Part shown: positions 1 through 64,000 of the stretch, one piece after another
Position numbering within the stretch: the stretch's first letter is position 1
How the letters are laid out: each line of letters opens with the position of its first letter
NCBI RefSeq assembly: GCF_901538265.1
Contig: NZ_LR593886.1
Span: 5,911,738-5,975,737 of the forward strand
DNA from: Gemmata massiliana
GTDB taxonomy: Bacteria > Planctomycetota > Planctomycetia > Gemmatales > Gemmataceae
Direction: 5' to 3'
DNA length: 64,000 bases
The notes under the pieces: model-generated
What the model saw: only the letters and a program-made list of their open reading frames with translations
Told to the model about the DNA's origin: nothing
Databases searched by the model: none
Position numbers and translations under genes: made by a program

Positions 1-40
1 CGTCACGGAGTGGCGGACCACTTTCTTACGAGAACACGAC

Positions 41-1321
41 ATGGCTCGTCGCAAACTGGACCTCGCCGAAACGATCCGCACTGCACTCGCGAAACCGGAA
101 GCCGCCAGCTTGTCCGAAGCGCTCGAACCCTGGGACGATAAGGAACTCACGCTCGCGGACGCCGAAGGATTGGTCAGTGCGCTGGCGGCGATCACCGACG
201 TGAAACCGCTCATCGACGCGAAAATCCACGGCGAAACCGGTACACCGCTCCAAACGCTCGCGGTGCTGTTCCAAAACGAATCGTCCGACGACGCCACGCG
301 CCTGCTCCGTGATCGCGGGATGACGGAACTGATGCGCCTCTTTGACGAGGCGATCGCGGTACCGGAGTGCCCGTCCGATCCGATCTTGACGATCTGCAAG
401 ATGTTCGCGGTGTACGTGTCGAAACCGGGGCTGGAGCGCATCGTAGCGGCCGTGCGCCGGTTCCCCGACGAGTACATGTGGGAAATCGTCTTCGGCGTGT
501 TCGCGGACGAGGGGCACCCGCTCAGCACAGAGCTGATCGACCGGCTCCGCGACCCGCTCCCGACCGACTTCGCCGCGGTCGCGTACCTCGATCTGGTAAA
601 CGCCGCGGCGCGCGAAAAGCGGCTCGACGCGCACCCGTTCGACACGGAAGAAGGCCACAAACGCCTGGAAACGTGGCTCGCGGACTCGAACTCGGAGCAC
701 TTCAGCTACGCGCACAGTGCGGCAGCCGCCCTCCCCTTCATCGAATCGAAAGCCCGGAACTCACTCGCGTCACTGGCGATGGACCACTCGGACACCGGCG
801 TCCAGATGGAGGCGGCTTGGGCGTCCGCGTACCGCGGGGGCACGGCGGGCCTCACGGTTCTTGCGCGCATGTGCGAAGACCCGCACCACAGCATCATGGC
901 GCAGCAGTACCTCGAAGAACTCGAACAGTCCGACCGCGTCCCGGCCGCGGCCCGGGAACCGGACTTCAACGCGCTCGCACAGATGTGCCAGTGGCTCCGG
1001 CACCCGAACGAATTCGGTGAACCGCCGACCGAGGTCACACTGTTCGACACGCGCGAACTCGACTGGCCGCCGACGAACGACCGGCGCCGTGTGTGGCTGT
1101 TCAAGTACACCTACGCCGGTCGCAACGAAGATGGCACCGACGAGGTCGGTCTGGGTATGGTCGGCTCCATCACCTTCGCGCTGTTCGGGGAAACGAACGC
1201 GACCATGAGTCCCGAGGACGCTTACGCGATCCACTGCTGCTGGGAACTGGACGTGAACGACGACCCGCGCGCGCCGAAGAAGCGGTCCGTGAAAGCGGGG
1301 CGCAAGCTGCTCGGAATCTGA
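41..1321 (+). CDS. Hypothetical helical repeat-like protein, 426 aa
   Basis: I do not recognise the family. The protein is acidic and mostly helical, with Ala/Leu-rich stretches (for example around residues 225-290) that look like irregular HEAT-type repeats; this is an impression, not a domain match. The C-terminal third (from about residue 325) changes character and carries aromatic beta-rich segments such as RRVWLFKYTYAG. There is no signal peptide or membrane segment, so it is probably cytoplasmic. The ATG at 41 is the first start in a long open frame. The stop is 17 nt before a DUF4240 gene, and a second DUF4240 gene follows, so the three probably form one operon. The large ORFs on the other strand and in frame 2 are codon-bias shadows. 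Confidence 0.75.
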   Translation: MARRKLDLAETIRTALAKPEAASLSEALEPWDDKELTLADAEGLVSALAAITDVKPLIDAKIHGETGTPLQTLAVLFQNESSDDATRLLRDRGMTELMRLFDEAIAVPECPSDPILTICKMFAVYVSKPGLERIVAAVRRFPDEYMWEIVFGVFADEGHPLSTELIDRLRDPLPTDFAAVAYLDLVNAAAREKRLDAHPFDTEEGHKRLETWLADSNSEHFSYAHSAAAALPFIESKARNSLASLAMDHSDTGVQMEAAWASAYRGGTAGLTVLARMCEDPHHSIMAQQYLEELEQSDRVPAAAREPDFNALAQMCQWLRHPNEFGEPPTEVTLFDTRELDWPPTNDRRRVWLFKYTYAGRNEDGTDEVGLGMVGSITFALFGETNATMSPEDAYAIHCCWELDVNDDPRAPKKRSVKAGRKLLGI

Positions 1322-1337
1322 TGCACCGGAGTCGCTC

Positions 1338-1886
1338 GTGACCCTCGACGAATTCTGGGACCACATCCAAAAGAGCAAACGCAAAGACCCGGACGCCCAC
1401 GCAGAACGATTGGAACAGCGGCTCGCGAAGTTACCACCGGACGAGATCCTCGATTTCGGTCACTGGTGGGAGCTGATGATGGGCGAGGCGTACCACTGGA
1501 ACTTGTGGGGCGCGGCATACCTCATCAACGGCGGGTGCTCGGACGACGGGTTCGAGTACTTTTGCCGGTGGCTCGTTCTGCGCGGGCGCGACGTGTTCCA
1601 GGCCGCGGTCACGAACCCGGACACCCTGGCCAACGTGGTCCACCCGGACGACGGCGACGTCGAGTGCGGGTGCTCCCCGGCGCAGGGCGCGTGGTTCACC
1701 GCGACCAAAACCGAACCGGACGACGCCGGGTACGAGGCTTACAGCTCGGCGGAACGAGCCCGGCACCCGAACAGCCCCCGGTACCCCGAACTGGGCGCGG
1801 GCTGGGATTTCGATGACGACGCGGAGATGCGAAAGCGGCTCCCGCACCTCTCGGCACTTTACATGGACGGGGGTGCGGGCGAATAA
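1338..1886 (+). CDS. DUF4240 domain protein
   Basis: The 182-aa protein has the usual DUF4240 layout: an N-terminal FW-helix (TLDEFWDHIQ), a second helix with the PPDEI motif, then the hallmark block LWGAAYLINGGCSDDGFEYF near residue 56 followed by an R-G-R-D-V-F helix. The function of the family is not known; members are small cytoplasmic proteins often found in paralogous groups. It starts with GTG at 1338, 17 nt after the preceding stop; no in-frame ATG lies before the conserved FW. The next gene is a diverged copy of it (same core block), so this is a tandem duplication. A frame-shadow ORF overlaps its 3' end and is not real. Confidence 0.85.
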   Translation: MTLDEFWDHIQKSKRKDPDAHAERLEQRLAKLPPDEILDFGHWWELMMGEAYHWNLWGAAYLINGGCSDDGFEYFCRWLVLRGRDVFQAAVTNPDTLANVVHPDDGDVECGCSPAQGAWFTATKTEPDDAGYEAYSSAERARHPNSPRYPELGAGWDFDDDAEMRKRLPHLSALYMDGGAGE

Positions 1887-1920
1887 TACGCCAAACCCGA
1901 CGCTCTCCGTGAGGTGCTCG

Positions 1921-2448
1921 ATGGACTGGAAACCGTTCTGGAAGGTCATCGAGGACGCATATCGACCGGACCCGATCGATCACTTTGAAGCGCTCAAGGA
2001 GCGGCTCGGCGATTTAAAGTGGTTCGAGATCATCGAGTTCCAGGCGCGCTTCGACGAGGCCGTCTCGTCCGCGAACCTCATCGATTTGTGGGGCGCGGCG
2101 TACCTCATCAACGGCGGGTGCTCGGACGACGGGTTCCGCGACTTCCGCGTGTGGCTCGTCGGGCGCGGGCGCCGCGCCTACGAGCACGCGCTCCGTGACC
2201 CGGACTCCCTCACAGACATTCTCGACGGTGACCCCGTGGACGGCTTCGGGCTCGATGCCGCCGCGCTCCGCGTGTACGAAGAAAAAACGGGCATGAGCGA
2301 CTTCTACACGCGGCTCGATCGCGCGGAAGCGGACTCCCCTCCGCCGCCGCCCGAGGGCACGGACTGGGACTTTGAAGACGAGTCCGAAATGCGCAAACGG
2401 TTCCCGAAGCTGTGTCACCTGTACCTGATTCCGGAACACGACGAGTGA
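1921..2448 (+). CDS. DUF4240 domain protein, second tandem copy
   Basis: This is a paralogue of the gene before it: it opens with MDWKPFWKVIEDAY and carries the same LWGAAYLINGGCSDDGF core, then WLVGRGRRAYEHALRDPDSL. The C-terminal half contains a proline run and ends in an acidic DFEDESEMRKRFPKL segment that matches the DFDDDAEMRKRLPHL end of the first copy. The open frame extends upstream to 1813, but the ATG at 1921 gives the family-typical N-terminus and avoids overlap with the upstream gene; 34 nt separate the two. Cytoplasmic, function unknown. The two copies differ most in the middle, as expected of an old duplication. Confidence 0.85.
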   Translation: MDWKPFWKVIEDAYRPDPIDHFEALKERLGDLKWFEIIEFQARFDEAVSSANLIDLWGAAYLINGGCSDDGFRDFRVWLVGRGRRAYEHALRDPDSLTDILDGDPVDGFGLDAAALRVYEEKTGMSDFYTRLDRAEADSPPPPPEGTDWDFEDESEMRKRFPKLCHLYLIPEHDE

Positions 2449-2489
2449 CGCGAGTTCTCTGGGTCACTGAATAGAGGAAGTGTCACCCG

Positions 2490-3251
2490 ATGAGCGCATT
2501 TAAAGACCACTTTTCCGGCCACGCGAGCGACTACCGCACGTTCCGGCCAACGTACCCGCCCGAGTTGTTCACGTTCCTCGCGTCTGTTGTGCCGGCCCAC
2601 GATCTTGTGTGGGATTGTGGTACAGGAAACGGTCAGGCCGCAGTTATCCTCGCCGAGCATTTCAGTCGCGTCTTCGCCACAGACGCTAGTACCGAGCAGG
2701 TGAAGAACGCGACACCGCACCCGAACGTCGAGTACGCGGTCGCGCCCGCTGAACAGTGCCCGCTCCCGAACGCGCGCGCGGATCTCGTTACCGTTGCGCA
2801 GGCGCTTCACTGGTTCGACATCGATCGTTTCTTCGCCGCGGTCTGCCGCGTTTGTAAGCCGGGCGGAGTAGTCGCTGTGTGGAGCTACGACCTACACTCC
2901 GTGAACGCGGACGTCGATCCGGTGCTCGACCGGCTCCAGAGCGAGTTCGTTGGTCCGTACTGGCCACCGGAACGCGCGCTCGTAGACGCCGGCTATCGCA
3001 CGATCCCGTTCCCGTTCACGGAGATTCCGGCCCCGCGACTAGAAATGACCGCGAGCTGGGATTTGCCCACACTCGTCGGGTACATGAACACGTGGTCCGC
3101 GACGAAACGGTTCGAGAAAGCAAACGGGTTCAACCCGCTCGATCGACTGAGCGAGGCATTCACGGCCGCGTGGGGAGAACCCGCGACCGTGCGCACGGTG
3201 CGGTGGAAATTGGCCATCCGCGTCGGGCGCGTCGGGAACTCACAGTCGTGA
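2490..3251 (+). CDS. Class I SAM-dependent methyltransferase
   Basis: The 253-aa protein has the class I Rossmann methyltransferase fold: motif I VWDCGTGNGQAA (residues about 40-51) binds S-adenosylmethionine, the acidic end of strand 2 is FATDAS, and AQALHWFD with CRVCKPGGVVAVW gives motifs for strands 4 and 5. The HWFD signature is shared with the trans-aconitate/UbiE-like Methyltransf_11 group that includes small-molecule O-methyltransferases. The substrate cannot be inferred. An ATG at 2490 follows the purine-rich stretch AGAGGAAG at a suitable distance. It is convergent with the large kinase gene, whose stop is only 10 nt away, so the two probably share a terminator region. Confidence 0.87.
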   Translation: MSAFKDHFSGHASDYRTFRPTYPPELFTFLASVVPAHDLVWDCGTGNGQAAVILAEHFSRVFATDASTEQVKNATPHPNVEYAVAPAEQCPLPNARADLVTVAQALHWFDIDRFFAAVCRVCKPGGVVAVWSYDLHSVNADVDPVLDRLQSEFVGPYWPPERALVDAGYRTIPFPFTEIPAPRLEMTASWDLPTLVGYMNTWSATKRFEKANGFNPLDRLSEAFTAAWGEPATVRTVRWKLAIRVGRVGNSQS

Positions 3252-3261
3252 ACAGTATTTC

Positions 3262-5967
3262 TTAGCGCGTACCGAGGCGGAAGCCGACCAGTGTGAGCAA
3301 CGAGCCGAGCATCAGCGATACGTGATAGTCCCGGAACGGCTCCACGGTGTGGATACCGAACTGGTGCCCGATCGCTGCGACCGCGGCGCCGATCAGTACA
3401 AGCACACTCATCAAATTTCCGCGGAAGAACAGGGACGCGAGCAGCATCAATCCAGCCAGCCCCACGTTGAAACTATCGACCCACCCCAGCACCGGCGCCG
3501 GTACACCGGAAAACACCAGCGACTTCGTCGCGCGGGTCGCGTCGAGCGCGACCGGTTGTTGCAGAACGGACAGATCCTGGTTCTCCATCGCTTGCGTCGC
3601 TTGAGCGCGGAGTTCGGCTCCGGGAATGAGGCCGTTCTGGTGCGCCCACAGCGCGCATGCGGCGAGCAGTAAAGCCGCGGCGATCGTCCGCACGTGCGGC
3701 CCGACGAACAGCGAAATCACGGTCCCGATCGGGTCGCGCTTGCGCGTCGGCACGAACACGAAATCGTCCGGTTGTTCGGCCGCACGGAACAGCGTGCGCA
3801 CGCTCGTGGGCGCGTGGGCGGTGGCAACTCCCGGCAAGTGAGCCGTCTCCGCGCGCCGGATCTCGTCCGCAGCACGTACCATTGCGTCCGCCGCGGCTCG
3901 CGCTTGATCTTCCGCGGTCTGGGCGCTCGCACCGGCCGCGAGCAGGTTTGCGCGTTCGACCGCGAGCAGCAACTTGCGCTCTCGCGAGTCTTTACGCGAC
4001 TTCTCGATCCGCTCCATTGTCGCGATGATCGGTTCGCGCCACGCCGCGTGCTTCTCGCGTACTCCGGCCGCTCCCCCGCGGAGCAACACCGTGCGCGCGG
4101 CCAGCTTCGCCTCGTACCCGAACAGCGTCTCGAAGAACTCTTCCCAGTCGCGCCCAGCGAACTTCGCCACGAACTGGCGCAGCGCCTCTTCGTCCAGCCC
4201 GCGTGCCCGCATCCGTCGGAGCTGCCGCTCGCACCCCTCAATGATCTCCCGGCGCTCCTCGGCCAGCGCACGGTCCACGCCGTAGCGCAGCGCGAACGCG
4301 ATTCCGATCCCGATCAGCCCGAAGCCGATCCACATCCAGAACACTTTCAACAGAGCGAGCAGCACGCAGAACATCGCGAAGCCCGACAGCCCCACGATCC
4401 AGTCCCCGCGCCCCAACCCCGAAATAAAGCGCCTCATGCAACTGAAAAGGTGCCCCTTGCGCGTGATCCCGTCGAGCACGAAGTACGCGAGGGTCGTTTC
4501 CAGCGCCAGTCCGAAGATGCCGAACGCCCACCCGATCTTTCCGAAAAACGCGAGCAGCACGGCCATCAACGCAACCGTACCGAAGAACCCCGAAATGAGC
4601 CGCCCTCGCAACACCGCGGTGCCACAGGTGTTGAACCGGAGTACGGCCATTTCGAGTCGCGAAATCTGCTCCTCGTGCGGCGAAAACGTGCCCGCGTGAT
4701 AAACGCCGAGCCACGCTTCGAGGGTCCGAATCACCTCGCTCGTGTCCTGGTAACGATCGTCCCGACTCTTCGCCATCATCCGCTGAATGACCGCGGAGAC
4801 TTCCTTCGGCACGCGGGCAACGATCTGCTCCGGCGGCACGAGCGGGTCGTAAGCGTGCTTCGACATCAACTCGACGGCGGTCGTTCCGTCGAATGGCGGG
4901 CGCCCGGTCACGAGAACGTAGAGTGTACAACCCAGGGAGTAAATATCGGCACGGTGGTCCACGGTCGCCGCGTCGCGGCACTGTTCGGGCGACATGTACG
5001 CGGGCGTTCCGAGCGCGATCCGCGCGCCAGTCATATCGGGCGGCAGCGAGAGCAGCCCGCTCCGCGCGCTTGCGTCCGCAAGCCGATCGTCCGCACGCGA
5101 CACGGCCGGGGTCTTCACCAACCCTAGGTCCGCGACTTTGACCAAACCCTGTACATCGAGCAACAGGTTGTCGGGTTTCACATCGCGGTGAATCATCCCG
5201 CGATCGTGTGCGTGCTTCAGCCCCCGCGCGGCCTGAAGGATGTACCCGACCGCCGTTTCCGGATCGAGTTTTCCCTGCACTTTCAGCAGATCCGCGAGCG
5301 ATTTCCCGCGGACGTACTCCATGCTGAAGAAGCGCGCCCCGTCGACTTCACCGATATCGTGAATCTGAACGATGTTGGGGTGCGAAAGTTGAGCCGCGGC
5401 GAACGCCTCGCGCGTGAACCGGGCCACGAACACCGGGTCGGTTGCCCAGCGCTTACTCATCACCTTCAGCGCGACCGGCCGGTCGAGCGAGAGTTGCGTC
5501 GCGAGGTACACCGTCCCCATGCCCCCGCGCCCGAGTTCGCGCTCGATAGTGTACCCACGAACTTCCGTGTGCGGCGCGATCCCCGGGTCTTCCGCGTCAC
5601 CGCTGCTCGGACCGGGAGGCGGAGTCGCGCTGCGCTGGTTCGGATCGGGATTGGTGCTGGCAAAGCCGAATACGTGTGAAGGCGGAAACGGCGTCCCGCC
5701 CGACGGAGGATTTGAAGGTCTCGCTGCCGGCGGCGGGGTCGCAAGTTCAACGCCCACCGCAGACGCCGCGGCTTGTTCTCGCGAATCGCGGGTTTGCACG
5801 CCACTCGGAAGCGCTTGAACCTGAAAGGCGCTCCCGGGTTCGTCCGGTACGCACAGTATGAACGGCTGAGAGCACGCGGGGCACCGCGGCCGGTACCGGC
5901 CGGGTTTCGCGGACTTCAGATTCAATCGGTGGGCGCAATACGGACAGGCGATGGCCACAGCGGGCAC
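3262..5967 (-). CDS. Membrane serine/threonine protein kinase with N-terminal zinc ribbon
   Basis: The 901-aa protein opens with a zinc-ribbon-like segment, CPYCAHRL plus CPAC about 20 residues later, that would bind one zinc ion. A Pro/Gly-rich linker leads to a Hanks kinase domain at about 138-410: ELGRGGMGTVYLA loop, VALKVM lysine, HRDVKPDN catalytic loop, and DLG in place of the usual DFG, then GTPAYMSPEQ. Two hydrophobic hairpins follow (about 455-500 and 525-560), then a charged helical region and two more membrane segments near the C-terminus, so the kinase is anchored with several passes. The start is GTG at 5967; there is no better upstream ATG. Planctomycetes carry dozens of such kinases; the target is unknown. 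Confidence 0.9.
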   Translation of the reverse strand: MPAVAIACPYCAHRLNLKSAKPGRYRPRCPACSQPFILCVPDEPGSAFQVQALPSGVQTRDSREQAAASAVGVELATPPPAARPSNPPSGGTPFPPSHVFGFASTNPDPNQRSATPPPGPSSGDAEDPGIAPHTEVRGYTIERELGRGGMGTVYLATQLSLDRPVALKVMSKRWATDPVFVARFTREAFAAAQLSHPNIVQIHDIGEVDGARFFSMEYVRGKSLADLLKVQGKLDPETAVGYILQAARGLKHAHDRGMIHRDVKPDNLLLDVQGLVKVADLGLVKTPAVSRADDRLADASARSGLLSLPPDMTGARIALGTPAYMSPEQCRDAATVDHRADIYSLGCTLYVLVTGRPPFDGTTAVELMSKHAYDPLVPPEQIVARVPKEVSAVIQRMMAKSRDDRYQDTSEVIRTLEAWLGVYHAGTFSPHEEQISRLEMAVLRFNTCGTAVLRGRLISGFFGTVALMAVLLAFFGKIGWAFGIFGLALETTLAYFVLDGITRKGHLFSCMRRFISGLGRGDWIVGLSGFAMFCVLLALLKVFWMWIGFGLIGIGIAFALRYGVDRALAEERREIIEGCERQLRRMRARGLDEEALRQFVAKFAGRDWEEFFETLFGYEAKLAARTVLLRGGAAGVREKHAAWREPIIATMERIEKSRKDSRERKLLLAVERANLLAAGASAQTAEDQARAAADAMVRAADEIRRAETAHLPGVATAHAPTSVRTLFRAAEQPDDFVFVPTRKRDPIGTVISLFVGPHVRTIAAALLLAACALWAHQNGLIPGAELRAQATQAMENQDLSVLQQPVALDATRATKSLVFSGVPAPVLGWVDSFNVGLAGLMLLASLFFRGNLMSVLVLIGAAVAAIGHQFGIHTVEPFRDYHVSLMLGSLLTLVGFRLGTR

Positions 5968-6238
5968 CCTCGCTACGAGTTGGGCGGGGAGTGCGAAAGC
6001 AGGCGCACGGTGTGATCGGAATCCGAGCGTTCTGCCACACCGAATTCGTAGGTCACAATCGCCGAACAGGTCGGCGTTTCGGACGTGCTCGTTCGCTCGC
6101 GTTTGCGCGCCGGGCTGAAAAAGAGTGAGGGGCTCCCAAAAAGTGTGCAGCTTTCAGGCGTGCGCGAAGCCGGACCGCTTCTGGCACGCTCCGGGGAGTG
6201 CGGGTAGCATAATTTAATCGCCCTCTCGGGAGATTGGT

Positions 6239-8758
6239 GTGAAGCTGTCCGCCGACCAGTTCGCGACCGTCGTTCGCAATCTGCCCCTCCCAAACGGCCA
6301 AGCAGCGGCCGCAGCCGAAGCGCTCGCTCGGCCCGCGACGGACGAACTTCCCGGCGAGCTGATTCGGCGCGAAATCCTGACCGAGTACCAAGCTCGAATG
6401 ATCCTTTCCGGCCACGCCGACGAACTCACTATCGGGCGGTACACGATCCTTGATGAACTGGGCGAAGGCGGAATGGGCCAAGTGCTCAAGGCCCGCGACA
6501 CGGCAATGGATCGCGTGGTCGCGGTGAAGCTGATACGCGACGACCGGTTCGGCAGTGAATCCGCCGTTCGCCGCTTCGAGCAAGAAGTAAGAGCCACGGC
6601 CCGGCTCGCACACCCGAACATCGTCCGCGCCTACGACACGGGGGTGTTCAACGATCGGCACTTTCTGGTGACCGAGTTGATCGCGGGTTCCGACCTGGGG
6701 CACGAATTAGCACGTCGAGGTTCGTTCCCCGCGGGCGAGGCGTGTCACTACGCGCACCAAACCGCGCTGGGACTCCAGCACGCTCACGAACACGGGCTGA
6801 TACACCGCGACATCAAGCCATCGAACCTGTTGTTCAGCGCGGCGGAACGAACGGTGAAAATCGCGGATTTCGGTCTCGCGTACCTGAGCGATTCCGGCGC
6901 CGGCAGGTTGACGGCGGCCGGAGCGGTGATGGGCACACCGGATTACATTGCGCCAGAACAAGCGAGTTCCGCGGCCGCGGCAGACATCCGCTCGGACCTG
7001 TACTCGCTCGGATGCACGCTCTATCAGTTCCTTACGGGCCGGGTGCCCTTCCCCGCCGGTAGCGCGCTCGCGAAACTGGTCGCGCACGCGAGCGAACCCC
7101 CGCCCCCACTCGATACCGTGTGCCCCGGTCTGGCCCCCGGGTTAGCGGCCGTGGTCCATAAAATGATGGCGAAGAGCCCAAACGAGCGCTACCAATCGCC
7201 ACTCGAAGTTGCCGAAGCTCTCGCCCCGTTTTGTGATGAGAGAAACGCCCGTATCGCAACGAACTCGGCGCGCGCTCTCGCAGTACCGCCCCTTTCAACA
7301 CTCAACAACGCGGCCGGTCCCACCGTGCACTCCTCCCCACATCCGGAACCAAGTTGGCGCGAACCCGAGGCTCGAGCCCCGCGCCGCAGAACTGCCGTAC
7401 TCGTTGCGAGTGTCGGCCTGTTGATTGCAGTAATAATCGCATTCATTTCCATCCGTAGACCGACCCCACTCGAGGCGCCCGACGTTCACCCCGTTCAAAT
7501 CACGGTGACGCTCGACGACTGGCCTTCCGCGCGCGGGCCCGGAGCGGTCATCTACCTCAGTGGCGCATTGCTCCCGACCAGTGAGAGTGAGAAGGCACGC
7601 ACCAGCAACGATCTCAAACGCCCACTCGAACTCGCGCCGGGAACGTACAAACTCACGCTGAGAATCGGCGGAGAAATCATCGAGCGGCGCGAGTTCAACG
7701 TAACTTCAGAAAGTGCGAATCGGGCCATTACATTGGGGCCGATTGTACCCGAAGTGGTAGCCACCACGATCACGAACGGGAGGGAGGTAAAGCGCTGGGA
7801 GGCGCTGGGTCCGGTCTCGGATCTCGTATTTCTCCCCGACGGCAAGAAGTTCGTTTCGATGGAGCAGCCGACGGGTGTCTTGCGGCGCCCACAGGCTCAC
7901 GAACTGACAATCAGCGGGGCGCTGTACGCCACCGAAACGAACGAAATCTTCTCGCGCTGGGACACGGTCGGCAGCGGTCGTGTCGCACTGTTTCCCAAAG
8001 CCGGCGCGGTTGTGGGGTGCCAGTTTCCGGACGCGGCTCTCAAGAGCGATGCGTACCGGTGGTGGGCGGTGCCGCTTTCCAGCGGCGAAACGCCGACCAA
8101 CGACGGGCCGGAAGTCGCTGGCGCCAGTACCAAGAAGCACCGCACCAACCTGCTCACCGCGTCCGCGGGCGGCACGCACCTGTTACTGTCCTTTATCACG
8201 CAACCCGGCGGCAAAGCGGTTGGAACGGTTCAACTGTGCCCGGTTACATTCACCGACGCGCGCACGATTGCAGTCGGCGAGCCGAAGCTCTTCCCCGGTG
8301 ACACCGCTTGCTTCGATCCGAGCGGGCACCGCCTGTTGGTTGCAAAAGACACGGCGCTCGTGCTCTACGACCAAAACACAGGCAAGCCGGTGGCGCCGGA
8401 ATTTACTGGGGCCACCGCGAGCATTCAGCACGTCGCAGTAGCTCCAAACGGTAAGCACCTCGCTGGGGGATGTGCGAACGGGGTGCTGTACTTCTGGCGG
8501 ACGGGCACGAAAGAGCCAACAGCGGTCGGTAGAGGACACAAGAGCAAGGTAAACGTGTTGAAATTTACTCCGGACGGCGCTCGTGTGGTCACCGCGGGCG
8601 AAGACGGCACCGTTCGCGTGTGGCTAACGGAGACTGGAAAAGAAATCGCCCGGTTCAAGCACGACGGTTCGGTAAACGCGCTCGCGATTTCACCCGAGGG
8701 CAAGCAAGCACTCACGGGCAGCGCGGACGCGACGATTCGGCTCTGGCAACTGCCGTAG
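6239..8758 (+). CDS. Serine/threonine protein kinase with WD40 sensor domain
   Basis: The 839-aa protein has an N-terminal helical region, a Hanks kinase domain at about 68-335 (ELGEGGMGQVLKARD, VAVKLI, HRDIKPSNLL, ADFGLAY, GTPDYIAPEQ; all catalytic residues present), a single membrane span at about 382-401 (LVASVGLLIAVIIAFISI) and a long C-terminal part. The last 130 residues contain clear WD40 repeats (GHKSKVNVLKFTPDGARVVTAGEDGTVRVW and the next repeat), so the outer part is probably a beta-propeller. The start is GTG at 6239, which gives an N-terminus similar to related kinases. It is divergent from the kinase on the left, with 270 nt between that must hold both promoters. Confidence 0.9.
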   Translation: MKLSADQFATVVRNLPLPNGQAAAAAEALARPATDELPGELIRREILTEYQARMILSGHADELTIGRYTILDELGEGGMGQVLKARDTAMDRVVAVKLIRDDRFGSESAVRRFEQEVRATARLAHPNIVRAYDTGVFNDRHFLVTELIAGSDLGHELARRGSFPAGEACHYAHQTALGLQHAHEHGLIHRDIKPSNLLFSAAERTVKIADFGLAYLSDSGAGRLTAAGAVMGTPDYIAPEQASSAAAADIRSDLYSLGCTLYQFLTGRVPFPAGSALAKLVAHASEPPPPLDTVCPGLAPGLAAVVHKMMAKSPNERYQSPLEVAEALAPFCDERNARIATNSARALAVPPLSTLNNAAGPTVHSSPHPEPSWREPEARAPRRRTAVLVASVGLLIAVIIAFISIRRPTPLEAPDVHPVQITVTLDDWPSARGPGAVIYLSGALLPTSESEKARTSNDLKRPLELAPGTYKLTLRIGGEIIERREFNVTSESANRAITLGPIVPEVVATTITNGREVKRWEALGPVSDLVFLPDGKKFVSMEQPTGVLRRPQAHELTISGALYATETNEIFSRWDTVGSGRVALFPKAGAVVGCQFPDAALKSDAYRWWAVPLSSGETPTNDGPEVAGASTKKHRTNLLTASAGGTHLLLSFITQPGGKAVGTVQLCPVTFTDARTIAVGEPKLFPGDTACFDPSGHRLLVAKDTALVLYDQNTGKPVAPEFTGATASIQHVAVAPNGKHLAGGCANGVLYFWRTGTKEPTAVGRGHKSKVNVLKFTPDGARVVTAGEDGTVRVWLTETGKEIARFKHDGSVNALAISPEGKQALTGSADATIRLWQLP

Positions 8759-8760
8759 CA

Positions 8761-9840
8761 TTACACCGGATTGGCGTGAATACCCACCGCCTTGCGGACA
8801 GTTTGCAGCGTGATCTGAGCAAGTGCCCGCGCCCGCTTCGCCCCGGCGACGAGCACTTCCTCCACGAACCCGGGGTCGCGGGCGAGTTGCTTTCGGCGCT
8901 CACGCGCCGCAGCGAAATAGGTGTCGATCTTCGCGAGAAGTTGCGTCTTGGCGTCGCCGTAGCCAAACGGCCGCCCGCCGCGCAGATCAGCGCCCTTCAT
9001 CGGGTTGCGGTATAGATCGGCCATTTCCGCTTGTTCGGCCGCGGTCGCGAAGAGCTTGTACAGTGCGAAGGCGTTGCACTTCTCCGGGTTCTTCGGCTCC
9101 TCGACCGGCGTCGAATCGGTGACGACGCTCATCACCGCGCTCTTGAGCGCCTTCCCCTCGGCGAAGATTTCGATCGTGTTCCCGTAGCTCTTGCTCATCT
9201 TCTGGCCGTCGGTCCCTGGCACAATGGCCGCTTCGTTATAAACGCCATCGGGGAGCGGGAACACCTCGCCGAATGCGTGATTGAACGACCCGGCAATATC
9301 GCGAGTCATTTCGAGGTGCTGTTCTTGGTCTTTGCCCACCGGGACGAGGTGCGAGCGGTAAATGAGGATGTCCGCGGCCATCAATATGGGATAGGTGAAT
9401 AAACCAACACTCGCAGTGAGGCCACGCGCAACTTTGTCCTTGTACGAGTGGGCACGTTCGAGGAGCCCCATTCCGCTAACTGTCGAGAAGATCCACGCGA
9501 GTTCGCACACTTCCGGCACGTCCGATTGGCGGAAGAAACTGGCTTTTGCGGGATCGAGTCCGAGTGCGAGGTAGTCAAGAGCCACGTCGCGCACGTTGTC
9601 CGCGAGAATTTGCCGTGCGGGTCGGGCCACAATCGATTTGTTCTTTGCCGCAAGTCCGGCTTCTTTTTCTTCGGCTTCGCGGAGCGACGTGAGGGAGTGA
9701 TAATCCGCGATGAAGTACAGGCACTCGCCCGAATCCTGGCGCTCGATGTGCTGTTTGATCGCGCCGAAGTAGTTGCCGAGGTGCAACTTACCGGACGGCT
9801 GCACGCCGCTGAGGATGCGCGGGCGGACGGTAACACTCAT
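8761..9840 (-). CDS. trpS: Tryptophanyl-tRNA synthetase
   Basis: Charges tRNA-Trp with tryptophan in the cytoplasm. The class I signatures are both present: PSGKLHLGNYFG (HIGH-type, residues 16-26 from the chosen start) and KMSKS at about 214-218. Other family blocks are FIADYHSLT, FRQSDVPEV and the VPVGKDQEQHLEMTRDIA stretch that binds tryptophan. Length (359 aa) fits the bacterial enzyme. The frame is open 33 nt further, but the ATG at 9840 gives the normal N-terminus (MSVTVRPRILSG). The stop is 2 nt from the end of the convergent kinase gene. Confidence 0.96.
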   Translation of the reverse strand: MSVTVRPRILSGVQPSGKLHLGNYFGAIKQHIERQDSGECLYFIADYHSLTSLREAEEKEAGLAAKNKSIVARPARQILADNVRDVALDYLALGLDPAKASFFRQSDVPEVCELAWIFSTVSGMGLLERAHSYKDKVARGLTASVGLFTYPILMAADILIYRSHLVPVGKDQEQHLEMTRDIAGSFNHAFGEVFPLPDGVYNEAAIVPGTDGQKMSKSYGNTIEIFAEGKALKSAVMSVVTDSTPVEEPKNPEKCNAFALYKLFATAAEQAEMADLYRNPMKGADLRGGRPFGYGDAKTQLLAKIDTYFAAARERRKQLARDPGFVEEVLVAGAKRARALAQITLQTVRKAVGIHANPV

Positions 9841-9988
9841 CACGGGAACTCCCAAACTCGCCGAGGCACTCAACCGGCCACAAGCGCCGCGGTCACAAAG
9901 CGTGCCGGCGACTGTGCTTGGCCTTTTCTTATCGGCACGGACACGGTTACATTACGGCCGGTTCGGTCCCGAAACCACGGGTCACGGC

Positions 9989-10786
9989 ATGGATGGCCCC
10001 CTCCCGATCCCCGATCCCCACGCACCGGCCGGCTTCGTCGCGCTGAACGATCCGCGGCGCACCGAGTTCCTCGTCGAAGCGCTGAAGGTCGCGCTCCACA
10101 ATGCCGGCGAGCACCGACTGTTCCAGTCGGGCAAGCTCCCCGGTCTGTTCCCCGCGCGCACGGGACTGGCGGCCGAAGCTGCACTTCAGGCGCTGCGTGA
10201 GGGGTTACTCGAAACGGTTCGGACGGAGGCGAAGGGCAAACTGATTACCGAGTGGGTGTGCGCGACGCCGAAAGCGGTCGGGTACGTCCACGAGCACGAT
10301 TCACCGCGGTCCATTCTGCGCGAGTTAAAGGACGTGCTTCAAGCGACGCGCACCGGCGTGCCCGCGTTCATGGAGGAAGCAAAGGCCGAACTCGCTGCCC
10401 TCTCCGCGAACTTCGAGAAGCGCGCGGCCGAAATGCTCGGGCACCTCAACGACCTCGCGAAGCGCTGCGAAGCGGCCCTGCGGCGGGCGGAAACCAGCGG
10501 GCCGATCGTGACCGAATCGGTGGGTCGTGTTGTGCCGTGGGCCGTCGACGCGCTCGAATACCTCGATCGACGAACGCAGTCAGGCGCAACCGGCGACTGC
10601 CCACTGCCGGAGCTGTTCCACGCGGTCTGTGTGCGCTTCCCGGAACTGACGCTCCCCGCATTTCACGACGGTGTGAGGCGCCTCCACGACGTGCGCGCCG
10701 TTCGACTCACCCCCACCAGCGCGATCCCAGAACCGGAATACGCCGTGGTGGTGGAAGGGAAATTGATGTACGCGGTGGGTCGGTGA
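9989..10786 (+). CDS. Hypothetical coiled-coil protein
   Basis: I do not recognise this 265-aa protein. It has a Pro-rich start, a helical N-terminal half containing FQSGKLPGLFPARTG, a strongly helical Ala/Glu/Arg-rich centre (about residues 118-175: AFMEEAKAELAALSANFEKR and on) that should form a coiled coil, and a C-terminal part resembling a small winged helix (LPELFHAVCVRFPELTLPAFHDGVRRLHD). The frame is open back to 9773 but that part overlaps trpS; the ATG at 9989 lies after it. It is transcribed away from trpS and convergent with rph. A role in regulation is possible from the winged-helix-like end but is only inference. Confidence 0.7.
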   Translation: MDGPLPIPDPHAPAGFVALNDPRRTEFLVEALKVALHNAGEHRLFQSGKLPGLFPARTGLAAEAALQALREGLLETVRTEAKGKLITEWVCATPKAVGYVHEHDSPRSILRELKDVLQATRTGVPAFMEEAKAELAALSANFEKRAAEMLGHLNDLAKRCEAALRRAETSGPIVTESVGRVVPWAVDALEYLDRRTQSGATGDCPLPELFHAVCVRFPELTLPAFHDGVRRLHDVRAVRLTPTSAIPEPEYAVVVEGKLMYAVGR

Positions 10787-10840
10787 GAGCCGATTGACCA
10801 CGAAAGGCAGAGGACAGAAGACAGGGGTCAGAAGACAGAA

Positions 10841-10973
10841 CCGCGGATAACGCAGATGACGCAGATCAAACACGAGGAATGGCTTAAAGCCCTACCCAGG
10901 GTTTGAACGCATCTACCCACTATCTTCTGATCTCTGCCTTCTGTCCGATCCGCGTAACCTTTGTTATCCGCGG
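10841..10973. repeat. Imperfect intergenic inverted repeat
   Basis: An 11-bp perfect inverted pair, CCGCGGATAAC at 10841 and GTTATCCGCGG ending at 10973, flanks about 110 nt. Both sides also carry purine-rich strings of the type cagaagacag/cttctgtc. The region lies between two convergent genes. Strings of this kind recur in intergenic DNA of planctomycetes, from memory; copies elsewhere in this genome could not be checked. Confidence 0.4.
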
Positions 10974-10987
10974 CTCTGCCTGCTGAA

Positions 10988-11719
10988 TCAGAACGGCCAT
11001 GTGTTACCAAGTACCTTTTTCTGTTCGGCCGTAATGGTGCGGATGCCCGCTTCGCCCAGATCCACGAGCGCATCGAGCTGCTTGCGCGAGAAGGTGGCTT
11101 CCTCGCCACTCCCCTGCACCTCGATGATTTTCCCGCTACCGGTCATCACGAGGTTCATGTCCACGTCGGCGTCGCGGTCCTCGACGTATTCGAGGTCGAG
11201 CCGCTCCTCACCGTCCACGAGCCCGACACTCACGGCCGCAACACTATCCGTCAGCACTTCGGATACTGGAACGGTCAGCAGCGCCCTGATCGAATTCACC
11301 GCATCGACCGCCGCGACGAACGCCCCTGTAATACTCGCGGTACGAGTGCCGCCATCGGCTTCGAGCACATCACAGTCGATCCAGAGTGTGCGTTCGCCGA
11401 GTTTGTCGAGATCCACGACCGCACGCAAACTGCGACCGATGAGCCGCTGAATCTCCACACTGCGCCCGTCGACCTTGCCCGCCTTGTCGCGCGGCTTGCG
11501 CGTGTTCGTGGACCCGGGCAGCATTCCGTATTCCGCGGTGAGCCAGCCCTTCCCCTTCCCGACCAGGAAGTCCGGCACCTTCGGCTCAACACAGCAGGTG
11601 CAGAGAACGGTCGTGCGTCCCATCTTCACGAGGACCGAACCGGGCGCAGGTCGGGTGAACCCGCGCAGAAACGTCAGTTCACGGAGCGCAGAAGGAGAGC
11701 GCTCGTTGGGTCGAGGCAT
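10988..11719 (-). CDS. rph: Ribonuclease PH
   Basis: Phosphorolytic 3'-5' exoribonuclease that trims tRNA precursors to the mature 3' end. The sequence follows the family closely: RPNERSPSALRELTFLRGF at the N-terminus, GSVLVKMGRTTVLCTCCVE, the GWLTAEYGMLPGST phosphate-binding block, RSVEIQRLIGRSLRAVVDL, and TLWIDCDVLEADGGTRTASI. 243 aa, close to the usual 240. The ATG at 11719 gives MPRPNERSP; the 14 upstream codons in the open frame do not belong to the family. It may be the reason that tRNAs such as the Gln tRNA near 61.6 kb need no encoded CCA, but that is general knowledge rather than linkage. Confidence 0.95.
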   Translation of the reverse strand: MPRPNERSPSALRELTFLRGFTRPAPGSVLVKMGRTTVLCTCCVEPKVPDFLVGKGKGWLTAEYGMLPGSTNTRKPRDKAGKVDGRSVEIQRLIGRSLRAVVDLDKLGERTLWIDCDVLEADGGTRTASITGAFVAAVDAVNSIRALLTVPVSEVLTDSVAAVSVGLVDGEERLDLEYVEDRDADVDMNLVMTGSGKIIEVQGSGEEATFSRKQLDALVDLGEAGIRTITAEQKKVLGNTWPF

Positions 11720-11895
11720 GGAGTTTGTATCCGATCGCCACAGCAGGCGATGTGAGAACAAGTGGAATCGAAACCGAGTCCCGCTCGATCAATGACCGAG
11801 CACAAGAACCGCTGGCACATTGTAGTGTCGGGGCCGCTGAGCAAATCACGAATCGCAAGCTCGACGGCGCCCGCGCGCACGGCCTCGCGTGTCAG

Positions 11896-12085
11896 TTACC
11901 GCTTCACGTTGTTGAGCGTTTCCAGCGCCATCAGCAGCACCTGCGTGCCCTTGCGCCCAGCCCTTGTGCGCGAACGGCTTCGTAGGGCTAGCGAAGCAGA
12001 CCCAGCCCCGGCAGCGCGAGGTTCATCATCTCCGCTTCGGCAGAGCTATCCCCATGTCTTTGATGAAATGTTCGATGCGCCACTT
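11896..12085 (-). pseudogene. C-terminal stub of a GarR/MmsB-type dehydrogenase
   Basis: On the minus strand this segment is clearly homologous to the last 60 or so codons of the intact gene at 58273-59181, starting at the same TAA stop and reading through KRNVVNL-type C-terminal codons (lysine-arginine end, ALLMALE-like helix, GLGL loop). By eye about four bases in five agree, with small indels that break the frame. The N-terminal Rossmann domain is absent. It is therefore a decayed, truncated paralogue rather than a recent copy. Confidence 0.75.
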
Positions 12086-12500
12086 CGTGGCATTCAGGTT
12101 AACGACAAGCGCTGTCACCGTAACGGTTTGCAAGCTGCGACTGTCACCTTAGCACGGGCCGTCAGCAGGCGCGATTTGAGCTTACCGTGGGGCTGTTTTA
12201 GTCAACCTGTGCATCGTTTTATGCACCAAAAAGTGCTTTGAAAAAAACGGAAGTTTCCGTACGCGCCCTCGTAAGGCTTCGTGTAGATACGGTGTCATAT
12301 TTCGGTTGCGGATTTAACCCCACCCAGAAGTAGGGCACCGCTGGGGTGAGTCACAGCATATAACACCAGGCCATGTGATAAAATTATATTCTTTTCCAAT
12401 TTACACTTATAATTATATTTTACCTTTTACTATCGTCTATTTGCCATTCCGTGTCGAACTTCGATCGCGAGGCGGGAACGGTTGGTGAAAGGATCGCTTG

Positions 12501-12617
12501 ATGTCATTTGCCAACTTCACCGAACTGTTTCAACGAGCAACGGGAACCCGTTTCCATGACTCATACCGAATCCGATTGCTCCGTACCCCTCTCCAAGTGT
12601 GGGGGAGTCTACTATGA
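12501..12617 (+). pseudogene. Short ORF, possible helicase N-terminal stub
   Basis: A 38-codon ORF opens at ATG 12501 with AAAGGA eight bases before it and reads MSFANFTELFQRATG, then TRFHDSYRIRL. The pattern F..F...TG..F..YR.RL resembles the first residues of DEAD-box/Cas3-like helicases (where the usual string is of the type FF...TG..PY.YQ.RL). It is cut off by the IS630 transposase, whose ATG overlaps its TGA. The match is weak and short; it could be a chance ORF. The 250 nt before it (12245-12500) are AT-rich and hold no other gene or repeat array. Confidence 0.25.
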
Positions 12618-13474
12618 CGCGATTACCCGTAGTTACCCACCTGGCGCACGATGAGATTGATCGGTGTTACCAGAGTTGTTCGGATGCAGCCGAGAAGGCC
12701 CGGTGGCATGTGTTGTGGCTGGTTACACGCCCCGATCAACCGGTCTCAGCCATCGTGGCCGCGCGCCTGGTCGGGTTCACTCCGGCCTGGGGCCGCGCGA
12801 TCCTCAAGCGGTACAATGCACGCGGACCCGAGGCACTAGCTGACCGGCGCCGGAACAATGGGGCCGGATTCAAGCGCCCCCCGCAACAGGCAGAGTTGTT
12901 CGCCGCGCTCCAGAAGCCGCTTCCCGATCACGAGTTGTGGAGCGGACGCAAGGTCGCTGCCTTCGTCAAGGACCGGTTCGGCGTCTGTCAGGCTCCGATA
13001 GAAATGTCCTCTCGGATCACCGGGCGCAACGCCAAGCGCGTACTGTTCGGGGCCATCAACCCGCGCACCGGGCACCGACGGATAATCCGTTGCCCGTCGA
13101 TGCCACGAGAGGACGTCCGGGCGTTCCTGCGGCACTTGCAGAGCCGCTACCGGGACCGAACGCTGTGGCTAATATTGGATCGTGTCCCATGCCACGAGGC
13201 GCACCCGAGCCAGGTATTGGCCGGGCGGTTGAGGATCGGACTGATGTGGCTGCCGACCCAGCGCCCGGAACTGAATCCGGTGGGCCACCTGTGGCGGGAA
13301 CTCAAGCGACTCGTCGCGGCCAATCGACAGTTCCGGACCATCGACGAGGGCGCGTTACGCCGAGCGCTGGTTCCTCGGGTTGACCGCACGAGAATCGCTC
13401 CGGAAGGCCGGAGTGTTAGCCGAGGGCTTCTGGCTCAGCGTTTTACCTGTGAAGGCTTCTGCCGACCTACTTAG
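12614..13474 (+). pseudogene. IS630-family transposase with internal deletion
   Basis: The N-terminal 115 residues are a typical IS630 helix-turn-helix region (RWHVLWLVTRPDQPVSAIVAARLVGF, RYNARGPEALADRR). After VAAFVKDRFGV the expected segment with the first catalytic Asp is missing, and the frame resumes at RNAKRVLFGAINPRTGHRR. The second Asp (LWLILDRVPCHEA) and the Glu region (LPTQRPELNPVGHLWRELKR) are present. Near the 3' end the family sequence moves to the next frame (AERWFLGLTARESLRKAG) and returns for the terminal FCRPT. With a catalytic Asp lost and frame changes it cannot be active. Confidence 0.8.
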
Positions 13475-13789
13475 TCGGGGAATTGCCGCTCGAACCGAAC
13501 ATGCCGTGAATGGTTAGTGCTCCAAATCGTGGCATTTGATGCGGGCCACTTTCGCGCCCTCGGAGCAAACGTGGCTTCGTCGACGGTCACGTCAAACTCG
13601 CGCACGAGCGCGATTTTGGTAACGTGATCGTCGAACCAGGCGCGGCGCCCGGGCAAGTGCGTGATCTACCGCCGTAACAACATGTCAGCAACGCCAACGA
13701 AATGGACGGTTCTCTGGGACCGTCCTGCCTCATTTTGAGCTCGCGCCGATTGCCGCACTGAAACCGCGCGTTTGATCCTTTGCGTGGTT
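13475..13789. other. 315 nt without a supported gene
   Basis: A 61-codon ORF on the minus strand (13471-13656) contains AWFDDHVTKIALVREFDVTV, which looks like once-coding sequence, but I cannot name a family. Nothing else is seen. It lies between two transposon or sigma-factor remnants and is probably debris. Confidence 0.4.
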
Positions 13790-14030
13790 ACACGCGTCAC
13801 ACGGAGACGGGGACAGCTGGGGCGAACTGTTTGAGCGCTACCGCCCGTACCTCATGTTCCTGGCGCGAATCCCGCTCGGGCATTAACTACAAGGTAAGGC
13901 CGATCCGGCCGATATTGTTCAGGAAGCTCTGCTCCAGGCCCATCAGGAAGTCCATGCCTTTCGGGGCCGGTCCGAGGGTGAGTTTACCGCCTAGTTAAGG
14001 ACCATCCTGGCCAGCTGCCTCGCGCCTGAC
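13790..14030 (+). pseudogene. Decayed ECF sigma factor (region 2)
   Basis: Reading in one frame gives GDSWGELFERYRPYLMFLAR, then a TAA at 13884, then LQGKADPADIVQEALLQAHQ, EVHAFRGRSEGEFTA, a TAG at 13992 and LRTILASCLA. This is the sigma-70 region 2 of the planctomycete ECF type (LFxRYRPYL, DPADIVQEALLQAH, EGEFxAWLRxILA). Two nonsense codons and the missing region 4 show it is dead. It runs straight into an IS3-family fragment, so the 3' half was probably lost with that insertion. Confidence 0.75.
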
Positions 14031-14045
14031 CTGACAGTATTTGGG

Positions 14046-14283
14046 AACGCCGGTGCGTGGGTTGAGCGGGTCGAGGTGGCTGGTGTGCGGATGAGCATGG
14101 ACGGGCCGGGGCGGTGCCTGGACAACGCGTTCCTGCGGGGGTACGAATCGGTGCCGGTGTTGGAGTGGGCCGCGGATGTACTTCGCCTTCTACAACGAGG
14201 CACAACTGCACCGGTCGCTCGGGTACAAAACACCAACCGAGGTATACCGGGCAGGAAAGTCAAAAGAGCCGGCGAGGGAGTAG
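14046..14283 (+). pseudogene. IS3-family OrfB fragment
   Basis: The segment RMSMDGPGRCLDNAF is the DDE signature of IS3-type integrases, but the following catalytic helix is deleted and the frame jumps to VPVLEWA, then shifts again to MYFAFYNEAQLHRSLGYKTP and TEVYRAGK, the usual end of IS3 OrfB. Deletion plus a frameshift; no OrfA is present. Confidence 0.75.
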
Positions 14284-14325
14284 CTAAGAATCGCGGCTTT
14301 TGGTCTCGACAACGGGGCCACCACA

Positions 14326-14483
14326 GACCTCAACCCAATCGAGAAGGCATTCCAAATTCTAGGTTCTGTTGAGGAAGGTTGCCAAGCGCGACGTCGAGTC
14401 CCTGTGACGCTACTTGGCAGAGACGCTCAACGAATTCACACCCGACGAATGCCGTAACTGCTTCGCTAGTTGCAGCTACCACA
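14326..14483 (+). pseudogene. IS630-family transposase C-terminal fragment
   Basis: DLNPIEKAFQIL, then after a one-base frame change LLRKVAKRDVESL, a TGA, and RYLAETLNEFTPDECRNCF. This is the C-terminal end of an IS630 OrfB (PDLNPIE with the catalytic Glu, and the FTPDEC..YF end). It is a different subfamily from the transposase at 12614. Confidence 0.7.
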
Positions 14484-14732
14484 ACCCGAGACCCACTCTA
14501 ACCGAGTCCCAAAATGGTATGGTGACTGGCTGGACCATCCAGAGATAGTTTGTGGGCGATTGGGTTCCTGGACCACCGCCGCCTGACGGTTACGAATCTA
14601 CCAAACTTGGTATCACTCCCAAAGTCGATCGAGAGGAAGGCGCATTTCCGCGACCCAATTCATTTCACCCCAGGTGCCGATTATGCCGATTAAATTGACA
14701 TGATGTTGAGACGTCACGGCCGAGGGGCACAC

Positions 14733-15794
14733 ATGAACGCAATTCGGAAGACCGTCAGGCCGACTGTTATTTTAGTAGCCGCGGTACTGGCTGGTAGTGG
14801 GTGCCTCAGCGCCGGTCCGCGCACCCCAATCACCCCGCCCCCGGATTTGCCGCGCGAGTTGGTCAAGGTTTCGTTGCCCGATTATCGAGTCGAACCACCT
14901 GACGTGCTCCTGATCGAAGCTGTCCGCGCGATCCCGAAGCCGCCGTACCGGGCCGAACCGCTCGATGTATTGTTCGTCTCGCTCGCCGACCCCGCCGGCG
15001 ACCCACTTTCGGGACCGGTGAGTGTCGAATCGGACGGGACGGTCAACCTCGGGGCCTCTTACGGCGGGTCGGTCAAAGTCGTCGGGCTCACGATCCCCGA
15101 AATCCGGGCGCTGCTCGAAGACCACCTCGAAAAGGTGGTCAAGTTGAAGGCTCCTCGACTCACGGTAACGCTGGCCCAAGGGCGCGCAGCCCAGCGCATC
15201 AACGGCCCACACCTCGTCCGGCAGGACGGGACGGTGTCGCTGGGAACATACGGGAGCGTGCGGGTTTCCGGTCTAACTCTGGCCGAAATCCGACAGGCTC
15301 TCGAATCGCACTTGTCGGCGTACCTCGAAAAACCCGAGATCTCGGTCGACGTTCAGGGGTACAATAGCAAACTGTTCTACGTCATTCAGGACGGTGGCGG
15401 AGTGGGGCAAACGGTGACCCGTTTACCCGTCACGGGTAACGAAACAGTTCTCGACGCAATCTCACAACTGAATGGGCTCTCACCGGTCGCGAGCCAAGAC
15501 CGCATTTGGGTGTCGCGTCCGGCCCCGGTCGGCGCCAGCCCCCAGATCTTACCGGTTGACTGGCGCGCGATTACCGAGTGCGGCGACACGAGCACGAACT
15601 ACCAGTTAATGCCCGGGGACCGCGTGTTCGTCGCCGCGTACCCAATGGTTCGGGTCGACACCACGATGGCGCGACTTTTTGCCCCGATCGAACGTGTTCT
15701 CGGAATCACATCCTTGGGAACTGGCACGGCCAAACAGATCAGGTTCTTCAACTCGTTCAACGGCAGCGGCGGTGGCGGTGGCTTCGGCCCGTGA
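14733..15794 (+). CDS. Polysaccharide export outer-membrane lipoprotein (Wza/OPX type)
   Basis: Forms the periplasmic and outer-membrane channel through which exopolysaccharide leaves the cell. A signal peptide (residues about 10-26) ends at LAGSGC, a plausible lipoprotein cysteine. Two poly-export beta-grasp segments follow: YRAEPLDVLFVSLADPAGDP with SVESDGTVNLG, and VRQDGTVSLGTYGSVRVSG; each is followed by a T-L/I-x-E-I-R helix. A later SLBB-like part ends near GDRVFVAAYPMVRVDT. The tail is Gly-rich. The ATG at 14733 is chosen over 14700 because it starts the signal peptide. The partner Wzz/BY-kinase is 26 kb away in this window, which suggests a split locus. Confidence 0.88.
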   Translation: MNAIRKTVRPTVILVAAVLAGSGCLSAGPRTPITPPPDLPRELVKVSLPDYRVEPPDVLLIEAVRAIPKPPYRAEPLDVLFVSLADPAGDPLSGPVSVESDGTVNLGASYGGSVKVVGLTIPEIRALLEDHLEKVVKLKAPRLTVTLAQGRAAQRINGPHLVRQDGTVSLGTYGSVRVSGLTLAEIRQALESHLSAYLEKPEISVDVQGYNSKLFYVIQDGGGVGQTVTRLPVTGNETVLDAISQLNGLSPVASQDRIWVSRPAPVGASPQILPVDWRAITECGDTSTNYQLMPGDRVFVAAYPMVRVDTTMARLFAPIERVLGITSLGTGTAKQIRFFNSFNGSGGGGGFGP

Positions 15795-15860
15795 GGTACA
15801 GTTAGCTTTGTGATATGATCCAAGGGTCCAAGCTCCGAATCGATCCCGCGGAGGAACTTC

Positions 15861-16334
15861 ATGAAATGGCGTGTACTCGCGACAATCAGTGTGGCACTTC
15901 TCGCGACCGACCGGGTGTCCGCACAACCACAAGTCGGTCCCCCGACCCAGCGCCCGACGATTAGTCCGTACCTCAACCTTCTCCGGGGGGGGGGCTCAAC
16001 GGCCCTAAATTACTACGGACTCGTGCGCCCCGAGATCCAAGCCCGTCAGTCGATCCAGAATCTCCAGGGGGCCGTTACAGCGAACCGGCAAGCGATCGAC
16101 AATATTGACTCGGGCGGGTCGGGTAACGACACATCTGTAACGGGTCACCAGGCCGGGTTCCTCAACCACGGCAGTTACTTCATGACCGGCGGGGCCGGGC
16201 AAATAGGCGGTCTCGGTGGCACGAACCGCTCGGCCGTCAACAACAACCGGGCGTTCACTAACCAAGTTCGTCCCCCCGGACTACCCGGGGGAACAGGGGG
16301 CGCCCTCGGCACGCCCCCCGCGCGAAAGAAATAG
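15861..16334 (+). CDS. Small secreted protein next to export gene
   Basis: 157 aa with a clear signal peptide (MKWRVLATISVALLATDRVSA, cleavage before QPQ). The mature part is low in charge and rich in Gly, Asn and Gln: RPTISPYLNLLRGGGSTALN, then a possible short coiled segment (RQSIQNLQGAVTANRQAID) and a Gly/Pro-rich tail ending in basic residues. No membrane anchor or sorting signal. It starts 66 nt after the export lipoprotein and is probably co-transcribed. Proteins with the YLNLLR..G...NYYG..RP motif recur in Gemmata-type genomes from memory; the function is unknown. Confidence 0.75.
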   Translation: MKWRVLATISVALLATDRVSAQPQVGPPTQRPTISPYLNLLRGGGSTALNYYGLVRPEIQARQSIQNLQGAVTANRQAIDNIDSGGSGNDTSVTGHQAGFLNHGSYFMTGGAGQIGGLGGTNRSAVNNNRAFTNQVRPPGLPGGTGGALGTPPARKK

Positions 16335-16348
16335 CCGCTCGGTTAGTA

Positions 16349-16414
16349 CGGTGGTAAACGGTGCGGCCCGACCAACTACTTCGATAATTGGTCGGGCCGC
16401 ACCGTTTACCACCG
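16349..16414. terminator. Bidirectional terminator, 27-bp perfect stem
   Basis: The arms 16349-16375 and 16388-16414 are perfect reverse complements (27 bp) around a 12-nt loop. The hairpin sits between the stop codons of the secreted-protein gene (plus strand) and the FHA gene (minus strand). There is no run of T on either side, so it acts by stem strength or with Rho. The stem is unusually long and perfect for a bacterial terminator. Confidence 0.7.
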
Positions 16415-16428
16415 AGTTTGCACCACTC

Positions 16429-17571
16429 TCAGGGCGATTTCTTCCCGTTCGTACTCGATGTTTTCTGCACGAGCCGATCGAAAAACCATGCGTGGGCGTC
16501 CGCCAACAGGTGAGCCTCGGCGGGGTCTACGACCCGTGGCACGGGGCGCGGAGCCGGCGGGTGAACGGTCGGCGGCGTTGTTGCTGTGGGCGCCGCGAGC
16601 GCAGGGGCGGGAGCGGGGGACAGGGGAGCCGTGCGCGCTTCGCGGATCAATTCTTGGACCTGCCGCATCTGTTCGCACATCATCGCCGTGTGCTCCTGCT
16701 GCATGGTCGTGAACATCCGGGCCATCGTCACGAAACACTGCTGGAACTGCTCCATCATTTCGCGGAGCGGAACACCGGCCGCCCCCGTTGTATCGAGCAC
16801 CGGTGCGAACGGGTTCTGCTGAATCCCGCTCACACCAAACGGAACGGGCGGATGCGCGGTCGAAGGGCCGACCCGGAGCAGCAGGGAGATCTTCCCGAGT
16901 TCGATCAGGTCTCCGTCACGGAGTGACGTGACGCGGGTAGGGCGCCCGTTCAGAACGGTCCCCCCGCGGCTCAACAGATCCACGCACCAGATCCCCTCGC
17001 GCGTCTTCACGATCGCGCACTGGAAGTACGCGACCGCCTCGTCCAAGAAACGGAGGTTGCAGTTCGGGTGGCGCCCGATCAGGGTCACCGGTTGGTCGAG
17101 CGCGAAGCGCCCGTTCGGCCCACCTGGGGCATGAACATCGAGCGTCGCGAGAGGGACTGCGTCCGGATTGAACCCCGGCTCGCGCCACTCGGATTCACCA
17201 GACAACTCTCCCGTGGCCGTGATCTGAACGTCGAACATCCCGATCCGGACCGTTTGGCCCGGGTGGATCCACCCGCGCCCCTGCCCCCCGTCATCCCACA
17301 ACACCCCCGTGCGGCTCCCGAGGTCGATGCAGTACGGCACCCCGTCGACGAGTTGCAGGTAGGCGTGACACTGGCTCACACTCGGGTCGTCCAGCCGAAC
17401 GCCGGCCCGTGGGGCGCGCCCGAGCAGGGCATACGACTGCCCGATGCACTGAGAGCGAACCTCACCGCTCGTCCGGTGAACGGCGTGAACGTCGAGACCG
17501 CCGGGAAGTCTGGTTGCCAAGGCGAATACTCCCGAGGACGATAGGGAAGTGGCACCATCTGACTGCGACAT
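16429..17571 (-). CDS. Protein with two FHA domains
   Basis: FHA domains bind phosphothreonine, so this cytoplasmic 380-aa protein is probably a reader of kinase output. FHA1 (about 45-115) has LLGRAPRAGVRLDDPSVSQCHAYL with the S-x-x-H motif and DLGSRTGVLWDD; FHA2 (about 160-235) has LIGRHPNCNLRFLDEAVAYF and GGTVLNGRP but lacks the S-x-x-H (AYFQC instead). A helical Met/Gln-rich segment (REMMEQFQQCFVTMARMFTT) that may form a coiled coil, then a Pro/Ala linker and a short C-terminal helix follow. ATG at 17571. With several Ser/Thr kinases nearby a signalling role is likely; the partner is unknown. Confidence 0.87.
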   Translation of the reverse strand: MSQSDGATSLSSSGVFALATRLPGGLDVHAVHRTSGEVRSQCIGQSYALLGRAPRAGVRLDDPSVSQCHAYLQLVDGVPYCIDLGSRTGVLWDDGGQGRGWIHPGQTVRIGMFDVQITATGELSGESEWREPGFNPDAVPLATLDVHAPGGPNGRFALDQPVTLIGRHPNCNLRFLDEAVAYFQCAIVKTREGIWCVDLLSRGGTVLNGRPTRVTSLRDGDLIELGKISLLLRVGPSTAHPPVPFGVSGIQQNPFAPVLDTTGAAGVPLREMMEQFQQCFVTMARMFTTMQQEHTAMMCEQMRQVQELIREARTAPLSPAPAPALAAPTATTPPTVHPPAPRPVPRVVDPAEAHLLADAHAWFFDRLVQKTSSTNGKKSP

Positions 17572-18100
17572 TCAGCACACTCGGGACGAGACTATTTGGA
17601 GACGCCGGCCGGCGGCGCACGAATTCAACCCCTTGAGGACTAATAATTAGTCTAGAGCACAAGATCGCACCGCGATACCGAAGATGTCGCGAACGCGGTT
17701 GTGGGCGAATCCGTAATATTCCGTGCCCGGTGTTAGTTTGGGTTATGGAGTAGTAAGTGGCACGGATTTTCTTGATCTTTTCTTCGTCTTCGTACCCCGT
17801 GGCAGTTCCGAGTGCAGAGCAAGCCACTTGTGTTACGGAAATCCGAGCGTTCTTCTTTCGCAATAACAACGTGCGGTTCCATTCGCGGCGCGATCTATCC
17901 GACGCACGCAGCGCATCAGCATTACCGAATGGTGAGCACGAGTTGATGCTCTGGTGAAAGTGGGAGGTGTGTTACAAATGGGCGTGAATATTCATCGAAT
18001 TTAACCGCACTTCCGTTGTAGACGGTTCACTTGCCCGCTACCATTCCACCTCTCTCTCCGTTTTCGGTATTCGCCCAACACCAAACTCTGGAGTCGCCCC
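17572..18100. other. Intergenic region with promoters of divergent genes
   Basis: 529 nt between the FHA gene and the acetyltransferase gene. A 15-nt palindrome GACTAATAATTAGTC lies at 17638-17652, 67 nt upstream of the FHA start, and could be an operator. The short ORFs here show no coding character. Base composition is more AT-rich than the flanking genes. Confidence 0.5.
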
Positions 18101-18574
18101 GTGCCGACCGAAACCGAACTCCACTACATCTGCAAGCCCACCGCCCTTCGCCCCGTCGCCCGTGTAATCGATTTTCTCACCACACAGGAATTCCTCGCCG
18201 ACGAACCCGCGTGCAAGCGTCTCTGGGATCTCATCTCCACACTCTTCCGCACCCGCAGCAAATTCCTCGCGGTTTGGTCGGGTGTTAAGTACGTGGCCGT
18301 TCACCGCGAACTGGACGGGCGCGCGGACGGGTTCCTCCTCGTGAACGCCCCGATCAACTGGCAAATCGATTACGTCGTCGTTAGCCCCGAGGCCCACGGC
18401 CGCGGGATCGCGTCTGCACTCGTCACCGAAACCGCGAACCAAGCGTTCCTGCGCGGCGCGCCCTACGTCATGCTCACCAGCAAAGAGAGCCTGCGTCGCC
18501 TCTACGAGGGCTGCGGGTTCATCCCCGTTTCCGAGTCTCCCGCGCTCGTCGCCGCGGACTGCCAAACTGTCTAA
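18101..18574 (+). CDS. GNAT-family N-acetyltransferase
   Basis: 157 aa with a GNAT core in its second half: a beta strand IDYVVVSPEAHGRGIASALV carrying the acetyl-CoA pyrophosphate loop (HGRGIA), then an alpha helix and the ML..KESLRRLYEGCGF end that forms the second half of the fold. The N-terminal part (residues 1-60) contains the helices before the core. The substrate is unknown; the following gene makes glucosamine 6-phosphate, whose acetylation is a known GNAT reaction (Gna1-type), but nothing in the sequence proves that link. The start is GTG at 18101. It is 138 nt before glmS. Confidence 0.83.
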   Translation: MPTETELHYICKPTALRPVARVIDFLTTQEFLADEPACKRLWDLISTLFRTRSKFLAVWSGVKYVAVHRELDGRADGFLLVNAPINWQIDYVVVSPEAHGRGIASALVTETANQAFLRGAPYVMLTSKESLRRLYEGCGFIPVSESPALVAADCQTV

Positions 18575-18711
18575 GCTCCTTTCGCCCCGATCCGAAACCA
18601 ACCCCGCCGCTCGGCTCTCGATGCGGCGCGGGCCACGCACATCTCGTGTGCCCGCTCGGACCCACATTTACCCCCTAAAACTCATTCTCCTTTGCAAATC
18701 GGAGTAACCGC

Positions 18712-20544
18712 ATGTGTGGCATCGTCGGTTTTACCGGTCGCCGTGAAGCGTCCCCGATCCTCTTCGAGGGCCTGCGCCGACTCGAGTACCGCGGGTACGA
18801 TAGCGCCGGTCTCGTGACGAGCACGGGCAACCAACTCCACGCCCGCAAAAAGGCCGGGCGCCTCGCCGAACTCGGCAAGCTCCTCGCAACACAGCCGGCT
18901 CCGGGGTGCCACGGCATTAGTCACACGCGCTGGGCCACTCACGGCGGCGCCACCGACCGGAACTCTCACCCGCACTTCGACGCCAAAAACGAAATTGCCC
19001 TCGTTCACAACGGCGTGATCGAAAACTTCGCCACCCTCAAACAGCAACTCCAAGCCGACGGCGTCCAGTTCCGCTCGGACACCGATACCGAAGTGCTCGC
19101 GCACCTGATCTCCCGTTTCTACCGTGACGATCTGCTGACCGCGGTCACCGCGGCCCTCGGGCTGGTGAAGGGTACCTACGGCCTCGCTGTCATGTGCCGG
19201 CACGAACCGGGGGTGATCGTCGGCGCACGGTTCGGCAGCCCACTGGTCATCGGGATCGGCCCGGACGGGCACTTCCTCGCGTCCGACGCGACCGCTCTCG
19301 CTGGCTTCGCCGAGAAGGTCGTCTACCTGAACGACCGACAGGTGTGCCAGATCGACGAAACCGGGTACGTCATTCGGAACCAAGACTTCGACACGGTTGA
19401 CGTTCCGGTTCACGACATCGCCCACTTCCTCGGCGACGGCGATACGGAAAAGGGCGACTTCCCGCACCACATGCTAAAGGAGATCTACGAGCAGCCCGAA
19501 ACGCTCGCCAACGCGATGCGCGGGCGCCTCGAAGCGGACAACGCGACCGCGCACTTCGGTGGCCTGAACCTCGGTGCCCAGCAGCTCCGGCAGATCGACC
19601 GCGTAGTGATGACCGCGTGCGGCACCAGCTACCACGCGGCGCTCGTCGGCGAGTACCTGTTCGAGGAACTGGCCCGGGTACCCGTGGAAGTCGAGTACGC
19701 GAGCGAGTTGCGGTATCGGAACCCGCCGATGGACCGCAACACGGTCGTCCTCGCGCTCACCCAGAGCGGGGAAACCGCCGATACGCTCGCCGCGCTCCGC
19801 GAGAGCAAGCGCATGGGGCACACGACCCTGGCCATCTGCAACGCGGTCGGGAGCTCGATCGCGCGCGAGGCCGACGGGGGCGTGTACCTGCACGCGGGAC
19901 CGGAGATCGGGGTCGCGAGTACCAAGGCGTTCACCTCCCAGGTGGCCGTGCTCGCGATGTTGGCGTTGTACCTGGGGCGCACGCGGCACCTGTCGAGCAC
20001 TCAGGGCCAGCGCATCATCGCCGAACTGCAGGCGCTCCCGGACGTGATCCGCAAGACACTGGAGTGCCACGACCAGGTGAAGCTCGTGGCCCAGAAGTAC
20101 GCGGGTGCCAAGAACGTGCTGTACCTGGGGCGCCAGTACCTGTACCCGGTGGCCCTCGAAGGCGCGCTGAAGCTCAAGGAAATTAGCTACATCCACGCCG
20201 AGGGGTACCCGGCCGCGGAAATGAAGCACGGGCCGATCGCGCTGGTCGACGAGAACACCCCGAGCGTGTTCCTGGTCCCGCGCGGCAACGTGTTTGATAA
20301 GGTCATGTCCAACATGCAGGAGATCAAGGCGCGCGGGGGCCCGGTGATCGCCATCGCCAGCGCCGGGGACCACGAGGTTTCGGCCGTGGCCGACGACGTG
20401 ATCGAGATCCCCGACGTGCCCGAGTACCTCCAGCCCATCGTCACCGCGATCCCGCTCCAGCTCCTCGCCTACGAGATCGCACTCCTGTGCGGGTGCGATG
20501 TCGACAAGCCCCGAAACCTCGCCAAGAGCGTCACCGTCGAGTAA
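18712..20544 (+). CDS. glmS: Glutamine-fructose-6-phosphate aminotransferase
   Basis: Makes glucosamine 6-phosphate from fructose 6-phosphate and glutamine, the first step to UDP-GlcNAc for peptidoglycan-like and surface polymers. The protein starts MCGIVGF, with Cys2 as the glutaminase nucleophile; HTRWATHG (about 71-78) is the class II amidotransferase signature. Two SIS domains follow (from about 285 and 455: CGTSYHAALVGEYLFEELA, TQSGETADTLAALR, AEMKHGPIALVDE). It ends with AKSVTVE, the conserved C-terminus. 610 aa is the normal length. No glmS ribozyme-like structure is seen in the 137-nt leader. Confidence 0.97.
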   Translation: MCGIVGFTGRREASPILFEGLRRLEYRGYDSAGLVTSTGNQLHARKKAGRLAELGKLLATQPAPGCHGISHTRWATHGGATDRNSHPHFDAKNEIALVHNGVIENFATLKQQLQADGVQFRSDTDTEVLAHLISRFYRDDLLTAVTAALGLVKGTYGLAVMCRHEPGVIVGARFGSPLVIGIGPDGHFLASDATALAGFAEKVVYLNDRQVCQIDETGYVIRNQDFDTVDVPVHDIAHFLGDGDTEKGDFPHHMLKEIYEQPETLANAMRGRLEADNATAHFGGLNLGAQQLRQIDRVVMTACGTSYHAALVGEYLFEELARVPVEVEYASELRYRNPPMDRNTVVLALTQSGETADTLAALRESKRMGHTTLAICNAVGSSIAREADGGVYLHAGPEIGVASTKAFTSQVAVLAMLALYLGRTRHLSSTQGQRIIAELQALPDVIRKTLECHDQVKLVAQKYAGAKNVLYLGRQYLYPVALEGALKLKEISYIHAEGYPAAEMKHGPIALVDENTPSVFLVPRGNVFDKVMSNMQEIKARGGPVIAIASAGDHEVSAVADDVIEIPDVPEYLQPIVTAIPLQLLAYEIALLCGCDVDKPRNLAKSVTVE

Positions 20545-20689
20545 CTGGAGCAAACGGGCAGTTTGGGATGGATGCGTCAAAACTCAGAGTAGTAAGAATT
20601 TTCTGACTTTGGCGCTTCCATCTTGTCGCAGATCGTGATAACGTCCCCTTACGTTTTAACCCGGAGTTTACACAACAATACTTGACACT

Positions 20690-20748
20690 AATCAGTCGGA
20701 ATCTGAAGCCACCATTCCCATACGGGGTTATCAATATTCCGACTGATT
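20690..20748. repeat. 13-bp inverted repeat downstream of glmS
   Basis: AATCAGTCGGAAT at 20690-20702 is repeated inverted at 20736-20748 around a 33-nt spacer. It is in the 322-nt space between glmS and the next small ORF. It could be a terminator-like hairpin or a protein-binding site; there is no T-run. The rest of 20545-20866 shows nothing else. Confidence 0.45.
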
Positions 20749-20866
20749 GATATGGTCCCGTAACTACACGGGGTCACGAGGAACGGATACCTCCAACCTT
20801 TTTCTCCAGTCCCCGCGGAACGGAATTCCGAGGGAACTTAGTGAGAACCGCTGAGGGAGCCGCTCC

Positions 20867-21076
20867 ATGCCAAGCGTTGCCCGCTCCGCCCGCCGGTCCC
20901 AGTCGAATCTGGCGCCGACTCACAGAAGCAGCTCTGCCACTCCCCCGCCTACAACGGGCCTTCGAGTCAAAGAACGCCTTGGGCGTCTGACCGTGTTCCT
21001 CATGGGACCGTTTTTGGCCTGCGCGTATCTCGCGGTGGTGACAGTGCTTCGGCTCACGGACCGGGGCCACCAGTAA
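20867..21076 (+). CDS. Small single-pass membrane protein
   Basis: 69 aa: a basic, Ser/Thr/Pro-rich N-terminal half, then one membrane segment (LTVFLMGPFLACAYLAVVTVL, split here as about residues 41-60) and a short polar tail. The ATG at 20867 follows a GAGGGAG string. The stop is 17 nt before the next ORF, so the two could be a small operon. No family is recognised. The predicted span and the spacing argue for a real gene; the short length leaves doubt. Confidence 0.5.
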   Translation: MPSVARSARRSQSNLAPTHRSSSATPPPTTGLRVKERLGRLTVFLMGPFLACAYLAVVTVLRLTDRGHQ

Positions 21077-21093
21077 CCGCTCATCCGGATCTC

Positions 21094-21489
21094 GTGCCCT
21101 CGCACAGATCGGTCATCCGCCGGGCGAAGCACATCGAGAAACGGCCCCAATCCGACGCGACCAGCGCCCTAGTTAAAGGTGTTTTGGATCGGGATCTCGG
21201 GCAATTCCACGCCCGTTTATGGGGCAACGCCAGGGACATCTTGAGCCAATCCTCACAGGCGTTGCCCAATCGCTCGATTTCCTCAACACTGTCGGCTCCG
21301 CAGGTGACCGCACAGGGCGATGGCCAAGATGTCATCACCCTGTGCTACTTGGTCAGATTCACGCGCGAGTCCGGCAGGTCGGCGGAGTATCGGGCTGAAC
21401 TCATCGCGGACTTCGGTACAGCGAGCATGCGAATCTACCGCCCATGCAGCCCTACCATCTGTCACGACTTCGAGTTACTTTGGCTATAG
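21094..21489 (+). CDS. Hypothetical protein, 131 aa
   Basis: Starts with GTG at 21094, 17 nt after the small membrane protein. Codon use is fair for this genome. The second half has an alternating pattern VITLCYLVRFTRESG, YRAELIADFGTASMRIYRP, like a compact beta-sheet domain; the end DFELLWL is hydrophobic. No signal peptide. I cannot name the family, and the ORF could be partly degenerate because the first half is poorly structured. Confidence 0.45.
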   Translation: MPSHRSVIRRAKHIEKRPQSDATSALVKGVLDRDLGQFHARLWGNARDILSQSSQALPNRSISSTLSAPQVTAQGDGQDVITLCYLVRFTRESGRSAEYRAELIADFGTASMRIYRPCSPTICHDFELLWL

Positions 21490-21756
21490 GGTAATTCCAC
21501 CAAACTTGAGAAACATCAGGACTCTGAACACGGTTGCACGAGAAGAATTTAATTTATTACGCAAGAATATTTTTATCGTCACAATGACATTACCTAATAG
21601 AAGGCAATACCAATTTTCGTTAGAAATTGATTAAAAACATGCCACTCTCTTGCGACGACCTACTGTGATAGAGACCATTTAACCCCACTTTAAATCTACG
21701 GGCGGCATTCCTTGCTGTTACGCGGATTCCCAGCACCAATAAATGGTAGCATTCGG
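21490..21756. promoter_or_regulatory. AT-rich leader of the acyltransferase gene
   Basis: About 270 nt, much richer in A+T than the neighbours to the left. It must hold the promoter of the acyltransferase, but no clear -35/-10 pair was singled out. No ORF with coding character. Confidence 0.4.
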
Positions 21757-22788
21757 ATGAGAGAACAGCCGAATGTAACAGACTGTGCCTCCGTCAGTCG
21801 TTTGCAGTGGGGTGACGCGGCCCGTGGGATTGGTATACAGTTGGTAGTGGTTGGGCATGTCGTAGCTGGTCTAGTAGGAGCGGGCCTCGCCGACTTGTGG
21901 AAGGACGGTCTGCTGGCTGTCATTAAGGTTATTTATTCTTTCCACATGGCAGTTTTTTTTCTGCTTTCAGGAGCGTTCGCCCGGTCCCTAAGTGCCGCAC
22001 CGGATCGCCACTATCTAGCAGGAAAAACACGTTCTCTCCTCTATCCTTATTTGGTGTGGGGCGTTCTCCAGATCTCTTTACAAGTGCTAATGGATGATGT
22101 AACCAACAAATCAACGACTTGGAGCGATTTGATTAAGCTTGCCTATGATCCTCCGATGCAATTTTGGTTTAATTACGTCCTATTCATTTCGTTCGTATTA
22201 TACGTGTTAGTTGGCCGGGGGGCCGGAGTTTGGGGCTTTGTTATTGCTACGTTCGCTATTTCTTTCGCACTCGCGCTGGCAGGGATTGAGGATTACTGGC
22301 TTCCTGAGTTGCGGGACAACCTACCACTATTCGCCCTCGGTGTCGTTGCTGGTTCCGTTAAAGGATGCGTCAAGAACGTGTCGAACTGGAAATTGTTATG
22401 CGTAATCGTGTGCGGGTACGGGCTGACAATTTCCCTACATTGGTTACTTTCGCCCGGTTACCTTTACACGATCTTCACTTCTTTGGCTGGGGCGAGTGCC
22501 ACGTTTGCGCTGGCTGAGGTGTTGGTTAGGGGTAGAAAGAGTAGGTGGTTCGAGTTTGTCGGTCGAATGTCCCTGGAGATCTATCTCGCCCACGTTATTG
22601 CCTACGCAGGTGTACGAATCGCTCTGCTGAGTGTCTTCGGTATCCACTCGTTTCCGGTACATTTAGTTCTCGGAACGGTCGCTGGAGTTGCCGGTCCCAT
22701 TCTTCTTGCATTGGCTGCAAACGGTGTTGGTTTTGGCTTCTTGTTTCGTTGGCCAAGGACGGCTCCTTTGACACCGGCAGCACGCTGA
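21757..22788 (+). CDS. Membrane O-acyltransferase (acyltransferase family 3)
   Basis: Likely transfers acetyl or another acyl group onto sugars of an exopolysaccharide at the inner membrane. The 343-aa protein has about ten membrane spans. The first carries IQLVVVGHVVAGL with the conserved His, and the second SFHMAVFFLLSGAF is the typical FFLSG motif of the family; the last spans include MSLEIYLAHV. The frame is open from TTG 21712, but ATG 21757 gives MREQPNVT and a short N-tail before span 1, as usual. The gene is visibly more AT-rich than its neighbours, which suggests acquisition by transfer. IS remnants begin right after it. Confidence 0.85.
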   Translation: MREQPNVTDCASVSRLQWGDAARGIGIQLVVVGHVVAGLVGAGLADLWKDGLLAVIKVIYSFHMAVFFLLSGAFARSLSAAPDRHYLAGKTRSLLYPYLVWGVLQISLQVLMDDVTNKSTTWSDLIKLAYDPPMQFWFNYVLFISFVLYVLVGRGAGVWGFVIATFAISFALALAGIEDYWLPELRDNLPLFALGVVAGSVKGCVKNVSNWKLLCVIVCGYGLTISLHWLLSPGYLYTIFTSLAGASATFALAEVLVRGRKSRWFEFVGRMSLEIYLAHVIAYAGVRIALLSVFGIHSFPVHLVLGTVAGVAGPILLALAANGVGFGFLFRWPRTAPLTPAAR

Positions 22789-22879
22789 GGGCGACGTGGC
22801 AATTGGTAGCGAGGCACACATCAAGCTCCGAATTGTAACTGGGGTTCTCCACGAAAAGTGGCCAGCGTTTGGCGGTGGG

Positions 22880-23090
22880 TCGAGTTATACGTGTGTTTGT
22901 ACTTTGCGGGGCGATGTACATCAGTGACGAGTGCTGGCGGACATGGTTGTAGATCGCCTCAATGTACTCGAAAGTGCTCGCCACGAGGCTTCCTGCGCGG
23001 CATAGCCCTCGTGGTGAATCAGCTTTTTTTTCAAATTCGAAGAAGCTCTCCGTTAGTGTGCTGTCCCAGCCGTTCCCGCGACACCTCGTG
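22880..23090 (-). pseudogene. IS3-family OrfB C-terminal remnant
   Basis: On the minus strand: CRGNGWDSTLTESFFEFEKK, then a frame change in a run of eight A to LIHHEGYA, and a second change to STFEYIEAIYNHVRQHSSLM. This is the C-terminal third of an IS3 integrase (GNCWDNAxxESFFxxLKxEL, FEYIExFYNxxRxHSxLGY). The frame changes make it dead. Confidence 0.75.
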
Positions 23091-23138
23091 CTGCAACCGA
23101 TCTACCCCACTAATGCACATGTGAACAAACTCCGTAAG

Positions 23139-23771
23139 GTAAGTAAAGCTACCCGTTTGGAGGTTCTGGGAACGGGAGTTCGGATCCGTCCCAGAGCGCT
23201 CTCAACAAGGTGGCGTTACACTTCAATCGGATGAGCCGGTCGAGGATCCGGTCGTTCCGATGGCCGTGTCCCGGAAACGAAGTCGGACCGTTGGGCGTAC
23301 TTCAACCCGCGGATCACGAGCTCGACCGGGTTCCGTTCGAGCGCGTCGGGCGGGAGCCGGCCCAGGTGCATCCGCGTGTTGCGGCGCAAGAACGCGCGGA
23401 TCACCGGGCCCTCGTGAGCGGGGCCACCGTCCCACACTACAAGCATGTTCCCCGGAGCGGCCGCAGTCGGTGCCGGAGAAACGCGACCACTTCACCGACC
23501 CCGAAGTATCCGTCGATGCGGTGGTGACACGTCACGGCCCCAAGCACCGATACCTTGTGGCGCCGCCCCGCGCATCACCGGGTGCGCCCGCGCGGGCCCA
23601 ACGGATTGAGGAACAAACCGGTCTCGTCGATCGGGACCAGGTGGGCACTCGGCCCGGGCCTTTTTTGAATCCGCTCCCGGTCCCGGGCCACCCACCGGTC
23701 GATCCCCGATTGGTCCCGTTGCCGGGCCGGGCGCGCGGGCTTCTGCGGGGAGTCGTTGCGCGCCGAGAGCC
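23139..23771 (-). mobile_element. IS630-family element, copy 1, broken (C-terminal part)
   Basis: The minus strand codes an IS630 transposase in pieces: LREWLSARNDSPQKPARPAR-type N-terminal text is only partly left, then VPIDETGLFLNPL (first Asp region), LVVWDGGPAHEGPVIRAFLR (second Asp) and RLPPDALERNPVELVIRGLK (Glu region), each in a different frame. The DNA is nearly the same as 48976-49609, with about a dozen differences by eye and one small indel. The element is cut at 23771, and its next identifiable piece is at 25191-25244 beyond the IS256. Confidence 0.85.
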
Positions 23772-23784
23772 GCCCGGATTTGTG

Positions 23785-25192
23785 GGCTGGTCCTGAATCT
23801 TGTGTCAGGGGGATGGGTTGGCTATTACCCAGTCCTCGTACCTGACGGAGATTCCCACAATGGATGCGATCCTCAAGAGCCAAGCCGAGCACCTGGCCCG
23901 CGAGATGGGGACCCGGGTCACCACTCTGGACGACCTCAACGGTCTGATGCGGGCCATGATGACGACCGCGCGGGAGCGCATGCTCAACACCGAGATGGAC
24001 GTCCACCTCGGACGACGGACCGAGACGACGGTCACCGACAACCCAACGCCCGACGCACCGACAACCAACGCGACCGAACGTGTCTCCGCGGCTCCCAAGA
24101 GCCGTCGCAACGGGCATTCGCAGAAGACCGTCAGCGGCGATCTGGGCGACCTCCAACTGCGCACCCCGCGGGACCGCAACGGCACCTTCGAGCCGCAACT
24201 GGTCGCCACGGGGCCGCGCCGGCTCGACGGGTTCGATGAGAAGATCCTGGCCCTCTACGCCAAGGGCCTGACGACCCGCGACATCCAGGACATCGTGAAG
24301 GATCTGTACGGCGTGGAGGTGTCACCGGCGCGGGTCTCGGAGATCACCACCGACCTCGATGCCGAGGTCACCGCGTGGCGCACCCGGCGGCTCGAAGGGG
24401 TGTGGCCGATCGTGTACCTGGACGGCATCGTGGTCCACGTGCGGGGCGAGAACGGGCGCGTTTCGCCGCACACGATGTACGTCGCGATCGGCGTGAACCT
24501 CCAGGGCCGCAAGGAGCTCTTGGGCCTGTGGCTGAGCGAGGCCGAGGGCCCCAAGTTCTGGCTGTCGTGCCTGACGGACCTGAAGAGCCGCGGGGTGAGC
24601 GACATGTTCGTGGTGTGCGTCGACGGGCTCTCGGGGCTCCCCGAAGCGATCCGCGCGGCGTTCCCGCGGACGAAGGTGCAGCTGTGCATCGTGCACCGGG
24701 TGCGGGCGGCGCGGAAGTACGTGACCGATTCGGACAGCCGTGAAGTCGCGGCCGACCTGAAGACGATCTACCCGTCGGCGACGGTCCTCGAAGCGGAAGA
24801 GGCGCGGGAGACGTTCGCGACGAAGTGGGACGCGAAGTACCCGACGATCGTCAAGCCGTGGCGCGCGACGTGGGCGGACATCGTCACGCGGTTCGAGTTC
24901 CCGGGGGCGATCCGCAAGGCGATCTACACGACCAACGCGCTCGAGTCGGTGAACCGCGTGATCCGGACGTTCACGCGGAACCGGAAGCCGTACCCGAACG
25001 CGGGGCGCGCGCGGAAGTTGGTGTACCTGGCGATCCACGAGGCGTCAAAGACGTGGACCATGCCGATCGTGGGGTGGAAGGCGGCGCGGAACCACTTCGC
25101 CATCGTGTTCGAGGGCCGCATACCTACGCGGCCCCCGAACTGACCTGCAACCGATGTGCCCGACCTACCTGACACAAGAATCTTTACAAGCC
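23785..25192 (+). mobile_element. IS256-family insertion sequence, apparently complete
   Basis: About 1.4 kb. The ends 23785-23809 and 25168-25192 are imperfect inverted repeats of 25 bp with five or so mismatches; the inner 12 bases (TCTTGTGTCAGG) match perfectly. The transposase gene fills the interior. The element lies inside IS630 copy 1. The 8 bases on each side (GATTTGTG and CGTACGCG) do not match, so no target duplication is left, and some 80 bp of the host IS630 are missing at the left junction. Confidence 0.85.
23860..25143 (+). CDS. IS256-family (mutator-type) transposase
   Basis: 427 aa, full length for the family. The DDE residues can be placed: Asp in WPIVYLDGIVVHVR, Asp in FVVCVDGLSGLPEAI and Glu in TTNALESVNRVIR; the CIVHRVRAARKYV stretch (C-x2-H motif) is also typical. 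The N-terminal half has the LYAKGLTTRDIQDIVKDLYG helix-turn-helix block. The frame is open to 23800, but the ATG at 23860 (MDAILKSQAEHLAREMG) gives the usual start. No frameshift seen, so it may be active. Confidence 0.93.
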   Translation: MDAILKSQAEHLAREMGTRVTTLDDLNGLMRAMMTTARERMLNTEMDVHLGRRTETTVTDNPTPDAPTTNATERVSAAPKSRRNGHSQKTVSGDLGDLQLRTPRDRNGTFEPQLVATGPRRLDGFDEKILALYAKGLTTRDIQDIVKDLYGVEVSPARVSEITTDLDAEVTAWRTRRLEGVWPIVYLDGIVVHVRGENGRVSPHTMYVAIGVNLQGRKELLGLWLSEAEGPKFWLSCLTDLKSRGVSDMFVVCVDGLSGLPEAIRAAFPRTKVQLCIVHRVRAARKYVTDSDSREVAADLKTIYPSATVLEAEEARETFATKWDAKYPTIVKPWRATWADIVTRFEFPGAIRKAIYTTNALESVNRVIRTFTRNRKPYPNAGRARKLVYLAIHEASKTWTMPIVGWKAARNHFAIVFEGRIPTRPPN

Positions 25193-25244
25193 CGTACGCG
25201 GTCGGGGGCCGATCGAGGCACCCGAGTACCTGGCACTCCGGGGC
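25191..25244 (-). mobile_element. Outer fragment of IS630 copy 1
   Basis: These 54 nt are identical to 49694-49747 in IS630 copy 2 and continue copy 1 on the far side of the IS256. Homology ends at 25244. The first two bases also count as the end of the IS256 inverted repeat. Confidence 0.75.
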
Positions 25245-25284
25245 CCCGGTGCCGGCACCCGTCTACACCTCGCCGGTCAACCCC

Positions 25285-25821
25285 TCAGATACAGAATGTT
25301 GCGGAAAGAACAGCTGGTTTTGGGACCGACACTAAACGTGCGCATCTCATCCCCTTCCCTTTTGTTCCACGGATCAAGGGCGCGAACCAGTAGACCAGAC
25401 CGGGCGTGACGTGCCAAGCCGTGAGGTGAGATGGCATGGCTGACACGGCTTCAGCGCTCCTCGAATCAGATCTCGTCCCCGGCCGGGACGTGAACCCGCT
25501 CACGGCATACGCCTCGTGGTGAACGACCCGGAGCGTCCCGCGAACCGTAAGCGACTTCCCTTCGCGTATCTTCTTGAGCCGGTCCCCAATCAGTGACACC
25601 GTGCGTTCTTGGTCGTCACCCGCGATCTCTGCAGATCCGCAGATCGTGCGCAACTGTTCGTTGACGGCCCACGTATACGATGTGCGCCCCACGGTGAACG
25701 TGATGGCCATGTCGCCATCCGTGAACCGCTTCGCGTCGGCGAGCGTGAGCGTATCGAACTTCAGGGCCGGAGGTTAGACGGGTTGCGCGCCGAGGAGCGC
25801 GCAAGCGAGAAGGGTGTACAT
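25285..25821 (-). pseudogene. Broken secreted protein gene
   Basis: On the minus strand an ATG at 25821 starts MYTLLACALLGAQPV, a short signal peptide, followed directly by an in-frame TAA (25774-25776) and then ALKFDTLTLADAKRFTDGD, continuing in the same frame with MAITFTVGRTSYTWAVNEQL and VSLIGDRLKKIREGKSLTVR. Near the end the expected text moves to another frame (VPAGDEI, stop, FEER). The protein would have been a periplasmic protein of about 120 residues; the family is not named. One nonsense and one frameshift make it a pseudogene, unless the nonsense is bypassed by starting at the internal ATG 25710. Confidence 0.6.
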
Positions 25822-25949
25822 GACCCGATTGGACCCGACCGGCGAGCGGAACGCAAAGAGCCGCGCAATGGTGCGCGGCGTCTGAATTCGCAGTCGATAT
25901 GGACCCAGAAGAACGACAGCAAGGCGGCTTTCACGTAAATTCTTGAGAA

Positions 25950-25980
25950 GTGGAGAAATTTTCAATGAAAATTTCTCCAC
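25950..25980. repeat. Perfect 13-bp hairpin
   Basis: GTGGAGAAATTTT at 25950-25962 and its exact reverse complement at 25968-25980 enclose a 5-nt loop. It lies upstream of the broken secreted protein gene; it may be a terminator for something lost or an IS end. No T-run outside the stem. Confidence 0.5.
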
Positions 25981-26058
25981 GAGCGGGGGATGTATGGGCG
26001 AGCAAGCTGCTGATCCGGAGTGGGTCGAAAAATGCACGGGACTAGTGGCGCCGTTGAT

Positions 26059-26439
26059 CTAGGCAGGTGAGTTAATGCTCGCGGGCAAAAGCGACGCGCC
26101 GCGAAGAGCTTGGAGGACTTCGCTGAGGAGCTTGACGGTCACGGGCCGAACGGTTGGCCAGGACTTGCGGGTGAACTCCGACGTGAGTCGCTTCAGTTCG
26201 TTGAGCCCCGCCGCAACGATCAACCGCTCGGTCGGCTCCGTAAACCGAGCGCACATGATTTCGTTCCACCGCCAAACGACACCGGGGAGCGCAACCGCGG
26301 CCTGATCTGTACGGGGCTCTTCTTCGGGATCAAGGACGATGTCGATGTTGAGGCGCTTGCGGGCGAGGGCGCGCTGTCGGCGAGCCACGTGAGGGGATTT
26401 CCCGGCACTGGTCCAGCGTGTATCCGCGGTACCGGCCAA
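26059..26439 (-). CDS. Hypothetical protein, doubtful
   Basis: 126 aa; the second half (EPTERLIVAAGLNELKRLTS, then RPVTVKLLSEVLQALRG) reads like a genuine helical domain, while the first half is poorly structured. No family is recognised. It may be the C-terminal remnant of a larger gene in this IS-rich stretch. The plus-strand ORFs over it look like shadows. Confidence 0.3.
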   Translation of the reverse strand: MAGTADTRWTSAGKSPHVARRQRALARKRLNIDIVLDPEEEPRTDQAAVALPGVVWRWNEIMCARFTEPTERLIVAAGLNELKRLTSEFTRKSWPTVRPVTVKLLSEVLQALRGASLLPASINSPA

Positions 26440-26684
26440 AGGTTAGGCGAAAGGGGCGCGTGCAAAGAGTGACAACGGGCTGTCACCGAACCTTGCGTGC
26501 GGCGATATGTTAGGTACCATGTAGTTGTTTTCGGAAACTGACGGTCCCGTACCCCGTCGGTGGCCACTTGGTTGCTCGGTTGTTGCCTGTCGAATTCAGA
26601 CGACCCGCGGCTGATCCCCCGCGGGCCGTCGCATTTCTGGTCACTGCGTAACCGCAATGCCGGGACGTGGTGCGTCCGGGCCAC

Positions 26685-26837
26685 TCAGGTTGCAGATCGC
26701 ACGCAGACGAGATGCGCGGCGATGAGCTGCCGGCGGAAGAAGTCAACTTCGCGAGTGAGTTCGTCGATTCGCCGACCGATGCGGTCGAGTTCGTGCAGGA
26801 ACTTCTCAAGTTCCGCGGGCGCGAGGTGCTCGAACAT
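26685..26837 (-). CDS. Small coiled-coil ORF, 50 aa
   Basis: MFEHLAPAELEKFLHELDRI then GRRIDELTREVDFFRRQLIA: an amphipathic helix with regular heptads, start ATG at 26837. The amino acid pattern is much less random than in overlapping frames. A GC-rich imperfect hairpin at about 26600-26632 downstream could be its terminator. Too short for the supplied ORF cut-off; family unknown. Confidence 0.4.
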   Translation of the reverse strand: MFEHLAPAELEKFLHELDRIGRRIDELTREVDFFRRQLIAAHLVCVRSAT

Positions 26838-27124
26838 CGGAACAGTCCCTCACAGGTGATGAAGAACCATACCCAGGGCACCGCATGCGGACCATGACCG
26901 TCTATTGACCGTCATGTCGGCAACGGGTCGTTTGCCGGCTAGCACCCGGCACCGATTTTGATCAGAATCCGGTTCTGAATCATCCACGAAAGGTTGCGGT
27001 GGATTAGCCCCATAGCGATCAAGTTAGGGAGAACTCCGTTTCTAGGATGGGTTTACCATAACTCGTCTTCGTAGCGAAGTTCCGCCCTTGCTTCACGTTA
27101 CGGCTTTGGCCGGGGCACTGCAAA

Positions 27125-28200
27125 CGCTGTTCACCACGACCGCCGAACAACGGGCCAGATGAACTGCGTGAGACCGGCGCCAACTTACGGGACCACGATT
27201 TGCTCAGGTTCTCGTGTTCGAGTGGGCCGCAATCCCAACATAACCTTCGAGGCCCTGGCGCGCAAATTCGATCTCACGCCTCAGATCCTCGACCAACGGC
27301 TCACGCCCTCCGCGTGGAGCGTCCTCAAGCCGCCCCTCCAGCACGCCCCGGACCGCTCACCACGCCCGCCGACAACCCCAAGGGCTCCTCGACCGGTTCA
27401 CTGCGGTGATCGTCGAGGACGCCACCTCAATTACTCTGCCCGCGGCGCGGGCAGCCGACTTCCCCAGCGCACCCGGGGCGACGCCCTCGGAAGGGGCCGC
27501 CACATTCCAGATCTTCCGGCGCCGGAACCTGCGCACCCGGGGAAGTCGGCCGCCCGGACCGCACACGCGGGTCGCACGGCCGATCGCCACTCGGCTGTTG
27601 AGTCCCAAGCCCGGCCCGACAGTAGTTTGTATCTGGCGGACCTCAGCTTCTTCCGCTCGGAGCACCGGCGCGCCTTACGCGTCGGGAACCTTTTGGGTCA
27701 GTCGCATGGGCGCTGGCACGCGGGCAAACGTCGCGGGCGGTTGGTGCCAGTGGAGCGCGTGGTTGCAAAAGGACCGCGCGCCCCTCTTCGATGGCCCGGC
27801 TCTCTTGGGCAAAACGGCTCCCTGGCATGTCGACTGATTGCGCGTCGGTGCCCGCCGGATGTCGCGGCGTTGCGCCGCCGGCGGTCGCCCTGCCCGGGCA
27901 CAGAAAGCCGGTCGCGTTCCCGCGACGGTGCTGCAACTGGCGTCGTGCGACTGGCCGATATGGGCAACGAACGTCCCGCCGAGGGTTCTGAGCACGTCGG
28001 AGGTGGACACGGTGTACCGCTGCCGGTGGCAGATCGAGTTGGTCTCCGAGCGCGCGAAATCGCTGGGCGCCGCGCTCGCCGCCCAGCGATTTCGCGCGTT
28101 GCGCGTGCAGGTGGAGTTGTGGGCCAAGTTGCTGGGCATGGTGGTGATGCACTGGGCGGTGTTGCTGAGCGGAACGTGCCTCGAAACACAAGCCACTCGC
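27125..28200 (+). pseudogene. Degenerate IS4-family transposase
   Basis: Scattered matches in all three frames: FEALARKFDLTPQILDQRLT near 27243-27305, VLQLASCDWPIWATNVPPRV near 27927-27986, then STSEVDTVYRCRWQIELV and the C-terminal VELWAKLLGMVVMHWAVLLS. The YRCRWQIEL(x)FK motif holds the catalytic Glu of IS4 enzymes. Several frameshifts and stops; an inverted 18-bp string near 28060-28095 sits in the middle of the Glu region and probably marks a rearrangement. Confidence 0.65.
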
Positions 28201-28257
28201 ATTCCAAACGCTGGCGCTCGTAAACTCTACGCCGTAACTTGATCGCTATGGGTACGA

Positions 28258-28674
28258 ACCCCGGCCAAACTCGTGTTCACCGACGAGACCGGGGCGAGCA
28301 CCAAGATGACGCGCCGGCACGGGCGCGGCTCGGGGCATCGGGTGGTCGGTCGGGTGCCGCACGGGCACTGGAAAACAACCACGTTCGTGGCCCTACGGGC
28401 CGATGGGTTGACGGCCCCGATGGTGATCGACGGAGCGATAAACGGGGATCTGTTTGTCGCCTACGTCGTGCGGGTACTGGTGCCGACACTGCGGGCCGGG
28501 AACCTCGTGGTGGTGGACAACCTGTCAAGCCACAAGCGCACGGGCGCGGTGCGGACCGCCGAGTTACGCACGATCGACAAGATCGAACGCTTCTTCGGCA
28601 CCGTCCACGACGAATTCAAGCCCAACGAGTGGCGGGTTTACATCCTCCATGCCGGATACGCCGCTACACATTAA
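28258..28674 (+). pseudogene. IS630-family OrfB with internal deletion
   Basis: KLVFTDETGASTKMTRRHGR, VPHGHWKTTTFVALRADGLT and VVVDNLSSHKRTGAVR are the first and second Asp regions of an IS630 OrfB. The PPYSPDLNPIE region with the catalytic Glu is deleted; the frame continues with RTIDKIERFFGTVHDEF and the GYAAT C-terminus. The first open start is GTG 28273. N-terminal OrfA is absent. Dead element. Confidence 0.75.
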
Positions 28675-28728
28675 GTGAAAATGAAATGATATTATTTCGC
28701 ATTTTGAATAAATCAATAGAGAAAATCT

Positions 28729-28753
28729 GTCGATCGATCCGAACTCGATCGAC
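28729..28753 (-). terminator. Possible terminator of the DUF1549/DUF1553 operon
   Basis: GTCGATCG (28729-28736) and CGATCGAC (28746-28753) form an 8-bp stem with a 9-nt loop, 39 nt beyond the stop of the minus-strand gene; on that strand it is followed by the T-rich string AGATTTTCTCTATTG. Confidence 0.5.
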
Positions 28754-28791
28754 GGAACCGTCCCCTGTGAGAAAACCAAAACCCGATCCGA

Positions 28792-31700
28792 TTAGTGGTT
28801 GAACAGGAACGCCGGGTTGTTGATGAGTGCCCAAACCAAGTCTTGGGCGCCCAGCACACGGGCGTCGGCGGGCGGGGCGTCCGCGGTATCAGCCGCGAGC
28901 CGGGCGTACTCCTTGTCCTGGGCTAGGTACATCTGCCGGAGCGCGTCCTTCTGGGCCGGGGTCCGCTTGTCGAGCGGCGTTTCGAGCAGCGCGAGTTGGG
29001 CCGGGCTCACCGAGCTTTGCAGCTTCGGGTTCGCGTCCGTCGTCACCGACAGCCGGAACTTGCCGATGGTGTGCTTCCCGCCGTACCGCTGATCGAGGAT
29101 CGCGGTGAAGTACCCCCCGGCCGGGTCACTCACCGGCTTGTCGAACTTGTAGAGCGCCGCGTTATCCACACCAAGTCGAGGAGCAGTGGCCCAGCCGGTC
29201 CCGGGGTTCCCGTCCACGGCGTTCGCGGCCGGGAACGTCTCCTGCGAGAAGATCGCCGCGAGCGCCTTCAGCTTGATCGCCGTGGCGGGGGCGTCCGGTT
29301 TGTCGAACGCCTTGTACGTCAGCCGGAACTCGTTGAGCACGAAGTTCCCGTTCTCCGCCCGCCCCGGCCCCTTCGCGGGCAGCGTCGGGTCGGCGAGCAC
29401 TTCGAGCCGCAGCGCGGTGATCGGCTTATCGATCTCGGTGAGGCCGTGAATCGTGTAGAGGTCGGTGTCGGGAACCTTCCCGCCCACGAGGACCGAGCCG
29501 TCCTTGTTGACCATCAATTTCGTGTCGGGCATCTGGGCCTGCGCCCGGCGTACTTCGAGCGGGGTCCACGCGGTCGGCTTTTGGGCTTTCAGCGATTCTT
29601 CCCACGCGGCCTGTTTCGCATCGAGTGTCGCCTTGTACGTGTTGAAGGCGTCCAGCTTCGGCTTGTACTCGGCGAGCTGCGCCGCGTGGTCGACGGCAGC
29701 GGCCCGGATCGCGGCAATCGCGGCCTTGCGTTCTGCCGCAGACGGGAGCCGGTTCAGCACCGCGAGGTAGATCTCGTCGGCCACTTTCGCGTCGTCTTTC
29801 TCCGCGAGAACGAGTTTGTTCAGCCGGTTGTTCGGGTCTTTGATGGCGTCCCCCACGACGGGGCCGTTCACCATCGCCATGATCGGCCCGATGTTCAACC
29901 CGGTGCCGCGCTCGCACTCGCACGAGGTTTCGCGCACCGGCTTGTTGAAGATGTCGAGGAACCCCCCCGGCAGTTCCACGTTACTGTCGAGCAGTTGAGC
30001 GGCCCGGGCGCCCGCGGGCAGCCCCGGTAACCGCGACTGCGACCCGGTGGCGCGGTGGATCGTGTCGAACAGCACCTCGGCCGGGAGCCGCCGGGCCAGT
30101 GCGTGGGAGTAGTTGATTTCGTCGTCCTTGTTCCACCGGTTCGTCGCGAGCGAGAGCTGGTACGTGCGGCTCTTGCAGATCGTTTTAATGAGCTTCTGCG
30201 TGTCGAAGCCGCTCGCCACGAAGTCCGCGGTCAGCTTGTCGAGCAGTTCCGGGTTGGTCGGCGGGTTCCCGGCGCGGATGTCGTCCACCGGCTCGATGAT
30301 GCCGACGCCGAGCAGGTAACTCCACACTCGGTTCACGTAACTCTTCGCGAAATACTGGTTCTGCGACGCGGTGATCCACTTCGCAACCTGTTCCCGGCGC
30401 GACGCTTCCGCGGGCTGCTGCACCGACACTGAGTACGGGAAGCCCGCCTTCGCGTTCTCGCTCGTGCGGTCGTGCTTGATCTCCCCAGCCTTCAGGTCGC
30501 TGATGACCTCGACGAGCGGCTTCGCGCCCTCAACGGCGGTGCCACCGAGCGTCTGCCCGCGGTACTTCGGGTCCGGCGCCCGGCCGACCTGTGCGAAGTA
30601 CGCCGCGAGGCTGAAGTATTGGTCCTGGGTCCACTTCTCGAACGGGTGGTCGTGGCACTTGTTGCAGTTGAACCGCACCGCGAGGAACAGTTGCGTGGTG
30701 TTCTCCATCACCGCGTCGGGCGTGCGGAGCGTCTTGTAGTACGCGCCCGGCGGGTTCTCCACGTTCGAGCCGGTCGCGGTGAGGATCTGGTACGCGAACT
30801 TGTCGTAGGGCCGGTTCTCGGCCACCGCGTCGCGAATCCACTTGCGGAACGCGGTCGCGCCGACGTCGCCGAGGAACTTCCGGTTCACCATCAGCATGTC
30901 GGCCCACTTGTTCGACCAGTGTTCGACGAACGCATCGCTCCCGACGAGCGAATCAACCACCGCCTCGCGCTTCACGCGGCCGTCGCGGGCGTCCGCGGTG
31001 AACTGGCGCACCTGCTCGCCCGTGGGCGGGAGACCCGTGAGGTCCAAATACACGCGGCGCAGGAACGCGGCGTCGTCCGCGAGGTCGCTGGCCTGCACCT
31101 TGACCTTCTTCAGTTTCACATCGACCAGATCGTCGACGTAGTTGTAAACGGGCTGCTGTTTCCACTCGAAACCCGAGCGGTCGCCCATGATGACGATCGT
31201 GCTCGCGGCGTAGGCCCCCTCGTAGCGGGCGAGCATCGTCGTTTCGCCGCGGCGCAGCGTGGCGACCACCCCGGTCTTGTCCACGGTGGCGACTTCGGTG
31301 TTGCTGCTCTCGATGAACGTTTCGGCGGTCACGTCGCGGCGCCGACCGTCGGCGTAAGTGGCGACCGCGGCGAACTGCTGCTTCTGCCCGATGCGCCCGA
31401 CGATCGGGTTCTTCGGGAAGATTTCGAGCGACGTCACGCGGACCGCATCGAGGTCGAGTTTCAGGCCCTGGGAGATCCACTTGCGCACGAGTTCGTAATT
31501 CGGGTCACCGGCCGTCATCGTTACCCCGCCCTGGTGCGGCACGGCCCCGGCCGGTTTCATCAGCATGAGGCTCTTTTCCGGGGCGGCGCGGTTGAACCGG
31601 CGCCCTTCGAGGTCGTCGGTGAGTGCGCGGAAGTCGTACAGCGGATCGTACCCGCGGAGCGAGAGCTTGAACCCGTTCTTCCCGGCTTGCGCGCCGTGAC

Positions 31701-32115
31701 AGGTGCCCGCGTTGCACCCGAGTTTGCTGAGAACCGGTTGCACGTCGGTGACGAAGCTGACCGGCTTGTCCGCGCCGAATCCCTTCACGGTTACAGGTAC
31801 TTTGGCCGCAAGCCCCGCGAGCGACACTTCGACTTCGCCGGTGCCGTCGGTGGTGGGCCGGACCAACCCGGCGTTCACGGCTGCGACTTTGGGGGGAGAC
31901 ACTTTCGCGATGCGCGTCACGTCGACGGCTTCGCCGCTATCGAGTGTCGCAGTCACGAGCAGTTGCGAGTACGCGAACGGCCCGCTCAGTTCGATCGTCG
32001 TGGGGCGCACGTCGAGCTTCGTGACCTTCGCCCCATCAGGCAATTTCTCTTGCGCGAGGGCCGGCAGCGCACCGCCGATCAGAAGCAGGGCCGCAATATA
32101 TCGGTAGAGCTTCAT
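28792..32115 (-). CDS. DUF1549/DUF1553 planctomycete cytochrome-like protein with Ig-like domain
   Basis: A 1107-aa exported protein (signal peptide MKLYRYIAALLLIGGALPALA). Order: Ig-like segments (about 25-110), a c-heme-like region GCNAGTCHGAQAGKNGFKLS (about 135), a second Ig-like BIG2 type segment (about 215-310), the DUF1549 domain (from about 335: FLRRVYLDLTGLPPTGEQVR; FNCNKCHDHPFEKWTQDQYF with a CxxCH heme motif), the DUF1553 domain (RREQVAKWITASQNQYFAKS, VNRVWSYLLGVGIIEPVDD, LPGGFLDIFNKPVR) and a C-terminal beta-rich part. The family is specific to planctomycetes and relatives and is thought to act in the periplasm; its substrate is not known. The ATG at 32115 starts the signal peptide. 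It is downstream of the WD40-cytochrome gene, in the same direction. Confidence 0.88.
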   Translation of the reverse strand: MKLYRYIAALLLIGGALPALAQEKLPDGAKVTKLDVRPTTIELSGPFAYSQLLVTATLDSGEAVDVTRIAKVSPPKVAAVNAGLVRPTTDGTGEVEVSLAGLAAKVPVTVKGFGADKPVSFVTDVQPVLSKLGCNAGTCHGAQAGKNGFKLSLRGYDPLYDFRALTDDLEGRRFNRAAPEKSLMLMKPAGAVPHQGGVTMTAGDPNYELVRKWISQGLKLDLDAVRVTSLEIFPKNPIVGRIGQKQQFAAVATYADGRRRDVTAETFIESSNTEVATVDKTGVVATLRRGETTMLARYEGAYAASTIVIMGDRSGFEWKQQPVYNYVDDLVDVKLKKVKVQASDLADDAAFLRRVYLDLTGLPPTGEQVRQFTADARDGRVKREAVVDSLVGSDAFVEHWSNKWADMLMVNRKFLGDVGATAFRKWIRDAVAENRPYDKFAYQILTATGSNVENPPGAYYKTLRTPDAVMENTTQLFLAVRFNCNKCHDHPFEKWTQDQYFSLAAYFAQVGRAPDPKYRGQTLGGTAVEGAKPLVEVISDLKAGEIKHDRTSENAKAGFPYSVSVQQPAEASRREQVAKWITASQNQYFAKSYVNRVWSYLLGVGIIEPVDDIRAGNPPTNPELLDKLTADFVASGFDTQKLIKTICKSRTYQLSLATNRWNKDDEINYSHALARRLPAEVLFDTIHRATGSQSRLPGLPAGARAAQLLDSNVELPGGFLDIFNKPVRETSCECERGTGLNIGPIMAMVNGPVVGDAIKDPNNRLNKLVLAEKDDAKVADEIYLAVLNRLPSAAERKAAIAAIRAAAVDHAAQLAEYKPKLDAFNTYKATLDAKQAAWEESLKAQKPTAWTPLEVRRAQAQMPDTKLMVNKDGSVLVGGKVPDTDLYTIHGLTEIDKPITALRLEVLADPTLPAKGPGRAENGNFVLNEFRLTYKAFDKPDAPATAIKLKALAAIFSQETFPAANAVDGNPGTGWATAPRLGVDNAALYKFDKPVSDPAGGYFTAILDQRYGGKHTIGKFRLSVTTDANPKLQSSVSPAQLALLETPLDKRTPAQKDALRQMYLAQDKEYARLAADTADAPPADARVLGAQDLVWALINNPAFLFNH

Positions 32116-32200
32116 GGAAGAGGTCTCGGGGGTCGGTTGTCGGTTAAACGCCCGGGGGACCGGGCGGGGTTGGTTTGGTCGGGTCGAATGAATCCCGGGT

Positions 32201-32411
32201 CGTATCCCGGATGAATCCCATCGCACCCGATTGGGTGCATTACGGGTGTTGGTATCGGCGCCCGTTGCATCCCGCGAGTGTTGTCCCCGCCCGTATCCCA
32301 GGGCGTTGCCCTGGGCTGGGGAATCGCACCCGTTCGGGTGCCGGGTATTTCAGGCCGAAGGTCTGAGATTCCCCAGCCCAGGGCAACGCCCTGGGACTCA
32401 TCCGGGATACG
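32201..32411. repeat. Large nested inverted repeat between two cytochrome-domain genes
   Basis: A perfect 30-bp pair (32296-32325 and 32367-32396) is nested inside an outer 14-bp pair CGTATCCCGGATGA (32201-32214) and its complement (32398-32411). Each 30-bp arm is itself partly self-complementary (CCCAGGGC, GCCCTGGG). Short CACCCGTTCGGGTG and CACCCGATTGGGTG hairpins lie between. The string around CCCAGGGCGTTGCCCTGGG is familiar from repeated intergenic elements in planctomycete genomes, from memory. The operon must be transcribed through it. Confidence 0.8.
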
Positions 32412-32428
32412 ACGGGCACCCGGGGACG

Positions 32429-33913
32429 TCATTTTTTCGGCAGCACGACGAAGCTCTGGAGGAGCTTGCCGGTCGCCGCGTTGTGGAGCCACACGGTGCC
32501 GTCGAAGCCCGCGGACGCGATGACCACCCCTCCGGGGTGCCAAGCGACCGCGTACACTGGGCCGGTCACCCGTTCGCACACGATCTTCGAGCCGGTGTTC
32601 GCGTCGTACACCCGCACCTCGCCCTTTCCATCAAGGCTGCTGACGGCGGCGAACTTCGTGCCTTCGGGGTTGAACGCGAGCGTCGAGATACGGCCCGGCA
32701 TCGCGTCATACTCGCGCACCTTGTTCGAGTCGTCGCCGATCTCGCGCTTCACCTCGCGGTGTACCTTGTAGAGCCGTGGTTTGCCGTCCGAACCCGCGAT
32801 GATGACCTCGTCGTACACGTTCGGCTTCGCGCCGGGCGTGTCCACGGGCACCTTCTGCATGCGTTTCGGTAGCGCGAGTGTGTGGACCGTTGACCACAGT
32901 CGCACCTTCGCGGAAGAGGCCATCGGCCGGCGGTCGACGGCCATCAGCCCGCCCTTCAGCGCGCCGGGGGTGATGCTCGTCACGTTGTCTACGAAGCGCT
33001 GCGTGGGGACTTCGGTGAGCTTCATGCTCATGTCGCGCCCGACGGAGACGAGGTGCAAGCCGTCCTGCGAGAAGACCGTCCCGAGCACCCAGTCCGAGTG
33101 CGTTCCCATCTGAAGGATTTGCTTGCCGCTCGTCGCGTCCACGGCGCGAACGGTGTTGTCCGAGCATCCGAACGCGAGTGCTTTGCTGTCGGGCGACCAG
33201 CTCACGCCGTAGAGCGTATCGAACGTGACCGGCGTGGAAATCAGGAGCTTCTCGGACTCGGGGTTCCACACCTGCACTTCGCCGAAGCGCCCGGGGGCAC
33301 CGCCGACCGCCGCGAGCTTCTTGCCGTCCGGCGAGTACGCGATCGACTGCACGCGCTCCGAAATGCCGATGAGCCGCGCTTTGAGCGCGTACCTGTCAGT
33401 GTCGTAGACCAGGATCTCGTGGTAACCGGTTGTGGCGAGTGCCTTGCCGTCCGGCGAGAACGCTAGCCCGGTCACGACCGGCGGGGCGGAATACTTCGGC
33501 GGGTTCGAGGCGTCGACCACGACGGCCCGCGCGCTCGCGGGGGTGTCATCGACCGCCCCCTGTGCGATCCAGTCCGTGACGAGCTTGATCTGAATCGGGT
33601 TGAGCGGGTCGCGGCCCTTCGGCATCTCGGCCTTACCGTTGTTGAGCACCTTGATCTGCTCGACGAGGTGGCTGGCCGCGGGCTTCCCCGCGACGACGCC
33701 GACCTTCCCGCGATCACCGGGTTTGAGCAGGTCGGCGTGCGTGGTCATCACGTAGCCGCCGAGCGGCTTCGCGGGCTGGTGGCAGCCGTTGCAGTGCTGC
33801 TGGAAGATCGGGCGCACGTCCTTGAAGTAACTCACCTTCGCGGGTTCATCGGCGCGAGCACTGACCGGAAACGAAGTTGCAGCGAGAGCAAAAAGAGCGT
33901 AACGAATCCGCAT
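32429..33913 (-). CDS. WD40-repeat protein with planctomycete cytochrome c domain
   Basis: 494 aa, exported (signal MRIRYALFALAATSFPVSARA). An N-terminal planctomycete-type cytochrome c domain (about 25-115) starts VSYFKDVRPIFQQHCNGCHQ with the CNGCH heme motif and ends with the MPKGRDPLNP segment holding the likely Met ligand. A beta-propeller follows from about 140: VTGLAFSPDGKALATTGYHE, VQSIAYSPDGKKLAAVGG, GVSWSPDSKALAFGCSDNTV and VYAVAWHPGGVVIASAGFDG repeats. Together with the DUF1549/DUF1553 gene it forms a common planctomycete pair. Periplasmic; redox or sensing role is inferred only. Confidence 0.9.
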   Translation of the reverse strand: MRIRYALFALAATSFPVSARADEPAKVSYFKDVRPIFQQHCNGCHQPAKPLGGYVMTTHADLLKPGDRGKVGVVAGKPAASHLVEQIKVLNNGKAEMPKGRDPLNPIQIKLVTDWIAQGAVDDTPASARAVVVDASNPPKYSAPPVVTGLAFSPDGKALATTGYHEILVYDTDRYALKARLIGISERVQSIAYSPDGKKLAAVGGAPGRFGEVQVWNPESEKLLISTPVTFDTLYGVSWSPDSKALAFGCSDNTVRAVDATSGKQILQMGTHSDWVLGTVFSQDGLHLVSVGRDMSMKLTEVPTQRFVDNVTSITPGALKGGLMAVDRRPMASSAKVRLWSTVHTLALPKRMQKVPVDTPGAKPNVYDEVIIAGSDGKPRLYKVHREVKREIGDDSNKVREYDAMPGRISTLAFNPEGTKFAAVSSLDGKGEVRVYDANTGSKIVCERVTGPVYAVAWHPGGVVIASAGFDGTVWLHNAATGKLLQSFVVLPKK

Positions 33914-34209
33914 GAATGCGAACCTCGGCGGGGAGGGCCGAAACGGGCCGGAGGTTGAGGCGGGCAGGAGTGAATAGTGTACCAGGGCGCGAAGGCGCGG
34001 AGCAACAGTTTCCTCGCGTAATGATACAATTGTGCTCCCAACGCTTTGCGAGCGCCATGTTACGCTGCGCCGGCAATTTTCGGATTGGCTCGGTCGCGGC
34101 CCCTGAGCTAAGATTGAACCCGTTGCGACCGCGGCCCAAAATTCGTGTCGTCAGCACGTTCAGTCGCCCCTTTTCCCACGCCCAAACTCCACTCCACCCC
34201 CGAACAGCT

Positions 34210-34998
34210 ATGGCTCGACGCTACCAACGCGGATACGACTCCGACGACCTGGCGCCGGTCCCCGCCGGGGGGCTTTCGTCGAACGGGCAATGGCTCTTCG
34301 GCTCGCTCTACGCGGCCCTCATCCTCATTGGGTTTAGCTTCGGCGTGTGGGCGGGCGCGAGTAAGCCAAAAACCTTTGAAGTGGCCGAAGCCAAGAAGGA
34401 GCCCGCCGAGAAACCGGATCGCGGCGCGCCACCCGTGAAGCCGGTCACACCGCCCCCCGCCGAGCCGAAGACGAACCCGATGCCGCCCGTCGAGCAGAAG
34501 CCGGTCGAGCGGGAACCAGAGCCGAAGCCGCCCGAACCGAAAAAAGAGCCGGAGGTCAAACCGGCGGAACCGAAACCCAAAGAGCCGGCACCGAAACCGC
34601 CCGAGCCGAAGCCACCGGAACCGAAAAAGGTGAACGTGAAGCCGGTGTCGTTCAAGGAAGTGTCGAAAGTGTTCGTGGCCCACTGCAACAACTGTCACGG
34701 ATCAGTCGGGAAGCCGAAAGCTGGTATCGACTTGCGCACGGTCGCGGCCATTCTGAAGGGCGGCGCGGACGGGGACATCGTGAAGCCGGGCGATCCCGAA
34801 AAGAGCGTGCTCTACCTCTCACTCATGGCGGACGCCTCGAAGCCGATGCCGCCGGACGGGAAGCAACGGCCGACCGAGGCCGAAATTAAACTCGTTCACG
34901 ACTGGATCGCGAGCGGGGCCAAACAGCGCCGGCGCCCGGTTCGTGGGCGGCGCGGGTTCGCACCCGCGCGCTTCAAGAACTACTCACCGAATACGTAG
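34210..34998 (+). CDS. Membrane-anchored cytochrome c-like protein with Pro-rich spacer
   Basis: 262 aa. A cytoplasmic N-tail, one membrane span at about residues 29-48 (WLFGSLYAALILIGFSFGVW), a long Pro/Glu/Lys spacer of about 90 residues made of PKPPEPKKEP-like units, and a planctomycete cytochrome c domain (FKEVSKVFVAHCNNCHGSVG with CNNCH; KPMPPDGKQRPTEAE with a Met ligand; VHDWIASGAK end). The spacer would hold the heme domain away from the membrane. The open frame begins at 33916 but the ATG at 34210 starts before the span. The last codons overlap the convergent gene's stop by 19 nt. Divergent from the WD40-cytochrome gene. Confidence 0.82.
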   Translation: MARRYQRGYDSDDLAPVPAGGLSSNGQWLFGSLYAALILIGFSFGVWAGASKPKTFEVAEAKKEPAEKPDRGAPPVKPVTPPPAEPKTNPMPPVEQKPVEREPEPKPPEPKKEPEVKPAEPKPKEPAPKPPEPKPPEPKKVNVKPVSFKEVSKVFVAHCNNCHGSVGKPKAGIDLRTVAAILKGGADGDIVKPGDPEKSVLYLSLMADASKPMPPDGKQRPTEAEIKLVHDWIASGAKQRRRPVRGRRGFAPARFKNYSPNT

Positions 34999-35717
34999 CC
35001 GAACAGCGCCTCGGCCGCCTTCTGGCGCTCGATCTCCAACAGGTTGGCCTGTTCCTTCGCGACCTTGATCGCGTCCTGCAACTTGCGGACGCGCGCGAGG
35101 ATCGCGTTCTTGCGGTCCGCCGCGATGCACCCGCTGTAGAGGATCTGCGTCCACGTCCCGACCGGCACGTCCTTCGTGAACAGTTCGGTCTGCGCCGGGT
35201 GCTCCTTCGTCGCGTCGTACTTCACGATGACCGTCGGTTCCTTGCTGGTCCGCAACGACTCGTTCGCCTTGCTGCGGAGCAACCCGCTGTTCGGGTCGTG
35301 CGCCCACTCTTCGGCCGGATCCGGGGTCGGGAGCTTCGACACGAACGTTTCGAGGTCGTTCACCTGCTTGTCGAGGAACAGGAGCGTGGTGATTGGCACG
35401 TTCGCGAGCACGGCCTTGCCGTCCACCACGACGTCGGCCTTCGCGGACTGGTTCCCGGTGTCCTGCGTGAGCACGAGATTCCATAGCTCCGTCCACTTCT
35501 CGCGCGCCTGGCGGATTAGGTCGTCGGCACGCTGCTGCACGCGCTGGCTCTCGGGCGGCAACTTCTGGCCGTTGACCTCGTCAAGCGGGCGGTAGGTGCG
35601 CTCGCGCCCGGTGAAGAGCTGCTCCTTCTGGATGAGCTTGTATAGCTCGGTGATCTGCTTCTCCGCGTCGCCCTTGCGGGCGGTGACGACCGCGTTGATC
35701 TGGTTCAGTTTCGGCAC
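34980..35717 (-). CDS. DUF7873-like conserved hypothetical protein
   Basis: 245 aa, soluble. It matches, as I remember it, a family best known from actinobacteria (DUF7873): KLNQINAVVTARKGDAEKQI, a helical TELYKLIQKEQLFTGRERTY start, RPLDE..GQKLPPESQRVQQ, the VPITTLLFLDKQVNDLETFV core, EEWAHDPN, and VGTWTQILYSGCIAADRKNA with a helical end. Function unknown. The start is GTG 35717 (VPKLNQIN), with AGGAGA at the right distance; the longer frame to 35804 has no family residues. The gene sits alone, with a 485-nt upstream space. Confidence 0.78.
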   Translation of the reverse strand: MPKLNQINAVVTARKGDAEKQITELYKLIQKEQLFTGRERTYRPLDEVNGQKLPPESQRVQQRADDLIRQAREKWTELWNLVLTQDTGNQSAKADVVVDGKAVLANVPITTLLFLDKQVNDLETFVSKLPTPDPAEEWAHDPNSGLLRSKANESLRTSKEPTVIVKYDATKEHPAQTELFTKDVPVGTWTQILYSGCIAADRKNAILARVRKLQDAIKVAKEQANLLEIERQKAAEALFGYVFGE

Positions 35718-36202
35718 GGCGTTCTCCTGTCGTGTTAAAATTAAGTCTGACGGAACAGGACACGCACCCCTCACCCAGGTTCGGCGCCACGTGTCGCGAT
35801 CCACCGCGGGCCCGCGTTTAACATTTGTGGGGCACCTCGGCCCGGCGGCGCGCCATTAACTGACGATACGGCCGATCGATCACAATGCGGCATTTTTGAA
35901 CATCCTGTTGAGCCGCTTCTAAAGCCCTTCTGGACACTTGATGCTGCACTCATGAAAGTTCGCTCGCTTCCATCAAAAACGCGCTCGCACGGGCGCGCCT
36001 CTGGTACCGCGGATCGGACCGCATCACGCGCCGTAAATACCAATTCAAAAAGCACTTCTGCCGAAGTGAGCGCCCGGTACAATTGCCGCCGAAATGCCAA
36101 ACATTCAAATGATAGATTAAGTCAATTTGTTGCGAAGACTAACTTCGGGGTCTATACTGCATCAACCGAGGTCGCTCCAGTTGCCCGACTCGAGGATCTG
36201 TC
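35718..36202. other. Intergenic region upstream of the ECF sigma gene
   Basis: 485 nt. It must hold promoters for the DUF7873-like gene (leftward) and the sigma-factor gene (rightward). The 150 nt just before 36203 are more AT-rich. No ORF with coding character and no strong repeat. Confidence 0.5.
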
Positions 36203-36769
36203 GTGGAAAATTCGGCCGCGTTCCCAGAACTCCTAGCGGGGTTCCGAGCCGGGGATTCGGCGTCCATTAACGCCCTGTGCGAGCGGTACGCGCCCTTCCT
36301 GCGCGCCGCGGTGCGCCGGCAGTTGCACCCCGGGCTGCGCACGCGGTTCGATTCGCTCGATTTCGTTCAGGACGTCTGGGCGTCGTTCCTCGCTATACCC
36401 GCCGAGCGATACACGTTCGATACCCCGGAAGCGCTGCTCGCCTTTTTGAACCGCATGGCGCACAACCGCGTCGTCGAGGTGTTCCGCCAGCGGTTCGGCA
36501 CGCAAAAAGATGACATTACCCGCGAACGGGCCGTGAATTCCGAGGACGGCAGCGACCAGATTCGGGCGCCGGTCCCCACCGCGAGCCAGTTGGTGATCGC
36601 CGACGAGGAATGGGATCGGCTGCGCGGCCGGTTCCCCGAGGGCCACCGGGTGGTCCTCGAACTGCTGCGCGACGGTCACAGTTACGAGGACATCGCCCGG
36701 CTCTCGGGCGTCAGCTTGAGCACCGTGAACCGGATCGTGCGCCGGTTAAAAGACTTCACCGATTCGTAA
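36203..36769 (+). CDS. ECF RNA polymerase sigma factor
   Basis: 188 aa. Region 2 (about 10-85) includes CERYAPFLRAAVRRQLHPGL and FDSLDFVQDVWASF; region 4 (about 135-185) includes WDRLRGRFPEGHRVVLELLR and the helix-turn-helix YEDIARLSGVSLSTVNRIVR. This is the planctomycete ECF type that is encoded beside a protein kinase. It probably directs RNA polymerase to a small regulon under control of the next gene. The start is GTG at 36203; no ATG fits. The kinase ATG follows 7 nt after the stop, so the two are one operon. No anti-sigma factor gene is seen. Confidence 0.92.
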   Translation: MENSAAFPELLAGFRAGDSASINALCERYAPFLRAAVRRQLHPGLRTRFDSLDFVQDVWASFLAIPAERYTFDTPEALLAFLNRMAHNRVVEVFRQRFGTQKDDITRERAVNSEDGSDQIRAPVPTASQLVIADEEWDRLRGRFPEGHRVVLELLRDGHSYEDIARLSGVSLSTVNRIVRRLKDFTDS

Positions 36770-36776
36770 ATCGCTC

Positions 36777-38885
36777 ATGCCCACTAACAGCCCTTCACTC
36801 CTCGTCCCCGCAACGGCGGACGCACTCGTTGAATCCCTGAAGCGCGCGTGGCGCCGGGGCGATCCACCCAACGCCGCCGATGCACTCCGTGATCACCCGG
36901 AACTGCTCCGGCACCGGTCCCTGGTCGTGGACCTGGCTTACGAAGAATACTGCCTCCGGGAAGAAGCGGGCTCTGCACCCGAGCCGGAGCAATTCTGCCG
37001 GCAGCTCCCGGTGTTCGTGTCCCAGGTTCGGGAAGTGATCCGCGGACACCGGGTCTTCGCCGATCACCCCGAACTCTTTTCCACGCCAGAAGTTAACTGG
37101 CCCAAACCTGGGGACAACTTTGAGGGACTGACCATCGAGCGCGAGTTGGGGCGCGGTGGGTTCGCCCGCGTGTACCTGGCCCGCGACCCCGCCACTGGGA
37201 ACCGGCCCGTCGCCCTGAAGCTCTCTCAGCACGCCTCCGGTGAGGCGGGGACGCTCGGGCTGATCGCTCACCCCCACATCGTCGCCGTCCACTGGGCGCG
37301 GCGTGTGCAGGGGCTGCACGCGATCTGCATGTCGTTCGTGGGGGCCGCAACGCTCGCCGATGTGATCGAGTCTACTTTTCACGGTCCGACAGCGAACCAG
37401 CCGCGCTCGGCCCAAACGGTACTCGGGGTCACCGACTCGACCGCAGCGCCTGCGGTACATAGTGTCCCATTCCTGACCGGTCGCGAGTCCTATCCCAATA
37501 CTGTCGCTCAATTTGCGTTGCAATTGGCGGACGCCCTGGCGTACCTGCACCAGTTGAACGTGAGCCACGGCGACCTGAAACCGTCCAACATCATCCTCGG
37601 CCCAAGCGGGCACCCGTACCTGATCGACTTTAACCTCGCGACCGGATTGGACGACGCCCTGATTCGGTGCGGAGGAACAATACCGTACATGGCTCCCGAA
37701 CGGCTCCGCGTACTCCTCGGTGAGCGCGAGGGAGTGGGGACCGCCGCACCGACGGACGTTTACTCCTTGGGCGCGGTGCTGTTCGAGGCGCTTACGGGGC
37801 TATTGCCGTTCAAGCCGGGATCGTTCCTCGATCCGAAGGATCTGGCCCGCGACCTGCTACGCCGCCAAGCGCTCGTGCCGCCCAGCGCGGCCACTTGCAA
37901 CCCGGAAGTACCTGGGGCGCTCGCGAAAATCATCGCAAGCTGCTTGCAATTCGACCCGCAGAATCGCCCCACGGCGCAAGCTCTGGTTCAACAGCTCCGA
38001 CACCACCTGGACCGGCGCGCGCGGCGCAAGCGGGCGCTCCTCGCCGGGTGCGGGTTACTCGGCAGCATCGCGCTGGCCTGGCAAATCGCGACGACCGGTA
38101 CGGATCCACAACCCCGGCCCGAAGTCGCCGCCCCTACCAGTCCGGCGCCCGTGCCCGCGAAACCGACTACGCCCGATGAATTCTTCCAGCGCGGATGCGA
38201 GTTCCTCCGGAACGACGACATCGCCTCGGCTCTGAAGGACTTCAGCGACGCCAGGGTCGCGAGACCGGACGGCCCGAGCACGGCCTTCCTCGCACACTGC
38301 TACGCCCGATCCAGTAACCACAAGGTCGCCGCGACTTTGTACAAGGAAGCAGCGAAGGATTTCGCCTACAACAAGGCCTGGGTCCACTCCAACCGGGCCA
38401 ACAGCCTGATCCGGATGGGCACCCTCGACGACTTCCGCGAGGCGATCACCGAGGCCACGGCCGCCCTGAAACTCGACCCGGCCCTTCGTGCCGCCCGGCT
38501 CAACCGCATGCAGGCCCGGTTCCTGCTCGACCTCGACCCGAAAACAGAGGTGCTGAAGAACCCGGATGAGTGCCTGGCCGACCTGGAAGCGGTTATGGCC
38601 CAGGGACCGTACACCGTGGATCTCTTTCACAAAGCCGCACACGTGATGGCCGCGGCCGAGTACGGTCACGAGGAGCGCTGTGCCCGTGCGGTGGGTTGGT
38701 TGCGAGAATCGGTGAAGCTCGGCTACGACGCCAAGATCCTCGCCCAGGACCCGGTGTTCCGGGTTCACCTGACCGGCCGCGCCGATTTTGCCGAAGTCAC
38801 CAAGATGCCGTCCGGCGAGCGCCCCAAACACACCCAAAACCTGCACATTGTCAACCCGCTCGAATCGATTCCACCCGCGCGTTAG
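36777..38885 (+). CDS. ECF-linked serine/threonine kinase with TPR region
   Basis: 702 aa. An N-terminal helical region (about 1-110) is followed by a Hanks kinase domain (about 115-400): ELGRGGFARVYLARD, VALKLSQ, HGDLKPSNIIL (about 263), then DFN at 284 in place of DFG, MAPERL, and DVYSLGAVLFEALTGLLPF. The HGD loop keeps the catalytic Asp, but loss of the DFG Gly may weaken activity. One membrane span (about 420-438, ALLAGCGLLGSIALAWQIA) leads to an outer part of about 260 residues with TPR-like repeats. It probably controls the sigma factor upstream by phosphorylation, as in other ECF/kinase pairs; that is inference. Confidence 0.9.
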   Translation: MPTNSPSLLVPATADALVESLKRAWRRGDPPNAADALRDHPELLRHRSLVVDLAYEEYCLREEAGSAPEPEQFCRQLPVFVSQVREVIRGHRVFADHPELFSTPEVNWPKPGDNFEGLTIERELGRGGFARVYLARDPATGNRPVALKLSQHASGEAGTLGLIAHPHIVAVHWARRVQGLHAICMSFVGAATLADVIESTFHGPTANQPRSAQTVLGVTDSTAAPAVHSVPFLTGRESYPNTVAQFALQLADALAYLHQLNVSHGDLKPSNIILGPSGHPYLIDFNLATGLDDALIRCGGTIPYMAPERLRVLLGEREGVGTAAPTDVYSLGAVLFEALTGLLPFKPGSFLDPKDLARDLLRRQALVPPSAATCNPEVPGALAKIIASCLQFDPQNRPTAQALVQQLRHHLDRRARRKRALLAGCGLLGSIALAWQIATTGTDPQPRPEVAAPTSPAPVPAKPTTPDEFFQRGCEFLRNDDIASALKDFSDARVARPDGPSTAFLAHCYARSSNHKVAATLYKEAAKDFAYNKAWVHSNRANSLIRMGTLDDFREAITEATAALKLDPALRAARLNRMQARFLLDLDPKTEVLKNPDECLADLEAVMAQGPYTVDLFHKAAHVMAAAEYGHEERCARAVGWLRESVKLGYDAKILAQDPVFRVHLTGRADFAEVTKMPSGERPKHTQNLHIVNPLESIPPAR

Positions 38886-39361
38886 CTTAGCACGCGATAT
38901 TTAGCCGGAGCCTCTTGGCGAACGGCCGGTGAAACGTTTCACCGGCCCGTTGGCGCCGTTCTGTAGTATCGAATCTGTGTGAATCCCTCCAGCGCCGACT
39001 TGACGTCGGGGCCGCCGAAGCCGCCCGGGGCGCTGGGTTACGGTCCGGCATCCCGACCCGGGGACCAACTGTGCCTCAACGAGAAGACCGCGCGGTAGCG
39101 GCTACGGAACAATTCCGAAGTCCACCTCTTGGCGGCCCGCATTCCTCACGGTCGCGGCTGCTTAGACTTCACGGCCGCACTTCGGCGATTCGCGATTTAC
39201 CACTCGTAAAGCACCCCGACTACTCCGCGACCACACGCCGCTACCCGAGAACCGAACAGCCGCACGTCGTCAGACTCGTTGGGTTGTTCTTTCGGTTACA
39301 GGCCGCTATACGCTAATGTCTCGGCCACGTGAGGTTCCATCCCGTATCCTCGGGGCGAAAT
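38886..39361. other. Intergenic region with a 24-bp palindrome
   Basis: 476 nt. A perfect palindrome with no loop, centred at 38935/38936 and spanning 38924-38947 (core CCGGTGAAACGTTTCACCGG), lies 38 nt after the kinase stop; it may be a terminator or a dyad binding site. The short ORFs in the remainder have no coding character. Confidence 0.6.
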
Positions 39362-40189
39362 ATGGAAACGTATCCCCTGCATGGCGGCGCACTTCCTCTC
39401 AGCCGGTTCGCCGGGAATGCCCCCCAGCGCGATTGGGCCTGCGCCCCGCAGCCCCACACCGCTCCCGGACCCACTGCGCTCCAGATCGTACTGATTTGTG
39501 GAGGTCGGGGAACTCGGCTGGGGGCGCTCAACCCCCAACGACGCCCCAAGGCGATGTTTCCAATTAACGGGCGCCCGCTAGCCGAGCACCTGTGGCGGCA
39601 GTTCCGCGCGCTGAGCAGTTCGCCGCCCATCGTCATCCACTCCGCGGACGACCGCAGTGCGGTGGAATGGGGCACCGCACTCAAGGGAGGGGCAATCCTG
39701 TGCCCACAGGAGGCGCCCGACGGCGTCGCCAACGCCGTCGCTCTCGCGCGGCCCCACCTGACGGGGCCGGCGCTGGTCTTACTGGGCGACGTCGTGTTGG
39801 CCGGAACATTCCCGGGACCGTGGCCCGAGCCCCCAGCGGTGGGGGTGTGGTCCGAGGGGACCGACGCGACGACGGTGAACAACTTCGGGGTCCAGGTCCG
39901 GGACGGGCACGTCGACGAGTTGGTCGAGAAGCCCGCGCCTGGGTCGGGACTCGTCTGCGGAATCGGTGCTTACCTGTTGGGGGTGGAACACCTGCGTGCG
40001 TTCCGCTACACTCCAAAACACCCCCGCACCGGTGAGCGGGAGATCACAGAAGCCCTGCGCGAGCTCGTTCGCCGCGGGCACCGGCTCCGAACACTGCCCT
40101 TCGCCGGTACTTACCTCAACGTCAACGAGCCTGGGGATGTGGCCATCGCGAGCCAACTCTTGCCCGTGCCCCGAACGACAGCCGCCTGA
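39362..40189 (+). CDS. Sugar nucleotidyltransferase
   Basis: 275 aa, cytoplasmic. The NTP-transferase fold starts at about residue 40: LQIVLICGGRGTRLG (nucleotide loop), RPKAMFPINGRPLAEHLW (K-x-x-x-P), LVLLGDVVLAG (metal-binding Asp), VVEKP-like DELVEKPAPGSG and CGIGAYLLGVEHL, then the NVNEPGDVAIA end typical of mannose/glucose-1-phosphate nucleotidyltransferases. It probably makes an activated sugar for the exopolysaccharide. The first 40 residues are extra; ATG 39362 was chosen as the first ATG that is not in a longer unsupported extension. It precedes the exosortase by about 950 nt. Confidence 0.82.
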   Translation: METYPLHGGALPLSRFAGNAPQRDWACAPQPHTAPGPTALQIVLICGGRGTRLGALNPQRRPKAMFPINGRPLAEHLWRQFRALSSSPPIVIHSADDRSAVEWGTALKGGAILCPQEAPDGVANAVALARPHLTGPALVLLGDVVLAGTFPGPWPEPPAVGVWSEGTDATTVNNFGVQVRDGHVDELVEKPAPGSGLVCGIGAYLLGVEHLRAFRYTPKHPRTGEREITEALRELVRRGHRLRTLPFAGTYLNVNEPGDVAIASQLLPVPRTTAA

Positions 40190-41138
40190 ACGCCTCGACT
40201 TGCCTCTTCAAGGGCACATCGGCAATGACTCACGGAACCCTTGTCTGTGTCTGTACAAACATTTCCGTTGCGACGCACCTCTCCAGTCGAAGGTCCGCTT
40301 CTCGAGCTGTTTCGCCATACCAACCCATCAGCGTTTCGTACCCGGCAGACATCGCATTGTGCTCCACCTCACCCTGGCGCGTCACGAGCCAACATTCCTA
40401 TTTGAAGGGTCGGTGAAGTCGTTTGTGAACCTGCGACTGAAATTGACGGGGGCGTTGGCGAGTGAAGCACGTCGGGCCACTGGTCGAATTGGCTGCATTT
40501 ATCGGTACCCCGAATGACGCGACGCTTGGATTGCTGCTTGAGGGCATGCCAGAATCGAAAGTGGCGTCCCTCACTAGCATTTGATTCGGTAGGATTTTCC
40601 GCGTTGGCGACTTTTGGGGTTGTACGGTGTTTTAGTGGCCACTAAATTACACATCCCATGACGCCCAGTGCAGAATTTCAGCTTGAAACAAGCCATATTC
40701 TGCCCAAATAACTTGGGAATTACTAAGATGCAGCACAAACAAACTAAAAAATCATCATTTCTTTTTGTAATTCTCGGAGAACTGGGAATACAAAAAAACT
40801 CCCTCCCTTACCATTCCTGTTTTTAATTTCACATTATCAATTTGCATTTTCTCCGGAACTATTGTTCAGCGAGTCGCGACTAACGGTCAAGAATCCCCTT
40901 CGACCACCTAGCGAGCAGTAAGTGTCGGAGGAGAAAGACTTTAATCGCATTTGATCCATAAAATCAACTGCAGTTGTCTATCAAAAGCCCCCAATACAGC
41001 TACAAACTTTCAGCTAGTTTGGCGTTGTCGAAGTACAAAATCTACAATTGACCAACTGACCACTTGTTACCTGAGCAAGATCCGTGACTTACCAAAACTC
41101 GGATCAGCCAACAACTAAAACCTGGCAGGTTCGTCTTC
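40190..41138. promoter_or_regulatory. Long AT-rich region before the exosortase operon
   Basis: 949 nt without a supported gene. The first 350 nt have normal composition and short ORFs of no clear coding value; from about 40600 the DNA becomes markedly AT-rich. A 16-bp perfect palindrome TTTAGTGGCCACTAAA is at 40631-40646 and is a good operator candidate. The promoter of the exosortase/Wzz operon is expected in the last 200 nt. Confidence 0.5.
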
Positions 41139-41999
41139 ATGTTCGCCAATCCCGCCCAGCGATCACTACTGCTGCCAGTTACGGCCTCATTTATCCTGCT
41201 GGGTTGGGCGTATTGGGAAACGCTTGAAGCCATTGGCGAACGGTGGGCGACAGATCCGCAGTATTCACACGGCTTTCTAGTTCCTGTGTTCGCGGGCTTT
41301 CTACTCTGGAAACGCAGAGACCTGCTGACATCCGCCGACTTCCGCCCCCGTTGGTGGGGGTGCGGTTTGGTTCTGCTCGGTGTGGGGCTGCGGTTTGCGG
41401 GCTACGCAATCTATCAATCGTGGCTTGACGCCAGTTCGCTGCTCGTTGCACTAGCCGGAATCGCCGGTGCGGCAGGGGGACGCCGGGCACTGATTTGGGC
41501 CGGCCCTGCGATCCTGTTTCTCGCGTTCATGATTCCCCTCCCGTACCAGATCCAAATGATGCTGGGCGGAACCCTCCAACGCGCGGCCACAATCGCCAGC
41601 ACGTATGTCCTCCAAACGCTCAACGTCCCCGCCGTGTCCGAAGGCAATATCATTATCCTGACTGACAGCCGACTCGGAGTGGTTGAAGCCTGTAACGGCC
41701 TGAGCATGCTGGTGACGTTCTTTGCGCTCGCAACCGGTGTGGCAATTCTCGCCGAACGAAGCACGGTTGAGAAGATCTTCATTGTCGCGAGCGCAGTTCC
41801 CATCGCGATTGCTGCGAATGTCGTTCGGATCAGTCTCACGGGTATCTTATTTGAGTTACAACGCGGTGAGTGGGCACGAATGGTATTTCACGATCTGGCT
41901 GGGTGGTTGATGATGCCTCTCGCGCTGGCCTTGCTCTTGGGCGAATTGGTCATCCTTCGACGAGCGATTCTGTACGTCCCAAGTGAAGCTACCGCGTAA
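41139..41999 (+). CDS. Exosortase (EpsH-type membrane cysteine transpeptidase)
   Basis: 286 aa with about eight membrane spans. Exosortases cleave and transfer proteins that carry a C-terminal PEP-CTERM-like signal. The three family residues are present: Cys185 (VVEACNGLSMLVTF), Arg230 (ANVVRISLTGIL) and His251 (MVFHDLAGWLMMP). The N-terminal ERWATDPQYSHGFLVPVFA block is also typical. Position next to a Wzz/BY-kinase and EpsI is the standard exosortase/exopolysaccharide context; planctomycete members of this kind are often called XrtU, which I cannot confirm here. Start ATG 41139. Confidence 0.92.
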   Translation: MFANPAQRSLLLPVTASFILLGWAYWETLEAIGERWATDPQYSHGFLVPVFAGFLLWKRRDLLTSADFRPRWWGCGLVLLGVGLRFAGYAIYQSWLDASSLLVALAGIAGAAGGRRALIWAGPAILFLAFMIPLPYQIQMMLGGTLQRAATIASTYVLQTLNVPAVSEGNIIILTDSRLGVVEACNGLSMLVTFFALATGVAILAERSTVEKIFIVASAVPIAIAANVVRISLTGILFELQRGEWARMVFHDLAGWLMMPLALALLLGELVILRRAILYVPSEATA

Positions 42000-42110
42000 C
42001 ACAATCAGTCCACACTCGGATACTAATAGGCCCTGATAAAAATCCTTGAAAACGGTCCCGACAGGGATTTGCCAGAGCCTTAATTAAAAACTCACAAGGC
42101 GTACCTACAC

Positions 42111-44351
42111 ATGACTCAAATAAGTGGCAACGGACAAGCCCCCCCGGAAAAACGCGCCACTACACTATCTGGCCGAGCAATTCTCAATGCCGTAAAGCGG
42201 CGCCCTTTTACACTACTCGGCGTCGCGATACTTGCGGCAGGCGTTGGGGCCACAGTTTGGCTCTTTCTCCCGCTCCCGAAGGCGACCGCGGCCACGGTAT
42301 TCCATATTTCGTCCCAGACCCCTTCAGTCCTCGGTCAAACAGACGGGCAGACCAACTTCGCGTCATATCGTGCGTCCCAAATCGCCCTAATCAAGCGGCG
42401 ACTGACTCTCAACAACGTGATCAAAGAACCGGCCGTCGACAACTTGGCAACCGTCAGAAAGCAACCCGACCCGATCGCGTGGCTGGAGCACGCGATCAAG
42501 ATCGACGCCCCGGTCAACAGCGAATACATGCGAGTGTCTCTCGAAGGAAACGATCCCACAGAATCGAAAATCATTCTGGAGCACCTGAGAACGGCATACC
42601 TCGCTGACGTCGACCTGCGCGATAACGGGGCCAAGCGCACGCGATTGAAGACGCTAGAAGACACGACACAGAAATACCGCAAGGACGTAGAGGATGCCCA
42701 CAAGCGAATGGATATCATCGCGGTCGCCCTCGGAACAAAAGACGAAGCGACGCTAATGACTCTCGATGCAATCCTTCGAGACGAACTCCGCCTCGCTCAA
42801 CGAGACCTGCAAACGGCAACCGAGAACGTGGCGCTAACGGTCTCCTCCCCCCCGGGAGCTAAGTCATTGGAGGAATGGGGGCCCGTGCTAACGCTCCCGT
42901 GGAACCTGGGAACCATCGAACCCGTACCCCCTATTCCCCCGGCCGAATCGCGAAGCCGAGTCGAAGCTGAAACGCGCCAAGACGCTCACCTCAAACTCCT
43001 CGATGAGGCCGTCGTCGCATCGAAGGAACGATTGAACAAGGTCAAAGAGCGCTACCAAGAGGGCGAGCAAGCTCCCGCAATTACCAAAGCTGAAAACGAT
43101 CTGAAAGCCGCGGAACAGAAGCGAGACAAGTACCGCGACGAATTACAGGCCGCGGCCGCGATAATCGCACAGAAGAAGTACGCCCAGCAAGAATTACAGC
43201 GGCGCGCCGAATTCCGGGAAAAAGTCGAAACGCTGGAGAAGCGAGAAAAAATTGCCAAAGGAAAGATCGAAGAGATAATAAAAAGAGTGTCAAAAACCAA
43301 TGATTACAAAATCGAACTCGACGGCCTCAAGCTTTCGATCGGGCAAACGGAGAAACTGAACCAATCGCTCGGAGAAACAATCGCGAGATTGAGAGTGGAA
43401 CTTGGGGCCCCTCCGCGTGTATCGTGTTCGGAAGACCCGTTCATTGTCACCGGTCTTGAGGGGAACCGACGACTGAAATTCACCGTACTCGCGGCGCTTG
43501 CGGTGTTCGGACTTGGGCTCGCGGGCGCCATTGGTTGGGAAACCCGTGCCCGGCGCGTCATTGATACCGACGACGTAACCAAAGCTCTCGGGGTACGACT
43601 GCTCGGTACCGTTCCTGTAGCCGGCCAAGAGTCGAGTAAATCGGGTCGACCAGCTCCTTCTCTCGTCGAGGCCATCGACGCAACCCGCACGATGCTGGTA
43701 CACGGCACCGACGAGCCGGACCTACGAGTTTTCGTCGTAACGAGCGCTGTTTCGGGCGAGGGCAAAACCTCTCTGACGGGACATCTTGCGATCAGCCTCG
43801 CCCGAGCCGGGTTTCGCACGCTACTCGTCGACGGTGACCTCAGAGCACCGACCGTTCACCGCGTGTTCGACGCGCCCCTCGCTCCGGGGCTGTGCGAAAT
43901 TCTGCGAGGAAGCGCCAGCATTGCGGAAGCCGTTCGGCCGACCGGAATCCCTGGCCTGTCGGCCCTTACTGCAGGTCAGTGGACGCTGGCCACGCGCCAC
44001 GCAATTGTCGGCGACCGTTGGCGCGTAACAAAGGACGAGCTTAAATCAAACTTCGACTTCGTTATCGTAGACACATCACCGCTCCTCTTGGTATCCGACA
44101 CGCTGCTGCTCGCGCGTGAGGCGGACGGGGTAGTGGTTTCCGTCTTGATGGGTGTCAGTCAAATCGCCCTCGTGGACGAAGCCGTCGCGCGACTACTAGC
44201 CGTCCGCGCCAAGGTGACAGGGGTGATTGCGAACGGCGTGCGTCACGCGGCCCACGCGTACACGCACGGCTATGGTACGATTGATCCGATCGATCACAAC
44301 GTGCCCGCCCCGGCCATTGCCGCTGGTCCGGCTACTACTGAGAGGGAATGA
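42111..44351 (+). CDS. Polysaccharide chain-length regulator fused to tyrosine autokinase (Wzc-like)
   Basis: 746 aa. A first membrane span at about 36-54, a Wzz-type periplasmic part with long coiled coils (about 170-430), a second span at about 453-475 (FTVLAALAVFGLGLAGAIGW), and a cytoplasmic BY-kinase: TSAVSGEGKTSLTGHLA (Walker A at about 548-556), LLVDGDLRAPTVHRVFD (Walker A') and DFVIVDTSPLLLVSDT (Walker B). The C-terminus has only two Tyr (HAYTHGYGT), few for the usual Tyr cluster. It controls export and chain length together with the Wza-like lipoprotein (14.7 kb). The ATG of epsI overlaps its TGA. Confidence 0.92.
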   Translation: MTQISGNGQAPPEKRATTLSGRAILNAVKRRPFTLLGVAILAAGVGATVWLFLPLPKATAATVFHISSQTPSVLGQTDGQTNFASYRASQIALIKRRLTLNNVIKEPAVDNLATVRKQPDPIAWLEHAIKIDAPVNSEYMRVSLEGNDPTESKIILEHLRTAYLADVDLRDNGAKRTRLKTLEDTTQKYRKDVEDAHKRMDIIAVALGTKDEATLMTLDAILRDELRLAQRDLQTATENVALTVSSPPGAKSLEEWGPVLTLPWNLGTIEPVPPIPPAESRSRVEAETRQDAHLKLLDEAVVASKERLNKVKERYQEGEQAPAITKAENDLKAAEQKRDKYRDELQAAAAIIAQKKYAQQELQRRAEFREKVETLEKREKIAKGKIEEIIKRVSKTNDYKIELDGLKLSIGQTEKLNQSLGETIARLRVELGAPPRVSCSEDPFIVTGLEGNRRLKFTVLAALAVFGLGLAGAIGWETRARRVIDTDDVTKALGVRLLGTVPVAGQESSKSGRPAPSLVEAIDATRTMLVHGTDEPDLRVFVVTSAVSGEGKTSLTGHLAISLARAGFRTLLVDGDLRAPTVHRVFDAPLAPGLCEILRGSASIAEAVRPTGIPGLSALTAGQWTLATRHAIVGDRWRVTKDELKSNFDFVIVDTSPLLLVSDTLLLAREADGVVVSVLMGVSQIALVDEAVARLLAVRAKVTGVIANGVRHAAHAYTHGYGTIDPIDHNVPAPAIAAGPATTERE

Positions 44352-45007
44352 CCGTGCGACTCACGATCGGACCATTGTTGTTATGCACTACAATCCTTGG
44401 AGTCGCGGGTGCAGTGCACGGGGTCCAAACGGACCGATGGAGCCCTTCCCCACATCTGTCTCGCGCTCTGGATCGTCTCCCCCACGTCCCTCAAAGTGTG
44501 GGGGACTGGAACGGGGTCGACATACCCCTTGAAGCAAACGATATGTCGCGAGCCGGAATCAAAGGTTGGATCTTCCGTGTTTACAAAAACTCTCGAACAC
44601 GAGAAGAAGTGTCGGTCCTCCTAGTTTGTGGGCGCGGCGGACCAATTAGCGTGCACACCCCGGACGTGTGCTACACGGGCGCGGGCTACCGACAAAAAGC
44701 TGATGCGACGATACAGGAAATGGAATGGGCAGAAGGAGTAAAGGGAACGTTTCGGGTTGCCCGTTTTGGCAAACCAGGGATTGTGCCCACCCAACTTGAG
44801 ATATACTGGACTTGGTCGCGCGACGGGCGCACGTGGCAGGCCCCAAACGCCCCCCGATTGTCCTTCGCACGCGAACCTGCGCTGTACAAAATGTACATTA
44901 TCCGACAGTTCGTTGCTGGATCGCGAGAAGAAAATGCAAATTCGTGTCGTGAGTTCCTGCAACGTGCCTTACCTGACTTCAATCAGGTGCTCACTGCGTC
45001 CGAGTAA
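44348..45007 (+). CDS. EpsI-family exosortase-associated protein (DUF3485)
   Basis: 219 aa with an N-terminal membrane or signal segment (LTIGPLLLCTTILGVAGAVHG). The EpsI core is PQSVGDWNGVDIPL, FRVYKNSRTREEVSVLLVCG, HTPDVCYTGAGYR (the conserved Cys in the H-x-P-x-x-C-Y motif) and EIYWTWSRDGRTW. EpsI proteins accompany exosortases in nearly all systems; their exact role is not known. ATG 44348 overlaps the Wzc stop by 4 nt (ATGA), so it is translated with it. Confidence 0.88.
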   Translation: MTVRLTIGPLLLCTTILGVAGAVHGVQTDRWSPSPHLSRALDRLPHVPQSVGDWNGVDIPLEANDMSRAGIKGWIFRVYKNSRTREEVSVLLVCGRGGPISVHTPDVCYTGAGYRQKADATIQEMEWAEGVKGTFRVARFGKPGIVPTQLEIYWTWSRDGRTWQAPNAPRLSFAREPALYKMYIIRQFVAGSREENANSCREFLQRALPDFNQVLTASE

Positions 45008-45564
45008 GCAATTGCTCCCTCGGCTCATTACGATTTAAAGCCAAAGCGAAAATATGGCGACCCAAAATCATTGAGATCTTCAGAGGCATTGTTTCGCTCC
45101 TTATGTCGCGCCAGCAAGCTACGCTCTTGAGAAGATTATCAAGAAGCCGTGCAAATTGATTGTCAATTTCACACTCCTCTTGACTGCGATTCCGATTGTC
45201 GTAACTTTCTAAATCCCTGCGCGACAGACCTCTTCGGATCTCGGCTTTTACTCTCAAATACGTGCTGAGTAGAGCGGCTGGTCTTGCTTGCTGGATCTAT
45301 GAGATCCGAATGGTGGCGAACGGCTGTGAAGCCGGGTCCGATGAGGTGAAGTTTACAGAACACCCGACCAACCGTCGTTACGTGGGCGCCCTTTTCCGCC
45401 CACGTAACAACCAATGGCCTCAACTCCGGAACGTGATCTGGAGCGACATGAGCTTGGCGGGGCCACACCCGGAATTTTCGCCCCCCTTGTCTGTATGAAC
45501 GAAACTGGTTCTTGACCGCTGTTACGTTGACAACGGTAACCTCTGAGCCAACCTCCGAATCATA
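45008..45564. other. Gap after epsI with hairpin and degenerate ORFs
   Basis: 557 nt. A hairpin with a perfect 12-bp stem (GTTACGTGGGCG at 45377-45388, complement 45397-45408, 8-nt loop) is the only clear structure. Minus-strand ORFs (44991-45257 and 45169-45606) overlap each other and are not supported. The stretch may be the ruined 5' part of a gene whose end survives as the next ORF. Confidence 0.4.
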
Positions 45565-45777
45565 TTGGGGACGGTCGTGTACCTCCTCGGTTTCTCTTAC
45601 ATCCAAGTGCGTCGGGGCATGCGGCTCCCTAATCCGCTCGTTAAAAACCGGACCGTGGGCACCGCGCCGACCTACAAAGGGATCGAGGTTATCTTCCGCG
45701 ACACTTCCACACCCAACGAAAGCGAAGACACTTTGGTTACCGAGAGCGGGCTCACCTCGTGCGGGGGAGTACCATGA
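45565..45777 (+). CDS. Small membrane ORF coupled to the polymerase gene
   Basis: 70 aa from TTG 45565. The N-terminal part (LGTVVYLLGFSYIQVRRG, with hydrophobic codons also just upstream of the start) suggests one membrane span; the rest is polar and not recognised. Its TGA overlaps the ATG of the polymerase gene (ATGA), the same coupling as between wzc and epsI, which argues that this end was or is translated. It is either a genuine small subunit or the 3' end of a broken gene. Confidence 0.45.
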   Translation: MGTVVYLLGFSYIQVRRGMRLPNPLVKNRTVGTAPTYKGIEVIFRDTSTPNESEDTLVTESGLTSCGGVP

Positions 45778-47081
45778 ACTTCGTCCTGTTCCTGCTCCTG
45801 AATGCGGTCCTCTTACTGCGCCCGGAAGAGCTCTTTCCTGAGATCGCCGGGCTGCGTCTGTACCTCCTGACCATCATCCCGTGCGTACTGCTCTCGCTAC
45901 CCCAATTGGCACACGAACTATCGCCGGGCACCCTTCGTAGGCGCCCGATTAGTGTGTGCGTGCTCCTATTCTTCTTCTCGACGATCCTCTCTTTTTTCGT
46001 TCAAGGACGTCTCGGCGAAGCACTCTTCGAGTTCGGTCCGGAGTTCGGTAAAGTGATCCTTTACTATTTTTTGTTACTTGCCACCGTCGACACCCCCAAC
46101 CGGTTTCGGACATTTGTCGCGGCTCTGGTAGCCCTCATTGGTGGGCTCACGACAATTGCTTTGGCGCAGCACTACGAGATCGTTCACTTCTCAAATATCG
46201 TTCCGTGTCTTCAAAAGGGCATGGACCCTGTTACTGGGGAGGCGACCGAACTACCCCGGCTCGTTAGTAGCGGGATATTCAATGACCCAAATGATCTGTG
46301 CCTCATGTTGGGGCTGGGCATTATGAGTTGCATTTACTGTGCAACGAGCCGGCCACAGGTTATCGGCGGGTTTCTCTGGTTACTCCCGATCCCGCTCTTC
46401 ATTTACGCGCTGATGGACACACACTCCAAGGGGGGCCTTCTGGGCGTTCTCGCTGGTGGAAGCGCGTATTTGTATTCCCGGTTCGGTGGCCCCAAAGCAC
46501 TCCCGTACGCAGCGGCAGGGGCTGTCGTAGCGGTGCTCGCGATCGGGGGTCGGCAAGCCAGTATCGGCGGAGGCGGGACGGCCCACGAGCGCCTCATGTT
46601 CTGGGCCGACGGGTTGAGCAACCTGTTTTCCCAACCGTTCTACATTCCAACCGGTTTGGGGATCGGCTGGTTTGTAAGCGAGAACGGCCTGGTGGCTCAC
46701 AATTCCTTTGTCCAAGCTTACGTCGAACTCGGGTTATTGGGGGGGGGGGCATTTCTGGCTTCGTTCTACTTGAGTGCCCGGATTTTAGATCGGTTCGGCC
46801 GCGGGGTCAATGCTCCCCATTGGGTGCTGGACGCTAAAAACTACGGGTTCGGTGTCCTCATTGGTTACGCAATGGGGTGCTATTCGCTTACACGGAATTT
46901 TACTGTCACCACCTACCTTGTGCTCGGCATTTCCTCAGTGCTACTGGCGCAAGCGTCTCACACACTTCCCAACCGGTTCCAAGTAAACAGACAGTGGTTT
47001 AACTGGTTATTCTTTATGAGTGCAGTCGGCCTCGCGGCCCTGAAACTGATGACTCAAGCAATTAGTCTCGCTGGCGTGTAA
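45774..47081 (+). CDS. O-antigen ligase/polymerase-like membrane protein (Wzy type)
   Basis: 435 aa with about eleven hydrophobic spans. The large outside loop typical of Wzy/WaaL proteins is at about 230-310 and carries DTHSKGGLLGVLAGG just before, then ERLMFWADGLSNLFSQPFY and the SENGLVAHNSFVQAYVELGL motif, where the H-N-S/x-F segment is the family's conserved site. It would join repeat units of the polysaccharide at the periplasmic face. ATG 45774 is preceded by GGGGGAG. It lies between the small ORF and the flippase gene. Confidence 0.85.
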   Translation: MNFVLFLLLNAVLLLRPEELFPEIAGLRLYLLTIIPCVLLSLPQLAHELSPGTLRRRPISVCVLLFFFSTILSFFVQGRLGEALFEFGPEFGKVILYYFLLLATVDTPNRFRTFVAALVALIGGLTTIALAQHYEIVHFSNIVPCLQKGMDPVTGEATELPRLVSSGIFNDPNDLCLMLGLGIMSCIYCATSRPQVIGGFLWLLPIPLFIYALMDTHSKGGLLGVLAGGSAYLYSRFGGPKALPYAAAGAVVAVLAIGGRQASIGGGGTAHERLMFWADGLSNLFSQPFYIPTGLGIGWFVSENGLVAHNSFVQAYVELGLLGGGAFLASFYLSARILDRFGRGVNAPHWVLDAKNYGFGVLIGYAMGCYSLTRNFTVTTYLVLGISSVLLAQASHTLPNRFQVNRQWFNWLFFMSAVGLAALKLMTQAISLAGV

Positions 47082-47174
47082 GTCCCAATCACCACGTATG
47101 GCCGCAGATATAGAACCACTGAGCGATCGGCGAGCCTCCTCCTCGATTCGTCTTTAGTCTACCGGGAGCAAGTA

Positions 47175-48773
47175 TTGAGTAACGCGCGGGCCGGATCAAA
47201 AATTAAACGCAACGTAGCGTGGAGCGTTACAGGTCTCGCGGTAGAGATGGCTGCGGGGTTTCTCGTCTTGCCGTTTCTCCTCGATAAACTCGGGAAATCG
47301 ACTTATGGGATCTGGTTGATTCTTGGCGCACTCACGAGTTATTTTGGCCTATTGGAAATGGGCGTCCGAGGATCTATCGGGCGCCACATTGCTTTCCATC
47401 ACGCTAAAGGCGATCAAGACGCGACAAACCAAACCTTAACCAGTGGCATTGCACTCCTATTTGGGATAGGCTCCGTCGCATGCCTGATACTCATAGCATT
47501 TGAGCAGACCTTCATAAATTTATACAAAATAACAGAATCCGAACACAAAGCCATATCTATCACCTTTCGTATCGTGGCCCTCAACCTCGCAATTACTCTT
47601 CTTGGGACAGCTTTCGATGCCGCGTTATGGGGCGTCCAAAGATTCGACAGATTAAATTTAATCAACATCTTAGTCTCGCTACTTCGCCTTATTGCAACCT
47701 TTACCCTAATTGAATCAGACAGCGATATAATAATATTATCAATCATCTCAATCACAGCGTCGATTGCAAATCTGCTAGCAAAAGCCACATTGTATTTCAA
47801 CGCCGTCCCGACAGCCCGATTAACTCCCCGGCTCATGAATCGCTCTGCCCTTCGCCAACTTATCGGATACGGGAGTTGGCACATGCTCACCACACTAGCA
47901 AACCTTTCCCGCACACAGTTTGGCCCCATCTTGATTGGGGCAACTCTTGGATTATCGCTTGTTCCATTTTTTTCTATAGCAAGCCGCCTTCTAGTGACAA
48001 TCACCTCAACGCTCGTTGCCGCAACCGGCGTTCTGACTCCACACGCGACAACTCTCCATGCCACCAACCAGATCGAACACCAGCGCAAATTGTTCCTCGT
48101 AGGTGGTGGCCACGCCGCCGCACTGGGTATGTTCCTAATGGGAGGCTTGCTAGCGGTTGCAAAACCATTGATAACAATTTGGGTCGGCTCCAAATTTTCG
48201 GCAAACGAAATCACCACCATTGCAACCCTCCTCAGTGTCTTAATATTGGGAGAGCTCCTTCCAAATTCTCAACAGGTATCAAATTCCATTATTTTAGCCA
48301 CAGCGCGTCACCGTTCACTCGCGATTTTCGCGGTGATCGAAACAATATCTGTCTGCATCCTCGTAGTTGTCTTACTCTCCCCTTTTGGGCTGATCGGCCT
48401 TGGGGCTGCAATCGCTGCGCCTGCCTTTTTTTTACGCGGCGCGTGCCCGTTAATTTACGGCTGTCAAATATTGAATATACCCATTCGCAACTATGTGACG
48501 CGAACAATCGCCCCTCCTTTTTTCTGCATGACAGTGTCCGCCCTCCCAATCCTTGCCACTCGCATTGGCAATTCGGATAATGAATGGATAAATTTAATCG
48601 CCAACGGGTCAATTTATACATTATTATTTGCATCAACATACACATTTACAATTAACAGGTCGCCGATACAGTCAATCATCAATCGCATTACCCCACAGGA
48701 ACGTCAATTGCGCCCTCCAGACCAGACACTGCCATCGCAACCCGCAGCATCTGAAACCAGTGCCCGCAAATAA
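47175..48773 (+). CDS. Oligosaccharide flippase (Wzx type)
   Basis: 532 aa with twelve to fourteen membrane spans. The start (KIKRNVAWSVTGLAVEMAAG, LPFLLDKLGKSTYGIWLI) is the usual beginning of polysaccharide-biosynthesis flippases of the MOP superfamily, and GASVGVARQ-type later spans follow. It flips lipid-linked repeat units across the inner membrane. TTG 47175 is chosen because GGGAG lies 6 nt before it and the N-tail fits; there is no upstream ATG. The gene is clearly more AT-rich than most of the window and uses A/T-ending codons, which points to horizontal transfer. Confidence 0.87.
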   Translation: MSNARAGSKIKRNVAWSVTGLAVEMAAGFLVLPFLLDKLGKSTYGIWLILGALTSYFGLLEMGVRGSIGRHIAFHHAKGDQDATNQTLTSGIALLFGIGSVACLILIAFEQTFINLYKITESEHKAISITFRIVALNLAITLLGTAFDAALWGVQRFDRLNLINILVSLLRLIATFTLIESDSDIIILSIISITASIANLLAKATLYFNAVPTARLTPRLMNRSALRQLIGYGSWHMLTTLANLSRTQFGPILIGATLGLSLVPFFSIASRLLVTITSTLVAATGVLTPHATTLHATNQIEHQRKLFLVGGGHAAALGMFLMGGLLAVAKPLITIWVGSKFSANEITTIATLLSVLILGELLPNSQQVSNSIILATARHRSLAIFAVIETISVCILVVVLLSPFGLIGLGAAIAAPAFFLRGACPLIYGCQILNIPIRNYVTRTIAPPFFCMTVSALPILATRIGNSDNEWINLIANGSIYTLLFASTYTFTINRSPIQSIINRITPQERQLRPPDQTLPSQPAASETSARK

Positions 48774-48927
48774 GAATTGCCCTTGCACATCAGCTGATTG
48801 TTAAATTTACCAAATGCATCATACACCGCTGTATCAGAACGCCGAAACGTGCATAAACCACACAACACGACCTGACACTACGGCGAGTTCTGAAGCGTCG
48901 AATAGGATCGCTCATTGGAGGCACCCG
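48774..48927. promoter_or_regulatory. Leader of a truncated gene
   Basis: 154 nt between the flippase stop and a short coding start. TTGGAGGCACCC before ATG 48928 is a good ribosome binding site. Nothing else was recognised. Confidence 0.4.
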
Positions 48928-48975
48928 ATGACGGAACAGGAAATTGCGACTTTTGCGAGTAACTACGGTCCGTAG
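48928..48975 (+). pseudogene. N-terminus of a gene cut by IS630
   Basis: ATG 48928 with the site GGAGG 11 nt before it starts MTEQEIATFASNYGP and stops at TAG 48973-48975, exactly where IS630 copy 2 begins. IS630 elements insert at TA, and the TA of this TAG is the boundary. The rest of the gene is not found on the other side of the element. The family cannot be told from 15 residues. Confidence 0.55.
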
Positions 48976-49961
48976 GTAAGCAAAGCTACCCGTTTGGAGG
49001 TTCTGGGAACGGGCGTTCGGATCCGTCCCAGAGCGCTCTCAACAAGGTGGCGTTACACTTCAATCGGATGAGCCGGTCGAGGATCCGGTCGTTCCGATGG
49101 CCGTGTCCCGGAAACGAAGTCGGACCGTTGGGAGTACTTCAACCCGCGGATCACGAGCTCGACCGGGTTCCGTTCGAGCGCGTCGGGCGGGAGCCGGCCC
49201 AGGTGCATCCCTGGGGGCGGCGCAAGAACGCGCGGATCACCGGGCCCTCGTGAGCGGGGCCACCGTCCCACACTACAAGCATGTTCCCCGGAGCGGCCGC
49301 AGTCGGTGCCAGAGAAACGCGACCACTTCACCGACCCCGAAGTATCCGTCGATGCGGTGGCGACACGTCACGGCCTCAAGCACCGATACCTTGTGGCGCC
49401 GCCCCGCGCATCACCGGGTGCGCCTGCGCGGGCCCAACGGATTGAGGAACAAACCGGTCTCGTCGATCGGGACCAGGTGGGCACTCGGCCCGGGCCTTTT
49501 TTGAATCCGCTCCCGGTCCCGGGCCACCCACCGGTCGATCCCCGATTGGTCCCGTTGCCGGGCCGGGCGCGCGGGCTTCTGCGGGGAGTCGTTGCGCGCC
49601 GAGAGCCACTCGCGCAGGTCGCTCGGGTGGAACCGGACCCCGAACCGCGTGTGGATCCGCTCGGGCACCCGGCGCGCGGTCCACAGGTCCGTATCGAACC
49701 CGTACGCGGTCGGGGGCCGATCGAGGCACCCGAGTACCTGGCACTCCGGGGCACCGGTCAGGAACCCCGGGCCACCGGGCGTGGGCTTGGCCTTCAGGCC
49801 CGGTCGCCCGGGGTTCTTGACCGGGCCACCCACGTGGCCGCGGTGACCCGATGCACACCCCGGAACGCGACCACGTCCTTCTGTGACCACCCCGCGGAGA
49901 CACGCCGCACCGCCAGCATGCGACGCGCCTCCAACTCGGCTAACGTTCCTTTGCTCCTCAT
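48976..49961 (-). mobile_element. IS630-family element, copy 2, full length but broken
   Basis: Nearly 1 kb. On the minus strand the transposase would begin at ATG 49961 (MRSKGTLAELEARRMLAVRR, WSQKDVVAFRGVHRVTAA), change frame to GLKAKPTPGGPGFLTGA, TAYGFDTDLWTARRVPERIH and LVPIDETGLFLNPL (first Asp), then change frame again to the GRWPRSRGPGDPRVLAP region (second Asp region in broken form) and NPVELVIRGLKYSQ (Glu). At least two frameshifts. Positions 48976-49609 match copy 1 closely, including the same frame breaks. The outer repeats could not be defined with confidence. Confidence 0.82.
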
Positions 49962-50129
49962 ACCCAGCTACTTATAAACACGCCCGCAACTGAGGAGCTT
50001 TGCGCTCCTGCGCGGCATTAGTCGGGCATTACGCACGATTTTTATAAACAAATTACATAATATTTATGCAATTATTTATAATATTATCTTTTCGTTCATG
50101 CTGCGGGATCGTCAAACCCATCGCGCGGG

Positions 50130-51080
50130 CGTATGGGATTGCGATGCGCGCACTCCAAGAGTTCCTGGCCGCCGATTGGCAACATAAGGCGCACACAATA
50201 ACCTCCGTCGGCGCGCCGCCCTGATTATCGTCGATTACTCCGACGCCGCTTGATAACAGTCAGAACAATCGATGCGACAATTACACAAATTCGAGACACT
50301 TTACACTCGAGTCGCAGCGCCGGTACTTGATGCGTGGGCAAGATCGACAACGAGATCGTGACCGCTCACATGAGCGTGGCCAAGGGATCGTTCCTGGCCC
50401 TGTCGATGCCACTCGGGGCATCCCCGATGAGATCCGGCGCCGCCCCGAGTGGCGCATAGTGCTCGAACAGTTGATAGGATGGTAATGGGGTGTAGTTCGA
50501 TTGGTTATTGCGCGACGAGGAGCACGGGGCGAAGGCGCCGCTCGTGCGAGCCCTGGATACTGTGATCAGCGATTCGTGGGTACGGAGCCGTGAGCTTCGC
50601 GCCCGGCAGTGTGACACACGGAGGCGATGCCGACGGCTGCGGACGCCAAGGGAGAGCCGGTCTGGTACCCCGGGTGGCGGTGGTGAGCTGGGTAGTCGAG
50701 GTACAAGAGGGCCGAAGGCTCTCGGTTGCGGCGATCAACGAAGTAACGGAGGAAGTGGAGTGTTTCAGGACCAACGCGATTGTGGCTCGGCGAAACGTAC
50801 TCCGCGTGGCCAAGAGCGAAGTCCGCCTGATGCGATACGAAGGTAATCAGCGATTGGGTCTGGGTGGCATTTGGTGTTGGTCTTGTGGTATTCGAGTTCG
50901 TGTCGATCCACATTGACCGGCTGCGAAGGGAAATGCCAGATGACGGTGGAATGGGTGTGACGCGCGCTCAATACCCGATGCGAGGCGACGTTCCGGCAGA
51001 GGCGGAAAACGTTGAACCTGCCATAATGTCGGAAACGCAATCCGCCACCACACACGGCGGAACGAAAGGGCCACGTAATT
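50130..51080 (+). pseudogene. Degenerate IS701-family transposase
   Basis: Fragments in order and in changing frames: MRALQEFLAADWQHKAHT (50142), GIVPGPVDATRGIPDEIRRR with PEWRIVLEQLIGW (50390-50490), DEEHGAKAPLVRALDTVISD (50512 on), VVSWVVEVQEGRRLSVAAIN (50680 on), RVAKSEVRLMRYEG (50810 on) and HIDRLRREMPDDGG (50912 on). These match the order of an IS701-type DDE enzyme (HALQEFL, PDDVRxRPKWQLALEQL, DEGYGAKAPFVRALD, AKQExxLMHYEGR). Many stops and deletions, so it is an old relic. The first 160 nt after IS630 copy 2 (49962-50129) are AT-rich and empty. Confidence 0.7.
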
Positions 51081-51220
51081 ACACAAGAAACAGCCGTGTT
51101 GATCCGTCATCGAGAGCCGCGGTGGAGTGCTAGTTAGTGTCATCGCAAGAGCTATCCCGGCAGTTTTGCAAGCTGAATGTGAAGTGTATCGTGTCTTGTA
51201 ATTGAACATACAGGGGCTTT

Positions 51221-51958
51221 ATGCTGTCGTTAGCCCGTCGATTTCTGTCTCACGCACGTACTATTACCACCTTCGGTGCTCGCAATTGGCTCGCTATTGT
51301 CCGTGGCGGCCAACTCAAAACGCGGTACGCATTGTATCCTCTAGAGTTCCGCCGTGGCACCAGTGACTTGAGTGTATACCGTCAAGTTTTTGTATCCCTT
51401 GAATACGCATGTGTGCCTGATAACAAACCTATGTTGGTACTTGATTGCGGTGCCAACGTTGGCTACGCTTCGGCCTACTTCCTGACCCGTTTTCCTCGGG
51501 CGCAAGTTCTGGCTGTGGAACCCGATCCCGGCAACTTCGCTATCCTTGCCCGAAACCTTGCACCTTATGGAGACCGCGCCTGTGCGATCCACGGCGCTGT
51601 TTGGTCACACGCGACCCGTCTAAGTATGGCAGCACCCGTTTACCGCGACGGGGGAGAGTGGGCGAGACAGGTTCGTGAGGGTGGTAACGAGGTGGCTGCT
51701 TATGGCATCGCCGACCTCCTTCGGATGGTCGATTGTCAGCGGGCGGACATTCTCAAAATGGACATTGAAGGTGCAGAAGCGATTGTATTCGCGCACGGCA
51801 CTGAAGCATGGATCGACAAAGTGGGCGTGATGGCCATTGAGTTGCATAATGACACCACTTTCGGTCCAGCCTCAGAAGTGGTCGCTCGTGCGACCACTGG
51901 ATTTACTACCAGACAGAGCGGCGAATTGACCCTCTATCATAAACCGGAGTCGCGATGA
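51221..51958 (+). CDS. FkbM-family methyltransferase
   Basis: 245 aa, SAM-dependent, probably O-methylates a sugar of the polysaccharide. The fold starts at about residue 70: MLVLDCGANVGYASAYFLTR (SAM-binding motif I), VLAVEPDPGNFAILARNLAP (acidic residue after strand 2), then ADILKMDIEGAEAIVFAHGT, the hallmark KxDIEGxE motif of FkbM proteins, and GVMAIELHND. The first 60 residues are a helical N-terminal extension. Start ATG 51221. Its TGA overlaps the ATG of the glycosyltransferase, so they are one operon. Confidence 0.9.
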   Translation: MLSLARRFLSHARTITTFGARNWLAIVRGGQLKTRYALYPLEFRRGTSDLSVYRQVFVSLEYACVPDNKPMLVLDCGANVGYASAYFLTRFPRAQVLAVEPDPGNFAILARNLAPYGDRACAIHGAVWSHATRLSMAAPVYRDGGEWARQVREGGNEVAAYGIADLLRMVDCQRADILKMDIEGAEAIVFAHGTEAWIDKVGVMAIELHNDTTFGPASEVVARATTGFTTRQSGELTLYHKPESR

Positions 51959-52866
51959 TGAAAGTGTCCGTCGTCATTCCGACCTACAACTATTCCTGCT
52001 TCATCAGGGAGGCGGTAGAGAGCGCTCTAAATCAGACTTGCCCACCGTATGAGGTCATAGTCATCGACGACGGCTCGACGGACAATACGGCAGAAATCCT
52101 CAAACACTACATCGATACTGGACGCATCCGCTACCACTACCAAATGAACTCCGGCCTTTGCGCCGCGCGTAATGTGGGACTTTCATTGGCAACTGGTAGT
52201 GCCTTTGCGTTACTCGACTCAGACGATAGCTGGCACCCTCAAAAACTTGAGTGCCAAATTGCGTACCTGGAAACAAACCCCGCGTGTGAATTGGTCGGTA
52301 CGGAGGCTTTCAGTCAAGAGCGGGGAATGTGGGCGACAATCGGCTCCCTCACCGTAAATGCCCTGCCACTGGAAACCCACCTACTCCGTACTCGTTTCTG
52401 CCCTTCCTCAGCCCTCTTCCGTCGTTCACTGTGGGAACAAGTTGGTGGATTCGATCAGGCCGCGGGTGGCACGGCCGACCGCGACTACTGGATTCGCTGC
52501 GCCGCCGTTTCGGTCGTCGCTCGAATCGAATTACCCCTGACTTTTTACCGCATCCACAACGGGTCGATGACCGCAACAAAGGTAGACGCGATGATCGCCA
52601 GCGAACGGGCTGTACTCGACAAGTCATTTATCTCACTCTCAACGATTCGTGGCAGAATGCTACTAAAGCGCCGAGCATACGCTATGGCTCACCTTTCTGC
52701 CGCCTACACCCTTTGGCGGGACGCCAAACGCCCGCGTGCAGCAAGTGGCCAATTCTTTCGATCACTGTTGTCTTGGCCACTGCCTCTTTCGCGATCTGAT
52801 ACTAATATTCCATTTTACCGGTTGCGGTTTGGTGCCCGACTCCTCATAGCGGCGTTACGAGGTTAA
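51955..52866 (+). CDS. Family 2 glycosyltransferase
   Basis: 303 aa, GT-A fold. It starts VSVVIPTYNYSCFIREAVES, then EVIVIDDGSTDNTAEIL, LCAARNVGLSLATGSAFALL and LDSDDSW, where the D-x-D motif binds the metal and the nucleotide-sugar; the D-Y-W-I-R-C segment near residue 175 holds the catalytic-base region typical of GT2. It probably adds a sugar to the lipid-linked unit. The start may be ATG 51955 or 51958 (ATGATG); the first overlaps the FkbM stop by 4 nt. ISAs1 element A is 120 nt downstream. Confidence 0.92.
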   Translation: MMKVSVVIPTYNYSCFIREAVESALNQTCPPYEVIVIDDGSTDNTAEILKHYIDTGRIRYHYQMNSGLCAARNVGLSLATGSAFALLDSDDSWHPQKLECQIAYLETNPACELVGTEAFSQERGMWATIGSLTVNALPLETHLLRTRFCPSSALFRRSLWEQVGGFDQAAGGTADRDYWIRCAAVSVVARIELPLTFYRIHNGSMTATKVDAMIASERAVLDKSFISLSTIRGRMLLKRRAYAMAHLSAAYTLWRDAKRPRAASGQFFRSLLSWPLPLSRSDTNIPFYRLRFGARLLIAALRG

Positions 52867-52985
52867 TTCGGTTTGGGTCGAATCCAGCAACTCGCACAAT
52901 TCACATTACTCCACTCCGTTAGAAATCGAGAGCGCTGGTCGCAACAATACAAACTGTAGTATTTGGCGAACGGCCAGAGTAAACC

Positions 52986-54193
52986 CCAGGGCCGGCGCAC
53001 TTCATTTAGTCGTCAGAATCTTAAGCACTTTGAGCAGGTATTGATCGTCCCAGGCGGCCTTCATGCGTCGAGTACGAATGCTGCCCTTGGTGTCCGCCCG
53101 CTGGAGCAGGGACAGGGCAACCCGGCGAATCATGCCCAGGTTGGCCCCGGCGTGTCCGGCCCGAGCCCGGCTGTCGTCTTCCCGGAACGCGATGTCCAGA
53201 CACCAATGGAGCCCGTTCTCAATGCCCCAATGGTTGCGGATGTACCCCGCCAGCTCGACCGCCCCGATCCGCAAGCTGGTGAGGTAGTAATGAGCGGTGC
53301 TCTCATTCGGCTTCCCGTTCACCACCCGCTCCCGGCACACCAGGGCCACGGCCCCAACATCGGCCCACCCGCTCGGTAGCCCTTCCGGATCTTCAACCAC
53401 CGTCACGTACCGCTCTTCCTCGCGCCCGTGCCCGTCCTCGACCGCGGACCCCATGTCACACCCGGCGAACGCGTCCTCCCCGGCCCGCGCGAACACCTCC
53501 GCCACCGCGCCGCGCAACCCCTTCTGGTTCCCCTTCACGCACACCACGTAATGCCCGCCCTGGGTGCGGATCTGGGACACCAACTCCTTCTGGCAAAAGG
53601 CCGCGTCGACGGTCACCACCGCGCCCGTCAGATCCAGGGCGCCCAACAGATCTGGGGCCGTGGTGATCTCGTGTCCGCCCTCGGGCACGGACCGCTGGCC
53701 CAGGATCAACCGGTTCTCCACGGCCCACGCCTCGACCAGATGCAAGCACCCGGTGAACGTGTTCTTGGTGGACCGCCGGGCGCTCTTACCATCGATCGCC
53801 ACGTGCACCAGGCCGGTACTCTCGCATGCGGCTGCCATCCAGCGCCCGAACCGGTCCGCGAACGCGTCCGGGTCCAGCTTGGCGAACACGCGCTCGAACG
53901 TGTCCGGGCTCGGAACCCCGTGGGGCAACCGCAGGTACGGGGCGAACAACGTTTGCTTGGCCCGACCGAACGCGGCCACCTGGTCCCACCCGTCGGCCCC
54001 GGCGATCACCGCACACGTGGCCAACGTGAGGATATCCACCAGCTCATGCAACTTGTTCTTCGTTTCGCGGCGCGGGTCTGGCACATCCGCAAACACCGCC
54101 AGCAGCGGAATACTCATCGGGGTTCCTCCATAACAACCCCGATATAGACGTAAATGCGGCTGCCGTCACGGGTTCATAGTGCGCCAACCCTGG
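52986..54193 (-). mobile_element. ISAs1-family element A, complete
   Basis: 1208 bp. Its ends are a 16-bp inverted pair (52986-53001, CCAGGGCCGGCGCACT, and 54178-54193) with two mismatches. The element is flanked by a perfect 8-bp direct repeat AGTAAACC (52978-52985 and 54194-54201), the target duplication. The transposase is intact. All this points to a recent insertion. Confidence 0.93.
53002..54117 (-). CDS. ISAs1-family transposase (element A)
   Basis: 371 aa, full length. An N-terminal DDE_Tnp_1-associated region (LAVFADVPDPRRETKNKLHE, VDILTLATCAVIAGADGWDQ) and the catalytic domain: VHVAIDGKSARRS (Asp), AVVTVDAAFCQKE (Asp) and WGIENGLHWCLDIAFREDDS (Glu). No frameshift. ATG 54117 is the natural start. 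About three quarters of residues agree with the element B transposase, so the two are related but distinct isoforms. Confidence 0.94.
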   Translation of the reverse strand: MSIPLLAVFADVPDPRRETKNKLHELVDILTLATCAVIAGADGWDQVAAFGRAKQTLFAPYLRLPHGVPSPDTFERVFAKLDPDAFADRFGRWMAAACESTGLVHVAIDGKSARRSTKNTFTGCLHLVEAWAVENRLILGQRSVPEGGHEITTAPDLLGALDLTGAVVTVDAAFCQKELVSQIRTQGGHYVVCVKGNQKGLRGAVAEVFARAGEDAFAGCDMGSAVEDGHGREEERYVTVVEDPEGLPSGWADVGAVALVCRERVVNGKPNESTAHYYLTSLRIGAVELAGYIRNHWGIENGLHWCLDIAFREDDSRARAGHAGANLGMIRRVALSLLQRADTKGSIRTRRMKAAWDDQYLLKVLKILTTK

Positions 54194-54201
54194 AGTAAAC
54201 C

Positions 54202-54783
54202 CAGAAGGTCGCGCGGGATATCGAGCACCGTGAACGGGTGTTCGGTTGTTTTTCTCGGGCGGCAAACGTGACTGAAAGAGCACATTTTCGAGGGGTATTA
54301 GGTAACCTCGGGATCGCCCCGCCCGAGCCGGCACTCGCGCCGATCTGAGCGCCCGTCCCGCAACTGGCGCCACGCGCCACGATCAGCTCCGGCCAGATCG
54401 GTCGTCGTGACCTCCCGGTGCCGCGTCGCCAGACCAGTCACCCGCTCAGCCGCGCCCCACAGTACCAACGCCGGACTTGCGACCGGTCGAGCAGCGCTCG
54501 TGATTCCGTGACCCCCGAACGCGCGATCCAGGCCGCTGTTGGTGCGCGGCACTCCGGTCGTGCCCTAGCGCCCGAACCGCCCGGGCCAATAACTCCGACG
54601 CACGTCCACGAACAGGGCCACCGCCCAAGGCCCCGACCATCTCTCAGTGCCGGGTCATCGCGTGCAGCACCCTCTCGACGGAACCCGAACGGTGGCCCCG
54701 ACAAGCCCGACTGAGCCGAGGATGTGTGCTCACCCACCCGAGCGCCAAGTTCCGCGGCGCAAATGCACCGCGGGCCAAGTCCA
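54202..54783. other. Debris between the two ISAs1 elements
   Basis: 582 nt with no supported gene. On the minus strand short stretches such as TVLDIPRDLLGLLQGW near 54190-54240 and DLAGADRGAWRQLRDGRSDR near 54340-54400 look like fragments of a transposase (perhaps IS4 type), but I could not place them with confidence. Confidence 0.35.
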
Positions 54784-54793
54784 GGGCGACCCG

Positions 54794-55998
54794 CAGGGCG
54801 TGCGCACTATGAACGGCTGACGGTGTAGGGTTTTATGTCTACACCGAGGGCATCTGGAGGATATCCAATGCCCCTCGCGCTGACCACGGTGTTTGCGGAC
54901 CTGCCCGACCCACGGATCGAGACTGCCAACAAGTTGCACCCGCTGACGGACATCCTGGTGATCGCGACGTGCGCGGTGATCGCTGGGGCCGACGGGTGGG
55001 AGGAGATCGCCGAGTACGGACAGAGCAAGGAGGACTTCTTTCGACGGTTCCTCGAACTGCCCAACGGGGTGCCGAGCCACGATACATTCGAGCGCGTGTT
55101 CGCCAAACTCGATCCCGATGCGTTCGCCGACCGGTTCGGGCGCGGGATGCGCGCGTTGTGCGAATCGACGGGGTTGGTCCACATCGCGGTCGACGGGAAG
55201 AGCGCACGGCGTTCGGCCCAAGGCACGTTCACCGGGTGCCTGCACTTGGTCAGCGCATGGGCCACCGAGAGCCGCCTGATCCTGGGCCAGCGGTCGGTGC
55301 CCGAGGGCGGGCACGAGATCACCACGGTGCCCGACCTGTTGGCCGCGCTGAACCTGAACGGCGCGGTGGTGACGCTGGACGCGGCCGGGTGTCAGAAGGC
55401 CACGGTCGAGCAGATCCGCCAGCAGGGTGGGGACTATGTGGTGTGCGTGAAGGGGAACCAGAAGGGGCTGCACGACGCCGTGGCCGACGTGTTCGACCGC
55501 GCCGGGGGCGCGGAGCTCGCGGGGTGCGACATGGCGGGCGAGGCGGGTGTGGGGCACGGGCGCGAGGAAGAGCGGTACGTGACTGTGGTCCAAGACCCCG
55601 AGGGCTTGCCGGGCGGGTGGACCGATGTCGGCGCGGTCGCACTGGTGTGTCGGGAGCGCCGGGCCAAAGGCCAGAAGAGCGAAGGCACGGGGCACTACTA
55701 CATCACCAGCTTGCGCGCGCGCGCGGCGGTGTTGGCGGGTTACATCCGGAACCATTGGGGCATCGAGAATGGGCTGCATTGGGTGTTGGACGTGGCGTTC
55801 CGTGAGGACGATAGCCGCGCCCGCACCGGACACGCGGCAGCGAATCTGGGGATGCTCCGGCGCGTGGCCGTGTCCCTGTTGACGCGCACCAAGGTCAAAG
55901 GCAGTATCAAAACCCGGCGCATGAAGGCCGGGTGGGATGACAACTACCTACTGCAAGTTATCCAAGGAATTACAGCCTAATAAAGTGCGCACGCCCTG
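54794..55998 (+). mobile_element. ISAs1-family element B, complete
   Basis: 1205 bp. The ends are a perfect 15-bp inverted pair (CAGGGCGTGCGCACT at 54794-54808, complement at 55984-55998), flanked by a perfect 10-bp direct repeat GGGCGACCCG (54784-54793 and 55999-56008). The transposase is intact and the element points the opposite way to element A. The separate target duplications show the two inserted independently. Confidence 0.93.
54868..55980 (+). CDS. ISAs1-family transposase (element B)
   Basis: 370 aa. Same layout as element A: LTTVFADLPDPRIETANKLH, DILVIATCAVIAGADGWEEI, VHIAVDGKSARRSA (Asp), AVVTLDAAGCQKA (Asp) and WGIENGLHWVLDVAFREDDS (Glu). No frameshift. The frame is open to 54835, but ATG 54868 (MPLALTT) gives the family N-terminus and has GGAGG just upstream (54856-54860). 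Confidence 0.94.
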   Translation: MPLALTTVFADLPDPRIETANKLHPLTDILVIATCAVIAGADGWEEIAEYGQSKEDFFRRFLELPNGVPSHDTFERVFAKLDPDAFADRFGRGMRALCESTGLVHIAVDGKSARRSAQGTFTGCLHLVSAWATESRLILGQRSVPEGGHEITTVPDLLAALNLNGAVVTLDAAGCQKATVEQIRQQGGDYVVCVKGNQKGLHDAVADVFDRAGGAELAGCDMAGEAGVGHGREEERYVTVVQDPEGLPGGWTDVGAVALVCRERRAKGQKSEGTGHYYITSLRARAAVLAGYIRNHWGIENGLHWVLDVAFREDDSRARTGHAAANLGMLRRVAVSLLTRTKVKGSIKTRRMKAGWDDNYLLQVIQGITA

Positions 55999-56243
55999 GG
56001 GCGACCCGAGTGATCCGTTCCAGTCGCACCAACTCCGGCGACGCGCCCTTCGCCCGCACCCGACCCAGGCCCCGGCGCCCGCTCCCAGCCGGGGGTGGGC
56101 TGAAGTTCCACGCCCGGCTGGGAGCGGGCGCTCGTCGTCGGTGACCGCGCTTCGTCGGCCAAGCAGAGCCGTTTAGTGTGTTGATCTTGGCAGGTCGGGT
56201 GAGTCCGGGTATTCGCCTTCGGTTCCGTGAATCGAAGGCCGGT

Positions 56244-56453
56244 ATGGAAGCCGCGCCGTCCTTGGCGGAGGTTCTGGCCACGATCCCCGATCCGCGTGAT
56301 CCGTCGAGGCTTCGGCCCCCACTCCCCGCGGTCTTCAACCTGTTGGCCGTAGCCACACTCGCGGGCATTCGCGCGCTCACCACCACCGCCCCGTTCGCCC
56401 GCGACCACGGTACCCCGCTAGCCCACGCCTTGGGTTCCGGTCCGCCCGAGCGC
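56244..56453 (+). pseudogene. ISAs1-type transposase N-terminal fragment
   Basis: MEAAPSLAEVLATIPDPRDP, LLAVATLAGIRALTTTAPFA and RDHGTPLAHALG: the N-terminal DDE_Tnp_1-associated region of another ISAs1-family protein, cut after about 70 codons. It belongs to a different subfamily from elements A and B. Just upstream (56072-56131) is a GC-rich inverted string GCGCCCGCTCCCAGCCGGG that may have belonged to an IS end. Confidence 0.65.
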
Positions 56454-56457
56454 CGTG

Positions 56458-56625
56458 CAAGGGCACGCCCAGCCTCCTGCGCTCGCTGTCGGTCAGGAGG
56501 CCGTGCAGGTACCCCCCGGCCCAGCGCGCGGGCTTGGCCGGGGGGAAGTCCGGGGCAAATAGGGCCGCGCACTCGCGCAGGCGGTCGAGAACGGCCAGGT
56601 CGAGGTTCGGAGTGTATGTCTTCAT
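56458..56625 (-). pseudogene. Transposase N-terminal fragment, IS701-like
   Basis: On the minus strand ATG 56625 starts MKTYTPNLDLAVLDRLRECA and continues AALFAPDFPPAKPARWAGGY, LHGLLTDSERR. The F...F..PEPR.xAxxYLRGLL pattern is that of the N-terminus of IS701/DDE_5-type transposases. It ends where the ISAs1 fragment on the plus strand ends, so a junction lies at about 56455. Confidence 0.5.
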
Positions 56626-56699
56626 GACCGGTTAGAGACCCGAACCCGACTGTCGGGTGCGGGCTTCTAACGGAGTAGTGTTACTGACCGCTGCGCAAA

Positions 56700-58140
56700 G
56701 GCGGTCGAACTTTCATAGCCCCAATCCGGCCTGGACAAAGAAGGCTTGGACCAGGCGAGGTTTCTGGCGCAGCCGACCGATGGCGAGCTCGTCTCGTCAA
56801 GGTATAGACCTGGCCCTCCGGGTCATCCCGCCCATGACCGACAGGTGGTCCCGCGTTTGCTTCTCGCGGATCACCGGGCCTGGGCCCTTGGTCCGCACTT
56901 ACGCCCCAACTCTGGTAACAGATAGAACCCGATTCGTCGTTTCGGGACCACTGTTGCGGGCCCGCACGAGCCAACAGCTGACGGCGTCCTCGATGACTCC
57001 CAAGGCCGTGGCGCTGCGCCGCTGAAACCCGCCCTGCTCCCTGAGTTGCAAGGCTCGAAACCTCCGCCACTCGCGCCATCACCAGGGGCGAAGTCCAAAG
57101 ACTCCATATCCCATTTTAGGGGCCAAGAAGTTCGACCGCCTTTGCGCACCGGCCCGCGGAAGAAGAGCTGCGGCCCAGAGCCACCGGCGGACGGCGCTCC
57201 GGGCGCCGGCGAACGTGGCGGTCGCCTTGCCGGGCCACGACACGGCACCGACCCGCTTCGGCTCCGGGGCGCGGGGAACAGGAACGCGACCACCGAGTGC
57301 AACCCCAACAGGCACGGGCCGGCGCGGAGGGCCGTGTTCTCGCGCCACCCGCGCGTGGTCTCCAATCCGAGTCCCGACCGGGCTTCCTGGAACGTGGTTT
57401 CGATGCTCCGGCGCCCGCAGTAGTGACCGATCACGGTCGAAGGCGTCGGCTTGCCCTCCCGGTGCGTGCCGTGGTGTCCTTGACGAACCCCGCGCGCAAT
57501 GGGACCAGCCCCTCACCGGCCTTGTACCCGTGACCGGTCCCGTCGAGGGCCGCGACACGCCGCTTCCCGCCCCGTACCACCCGACTTCCAACCGGGCGAA
57601 GGCCGCGGCGGCGGCAACGCCCCCTCGGGGCTTCGCCCGGCGCGTGCCCTTAACCCGTGGGCACCCGGGTCCGTTGTACGGCGGGGGGCGGGTCGAACAG
57701 GTTGGCGTCCGGGTGCAACGTGCTCACCAACACGAGCCGGGTCCGGTGCCGGTGCCCGAACCGCGCCCGGCTCGTGGGTGCCGTAGCGCCACCGACACAC
57801 CGGCCCGTCGGTGACGAGGCGGCCGAGCACGAGCCGCATCAGGGCGCACCCGCGCGCCCGTCCCGACCACGGGCGCGAGACCGGACGCGCGGGTAGTCGG
57901 TGCCCCGGTGCCCGACGACGGGGCGCGCGCAACGAGTTGGCCACGGTGCGCCGACCGGTGGTCCGCACCGACCAGGGGCGCCGAGAACCGCGGGTACGTC
58001 GGTCCCGTGAATGAGAACCCGAGCGCGGCGACCCGGGGCCGCGCCTCGGGTGGTGGAATCACGGCGACCGTCCGTGGGCGAGGGGCACGAGACCTCAGTA
58101 ACACTCATGCTACCCCGCCGCGGGCGGCTACCCCGAATCG
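56700..58140 (-). pseudogene. Degenerate large transposase remnant
   Basis: About 1.4 kb of minus-strand debris. The clearest piece is YCGRRSIETTFQEARSGLGL, ETTRGWRENTALR and CLLGLHSVVAFLF near 57280-57425, the Glu region of an IS701-like or related DDE enzyme (RWSIETTFQECR..L.LE). Upstream, short runs such as RRTVANSLRA near 57940 fit the N-terminal half. The GC content here is extreme and frames change often; several of the large ORFs in this stretch are noise. Positions 58141-58272 hold no gene but contain TGCACCAA repeats. Confidence 0.55.
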
Positions 58141-58272
58141 GCACCAGTCGAGCTGAGAAAACCTGTTACCGTCGTGCCAGACGTACCACGAATCTTTCCC
58201 TTTGCGATAACACAGACTGCCAGTCTTTTGCATCGGTTATGCACCAATCCATGCACCAAAACCGCTCTTGCC

Positions 58273-59181
58273 TTACCGCTTGACGTTGTTGAGGTGCTCG
58301 AGCGCCATGAGGAGGGCCTGCGTGCCCTTGCGCCCGTAGCCCTGCGCCCGCACGGCTTCGTAGAGCTGCTTCGCGAGGCCCAGACCCGGCAGCGACAGGT
58401 TCATCTTCTCAGCCTCGACCAGGGCGATGCCCATGTCCTTGATGAAGTGTTCGACGTAAAAGCCCGGCTCGAAGTTGCGCGCCAGCATACGCGGCCCGAG
58501 CACTTCCAGCGCCTTGCTACCCGCGGCACCGACGCTCACACTCTTGAACACCGTTTCGAGGTCGAGACCAGCCTTATACCCGTACAGCAGGCCCTCGCAC
58601 ACCGCGATCATGTTTGAGGAAATGAGGATCTGGTTCACCATCTTGGTGTGCTGACCGGCCCCAGGCGCCCCCTGGTGAACGATCGTCTTCCCCATGCACT
58701 CGAACACCGGCTGTACGGCTTCCACAACGTCCTTATCTCCACCGATCATGATGGAAAGCGCCGCGTTCTTCGCACCGACGTCTCCCCCGCTGACCGGGGC
58801 GTCGAGTGCGGCCACGCCTTTCGCTTTCGCAGTCTCGTAAATCTCCTTCGCCAGTGAAGGTTCACTGGTCGTCATATCTACCAGCACCGCGCCCGATTTC
58901 GCCCCCGCGAGCGCACCGTCAGCGCCCAGGAACACCTCGCGCACGTCTTTTGGGAACCCGACGATCGCGAACACGATGTCAGCTTGCTCCGCGACTTCCT
59001 TCGGGCTATGAGCGAGCTTCGCGCCGGCTTCCACGAGGGGTTGGGCCTTGTCCGCGGACCGGTTGTACACCGTCGCCGAATAGCCCTTCATCATGGCGTG
59101 CTGGCACATCCACCGCCCCATGACACCGGTGCCGATCCAGCCGATGCGAGTCTTTCCGGGCTGCGCGACGGAGATTTTCAT
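58273..59181 (-). CDS. NAD(P)-dependent hydroxyacid dehydrogenase (GarR/MmsB family)
   Basis: 302 aa. A Rossmann N-terminal domain ([20 protein letters not shown], dinucleotide loop) with the VYNRS strand-2 end that favours NADP, then [34 protein letters not shown] (substrate-binding signature) and [17 protein letters not shown] with the catalytic Lys at about 181. Family members are 2-hydroxy-3-oxopropionate reductase and 3-hydroxyisobutyrate dehydrogenase; the substrate cannot be decided. Start ATG 59181. A decayed C-terminal stub of a paralogue is at 11.9 kb. Confidence 0.9.
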
Positions 59182-59408
59182 TGCGTGGGTCTCGTTAAGG
59201 AAGTATGTATATTCTTTACAGTTTTCGCAGTGGTTGACCGTGCCGGGACAAATTCACTTCCCTGGCAAGAAGCCGGCGACTGGCGCTCATGTTAGTGAAC
59301 CCGCCTTCACGCTGACACAACCGGACGCGAACGGAATACCTTCCTGTCTTTTGCCTCTAAAGTAAGGGGCAAAAGTGGGGCGTTACATTCATCGAAGGAC
59401 CGCCCCGC

Positions 59409-60182
59409 GTGATCGCGAACGATATCCCCAAACTCAATGCTCCCGTCGTGCTCGTTCACGGTTTGTGCGGGTACGACCGCGTGGTGGCCTTCGGGCGGAC
59501 GCTCAAGGACTACTTCCCGGGCATCCGAGAGCAACTCGAAGCGGTGGGGAACCGCGTTCTTGTGCCCCGATTGAGTTGCACACTCGGAGTGTCCGCCCGG
59601 GCGGGCGAACTGGCGCGGTACATCCAGAAGCACGTTCCGACGGGTCCGGTCCACGTGATCGGGCACAGCATGGGCGGCCTCGACGCTCGCTACATGGTGA
59701 GCCAGCTCGGGATGGCCGACCGCGTTCGGTCGCTCACCACGGTCGGCACCCCGCACCGCGGGAGCGCGTTCGCGGATTGGGGCGTCGGCCGGTTCGGTCG
59801 CCTTCTCACGCCGTTCTTCCAGTTCCTCGGGCTGTCGTATCAAGCGTTCATCGACCTGACTTCCGCAGCGTGCCGCCGGTTCAACGAGACGGTGCGGGAC
59901 GTCCGCGGGGTGCGATACTACTCCGTCGCGGGCGTGTGTGAGGGCCAATGGATCGGCCCGGAATGGCGGTTCCCGCACGGTATCGTGAGCCGTGCGGAAG
60001 GTCCGAACGACGGGGTCGTATCGGTCACATCGGCCACGTGGGGCGAGCACACCGACGTATGGGACGGGGATCACCTGAATCTGGTCAACTGGCCGAACCG
60101 GTTGGCACGGAAGTGCGGAGTATGGGACTCGTTCGCTCCGGATTACGGCCGCATCCTGCGTCGGGTCGCGTTGAGCGACTGA
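59409..60182 (+). CDS. Alpha/beta hydrolase, lipase-like
   Basis: 257 aa without signal peptide. APVVLVHGLCGYDRV is the oxyanion-hole strand, HVIGHSMGGLDARYM the nucleophile elbow with Ser87, and LTTVGTPHRGSAFADWG the next block, as in triacylglycerol lipases and PGAP1-like esterases. The likely acid and His are in NDGVVSVTSATWGE (about 202) and WDGDHLNLVNW (His about 225). The lipid or ester substrate is unknown. The start is GTG 59409 in the context GAAGGACC, which can act as ribosome site. It stands apart from the dehydrogenase by 227 nt in a divergent arrangement. Confidence 0.88.
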   Translation: MIANDIPKLNAPVVLVHGLCGYDRVVAFGRTLKDYFPGIREQLEAVGNRVLVPRLSCTLGVSARAGELARYIQKHVPTGPVHVIGHSMGGLDARYMVSQLGMADRVRSLTTVGTPHRGSAFADWGVGRFGRLLTPFFQFLGLSYQAFIDLTSAACRRFNETVRDVRGVRYYSVAGVCEGQWIGPEWRFPHGIVSRAEGPNDGVVSVTSATWGEHTDVWDGDHLNLVNWPNRLARKCGVWDSFAPDYGRILRRVALSD

Positions 60183-60412
60183 CGTGTCCCGCAGGAACGG
60201 GTTCGCGGGAGGAAGCCGACCGACCGCTAAATCTTGCCCGCCCCGCGCGCTGTGTGGAAGCGCCCCGTGCGCTGTGACCGCGCTAACACGAGCGCCGTCG
60301 ACATTTCTCCCATCACACTTCGGCATTTCTCGACGTTTGGTGTATTGAACCCTCCGATGGAAATAGTAGCCGCCACGGAAAGCGGCGCTCCACCTCGGAA
60401 GGGTCTCCACCA

Positions 60413-60853
60413 ATGCGTAAACTGTTTCTCGCCGCACTGGGTGTGTTCGCTCTCGCAAGCGCGGCGACCGCGCAACAACCTCAATACCAACCCGCACCCC
60501 GATACCCGGCCACCGTACCCAGCGCGGCCGCGGCGACTCCGCTGCAACCGGTTTCGGGCACGACCGTCATTCAAGGGAGTGGTGGCTGCACGAACTGCGG
60601 GACCGTTGGCCCGGTGACCCGCGGGTTCAAGATGTCCAGCATCACCGGCGGCAACTGCCAGTACGGTGCGCCGTGCCAGAACGGGTGCGGAAGCGTGAAG
60701 AGCGACCTCGCGTTCCACTTCGGTTCGTGCAAGCAGTTCTTCTCGCCGTGCGGCCCGACTTGGGGCCACGGTTGTGGGATCACCCCGATCGCTCAGCCCT
60801 ACGGCACCGGTTTCGGCTGCCCGCGCGCCTACGACAGCTACGCGAACCACTAA
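60413..60853 (+). CDS. Small secreted cysteine-rich protein
   Basis: 146 aa with a clean signal peptide (MRKLFLAALGVFALASAATA, cut before QQPQ). A Pro/Gln/Ala-rich spacer leads to a compact part with nine or so Cys: GGCTNCGT, GNCQYGAPCQNGCGS, GSCKQFFSPCG, GHGCG and GCPRAYDSY. The Cys arrangement suggests disulfides or a structural metal; it is not a heme motif. Proteins of this form occur in several copies in Gemmata-type genomes from memory, perhaps as cell-surface components. ATG 60413. Confidence 0.8.
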   Translation: MRKLFLAALGVFALASAATAQQPQYQPAPRYPATVPSAAAATPLQPVSGTTVIQGSGGCTNCGTVGPVTRGFKMSSITGGNCQYGAPCQNGCGSVKSDLAFHFGSCKQFFSPCGPTWGHGCGITPIAQPYGTGFGCPRAYDSYANH

Positions 60854-60956
60854 GAGCGCTCGCGAATCCGACTCGGTTTCTAACAGCCGAGTTCGGGTTC
60901 CGCGATTATCGTGCCCGAGTCCTTGCAGGCTCGGGCAAACATCCGGCCTCACCACG

Positions 60957-61385
60957 TTACTCTGCTGGTGCGGGAACCAGTTGCACATCATCCAGTTCGA
61001 GTTTGCGCCCGTCCTCGGCACGCAATTCAAGCCGAGCACGTTTCCCCTTCTTGCGATCCACGAGCGCGAACTCGGACTCCCCGCACCCCCACTGCCCCAG
61101 CGCGACCAAAACGAGCAATAGTCCCCCGCCCTTCTCCGTGAGGACGTATTCCTTATACGCACTCCCGTCGGATGCGGGAACCATCACCAGCACCCCGTCA
61201 GCGACCAACTTCTTGAGCCGCACCGTGAGGATGTTCTTCGCGACGCCCAAGCTCGCTTGGAACTCCCCGAACCGCTTCTTCCCGATAAAGGCATCGCGCA
61301 CGATCAGGAGCGCCCACCAGTCGCCCACCGTGTCCAGCGACCGCGCGATCGGGCACTCCTCCTTCGCGAAACTCGTTCGCTTCAT
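60957..61385 (-). CDS. HxlR-family transcriptional regulator
   Basis: 142 aa. The winged helix is complete: CPIARSLDTVGDWWALLIVR (with the N-terminal Cys found in redox-type HxlR members), RFGEFQASLGVAKNILTVRL (recognition helix) and KLVADGVLVMVPASDGSAYK (wing), then YVLTEKGGGLLLVLVALGQW. A C-terminal extension of about 30 residues is unusual. HxlR proteins bind DNA as dimers near their own genes. Two palindromic sites lie 29-84 nt upstream of the ATG at 61385. Confidence 0.93.
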   Translation of the reverse strand: MKRTSFAKEECPIARSLDTVGDWWALLIVRDAFIGKKRFGEFQASLGVAKNILTVRLKKLVADGVLVMVPASDGSAYKEYVLTEKGGGLLLVLVALGQWGCGESEFALVDRKKGKRARLELRAEDGRKLELDDVQLVPAPAE

Positions 61386-61413
61386 AACGCCCCCTGCAAT
61401 AGCCTTGAATCAA

Positions 61414-61469
61414 GTTGCAATGTGCAACCTCTCCATAACTGTACGCTCCGCAGTTGCAAATTGCAACTG
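61414..61469. promoter_or_regulatory. Two palindromic operators upstream of the HxlR gene
   Basis: Site 1, GTTGCA-ATG-TGCAAC at 61414-61428, and site 2, CAGTTGCA-AAT-TGCAACTG at 61451-61469, are both perfect dyads with a 3-nt centre; the shared half site is GTTGCA. Centres are 39 nt apart (about 3.7 turns). They lie where an autoregulator would bind. Divergent control of the tRNA side is also possible. Confidence 0.75.
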
Positions 61470-61591
61470 TCAAAAGGGGTGGCCAAACGCCACCATTCAA
61501 GGCAGTCAGTTTGAGGCGGGCGCGGATCTTGTCGGTTGGGGTGCCGGCGGCTATATTCGTATTAATCGTGCTGTCTGCTTTGGAAACGAAT

Positions 61592-61662
61592 TGGGGATTG
61601 GTGTAACGGTAGCACGAGTGACTCTGACTCACTTAGTCTAGGTTCGAATCCTAGATCCCCAC
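61592..61662 (+). tRNA. tRNA-Gln (anticodon CTG)
   Basis: A full cloverleaf can be drawn. The acceptor stem TGGGGAT pairs with ATCCCCA; the D arm GGTGTAACGGTAGCAC is typical of tRNA-Gln; the anticodon stem AGTGA/TCACT encloses the loop CTCTGAC with anticodon CTG; the T arm is CTAGGTTCGAATCCTAG. Reads CAG codons. The 3' CCA is not encoded. Confidence 0.95.
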
Positions 61663-61674
61663 CTCCCCCCGAAG

Positions 61675-61708
61675 GCCCGCCGTAGCAGACTGTTACGGCG
61701 GGCTTTTT
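61675..61708 (+). terminator. Intrinsic terminator after tRNA-Gln
   Basis: A 10-bp GC-rich stem (GCCCGCCGTA at 61675-61684, complement at 61694-61703), a 9-nt loop and then TTTTT. It starts 12 nt after the tRNA. Confidence 0.88.
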
Positions 61709-61871
61709 GCGTTCCCCCTGTGATGTTAACTCGCGCGCCGTTCGCTTTCGCGCCCCCGAGATAGTTCGAGGCATTCCGATTTCTTCTTGAAGCTCATCTG
61801 AAGCGCGGGTACGCTCTCACACATCCGCCGATATCGCCCACCCACCAAAACCTCCCTCCACGGCCTCTCCC

Positions 61872-63296
61872 ATGCTCCGGGTTCTTGGCCACTCATCGGC
61901 CGCGTGCGACGGCATGAGCCGACGCGACCTCCTGCGAGCCGGTTCGCTTGCCGCACTCCTGCCAGGGGTGGTAAGTTCCTCCGTCGCTGTGGCGAGAAGA
62001 ACGAACGAGACTCCTGCCGCCACGAAGAAGAACCCGCGTGCGAAGGCGGTCATCCTGCTCGACCTCTTCGGCGGCCCGAGCCACATCGACACGTTCGACA
62101 TGAAGCCGGACGCGCCGCCGGAGATCCGCGGGGAGTTCAAGTCGATCCCCACCGTGTTGCCGGGCGTGCGGGTCTGCGAACACTTGCCGCTCCTCGCTCG
62201 CCGACTCGATCAAATGGCAGTCGTAAGATCCGTGTCGCACAAGTACAACTCGCACAACCCTTACGGAGTGATGACCGGTTTCGACGGCGGTCACGACCAA
62301 ACCGACTACTTCGCGCGCCCCACGAACCACCCCAGCGTACCGAGCGTGTGCCAATTCTTCGGCGTCGGGCGCGGGCACGATCTACCCGGCTACGTCATGC
62401 TCCCCGCGGCGCCCGGTTACACACAGGGGCTGCGCCGGGCCGGACCGTATGGCGGCTATCTCGGTCCCCGGTTCGATCCCGTATCCAGCACGGCCGACGC
62501 GCACGCGAGTGAATCGATCACCGAGAGCAAGGACTTCTACAGCCATACCATCATCCCGCTCGGCGAACCGCGGTTGCCCAAGATCGACGGCGGGATGACG
62601 CTCGATGCACTCAATACGCGCCGGTCGCTCGTGCAGCAACTCGACGCAAAAGCCGCACAACTCGATGCCCACCACGCGACCCGGCGCGACGCCGCGTTCG
62701 ACCTGCTGCTTTCGCCCAAAGCGAAGACCGCGTTCGACCTGTCGCACGAGCCGCACAAGCTCCGCGATCGCTACGGCAACGACCTCTTCGGCCAGAGCGT
62801 GCTACTCGCGCGGCGACTGGTCGAAGCCGGCGTCACGTTCGTCACCATTCACACCGAAGCACGGCCCAACGGTCACTGGGACACGCACGAAAACAACTTC
62901 AACATGCTGAAGGGGTTGCTCCTCCCGTTCCTCGACCGTGCCCTCTCCGCACTGATCGACGACCTCCGGGAACGCGGGCTGCTCGACAGCACGCTCGTCG
63001 TAGTGACAGGTGACATGGGCCGCACGCCCCGTGTGAACGGCAAAGCGGGCCGCGACCACTGGCCACAGTGCGGGTTCTGCCTGTTCGCGGGCGGCGGAAC
63101 GAAGCCCGGTGTGGTCCACGGCACCACGGACAAGATCGCCGCGTTCCCGGCCGACCACCCAGTTTCGGCCGGTGACCTCGTTTCGACCGTGTACGAACTG
63201 GTCGGCGTCGACCCCGAAAGCATGGTTCCCGACCACACCAACCGCCCCCAACACATCTCCCACGGCGGGAAACCGATCCGTGGCATTCTGAGGTAG
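61872..63296 (+). CDS. DUF1501 family exported protein, first of a pair
   Basis: 474 aa. A twin-arginine signal (MSRRDLLRAGSLAALLPGV, about residues 15-33) is typical. DUF1501 proteins are related to the alkaline phosphatase/sulfatase superfamily: AVILLDLFGGPSHIDTFDMK, SVSHKYNSHNPYGVMTGFDG, HTEARPNGHWDTHENNFNML and LVVVTGDMGRTPRVNGKAGR with DHWPQCGFCLFAGGG are the family blocks. They are usually encoded beside DUF1549/DUF1553 genes in planctomycetes; here that gene is elsewhere. Function not known. ATG 61872 precedes the twin-arginine by 14 residues; ATG 61914 is an equally possible start. Confidence 0.88.
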   Translation: MLRVLGHSSAACDGMSRRDLLRAGSLAALLPGVVSSSVAVARRTNETPAATKKNPRAKAVILLDLFGGPSHIDTFDMKPDAPPEIRGEFKSIPTVLPGVRVCEHLPLLARRLDQMAVVRSVSHKYNSHNPYGVMTGFDGGHDQTDYFARPTNHPSVPSVCQFFGVGRGHDLPGYVMLPAAPGYTQGLRRAGPYGGYLGPRFDPVSSTADAHASESITESKDFYSHTIIPLGEPRLPKIDGGMTLDALNTRRSLVQQLDAKAAQLDAHHATRRDAAFDLLLSPKAKTAFDLSHEPHKLRDRYGNDLFGQSVLLARRLVEAGVTFVTIHTEARPNGHWDTHENNFNMLKGLLLPFLDRALSALIDDLRERGLLDSTLVVVTGDMGRTPRVNGKAGRDHWPQCGFCLFAGGGTKPGVVHGTTDKIAAFPADHPVSAGDLVSTVYELVGVDPESMVPDHTNRPQHISHGGKPIRGILR

Positions 63297-63311
63297 TTTC
63301 GCGGGCCGAGG

Positions 63312-63373
63312 GTCGCAAGTCGTAAGGTCGAAGACCGCCACAGCTTGATGTCTTCGACCTTATGACTTGCGAC
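63312..63373. repeat. 24-bp inverted repeat between the DUF1501 genes
   Basis: The arms 63312-63335 and 63350-63373 match at 23 of 24 positions around a 14-nt loop. It is just after the first DUF1501 stop and 36 nt before the next start, so it could reduce read-through between the two. Confidence 0.75.
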
Positions 63374-63408
63374 TCGACCCGACTTGCGACTCCCCCCAGG
63401 AGATACCC

Positions 63409-64000
63409 ATGCTGCGTTTCGGTGACTCGGCTCGACTCGGTCGGCGGGACTTTCTCCGCGTCGGGTCGCTCGCGCTCGGCGGGCTCTCGCTGGCGCAATG
63501 CGTTCCCACCGCACAGGCCGGCACGAAGCTCTCCGAGGCCGGTAAGCCGGTCACGGACAAATCGGTCGTGTTCCTCTTCCTCCACGGCGGGCCGAGCCAG
63601 TTCGAGACGTTCGACCCGAAGATGGGTGCGCCGGCCGAGATCCGCAGCGCGACCGGGGAGATCAAGACGCCGATTCCGGGTGTCACGTTCGGGAGCTCGT
63701 TCCCGAAACTCGCCCAGAGAGCCAACCGATTGTGCGTCGTGCGGTCGTTCGTACCCGGCGACGCGAACCACGACATCAAAACCATCGTCGGCAAGGACTC
63801 GTTCGGCGCGAACCTCGGCAGTGCCTTCGCGAGCGCCGCGGGCAGCAACAACCCCGCGACCGGAATGCCGCTCAACTGCGTACTGTTCCCGCGTGCGGTC
63901 GATCCCGCGGCGGGAGTAGAACAGAGCGGGTTCGGCAAGTTCAACGCGCACGGACCGTTCCCCGCGAGCACGGTCCCGTTCCAACCGGACGGTAACGGCT
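63409..64000 (+). CDS. DUF1501 family exported protein, second of a pair (partial)
   Basis: Runs off the end of the window; 197 residues are seen. Start ATG 63409 with CAGGAG 7-12 nt upstream. N-terminus: GRRDFLRVGSLALGGLSLAQ, a twin-arginine signal, then VVFLFLHGGPSQFETFDPKM (the family's first metal-site block), IKTPIPGVTFGSSFPKLAQR, CVVRSFVPGDANHD. It is a different DUF1501 subgroup from the first gene, as the loop lengths differ. The long minus-strand ORFs here are shadows. Confidence 0.88.
   Translation, partial: MLRFGDSARLGRRDFLRVGSLALGGLSLAQCVPTAQAGTKLSEAGKPVTDKSVVFLFLHGGPSQFETFDPKMGAPAEIRSATGEIKTPIPGVTFGSSFPKLAQRANRLCVVRSFVPGDANHDIKTIVGKDSFGANLGSAFASAAGSNNPATGMPLNCVLFPRAVDPAAGVEQSGFGKFNAHGPFPASTVPFQPDGNG

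What the first reader, a model, noticed from the sequence alone, without database searches (positions are those of the whole stretch)
41139..47081. Exosortase module inside an exopolysaccharide operon with no visible substrate
Seen: exosortase with Cys185, Arg230 and His251, a Wzz/BY-kinase and EpsI joined by an ATGA overlap, then a polymerase. Known: exosortases act on proteins with a C-terminal PEP-CTERM-type signal. I looked at the C-termini of the secreted proteins in this window (15861, 60413, 34210, 28792) and none ends with a motif, membrane span and basic tail. So either the substrates lie elsewhere or this planctomycete type uses a different signal.
Basis: partly seen in the sequence, partly recalled or inferred. 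Interest (0 to 1): 0.6.

Follow-up and report, generated by a model that had tools for sequence, protein, structure and literature searches.

The report
Exosortase in exopolysaccharide locus, substrates elsewhere
This is a genuine protein-sorting enzyme embedded in a slime-making gene cluster of a Gemmata-like bacterium; its likely target proteins are scattered around the genome, and the enzyme's own branch seems to go with a slightly altered version of the usual sorting tag.

Summary
The module is real: exosortase (Cys185, Arg230, His251), Wzz/BY-kinase, EpsI, Wzy-like and Wzx-like genes. The puzzle is mostly solved. I found no substrate in the window or its 20-kb flanks, but read 24 secreted proteins elsewhere in the genome with motif, membrane span and basic tail: 14 PEP-CTERM and 10 with Pro-Ala-Pro ("PAP") instead. 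Exosortase and PEP-CTERM co-occur in the family (both 74, one alone 8 and 1, neither 12) and the phylum (44/4/9/62 of 119). The genome has three exosortases of different clades. The window's clade may prefer PAP tails: all 10 of its genomes have PAP-profile matches, against 17 of 85 others, and such a gene lies within 30 kb of 5 of its 10 exosortases but 0 of 25 others in those genomes; a matched PEP profile gives 0 of 10. No NCBIfam or Pfam cut-off was reached by the PAP proteins scanned. This pairing is inferred, partly post hoc, and confounded by kinship.

The parts
41139..41999 (+). exosortase (286 aa, about 8 predicted TM helices, Cys185/Arg230/His251)
   Evidence: PF09721, TIGR02602, TIGR04178 over cut-off; trees; AF2 model pLDDT 88.7
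42111..44351 (+). Wzz-like chain-length regulator fused to BY-type tyrosine kinase
   Evidence: TIGR01007 over cut-off; GEGKT P-loop and LLVDGDLR read; next to the exosortase in 10 of 10 window-clade loci
44348..45007 (+). EpsI (DUF3485), exosortase partner with invariant HxPxxC, ATGA overlap with the kinase gene
   Evidence: PF11984 over cut-off; H103, P105, C108, K181, Y183 invariant in 46 aligned; AF2 model pLDDT 94.5
45759..47081 (+). Wzy-like polymerase
   Evidence: weak PF04932, below cut-off; homologue in the same position in L022, L025, L054, L231
47175..48773 (+). Wzx-like flippase
   Evidence: PF13440 over cut-off; same position in L022, L025, L054, L231
39329..40189 (+). sugar-1-phosphate nucleotidylyltransferase, probably of the same EPS locus
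   Evidence: PF00483 over cut-off; 949 nt before the exosortase
51221..51958 (+). FkbM methyltransferase, possible EPS modification gene
   Evidence: PF05050 over cut-off
51955..52866 (+). family 2 glycosyltransferase, possible EPS gene
   Evidence: PF00535 over cut-off

Best explanation
An ordinary-in-kind exosortase sits in a Wzx/Wzy-type exopolysaccharide locus and acts in trans on scattered secreted proteins that carry a C-terminal motif, membrane span and basic tail. Inferred mechanism: the substrate crosses the inner membrane by its N-terminal signal peptide and is held by its C-terminal helix; Cys185, with Arg230 and His251, cuts near the motif; the released protein leaves with, or is joined to, envelope or exopolysaccharide material. 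The kinase/Wzz, Wzy and Wzx make the polymer, and EpsI assists the exosortase in an unknown way. Of the genome's three exosortases, this one more likely serves the PAP subclass (my estimate about 0.5), while a K-clade exosortase alone coexists with PEP tails (G015). Shown: the genes, conserved residues and order, the scattered tails, co-occurrence, PAP co-localisation in relatives. Inferred: catalysis, acceptor, specificity. The confidence given is for the general statement, not for the PAP preference.
For: Family matches; conserved catalytic letters; exosortase, kinase and EpsI together in 10 of 10 window-clade loci, with Wzy and Wzx next in order in 5 of them (WIN, L022, L025, L054, L231). 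TIGR02595 in the own genome: 14 hits at E<=10, 11 over cut-off (10 PEP tails and the PAP tail L014); 13 are true C-terminal tails and the one at L016 is not. A profile of those 13 adds more. 23 of 24 tail proteins have a signal peptide by a crude script; the 24th (L017) was outside the script's start filter and has one by eye. Exosortase/PEP-CTERM co-occurrence: family 74/8/1/12 of 95 (Fisher 3e-9), phylum sample 44/4/9/62 of 119 (6e-19). G015: one exosortase (K clade), 8 PEP matches, its one PAP-profile match is a PEP tail by sequence. PAP: 10 of 10 window-clade genomes positive against 17 of 85; within 30 kb 5 of 10 against 0 of 25 other exosortases of the same genomes.
Against: No cleavage or specificity was tested. 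In this genome the nearest PAP match is about 460 kb from the window's exosortase. K (17 of 23) and solo (12 of 14) clades also associate with PAP genomes, so kinship confounds the genome count. PAP tails occur without the window clade (G010, G016, G024, G026 and others). At close range (9 kb) the window clade shows one PAP locus (L285) and one PEP locus (L029) among 10, no difference. L281 (G008), sister to the clade, has no PAP match. In the phylum sample 9 of 53 PEP-positive genomes had no exosortase hit and 4 of 48 exosortase-positive ones no PEP hit.
Confidence: 0.85

Rival explanations
1. All three exosortases act on one pool of tails; PAP is just sequence drift of PEP-CTERM without a dedicated enzyme.
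For: PAP tails occur in genomes without the window clade; PEP and PAP profiles cross-hit (G037:C151, G045:C18, G026:305988 and G010 L193 are PEP tails found by the PAP profile); kinship confounds the counts.
Against: PAP genes lie within 30 kb of 5 of 10 window-clade exosortases but of none of the other 25 in the same genomes; PEP genes from a matched profile lie within 30 kb of 0 of those 10 (expected 0.39).
Confidence: 0.4
2. The module has an unrelated, still unseen substrate class with another signal.
For: No named Xrt type model is reached by any of the three exosortases; nearest visible tails in this genome are far away.
Against: In L285 (G045) two genes with tripartite tails, ending in a PAP and a PVP motif, lie 2.3 kb and 0.2 kb upstream of a window-clade exosortase.
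Confidence: 0.1
3. The exosortase is a relic without function.
For: Two other exosortases are present.
Against: Catalytic letters kept and frame open; exosortase, kinase and EpsI kept together in 10 of 10 clade members from three genera.
Confidence: 0.04

Closest known systems
PEP-CTERM/EpsH (exosortase) system, Haft et al. 2006, PMC1569441
   Same: 8-TM EpsH in an exopolysaccharide locus, EpsI beside it, scattered secreted proteins with motif, TM helix and basic tail; Planctomycetes are among the organisms of that paper (passages and section 5 read).
   Different: The exosortase reaches no type-specific NCBIfam cut-off; 10 of 24 tails read have PAP where that paper calls PEP near-invariant.
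XrtD/VPLPA-CTERM (TIGR04152/TIGR03370)
   Same: TIGR04152 is the best-scoring type model for the window exosortase (163.8 bits), and the PAP tails L108 and L110 weakly match TIGR03370.
   Different: All far under the curated cut-offs (400 and 25.35); the tails read mostly xPAPAG, not VPLPA.
Cyanoexosortase B of Nostoc punctiforme, PMC12188702 (passages read)
   Same: Exosortase in a Wzx/Wzy-type polysaccharide locus; deletion affects polysaccharide retention, biofilm and PEP-CTERM proteins outside the cell.
   Different: A single exosortase there against three here; the window exosortase scores 40.1 bits with the CrtB model, cut-off 300.

Membership tests
Exosortase (EpsH) family | PF09721/TIGR02602 profile over cut-off | tested here: met
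   198.4 (25.7) and 149.4 (105.55) bits
Exosortase (EpsH) family | conserved Cys, Arg, His | tested here: met
   C185, R230, H251; 155/155, 155/155, 154/155 in the alignment
Exosortase (EpsH) family | about eight TM helices | tested here: met
   AF2 model, pLDDT 88.7, series of long helices; helices judged by eye, no TM predictor was run
Exosortase (EpsH) family | cleaves and transfers C-terminal-tailed proteins | not testable with these tools
   needs an experiment
Named types XrtA, B, C, D, V, W and others | type-specific NCBIfam cut-off | tested here: not met
   none reached by the window exosortase or by the other two
EpsI | PF11984 over cut-off | tested here: met
   41.2 (26.1) bits
EpsI | TIGR02914 over cut-off | tested here: not met
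   21.9 (42.8) bits
PEP-CTERM proteins (TIGR02595) in this genome | C-terminal TIGR02595 match over cut-off on a secreted protein | tested here: met
   10 PEP tails over cut-off, read as C-terminal tails; of the 14 PEP proteins, L015 and L017 were listed under the cut-off and L103, L104 were not listed
PAP tails as TIGR02595 members | TIGR02595 over cut-off 16 | tested here: not met
   of ten PAP proteins only L014 was listed at E<=10 (15.3 bits; 16 with its neighbours, just at the cut-off), the other nine were not
VPLPA-CTERM (TIGR03370) | cut-off 25.35 | tested here: not met
   14.3 (L108) and 14.8 (L110) bits; no listed match for the other 7 PAP proteins scanned, L113 not scanned

The most novel reading that the evidence does not exclude
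The window's exosortase belongs to an unnamed Gemmataceae clade that is the dedicated processing enzyme of an undescribed PAP-CTERM signal, sharpest as [Thr/Ala]-Pro-Ala-Pro-Ala-Gly, while other exosortases of the same cell take PEP-CTERM: a two-channel sorting system in one genome. EpsI, with an invariant HxPxxC and a fold of the Mog1/PsbP kind that also resembles chaperones holding membrane helices, might present the substrate's C-terminal helix (pure speculation from a weak fold match).
Probability: 0.45. Interest if true: 0.6.

Novelty: new variant of a known kind. Interest (0 to 1): 0.42.

Why it matters
Several exosortases in one genome are common in this family, and as far as I know (recall) which one serves which tail is seldom established. 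A clade-specific enzyme with a recognisable tail variant, in a genus with cultured members, would make exosortase specificity directly testable by swapping one or a few tail residues, and would add a PAP class that the models searched here leave unannotated.

Tried and rejected
A substrate in the window or within 20 kb: none by PEP and PAP profiles. A genome without ordinary tails: rejected. Exosortase-positive genomes without PEP-CTERM: G013, G016 and G026 do carry readable tails just above the E cut-off of 0.05; for G012, G056, G057, G061 and G066 I read none, but three loci at contig edges (L127, L128, L135) and L133, L136, L142 were not read.

Genome-level association of PAP with the window clade as sole proof: set aside, because K and solo clades associate too. 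Tails classed by the residue before PAP (post hoc): Thr/Ala in 8 of 10 window-clade genomes and in 2 of the 16 other PAP-positive genomes of which I read a tail (G088, G092, whose exosortases L233 and L234 are near the clade in one or both trees). Not read among the matches at E<=1e-6: the one of G034, the second of G037, one each of G000 and G092, two each of G009 and G045. Of the five co-localised cases, the nearest PAP tail is of the Thr/Ala kind in three (G009, G045, G087) and of the Val kind in two (G044, G089). L234 (G092) is a weak sister to the clade in one tree and outside in the other, so main counts are given without it; with L233 and L234 the 30-kb count is 7 of 12 against 0 of 29. 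Four radii were tried: 10 kb 1/10 v 0/25, 30 and 50 kb 5/10 v 0/25, 100 kb 5/10 v 1/25. The nearest PEP hit of the matched profile to a window-clade exosortase is in G011, about 50 kb away.

Fold searches: no PDB relative of the exosortase by sequence at E<=0.01 or by Foldseek at E<=0.001; best by VIA was DgkA, Z 8.4, rmsd 7.0, 103 aligned, not meaningful for helices. EpsI: no Foldseek match at E<=0.001; by sequence only one weak chance-like hit, E 0.08; VIA SciW Z 8.4 (rmsd 3.9, 126 aligned), PsbP 8.0, EagT6 7.9, DcrB 7.8, MOG1 7.7, in the range of common arrangements. PADLOC: nothing for exosortase and kinase. Literature: 'PAP-CTERM' is in 0 papers of the held library, and 'PEP-CTERM' with 'Pro-Ala-Pro' in 0; subscription papers are mostly not held. 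Haft 2012 is not held, so later type names rest on NCBIfam and recall.

Rows dropped: in the trees, loci that duplicate others and the short or archaeal matches L086-L089 were left out. The exosortase table was cut by the tool, so weak exosortases (such as the second of G010) were never fetched: 69 of the 82 exosortase-positive family genomes were typed; in the ten window-clade genomes all 35 exosortases were in the test. Fisher and Mann-Whitney values are not corrected for kinship. That no PEP hit lies within 30 kb was read by eye from the rows and fed; TIGR02595 gives one such case (G014, L029). One PAP tail (G051) lies 4.6 kb from an exosortase outside the clade (L059).

Full report
What is there. 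The exosortase (41139-41999) passes the family cut-offs and keeps Cys185, Arg230 and His251. The kinase (42111-44351) and EpsI (44348-45007) share ATGA. A Wzy-like gene follows after 751 nt, then a Wzx-like gene. No type-specific exosortase model of NCBIfam is reached. The window lies at 5911738-5975737 of a single 10,135,216-base contig. That the organism is Gemmata-like is my inference.

Where the substrates are. The Pfam exosortase model finds three exosortases in the genome. TIGR02595, run over the whole genome at E<=10, gives 14 matches, 11 over the cut-off; 13 are C-terminal tails of secreted proteins and one (L016) is not. A profile made from those 13 finds more. Reading the letters gives 24 proteins: 14 with PEP, of which 10 pass the TIGR02595 cut-off, and 10 with PAP. 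All 24 have a hydrophobic stretch and basic residues after the motif, and 23 have a signal peptide by a crude script; the other was outside the script's start filter. None was found in the window or in the two 20-kb flanks (that scan missed two known PEP tails elsewhere, so it is not fully sensitive). Single-gene PEP-CTERM operons are what Haft et al. described in 2006 for most cases, with Planctomycetes among the organisms (PMC1569441; passages, section 5). The question "where is the substrate" is therefore answered in the ordinary way.

Co-occurrence. In 95 genomes of the family, 82 have an exosortase and 75 a PEP-CTERM match at E<=0.05: both 74, exosortase only 8, tail only 1, neither 12 (Fisher 3e-9). 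Three of the eight exceptions (G013, G016, G026) carry readable tails just over the threshold. In 119 genomes drawn from the phylum, the own one included, the table is 44, 4, 9, 62.

Which exosortase does what. A tree of 155 exosortases puts the window's in a clade of ten (FastTree support 0.982), from G000, G009, G011, G014 (the own genus), G044, G045, G046, and G087, G089, G090. All ten have the kinase and EpsI next door. The other two exosortases of this genome fall in a "K" clade (kinase next to it in 23 of 23, EpsI near in 21 of 23, some loci ending at contig edges) and a "solo" clade (neither in 14 of 14). G015 has one exosortase, of the K clade, with 8 PEP-CTERM matches and no PAP tail by sequence, so the K clade alone coexists with PEP.

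The PAP association. A profile of the ten own PAP tails, at E<=1e-6, matches 27 of 95 genomes; for one of these (G037) the match read is a PEP tail, and G034 was not read. All ten window-clade genomes are among the 27, against 17 of 85 others. K and solo clades associate as well, so this count alone proves little. Within the own genus the four window-clade genomes have 11, 9, 7 and 2 matches, the fifteen others 0 to 4. The better evidence is position: a PAP gene lies within 30 kb of 5 of 10 window-clade exosortases (0.23 expected) and of 0 of 25 other exosortases in the same genomes (0.54 expected). A matched PEP profile gives 84 hits in the same genomes plus G088 and G092, none within 30 kb of the window-clade or sister exosortases (0.39 expected for the ten); TIGR02595 gives one (G014, 3.3 kb). 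Within 9 kb there is one PAP locus and one PEP locus among the ten, so the signal comes from 10-30 kb. The PAP locus is L285 (G045), with a PAP gene 2.3 kb and a PVP gene 0.2 kb upstream. Thr or Ala stands before PAP in tails of 8 of 10 window-clade genomes, and Val or Ile in the PAP tails read of the other genomes, except G088 and G092, whose exosortases L233 and L234 are near the clade; this split was noticed after the fact, and two of the five co-localised cases (G044, G089) are of the Val kind. In the own genome six PAP tails are of the Thr/Ala kind and four of the Val kind.

Against it. In the own genome no PAP gene is near: the closest match is about 460 kb away. PAP tails without the clade exist, one of them 4.6 kb from an exosortase of another clade (L059, G051). 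The profile was made from the own genome's tails and favours its relatives. Nothing here shows cleavage.

Mechanism. By homology, the enzyme cuts membrane-held substrates near the motif by way of Cys185; this step, the acceptor and the role of EpsI are inferred. EpsI has an invariant HxPxxC (46 aligned; the motif is in 99 of 99 hits over 150 bits). Its model (pLDDT 94.5) resembles a group that includes PsbP, MOG1, SciW and EagT6 only at the level of a common arrangement; the entry titles say that SciW was solved with a transmembrane domain of Rhs1 and EagT6 with the N-terminus of Tse6.

Verdict. A known kind of system with its substrates elsewhere, plus a moderately supported, testable pairing between an unnamed exosortase clade and a PAP tail variant that the libraries searched here do not name and that two literature searches made for it did not find.

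Noticed in passing
window 44348-45007; alignment A5: EpsI has invariant His103, Pro105, Cys108, Lys181 and Tyr183 in 46 aligned sequences and a weak fold likeness to SciW/EagT6.
   Followed up: partly
L019 6697-9048 and relatives: The kinase beside K-clade exosortases usually fails a strict Walker A pattern (1 of 23 pass, against 10 of 10 in the window clade); letters shown often read GDEGKA. A spacing artefact of the pattern is possible for some rows.
   Followed up: partly
L046, L048, L167, L309, L311, L318, L322: Long exosortase frames (586-800 aa) have a PEP-CTERM gene 0 to 524 nt away.
   Followed up: no
window 53002-54117 (-) and 54835-55980 (+): Two DDE transposases of the same type (PF13808, PF01609) in opposite orientation just after the EPS genes.
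   Followed up: partly
G104, G113, G130, G144, G159, G185, G196, G200, G210: Nine genomes of the phylum sample have PEP-CTERM matches but no exosortase match; several are incomplete, but G104 has 14 and G196 15 matches.
   Followed up: no
window 40190-41138 and 45008-45758: Two long gaps without a gene that I called flank the exosortase, kinase and EpsI genes; not examined for promoters or RNA.
   Followed up: no
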